NCBI GenBank assembly: GCA_017508505.1
Contig: JAFVYT010000189.1
Span: 1-6,609, forward strand
Length of the DNA stretch: 6,609 nt
Direction of reading: 5' to 3'
DNA from: Clostridia bacterium
Lineage (GTDB): Bacteria; Bacillota_A; Clostridia; Oscillospirales; SIG627
Under the pieces are notes generated by a model. The model was not told the DNA's origin. It did no database searches and worked only from the letters and a program-made list of their open reading frames with translations. The translations under genes and the position numbers were made by a program. This document shows positions 1-6,609 of this stretch, one piece after another. Within the stretch, counting starts at the first letter, position 1, and every line of letters starts with the position of its first letter.

Positions 1-122
1 ATGTAACAACGGTCGGCTTGAACGAAGCAACGATAAAGAAATATATCCAAGACCAAGAGAAAGCAGATATAGCTTTAGATAAGTTAAGCGTAAGAGAATA
101 CGAAGATCCCTTTGCCAAATAA
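1..122 (+). CDS. tnpA: IS200/IS605-family transposase TnpA, C-terminal end (gene enters from the left edge)
   Basis: The frame starting at base 3 reads through 39 codons to a TAA at 120-122, with no start inside the window. The peptide contains VGLNEATIKKYIQDQ and ends LSVREYEDPFAK, which I recognise as the C-terminus of HUH/Y1 single-strand transposases of the IS200 type. In this family the tyrosine of the KKYIQDQ segment is the nucleophile that attaches covalently to the cut DNA strand, and the glutamine four residues later helps hold the metal; both are present, so this end of the enzyme looks intact. The HUH motif lies upstream, outside the window. No tnpB follows before the probable right end, which points to a tnpA-only IS200 layout rather than IS605. 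Whether the element is complete cannot be judged here. Confidence 0.85.
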   Translation, partial: VTTVGLNEATIKKYIQDQEKADIALDKLSVREYEDPFAK

Positions 123-260
123 ACCCCTTTAGGGGTGGCCAAAGTGGCAAAGACTCTAAGGCTTGAACAAAGTGAAAGCCCGCGCCTTTAGACGCGGGTC
201 AGTCCTATGGGCTTTTAGCCCTTGTGCAAACCACCCGTTTGACGGGTGGTTATGATTCGG
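123..260 (+). mobile_element. Right-end region of the IS200-like element, a run of stem-loops
   Basis: No coding sequence is seen between the tnpA stop and the far end of the minus-strand gene at 294. The stretch is full of short hairpins: ACCCC/GGGGT (123-136, loop TTTA), GCCA/TGGC (138-148), CCCGCG/CGCGGG (179-198, loop TTTA, one mismatch), GGGCT/AGCCC (209-221, loop TTT), and a strong 10-bp stem at 229-251 with a TTG loop. IS200/IS605 elements have subterminal hairpins at both ends that TnpA binds, with cleavage on the 3' side of the right hairpin, so 229-251 is the best candidate for that hairpin and the element probably stops within roughly ten bases of it. The exact boundary is inferred; an empty-site comparison would fix it. 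Confidence 0.65.
229..251 (+). repeat. Probable right-end hairpin of the IS200-like element
   Basis: Arms AACCACCCGT and ACGGGTGGTT pair perfectly over 10 bp around a TTG loop. It is the strongest hairpin in the left part of the window and lies 106 bases past the tnpA stop, where the transposase-binding right-end hairpin is expected. Read on the minus strand it could also act as a weak terminator for the NERD-protein transcript, although no long T tract follows it. Confidence 0.6.
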
Positions 261-262
261 CT

Positions 263-278
263 ACGACGACGTCGTCGT
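263..278. repeat. 16-bp perfect palindrome between the IS end and the NERD-protein gene
   Basis: ACGACGACGTCGTCGT is fully self-complementary with no loop. It lies just outside the likely IS right end and 15 bases beyond the stop codon of the minus-strand gene. It could be a protein-binding site, part of the host sequence the IS inserted beside, or a chance product of an ACG repeat. No function is assigned. Confidence 0.5.
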
Positions 279-293
279 CAAGGTACAGAAGCT

Positions 294-1004
294 TCATAAA
301 AGATTTTTCTTTCCCTCCAAATGGCGCAGTGTTTTTTCGTGTTTCTTTTTTTGCTTGAAGTCGCGGACGCGGTTCTTGCGGATAAAGTCGGCCAGCTCTT
401 CCATCTCCTTGCGGCTCAAGTATCTCTGCCCGGGCTTTGCGGTGATGGGGCGTCTTCGGCTTCGGGTGTCACCGCCGCTTTTCACGTACGGGCCCAGCTC
501 CTCCAATCGAACGACCCCTCGGGGCCAAGGGGAAAGCGAAACCTTCTTCGAGGTGAAGACCACCACGCCCTGCACCTCGGGACGAAAGCGGGCGCGGCGC
601 CTCTTTAACAGCCATATCAGCGCGTTCCGATGTGCCTCGTTCTGAAGGAGCGGAGAGTGAAAGCGAACCACCTTTTCTCCGTAGAACTGCACCCAATTTC
701 GTTTTTCCGTGCGGATGGTGCCGTTGTGACTTTTGGTTTCGATGATAAAGACACCCCACTTGCACAGAAGGATGTGATCGATCTGGGTGACGGAGCGTGC
801 AGTGCGCAGAAAAATATCGTCCAGAAGGATTGCGCCGGGGAACTCACGGGCGACGTATTCCTTCACTCGCTCTTCCGCGCGGTCCCCGTAATGACGGATT
901 TTGCCGTAGCGGAATTCTCTTCTTAAATGGAAAAACAGAAGAAAAAGCAGTGCCAGAGCATCCACGGAAAGGAAGATGAGCAGTGCGGTAATCAGTCCGT
1001 CCAT
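294..1004 (-). CDS. Membrane-anchored NERD-domain (nuclease-related) protein
   Basis: The 236-residue protein begins with one hydrophobic segment (about residues 4-26) followed by a basic stretch HLRREFRYGK, so it is probably an N-terminally anchored membrane protein with a cytoplasmic body. Residues 40-150 fit the NERD domain: GDRAEERVKEY (40-50), QIDHILL (74-80), the ETK signature (89-91) and SPLLQNEAHR (117-126). NERD folds relate to restriction-endonuclease-like nucleases and the conserved Asp, Glu and Lys are present at D76, E89 and K91, so the core could be catalytic, though activity is shown for few members. The C-terminal 60 residues are rich in Lys and Arg and may bind nucleic acid. 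The ATG shares its A with the TAA stop of murC (TAATG), so it is co-transcribed and probably translationally coupled. Its cellular role is unknown. Confidence 0.8.
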   Translation of the reverse strand: MDGLITALLIFLSVDALALLFLLFFHLRREFRYGKIRHYGDRAEERVKEYVAREFPGAILLDDIFLRTARSVTQIDHILLCKWGVFIIETKSHNGTIRTEKRNWVQFYGEKVVRFHSPLLQNEAHRNALIWLLKRRRARFRPEVQGVVVFTSKKVSLSPWPRGVVRLEELGPYVKSGGDTRSRRRPITAKPGQRYLSRKEMEELADFIRKNRVRDFKQKKKHEKTLRHLEGKKNLL

Positions 1005-2389
1005 TACGCCTTCCCCGAATCGGTCAAGAGGCGCTCGGTCAGATGAACGATATCACCCGCTCCCATCACGAAAAGCACGCCCTCGCCCGTTTCGGCGCGC
1101 AGGGCTTTTGCGATGGCGTCAAAATCTCCGAGGTATTCACCGTTTCGGCTTGCCTCGGCCAGGTGCTTGGCATCGATCCCCTCGATGGGAGCTTCTCTTG
1201 CAGGGTAAATGTCGGCAAAAACGACCCGATCTGCGAGGTCAAGGGAGGAGAGAAAATCGTCCCAATAGGCACGGGTTCGGGTAAAGGTGTGAGACTGAAA
1301 GACCACGGTGATCCTGTCGTATCCCATTTTTCTTGCAGAGGAGAGGGTCGCACGGATCTCATCGGGATGGTGTGCGTAATCGTCAAAGACCTCCATATTC
1401 CCGCACCGTCCGCGGTACTCAAAGCGGCGCTTGACTCCGCGAAAGGCCGAGAGGCCCTCCTCCACCGCCTTGCCCGACACCCCGGATAAATAAGCGGCGC
1501 TTGCCACGGCGAGAGCGTTTTGCACGTTATGCTCCCCGGGAACGGAAAGCCGTGCGTGGGCGTAAAGACCCTCCTTGGTCATCACGTCAAAGGAGTAAAA
1601 GCCCCTTTCCTCCTTTAGGCTTTCGCACCAAAGGTCGGCCTTCTTCCTTTGAGAAAAAAGAAAGACGGGGCTTTTGGTGCGCTCTGCCACAAGGCAGGCA
1701 CCGGGGTTATCTGCGGCGCAGATCGCATGGCCGTGCACGGCGATGTCAGCCCAGGCTACAAAGGAGTCGATGACGTCCCCGTAGGTGGGGAAAAAGTCCG
1801 CGTGGTCGTGCTCCGCATTGAGTACCAGCGCAAGACGCGGATAAAAGGAGTGAAAGGAATTCTGGTATTCGCAGGCCTCGAAGAGAAAATCTCTCTCGTT
1901 TTCCCCGAGGCGGTAGGTAGAGTCCAGCGCAGGCAGAACCGCCCCCACCATCACCGTGGGGTCTCGCCCTTCCGCCAGAAACACCGAGGCCAGCATCCCC
2001 GTGGTGGTGCTCTTCCCGTGGGTGCCCGCCACGCCGATGGGATTTTCAAAGCCCTTCATCATCAGCCCCAAAAACTCTCCTCGGGTCATTTCGGGGATCT
2101 TCTTTTCTCTCGGATAGGAGAGAACGGGATCCTCCGGGCGGATGGCGCCGGTGTACACGATCAATTCCACCCCCTCGTAGTCCTCGGGAGCAAAGCGGTC
2201 GGAGACGGGGATCCCTGCCTTTTCCAGCTTGTCCGTGACCTCGCTGAGGGTCAGGTCATACCCGGAAACCTCGCATCCGCGTCCCTTGGCCCAAAAAGCA
2301 AGGGAGGACATACTGACTCCTCCGATCCCCAGAAAGCGGATTTTCGGCTTTTTGTTTAAAAAAGATAAAAAAAGTTCTAAATTCATCAT
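1004..2389 (-). CDS. murC: UDP-N-acetylmuramate--L-alanine ligase
   Basis: MurC adds L-alanine to UDP-N-acetylmuramic acid with ATP, the first peptide step of peptidoglycan precursor synthesis in the cytoplasm. The 461-residue length is typical of the family. The N-terminal UDP-binding domain carries FLGIGGVSMSSLA (19-31). The central ATPase domain has the P-loop AGTHGKSTTTG (121-131), the acidic EACEYQ (171-176) and NAEHDHADFF (191-200). The C-terminal domain begins after GEHNVQNALA (286-295) and holds FDDYAHHP (335-342) and FQSHTFTRTRAY (364-375). AGGTG at 2400-2396 lies 6 bases upstream of the chosen ATG; a second ATG follows immediately (2386) and is possible. It is the first gene of a minus-strand pair with the NERD protein and is divergent from spoVG. 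No disruption is visible. Confidence 0.97.
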   Translation of the reverse strand: MMNLELFLSFLNKKPKIRFLGIGGVSMSSLAFWAKGRGCEVSGYDLTLSEVTDKLEKAGIPVSDRFAPEDYEGVELIVYTGAIRPEDPVLSYPREKKIPEMTRGEFLGLMMKGFENPIGVAGTHGKSTTTGMLASVFLAEGRDPTVMVGAVLPALDSTYRLGENERDFLFEACEYQNSFHSFYPRLALVLNAEHDHADFFPTYGDVIDSFVAWADIAVHGHAICAADNPGACLVAERTKSPVFLFSQRKKADLWCESLKEERGFYSFDVMTKEGLYAHARLSVPGEHNVQNALAVASAAYLSGVSGKAVEEGLSAFRGVKRRFEYRGRCGNMEVFDDYAHHPDEIRATLSSARKMGYDRITVVFQSHTFTRTRAYWDDFLSSLDLADRVVFADIYPAREAPIEGIDAKHLAEASRNGEYLGDFDAIAKALRAETGEGVLFVMGAGDIVHLTERLLTDSGKA

Positions 2390-2419
2390 TCAATTCACCT
2401 AAAATTCATATTGGCCCAC

Positions 2420-2425
2420 TATAAT
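2420..2425 (+). promoter_or_regulatory. Candidate -10 box in the murC/spoVG divergent region
   Basis: TATAAT lies 44 bases upstream of the spoVG start. No good -35 box sits 16-18 bases before it (the best, TTCACC, is 20 away), so strength is uncertain. On the opposite strand the same bases give TATTAT, with TTGATA 19 bases upstream of it, which could serve murC. A 7-base direct repeat TATCAAA occurs at 2434-2440 and 2446-2452. No sigma-H pattern, which drives spoVG in Bacillus, was recognised. Confidence 0.4.
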
Positions 2426-2468
2426 AAGCGTGCTATCAAAGAAAGTATCAAAAAAAGGAGAGAAGAGC

Positions 2469-2750
2469 ATGAAGATTACCGATGTGAAAATCAGAAAAAC
2501 CTTTACCGAAGGGCCGATGCTCGCTGTAGCAAGCCTGACTCTTGATGATATGTTCGTGGTTCATGACGTGAAGGTGATCTTTGCCAACGACCGCCACTTC
2601 ATTGTGATGCCCAGCCGCAAAAACGCCGACGGCACCTATCGCGACATTGCCCATCCCATTACGGCGCAGTTTCGTTCAGAGGTGGAGGAGGCCGTTTTGG
2701 AGGCCTACCGCAAGGCTCTGGAGGAAGCAGAAGCTTCCGCCGAGGTCTGA
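2469..2750 (+). CDS. spoVG: SpoVG, small RNA/DNA-binding regulatory protein
   Basis: The 93-residue protein matches SpoVG along its length: MKITDVKIRK at the start, ASLTLDDMFVVHDVKVI (21-37), FIVMPSRKNADGTYRDIAHPI (44-64), and a helical, Glu-rich C-terminus. SpoVG proteins bind RNA and DNA and tune sporulation, cell division, capsule or metabolism depending on the species. The frame stays open upstream to an ATG at 2430, but AAGGAG at 2455-2460 stands 8 bases before the ATG at 2469 and the family N-terminus begins there, so the later start is chosen. The gene stands alone, divergent from murC and closed by a hairpin terminator. Confidence 0.95.
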   Translation: MKITDVKIRKTFTEGPMLAVASLTLDDMFVVHDVKVIFANDRHFIVMPSRKNADGTYRDIAHPITAQFRSEVEEAVLEAYRKALEEAEASAEV

Positions 2751-2785
2751 TTTACTCCATTATAGCGAATGTGTAAGAAATTTGC

Positions 2786-2828
2786 AACACTTCCCGCAAA
2801 ATCCTGCGGGAAGCGTTCTTTTCTTACG
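2786..2828 (+). terminator. Rho-independent terminator of spoVG
   Basis: Arms CTTCCCGCA (2790-2798) and TGCGGGAAG (2805-2813) pair perfectly around a six-base loop. After one mismatch the stem extends by AAC/GTT, and it is followed by the T-rich run TTCTTTTCTT. It lies 40 bases after the spoVG stop. Confidence 0.85.
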
Positions 2829-2834
2829 GGCTCA

Positions 2835-2863
2835 TTGACGAAACAACTCTTTTTTTGTATAAT
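2835..2863 (+). promoter_or_regulatory. Sigma-A-type promoter for the 326-residue membrane protein
   Basis: TTGACG (2835-2840) and TATAAT (2858-2863) are separated by exactly 17 bases, five of six and six of six matches to consensus. The -10 box is directly preceded by TG. The gene starts 35 bases downstream. With the terminators at 2786-2828 and 3887-3920 this makes a single-gene transcription unit. Confidence 0.85.
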
Positions 2864-2897
2864 CGGGGTAACATCTTTTGAATGAGGTTTTTTCTCT

Positions 2898-3878
2898 ATG
2901 AACGATTTCAGATCCGCCGTAGCGCGGCTTTTTCAGAAGAAGACCTATCTTCGGGTTCTTTTGGCTACGCTGATTCTGACCTTGGGGGTCTATTTTGCCT
3001 TCCCGCCCTTCGGGATCACGGCGTGCTTTCCCATTCCCTTTTTCTGCGGGGCGCTGTCCTTTCTTGTGTTCGACCGTATTGCCTTTGCCGCGGTGGCGGG
3101 GCCGATCGCCTTTTTCTACGGAATGATGATGGGATACCCCTCGCCGCTTCTTTTTGCGGCGGCGCTCCTCGGTGCAGGCCTTTGCGGTGCTGTTTTCGGA
3201 AAGGCTGTTTTTTTCCTTCGGGAGAAAAAAGGAGGATCGAGAGCGCTTTGGGGGCTGATCCCCGCTCTTGTCATCGGGCTCTGCATCCCGCTTCTTTTCG
3301 CGGGGGATCCCTTCCGCTATGCCTCTCAGAGGGCAAGGGTGGAGGAGTATCTGGAAAGCATCTACCCCGAGCAGCATTTTGACAAGGTGCAGCTCTTTTA
3401 CGATCCGACCCTGACCGCATACCGTGCCTCGGTGCACTATTCCTCGGGAGAGGGAGAATTGGAGTCGGAGCTGATTTTTGCCGAGGACGTGCTGGACGGC
3501 TATTACGAGGACTACGCCGAGTTCGTCCTGCTCAAATCCAAGACCGATCTCATCGAGGCCTTTCGCGCCTCGGACGTCTCCTGCATTGTGGAGGGAGTCG
3601 GTCTTGCGGTAGCGGAGGACGAGCCGATCCCCGGCTCCTACGGCACCCTTTCCGACGAGGCCGTTGCCCTGACGAGCTTTTCGGTCACCCTGCGAGAGGA
3701 GACCGTCAGTCGTGAGGAATTTGAGACTGCCTGCCGCGAGGCTCTTTTTGCCCTGAAGCGCGGGAGCGTGGAGTACGGTCGCATCACCTTTTACGGCCTG
3801 GAGCGAGGGATGACGGTATATTCCCTCGAGGTATCCTATGACACAGACCCCGAAAGCATTTCTTCCCTGATCCGCTGA
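2898..3878 (+). CDS. Membrane protein of unknown function with a C-terminal soluble domain
   Basis: I do not recognise this 326-residue protein. After a short basic N-terminus, about five hydrophobic segments are visible (near residues 19-36, 40-58, 61-80, 83-106 and 117-135). From about residue 140 to the end it is soluble and acidic, with YLESIYPEQHFDKVQLFYDP (151-170) and, later, FSVTLREETVSREEFETACR (261-280) and YGRITFYGLERGMTVYSLEV (293-312). The alternation of short helices and beta-like strands suggests one or two small alpha/beta modules; with five membrane spans and an inside N-terminus they would face outward, which is inferred. GAGG at 2884-2887 is 10 bases before the ATG, a slightly long spacing. 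The gene has its own promoter and terminator and no obvious partner. Confidence 0.75.
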   Translation: MNDFRSAVARLFQKKTYLRVLLATLILTLGVYFAFPPFGITACFPIPFFCGALSFLVFDRIAFAAVAGPIAFFYGMMMGYPSPLLFAAALLGAGLCGAVFGKAVFFLREKKGGSRALWGLIPALVIGLCIPLLFAGDPFRYASQRARVEEYLESIYPEQHFDKVQLFYDPTLTAYRASVHYSSGEGELESELIFAEDVLDGYYEDYAEFVLLKSKTDLIEAFRASDVSCIVEGVGLAVAEDEPIPGSYGTLSDEAVALTSFSVTLREETVSREEFETACREALFALKRGSVEYGRITFYGLERGMTVYSLEVSYDTDPESISSLIR

Positions 3879-3886
3879 CGCATCCG

Positions 3887-3920
3887 AAAAAGGCCTTTGA
3901 TCAAAAAGGTCTTTTTTCTT
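3887..3920 (+). terminator. Rho-independent terminator after the 326-residue membrane protein
   Basis: Arm AAAAAGGCCTTT (3887-3898) pairs with AAAGGTCTTTTT (3905-3916), with one G-T wobble, around the loop GATCAA. A T-rich run follows to 3920. It begins 9 bases after the stop codon. The A-rich and T-rich flanks make the stem nearly symmetric, so it might also work on the minus strand. Confidence 0.8.
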
Positions 3921-3959
3921 TTCTCCTTTTCATAGAATGAGAAAAAAAGGAGGATGAGA

Positions 3960-4586
3960 ATGCGTTTTTCCCGAAAGCTGTTTTCCAAACGAATGCTCCG
4001 CCGCTACGGGCGGTATCACCTGTTTTTTTATCTTGCCCTGCTTTTGTTTCTTGCTACCCTCGTTTCGGGGTGGATCCTTTGGGAGAGAAATCTATTCTCC
4101 GTGGAGCTTTCCGGGGTGGACGGGAATCGGCTCTTTGCCTCCGTCTTTTCCCGCGAGGTGACGTTTTATCTTTTGTGCTTCCTTTGCGGGGTCACCCTAT
4201 ACGCTCCCGCTTTTCTTGTGGTTTCCTCCTTGATACGGGGCTTGTCCGCGGGGGCGATTCTGGCAGGTCTTTTCACCGCAGTCGGATTCGGAGGTCTCGG
4301 AGTCTTTTTTCTTACCCTGCTGCAGCTTTTGTTTTCTGCACTCCTGTTTTTTACTTATTCCGCCTTTTGCACCTCGGTCTCCCTTCGTCTTTTCACAGAC
4401 CGTCCTCTTTCCCCGAAAAGGGAGGAGGAGAGGATGTTCGGCGGCAGTCTTTTTTCCTCGGAGTATTTTCAAAACACGGTCAACCTCCGCTTCCTTTCGA
4501 TGTATCTGCTTTTGTTTTTGGCAGCGCTTCTTTTGGCGGCGCTGACGGCGTTCTCTTATTCCTTTTTACGGGGGCTCTTTTCCTGA
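3960..4586 (+). CDS. spoIIM: SpoIIM-like (DUF95) sporulation membrane protein
   Basis: The 208-residue protein starts with a strongly basic segment (RFSRKLFSKRMLRRYGRYH) and then has about five hydrophobic spans (near 21-40, 67-90, 96-114, 117-136 and 178-201). The central block, a hydrophobic span, then LIRGLSAGAILAG (91-103), then GLGVFFLTLLQ (112-122) and SLRLF (141-145), fits the SpoIIM/DUF95 pattern. In sporulating Bacillota SpoIIM holds SpoIIP and SpoIID at the septum during engulfment. Similarity is in pattern more than in identical residues, so the call leans partly on the neighbouring XerD homologue; B. subtilis also has spoIIM near xerD/ripX. An in-frame ATG at 3954 abuts the AAGGAGG (3947-3953) with no spacing, whereas the ATG at 3960 has the normal 6 bases and is chosen. 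Confidence 0.62.
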   Translation: MRFSRKLFSKRMLRRYGRYHLFFYLALLLFLATLVSGWILWERNLFSVELSGVDGNRLFASVFSREVTFYLLCFLCGVTLYAPAFLVVSSLIRGLSAGAILAGLFTAVGFGGLGVFFLTLLQLLFSALLFFTYSAFCTSVSLRLFTDRPLSPKREEERMFGGSLFSSEYFQNTVNLRFLSMYLLLFLAALLLAALTAFSYSFLRGLFS

Positions 4587-4627
4587 GGGAGGCTTTTTTC
4601 TTTTTTGTAAACAATGGGGAAAATTTC

Positions 4628-4656
4628 TTGTAAAGCAACGGAATTTATTGTAAAAT
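4628..4656 (+). promoter_or_regulatory. Sigma-A-type promoter for the XerD-like gene
   Basis: TTGTAA (4628-4633) and TAAAAT (4651-4656) are separated by 17 bases and lie 29 bases before the ATG. The heptamer TTGTAAA occurs three times here (4605, 4628, 4648), the last two overlapping the -35 and -10 boxes. No clear terminator was found between the SpoIIM-like gene and this promoter, only T-rich sequence at 4594-4606, so read-through from upstream is possible. Confidence 0.7.
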
Positions 4657-4684
4657 AAAAGAACCGAGAGAAAGGAGACGCAGA

Positions 4685-5488
4685 ATGGAAGCCTTTTTGA
4701 AGCATCTGGCCCAAACGAAAAAGAGCGCGACCCTCGCCTCCTACCGTAGAGATTTGGAGCGGATGCGGGCGCATTTTGCTCCTCGTGCCCTTTGGGAGGT
4801 GGATGAGGAGAGCCTTCGGGGGTATTTTGCTTCTCTTTCTCACCGTCTCGCCCCCAATTCCTTTTCTCGCGCCCTTTGCGTGGCGCGACGGTATTACCGC
4901 TTTTTGGAGGAGGAGGGACGGATTGCCTCCTCTCCCGTCTCTGCGTTTCGTGCCACTCTTTTTCGGACAAAGGAGCCTTCCCTTTTGACCGACGAGGAGA
5001 TGGATCTGCTGCTTTCTGCACCCGCTCACGGGATCCGAGGAAAGCGAGACGCGGCGATGATTGCCCTTTTGTGCGAAACGGGGATGCAGGCCTCGGAGCT
5101 TGTGGGGATGGATCGGACGGATCTTTGTCCCTTGCGCTCCTCGGTTCTTTGCGGCCTCGGGGAAAGGCGACGGGAAATCCCCGTTTCCTCCGAGACCATG
5201 GCTTTGCTGGAAACCAGCCTTGCCCTTTCCACCCTTCAATATCCCGATTCCGAGGCGCTTTTCCACGGCAAAACGGGAAAGAGGATGACCCGTCAGGGCT
5301 TTTGGAAAAATCTGAAGGAGCGGGCGATCCGTCTTGGGATCTACCCTTGTACGCCTCAGCTTCTCCGTCTTTCCTTTGCACGGCGCTGTCTTTACGACGG
5401 CAAAAAGAGGGCAGAGGTCAGGACGCTTTTGGGAAATCGGAGCGATGCGCTCCTGAGGGAATATGAAAAACAGAAAAAAGGAATTTAG
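4685..5488 (+). CDS. XerD-type tyrosine recombinase homologue lacking most catalytic residues
   Basis: The 267-residue protein has a SAM-like N-terminal core-binding domain (about 1-90) and a C-terminal catalytic fold (about 100-265) that aligns with XerD, for example ETGMQASELVGM, MTRQGFWKNL and LRLSFARRCL. XerC/XerD resolve chromosome dimers at dif using Arg-Lys-His-Arg-His-Tyr. Here the first Arg is Gln135, the strand-turn Lys region reads GLGER (Leu158), the His of HxxR is Gln225, and the His of LLGH is Asn251; only Arg228 and Tyr260 remain. Spacing between the aligned C-terminal positions (225, 228, 251, 260) equals that in E. coli XerD (244, 247, 270, 279), so the alignment is firm. It is about 30 residues shorter than E. 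coli XerD. Cleavage activity is unlikely; a DNA-binding or partner role is inferred. AAAGGAG at 4671-4677 is 7 bases from the ATG. Context with the SpoIIM-like gene suggests a positional xerD. Confidence 0.85.
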   Translation: MEAFLKHLAQTKKSATLASYRRDLERMRAHFAPRALWEVDEESLRGYFASLSHRLAPNSFSRALCVARRYYRFLEEEGRIASSPVSAFRATLFRTKEPSLLTDEEMDLLLSAPAHGIRGKRDAAMIALLCETGMQASELVGMDRTDLCPLRSSVLCGLGERRREIPVSSETMALLETSLALSTLQYPDSEALFHGKTGKRMTRQGFWKNLKERAIRLGIYPCTPQLLRLSFARRCLYDGKKRAEVRTLLGNRSDALLREYEKQKKGI

Positions 5489-5490
5489 GA

Positions 5491-6447
5491 ATGGGATTGT
5501 TTAATTCGTACGTCAAGCCCGGTAAGGGCGTATAGAAGGAAGACGTTTCCAAGGTCTTCGGCTTTAAGCGCTTTTTTGTCACCCTGGGGGACAAGTTCTG
5601 GCAGCTAGTGTCCTTGAACCTTTTGTTCTTTTTGGTCAATCTTCCGGTGTTTGCTCTGTTTGCCCGCCTTGCCACCGTGGGCGGAACCCCCTATCAGGCT
5701 CCCGTCAACATCCTTGACCAGCCTCTTCGGGGAATCCTTTTGCATACGGGAGAAACACCCCTGAGTCAGATGCTTTCCGGGACAATCGGGGTTCAGTTGA
5801 CCCATAAGGCACCGACCCTTACGACCCATATTCTTTTGGGAATCGGCCTTCTGACCCTTCTGACCTTCGGCATCGGTACCGCAGCCATGACCTACATTCA
5901 GCGCAACTTCGTGCGGAGCGAGCCCACGGACCTTTCCTCGGACTTTTTTTCCTGCATCAAGCGCAATTGGAAAAATGCGATGGTTTTGGGGCTGGTGGAC
6001 GTTTTCTTTCTCTTCGTCATTTGCTTTGACCTGTTCAGCTACGTGTATGCGGTGCAGAGCTTCGGCTTTTTGCTCCTCTTGTATCTGACCTTCTTCCTAT
6101 CGGTCATCTACCTTGTGATGCGTCCCTATATGTACCTGATGACCGTGACCTTTGATATCAAATTGACCAAGATCATCAAAAACGCCTGGATCCTTGCGAT
6201 CTCGGGGATCTGGCGGAATCTGTTCTGCGGCGTCTTTGCCCTTCTGGTGATTGTTTTAAATATGGTTACCTTTGCGATGATCCCCTCCCTCGGAGTGGTG
6301 ATGCTTTTTGTGTTCACGGTTTCCTTTGCTTGGTTTTTCCAGATCTACGGCGCTTGGCCCGTGGTTAAAAAGCATATGATCGATCCTTATTACGAGGAAG
6401 CCGATACGGAAAGGGAAGAGGAAGCCGTCTTCCTCGACCGTGGTTAA
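5491..6447 (+). pseudogene. DUF624/YesL-like membrane protein gene interrupted by an amber codon
   Basis: An ATG at 5491, two bases after the xerD-like stop and 8 bases after AAGGA (5478-5482), opens a frame reading MGLFNSYVKPGKGV, then TAG at 5533-5535, then KEDVSKVFGFKRFFVTLGDK and on without a stop to TAA at 6445-6447. The product would be 318 residues if the amber were sense. The peptide before the stop and the one after it both fit the DUF624 start (MGLF..Y.KPGKGV-x-K..), so the frame is genuine. DUF624 proteins are polytopic membrane proteins of unclear function, often near sugar transporters. About six hydrophobic spans are seen (near residues 42-60, 114-136, 163-184, 189-210, 239-261, 264-285), with GIGTAAMTYIQRNFVR (127-142) as a family-like block. 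A GTG at 5608 could restart but lacks a well-placed ribosome binding site. The rest of the frame is intact, so the lesion is recent, an error, or suppressed. Confidence 0.75.
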
Positions 6448-6471
6448 AAACGAAAAAAGAAACCCGATTTA

Positions 6472-6503
6472 GTAGGTTGAGCTTAGGGATAAACTCAACC
6501 TAC
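6472..6503 (+). repeat. Hairpin 1 of a tandem hairpin array
   Basis: Arms GTAGGTTGAG (6472-6481) and CTCAACCTAC (6494-6503) pair perfectly over 10 bp. After one mismatch the stem extends by TTA/TAA, leaving a GGGA tetraloop. No T tract follows, so it is not a standard terminator, although it lies 24 bases past the DUF624 stop. It is joined to hairpin 2 by AATGAA rather than by GAA. Confidence 0.75.
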
Positions 6504-6509
6504 AATGAA

Positions 6510-6593
6510 ATCAATTTGCAAAGCAAATTGATGAAATACGACTGACGTCGTATGAAATAGGCGTTGCCTATGAAATATTTTCTCCGAAAATAT
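6510..6593 (+). repeat. Array of four perfect hairpins joined by GAA, ahead of a gene start
   Basis: Four stem-loops follow one another: 6510-6532 (10-bp stem ATCAATTTGC/GCAAATTGAT, loop AAA), 6536-6553 (7-bp stem ATACGAC/GTCGTAT, loop TGAC), 6557-6571 (6-bp stem ATAGGC/GCCTAT, loop GTT) and 6575-6593 (8-bp stem ATATTTTC/GAAAATAT, loop TCC). Every stem begins and ends with AT, every stem is perfectly paired, and each neighbour is separated by exactly GAA. The stem sequences differ from one another, so structure and linker are constant while sequence is not. The array ends one base before the ribosome binding site of the next gene. It may be a structured leader RNA or the flank of a small mobile cassette. 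Confidence 0.8.
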
Positions 6594-6594
6594 T

Positions 6595-6608
6595 AAGGAA
6601 TAAAAATG
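6595..6608 (+). promoter_or_regulatory. Ribosome binding site and ATG of a gene cut by the right edge
   Basis: AAGGA (6595-6599) is followed after 6 bases by ATG (6606-6608), and the window ends one base later. The spacing is ideal, and the preceding hairpin array stops just before the site, so the array would form the 5' leader of this gene. The product cannot be seen. From memory, not from the window, I associate similar hairpin-rich leaders in clostridia with small four-helix-bundle (23S intervening-sequence-type) proteins; this is a weak guess. Confidence 0.55.
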
Positions 6609-6609
6609 A

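Follow-up and report, generated by a model that had tools for sequence, protein, structure and literature searches.

What kind of sequence strings perfect hairpins together with a constant three-base linker and stops just short of an apparent start codon? Such an array lies at the 3' end of the stretch of DNA analysed here (6,609 nucleotides of the Clostridia bacterium contig JAFVYT010000189.1; hereafter the window), and a structured leader RNA and the edge of a mobile cassette were among the readings first proposed for it.

According to Pfam, the minus-strand frames of the window encode a NERD-domain protein and MurC. Its plus-strand frames encode SpoVG, a protein with a weak YfjL-like match, a product with no Pfam match, a XerD-like protein of the phage integrase family and a DUF624 protein; counted from the last base of the DUF624 frame, the array starts 25 bases on. 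The XerD-like protein (4685-5488) apparently lacks several of the residues that are catalytic in tyrosine recombinases (judged by eye, from unaligned motifs, at ETGMQASEL, TPQLLRLSF and LGN). At the opposite end of the window, a frame tail ending in EYEDPFAK (3-122), for which there was no Pfam match, resembles, again by eye, the end of an IS200-type transposase, and several strong hairpins follow it (119-260). The DUF624 frame begins at the ATG at 5491, and its codon 15 (5533-5535) is an in-frame TAG. Ten aligned relatives have K, Q, R or H at this position, and beyond it the frame is intact and collinear with theirs; a nonsense change, a sequencing error or recoding would each account for the TAG. 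The nearest relative of this protein among 391 genomes of one class was 36% identical.

The array and its recurrence

Five hairpins were located on the plus strand within positions 6472-6593. The first (6472..6503) is the left terminal hairpin, which has 13 pairs around one internal mismatch and a GGGA loop. It is followed by the linker word AATGAA (6504..6509), which together with the next AT is complementary to a mirror word, ATTTCATT, in the right arm of full copies. The other four are perfect stems of 10 bp (6510..6532, loop AAA), 7 bp (6536..6553, loop TGAC), 6 bp (6557..6571, loop GTT) and 8 bp (6575..6593, loop TCC), joined by GAA at 6533..6535, 6554..6556 and 6572..6574. Direct reading and folding confirmed, base by base, the number of hairpins and the stem lengths, loops, AT ends and linkers originally described for the last four. 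Upstream, a run of A followed by AAACCCGAT (6452..6467) is a candidate left arm of a host terminator, judging from the paired flanks of relatives; the element would occupy the loop of this terminator, and the matching right arm would be found past 6609. Downstream are TAAGGAATAAAA (6594..6605) and the final four bases of the window, ATGA (6606..6609).

The array folds with an energy of -46.0 kcal/mol, compared with a mean of -19.3 for shuffled sequences (z -9.3), and none of 200 shuffles folded as well. A detector that requires at least three hairpins joined by one identical 3-nt linker returned the array with four hairpins. It returned nothing from 308,890 bases of mononucleotide-shuffled loci or from 1000 dinucleotide shuffles of 6451-6609, and one array, of three hairpins, when the entire window was dinucleotide-shuffled 100 times (660,900 bases). 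A chain score that disregards linkers was 35.9 for the array, 25.8 for the second-best chain in the window and about 23 for the top of 20 mononucleotide shuffles. A chance origin was ruled out by the shuffles, mono- and dinucleotide alike, as the original prediction had held. It was also right that this is no CRISPR array: a test for direct repeats found only the 8-9 nt repeats formed by the links, rather than direct repeats with spacers.

The linked-hairpin architecture recurs in related genomes. A pattern scan of the named genomes returned at least 119 stretches, some of which are simple tandem repeats in other phyla that were left uncounted by a parser requiring hairpins joined by GAA in one arm and by TTC in the other. 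This parser recognised 78 mirror elements among the listed loci (L001-L127), the commonest form among them having three hairpins, a core of about 20 bases and four further hairpins. A pattern scan of viral contigs gave eight loci; by eye this type of array is present in L003 only, and the remainder have the appearance of AT-rich or tandem repeats.

Close copies of the window's array are found in genome G001, a Clostridia MAG from roe-deer colon, which contains five long copies plus fragments, and further copies are present in G491, G488 and G119. Two of the G001 copies match the window at 6443-6609 (L082, 89%) and 6447-6609 (L084, 92%), and beyond the point where the window ends these close copies continue with a central palindrome and then a right arm with inverse links. 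A full copy in this subfamily is about 200-310 bp long and comprises, in order, a terminal hairpin with a GGGA loop, the linker word, an arm of hairpins linked by GAA or GAT, TAAGGA, the central palindrome (in G001, GATCCGTTGC..GCAACGGATC; each strand has a T run here), the inverse-linked arm, the mirror linker word and a terminal hairpin around TAATCCCTTA. Both ends are hairpins with a GGGA loop on one strand, and their stems are unlike each other. The joint between left arm and palindrome, TAAGGAATAAAA in the window, has TAAGGA in all nine aligned copies; the copies compared for the palindrome and its ATG were chosen by this motif, so that all of them have it. No reading frame was seen in copies of the window's subfamily.

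Aligned with these copies, the window ends inside the element: the central palindrome, which in relatives reads ATGATCCGTTGC..GCAACGGATCATTTTT, is cut off after four bases. The array is the left part only, and the right half of the window copy would be like that of its relatives. On both strands the fold of a full copy is much stronger than those of shuffled sequences (z -14.4 and -19.1), and each strand of a complete copy forms one tree, closed by the terminator stem and the linker words. The centre is described as terminator-like from its reading and lies outside the calls of the terminator scan: for the G001:C39 copy the scan listed three terminator-like sites, one being the element's right flank, and the central palindrome was absent from this list, its stem exceeding the limits of the scan or its T run beginning within the stem.

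Nine copies were aligned to the window's structure, with the shorter L198 copy left out, and 97.9% of the 378 alignment cells pair. Two-sided changes were found at 7 pairs, in 15 cells, compared with means of 3.3 and 3.9 in shuffles that ignore relatedness and with 0 to 2 for slid partners. They fall in hairpin 2 (3 of 10 pairs), hairpin 3 (3 of 7) and hairpin 4 (1 of 6). Hairpin 1 is nearly invariant in the copies that have it and the core pairs of hairpin 5 are invariant in all nine, and these two hairpins therefore say little about covariation; the count of further pair types was not above shuffles (289 of 500). The proposal that the constant part is the architecture was sustained; it recurs in related genomes, and the stems covary. 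The linkers have moved from GAA to GAT, for the most part as a set. The G119 and G488 copies have GAT links throughout, with ATC in the mirror arm; the links in the window, G001 and G491 are mostly GAA, the exceptions being one GAT (G001:C82 and G491:C14, at the link equivalent to 6572..6574) and one TTA (G001:C19 and C82, at that equivalent to 6533..6535).

When the window was compared with all Rfam families, RF01706 (Gut-1) was matched at 6503..6581 on the plus strand over the full model (1-77), with 49.5 bits and an E value of 9.5e-8. As the gathering score of 50 was missed by half a bit, the window's array is a close relative of Gut-1. That score is exceeded within the window's subfamily in G001, by the two arms of L082 (62.5 and 53.1 bits). 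At 7 of the 13 loci scanned (L013, L019, L053, L071, L082, L087 and L127) both arms of one element exceed it on opposite strands, and at the other six a single arm does so. Because the two arms of an element each match Gut-1, one on either strand, the curated Gut-1 family corresponds to a single arm, or half an element. In a sample of one class, 44 of 245 genomes had a Gut-1 match at E <= 0.001 and 30 were above the gathering score, with at most 18 reported matches per genome; 14 control genomes gave one match, in E. coli, which was below the cut-off. In the relevant passages of its description, Gut-1 is listed from human gut only (PMC2864571).

Terminator loops as the site of insertion

The sequence AAGGA followed by ATG at 6595-6608 had been read as a ribosome binding site and start codon, and would suit a structured leader RNA for a gene starting at 6606. 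However, in the copies that continue past this point the ATG belongs to the 5' arm of the central palindrome (six of six copies in G001 and G491) or is missing, the palindrome having other letters (four of four in G119 and G488), and positions 6594..6605 are now seen as the conserved joint described above. A leader RNA is also unlikely because the copies lie 3' of genes. Four copies have a frame of 90 codons or more on each side, and three of them (L191, L197 and L198; not L196) are flanked by convergent frames, the longer frame being taken where frames on opposite strands overlap. The ATG is not a start codon, and the leader reading was rejected.

Empty sites were found at two loci, for relatives of the window copy. 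At the G001:C39 locus, the relative G494 is without the element, its flanks being 80% and 78% identical over about 1.8 kb each, and has the intact terminator AAAAAATCCACCC-GTTC-GGGTGGATTTT; G491 has a different terminator at this locus and no element. At the G119:C26 locus, G488 and G004 are without the element and have the terminator AAAAAATCCGACTG-ACAA-CAGTCGGATTTTTT and the same with the loop ATCA. As relatives keep an intact intrinsic terminator without the element at both loci, the element is mobile, and these empty sites place it inside a terminator loop in two independent cases. Loss of the element from these relatives, instead of a gain, is a less likely alternative.

Paired flanks were also seen at G001:C19 (7 contiguous pairs) and G488:C23 (13), and in a copy divided between G001:C121 and C87 the flanks form 5 contiguous pairs followed by a one-base gap; one G001:C82 copy shows poor flank pairing, and other copies are missing an end. 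No target duplication longer than about 3 bases was seen at the two empty-site loci, the flanks being ~18-33% diverged among relatives. The left flank of the window copy, AAAAAAGAAACCCGAT, looks like the left arm of a host terminator, which suggests that the window copy also sits in one. The original statement that the array is not a terminator holds for the array itself, but misses that close copies lie inside terminator loops and enclose a terminator-like palindrome.

The best explanation for these observations, and one held with considerable confidence, is that the window contains the left-hand portion of a mobile element of the Gut-1 kind, one that is non-coding, mirror-symmetric and composed of multiple hairpins and that inserts into terminator loops. 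Such an element would enter the loop of intrinsic transcription terminators in gut Clostridia, leaving the host terminator stem at the base of the insert and itself supplying the central palindrome with a T run on both strands. Insertion would do little harm because the host stem is kept and the element brings its own palindrome with T runs, and it is presumably this retention of the stem that makes loop insertion tolerable. A trans-acting protein may recognise the pattern of hairpins and linkers in a folded single strand, and the array could also be one that binds protein through its shape and spacing, as was originally suggested among other readings. The element is probably selfish rather than host-serving.

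Sister elements beside tRNA and IVP genes

Relatives that share this plan and are distinct from the window copy (hereafter sister elements) were surveyed among the 78 parsed elements, of which 14 lie less than 200 bases from a locus edge and were set aside. In the listed loci, a tRNA gene faces the element within 150 bases in 38 of the 64 that were scored, and a gene of the IVP family (23S_rRNA_IVP, PF05635, TIGR02436; a four-helix bundle) reads away from it in 22. Both are present in 20, always on opposite sides, and neither in 24. IVP genes are present in all nine array-carrying genomes; several follow a tRNA gene and a hairpin element whose linker word is a different one, and some have no tRNA gene or array nearby. 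Of 196 genomes sampled from the class, 64 have an IVP match. Among 88 IVP loci of that sample, comprising the 28 best and 60 more taken in the order listed (92 domains), a same-strand tRNA gene lies 155-403 bases upstream of 25 domains and none lies within 1000 bases of the other 67; the expectation for random genes is about 0.5%, a rough figure that assumes 60 tRNA genes per 2 Mb. An IVP match was found in 29 of 35 Gut-1-positive genomes and 34 of about 160 Gut-1-negative genomes (Fisher p ~1e-11, uncorrected for relatedness; counted by eye for handles to about G430, with sample nesting taken from the handle numbers).

The IVP gene is often followed closely by another. In the array loci, 25 of the 38 IVP genes examined have a frame of at least 45 codons next to them, at -30 to +40 bases; by a stricter rule, the count in the class sample was 7 of 92. 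Ten of the following genes comprised DUF4279, nucleotidyltransferase, HAD hydrolase, AAA, NUDIX, short-chain dehydrogenase and HNH genes and three without a match. Tandem units behind a single tRNA gene were found at L071 and L119. The gene behind the IVP gene of L127 has a match of 94% DNA identity in G004, near a contig end and with unmatched flanks, and the tRNA-Arg locus of L127 spans about 3.1 kb, compared with about 360 bases in the relative G214. The relative G155 offers no empty site at the L119 locus, where a different, decayed array follows its tRNA gene. Related DUF4279-type genes follow IVP genes located behind arrays at L071 (4458-4865, where the domain was confirmed) and L177 (1061-1468), and these two loci differ in the linker words of their arrays and in their tRNA genes.

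An exact copy of the tRNA 3' end, 12-21 bases long and ending in CCA, was found within 5 kb downstream of 9 of the 110 tRNA genes in the listed loci; the longest was 12 bases in the upstream control and 11 in shuffles. Only two of these repeats enclose an array within 1 kb, at L032 (a 705-base unit of array and gene) and at L073 (an array, with no gene noticed). Six others are short inserts without an array or a noticed gene, and that at L113 is about 4 kb away. At L108, L069, L061, L268, L265 and L119 (tRNA-Lys), inserts of ~125-190 bases extend from the tRNA gene to the exact 3'-end copy and have at their centre, by eye, the T-arm sequence repeated in inverted orientation. At L445 (G488:C5:6200-7400), a tRNA-Trp gene is followed by two GATAT arrays split by a ~46-base copy of the tRNA 3' part, also by eye, so that this repeat too encloses an array. 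The two GATAT elements at L438 and L440 (G119) have visibly similar right-flank stretches of ~100 bases in inverted orientation, which suggests a second repeat beside the elements.

The proposal that the array is the edge of a mobile cassette was close to the truth, because the element is mobile and sister elements head tRNA-linked gene units; the window array itself is, by its close relatives, half of an element. No mobilising transposase was identified. Given the parallel with rRNA intervening sequences, the IVP protein is a candidate component of the mobilising machinery; no IVP gene was seen beside a copy of the window's subfamily. IVP proteins are relatives of the Avd subunit of diversity-generating retroelements, and the sole solved relative found by sequence is 2rld, an uncharacterised protein. 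Linker words are specific to subfamilies (GAAAT, GATAT, TGATGC, TGATGT, GAAGT and others). A speculative extension, to which only a low probability is given, is that Gut-1-type mirror arrays, tRNA-anchored IVP cassettes and rRNA intervening sequences are one mobile class that targets hairpins of structured RNA, with the linker words as a recognition code and the IVP protein in the machine, possibly with a reverse transcriptase. The targets of such a class would be rRNA tetraloops (known), terminator tetraloops (the non-coding window subfamily) and tRNA 3' ends (the cassettes).

Competing explanations and known systems

Gut-1 is listed, in passages of PMC2864571, as a certain RNA that is not cis-regulatory, and on that published reading the array could be a structured non-coding RNA that serves the host, for example as an sRNA or a 3' stability element, and was spread by recombination. 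Its covarying stems and strong folding are what such an RNA would be expected to show. However, folding is good on both strands and the two arms give Gut-1 matches on opposite strands, which marks neither strand as the RNA, and presence at the same site differs between relatives. A host RNA is consequently considered improbable, although the two readings are only partly exclusive, since a mobile element may also be transcribed. Still less probable is a REP/REPIN-like palindrome moved by a Y1 (IS200/RAYT) transposase. The element is palindromic, dispersed and non-coding, and the window has the IS200-like tail noted by eye at 3-122; REP sequences begin with GTAG, and so does the left terminal hairpin. 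Against this, GTAG is present at the left end only, the tail is without a Pfam match, and no match to Y1_Tnp (PF01797) was found in the carriers G001 and G119, both draft genomes that may be incomplete. One such match each was found in G491 and G494, and weak matches only in G488 and G004. The case for a Y1/RAYT mobiliser is weakened by these results.

Taken as a mobile element that inserts into terminator loops, the array gives the unexplained Rfam family Gut-1 a concrete nature, as half of such an element, and names the loop of the intrinsic terminator as a target, one that is not described in the literature passages covered. It also links the IVP/S23 family to tRNA-anchored units with varied genes in gut Clostridia.

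The element resembles several known systems and is distinct from each. For Gut-1, window positions 6503-6581 fit the full model and both arms of relatives exceed the gathering score; however, curated Gut-1 is one 77-nt arm, whereas the element is inserted DNA with two inverse arms, terminal hairpins and a central palindrome. REP/REPIN sequences with their RAYT are likewise dispersed palindromes, with GTAG as at the left terminal hairpin, but the element is much larger and the Y1 transposase was not found in two carrier genomes. MITEs and the pneumococcal BOX, RUP and SPRITE repeats (PMC10969869, PMC3049150) are small, non-coding, intergenic, strongly folding and dispersed, and the element shares with MITEs the empty sites seen in relatives. 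It differs in its arms, in which perfect hairpins unrelated to one another are strung together by a constant linker, in its terminator-loop target, and in that neither a target duplication nor a parent insertion sequence was recognised for it.

The intervening sequences of 23S rRNA replace tetraloops, have a strong fold of their own and may encode an S23/IVP frame, as described in passages of PMC4990558. The element similarly enters the small loop of a structured hairpin, as found at the two loci with empty-site relatives of the window copy, and sister elements adjoin genes of the same family (PF05635). Its target is, however, the loop of an intergenic terminator rather than a helix of 23S rRNA, and the window's subfamily has no S23/IVP frame. 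Finally, the sister elements are reminiscent of integron cassettes in that they head units made up of a promoter, in many cases an IVP gene, and a gene that varies, and some of these units are in tandem; unlike those cassettes, they have tRNA genes as their anchors, and in some of them the tRNA 3' end is repeated.
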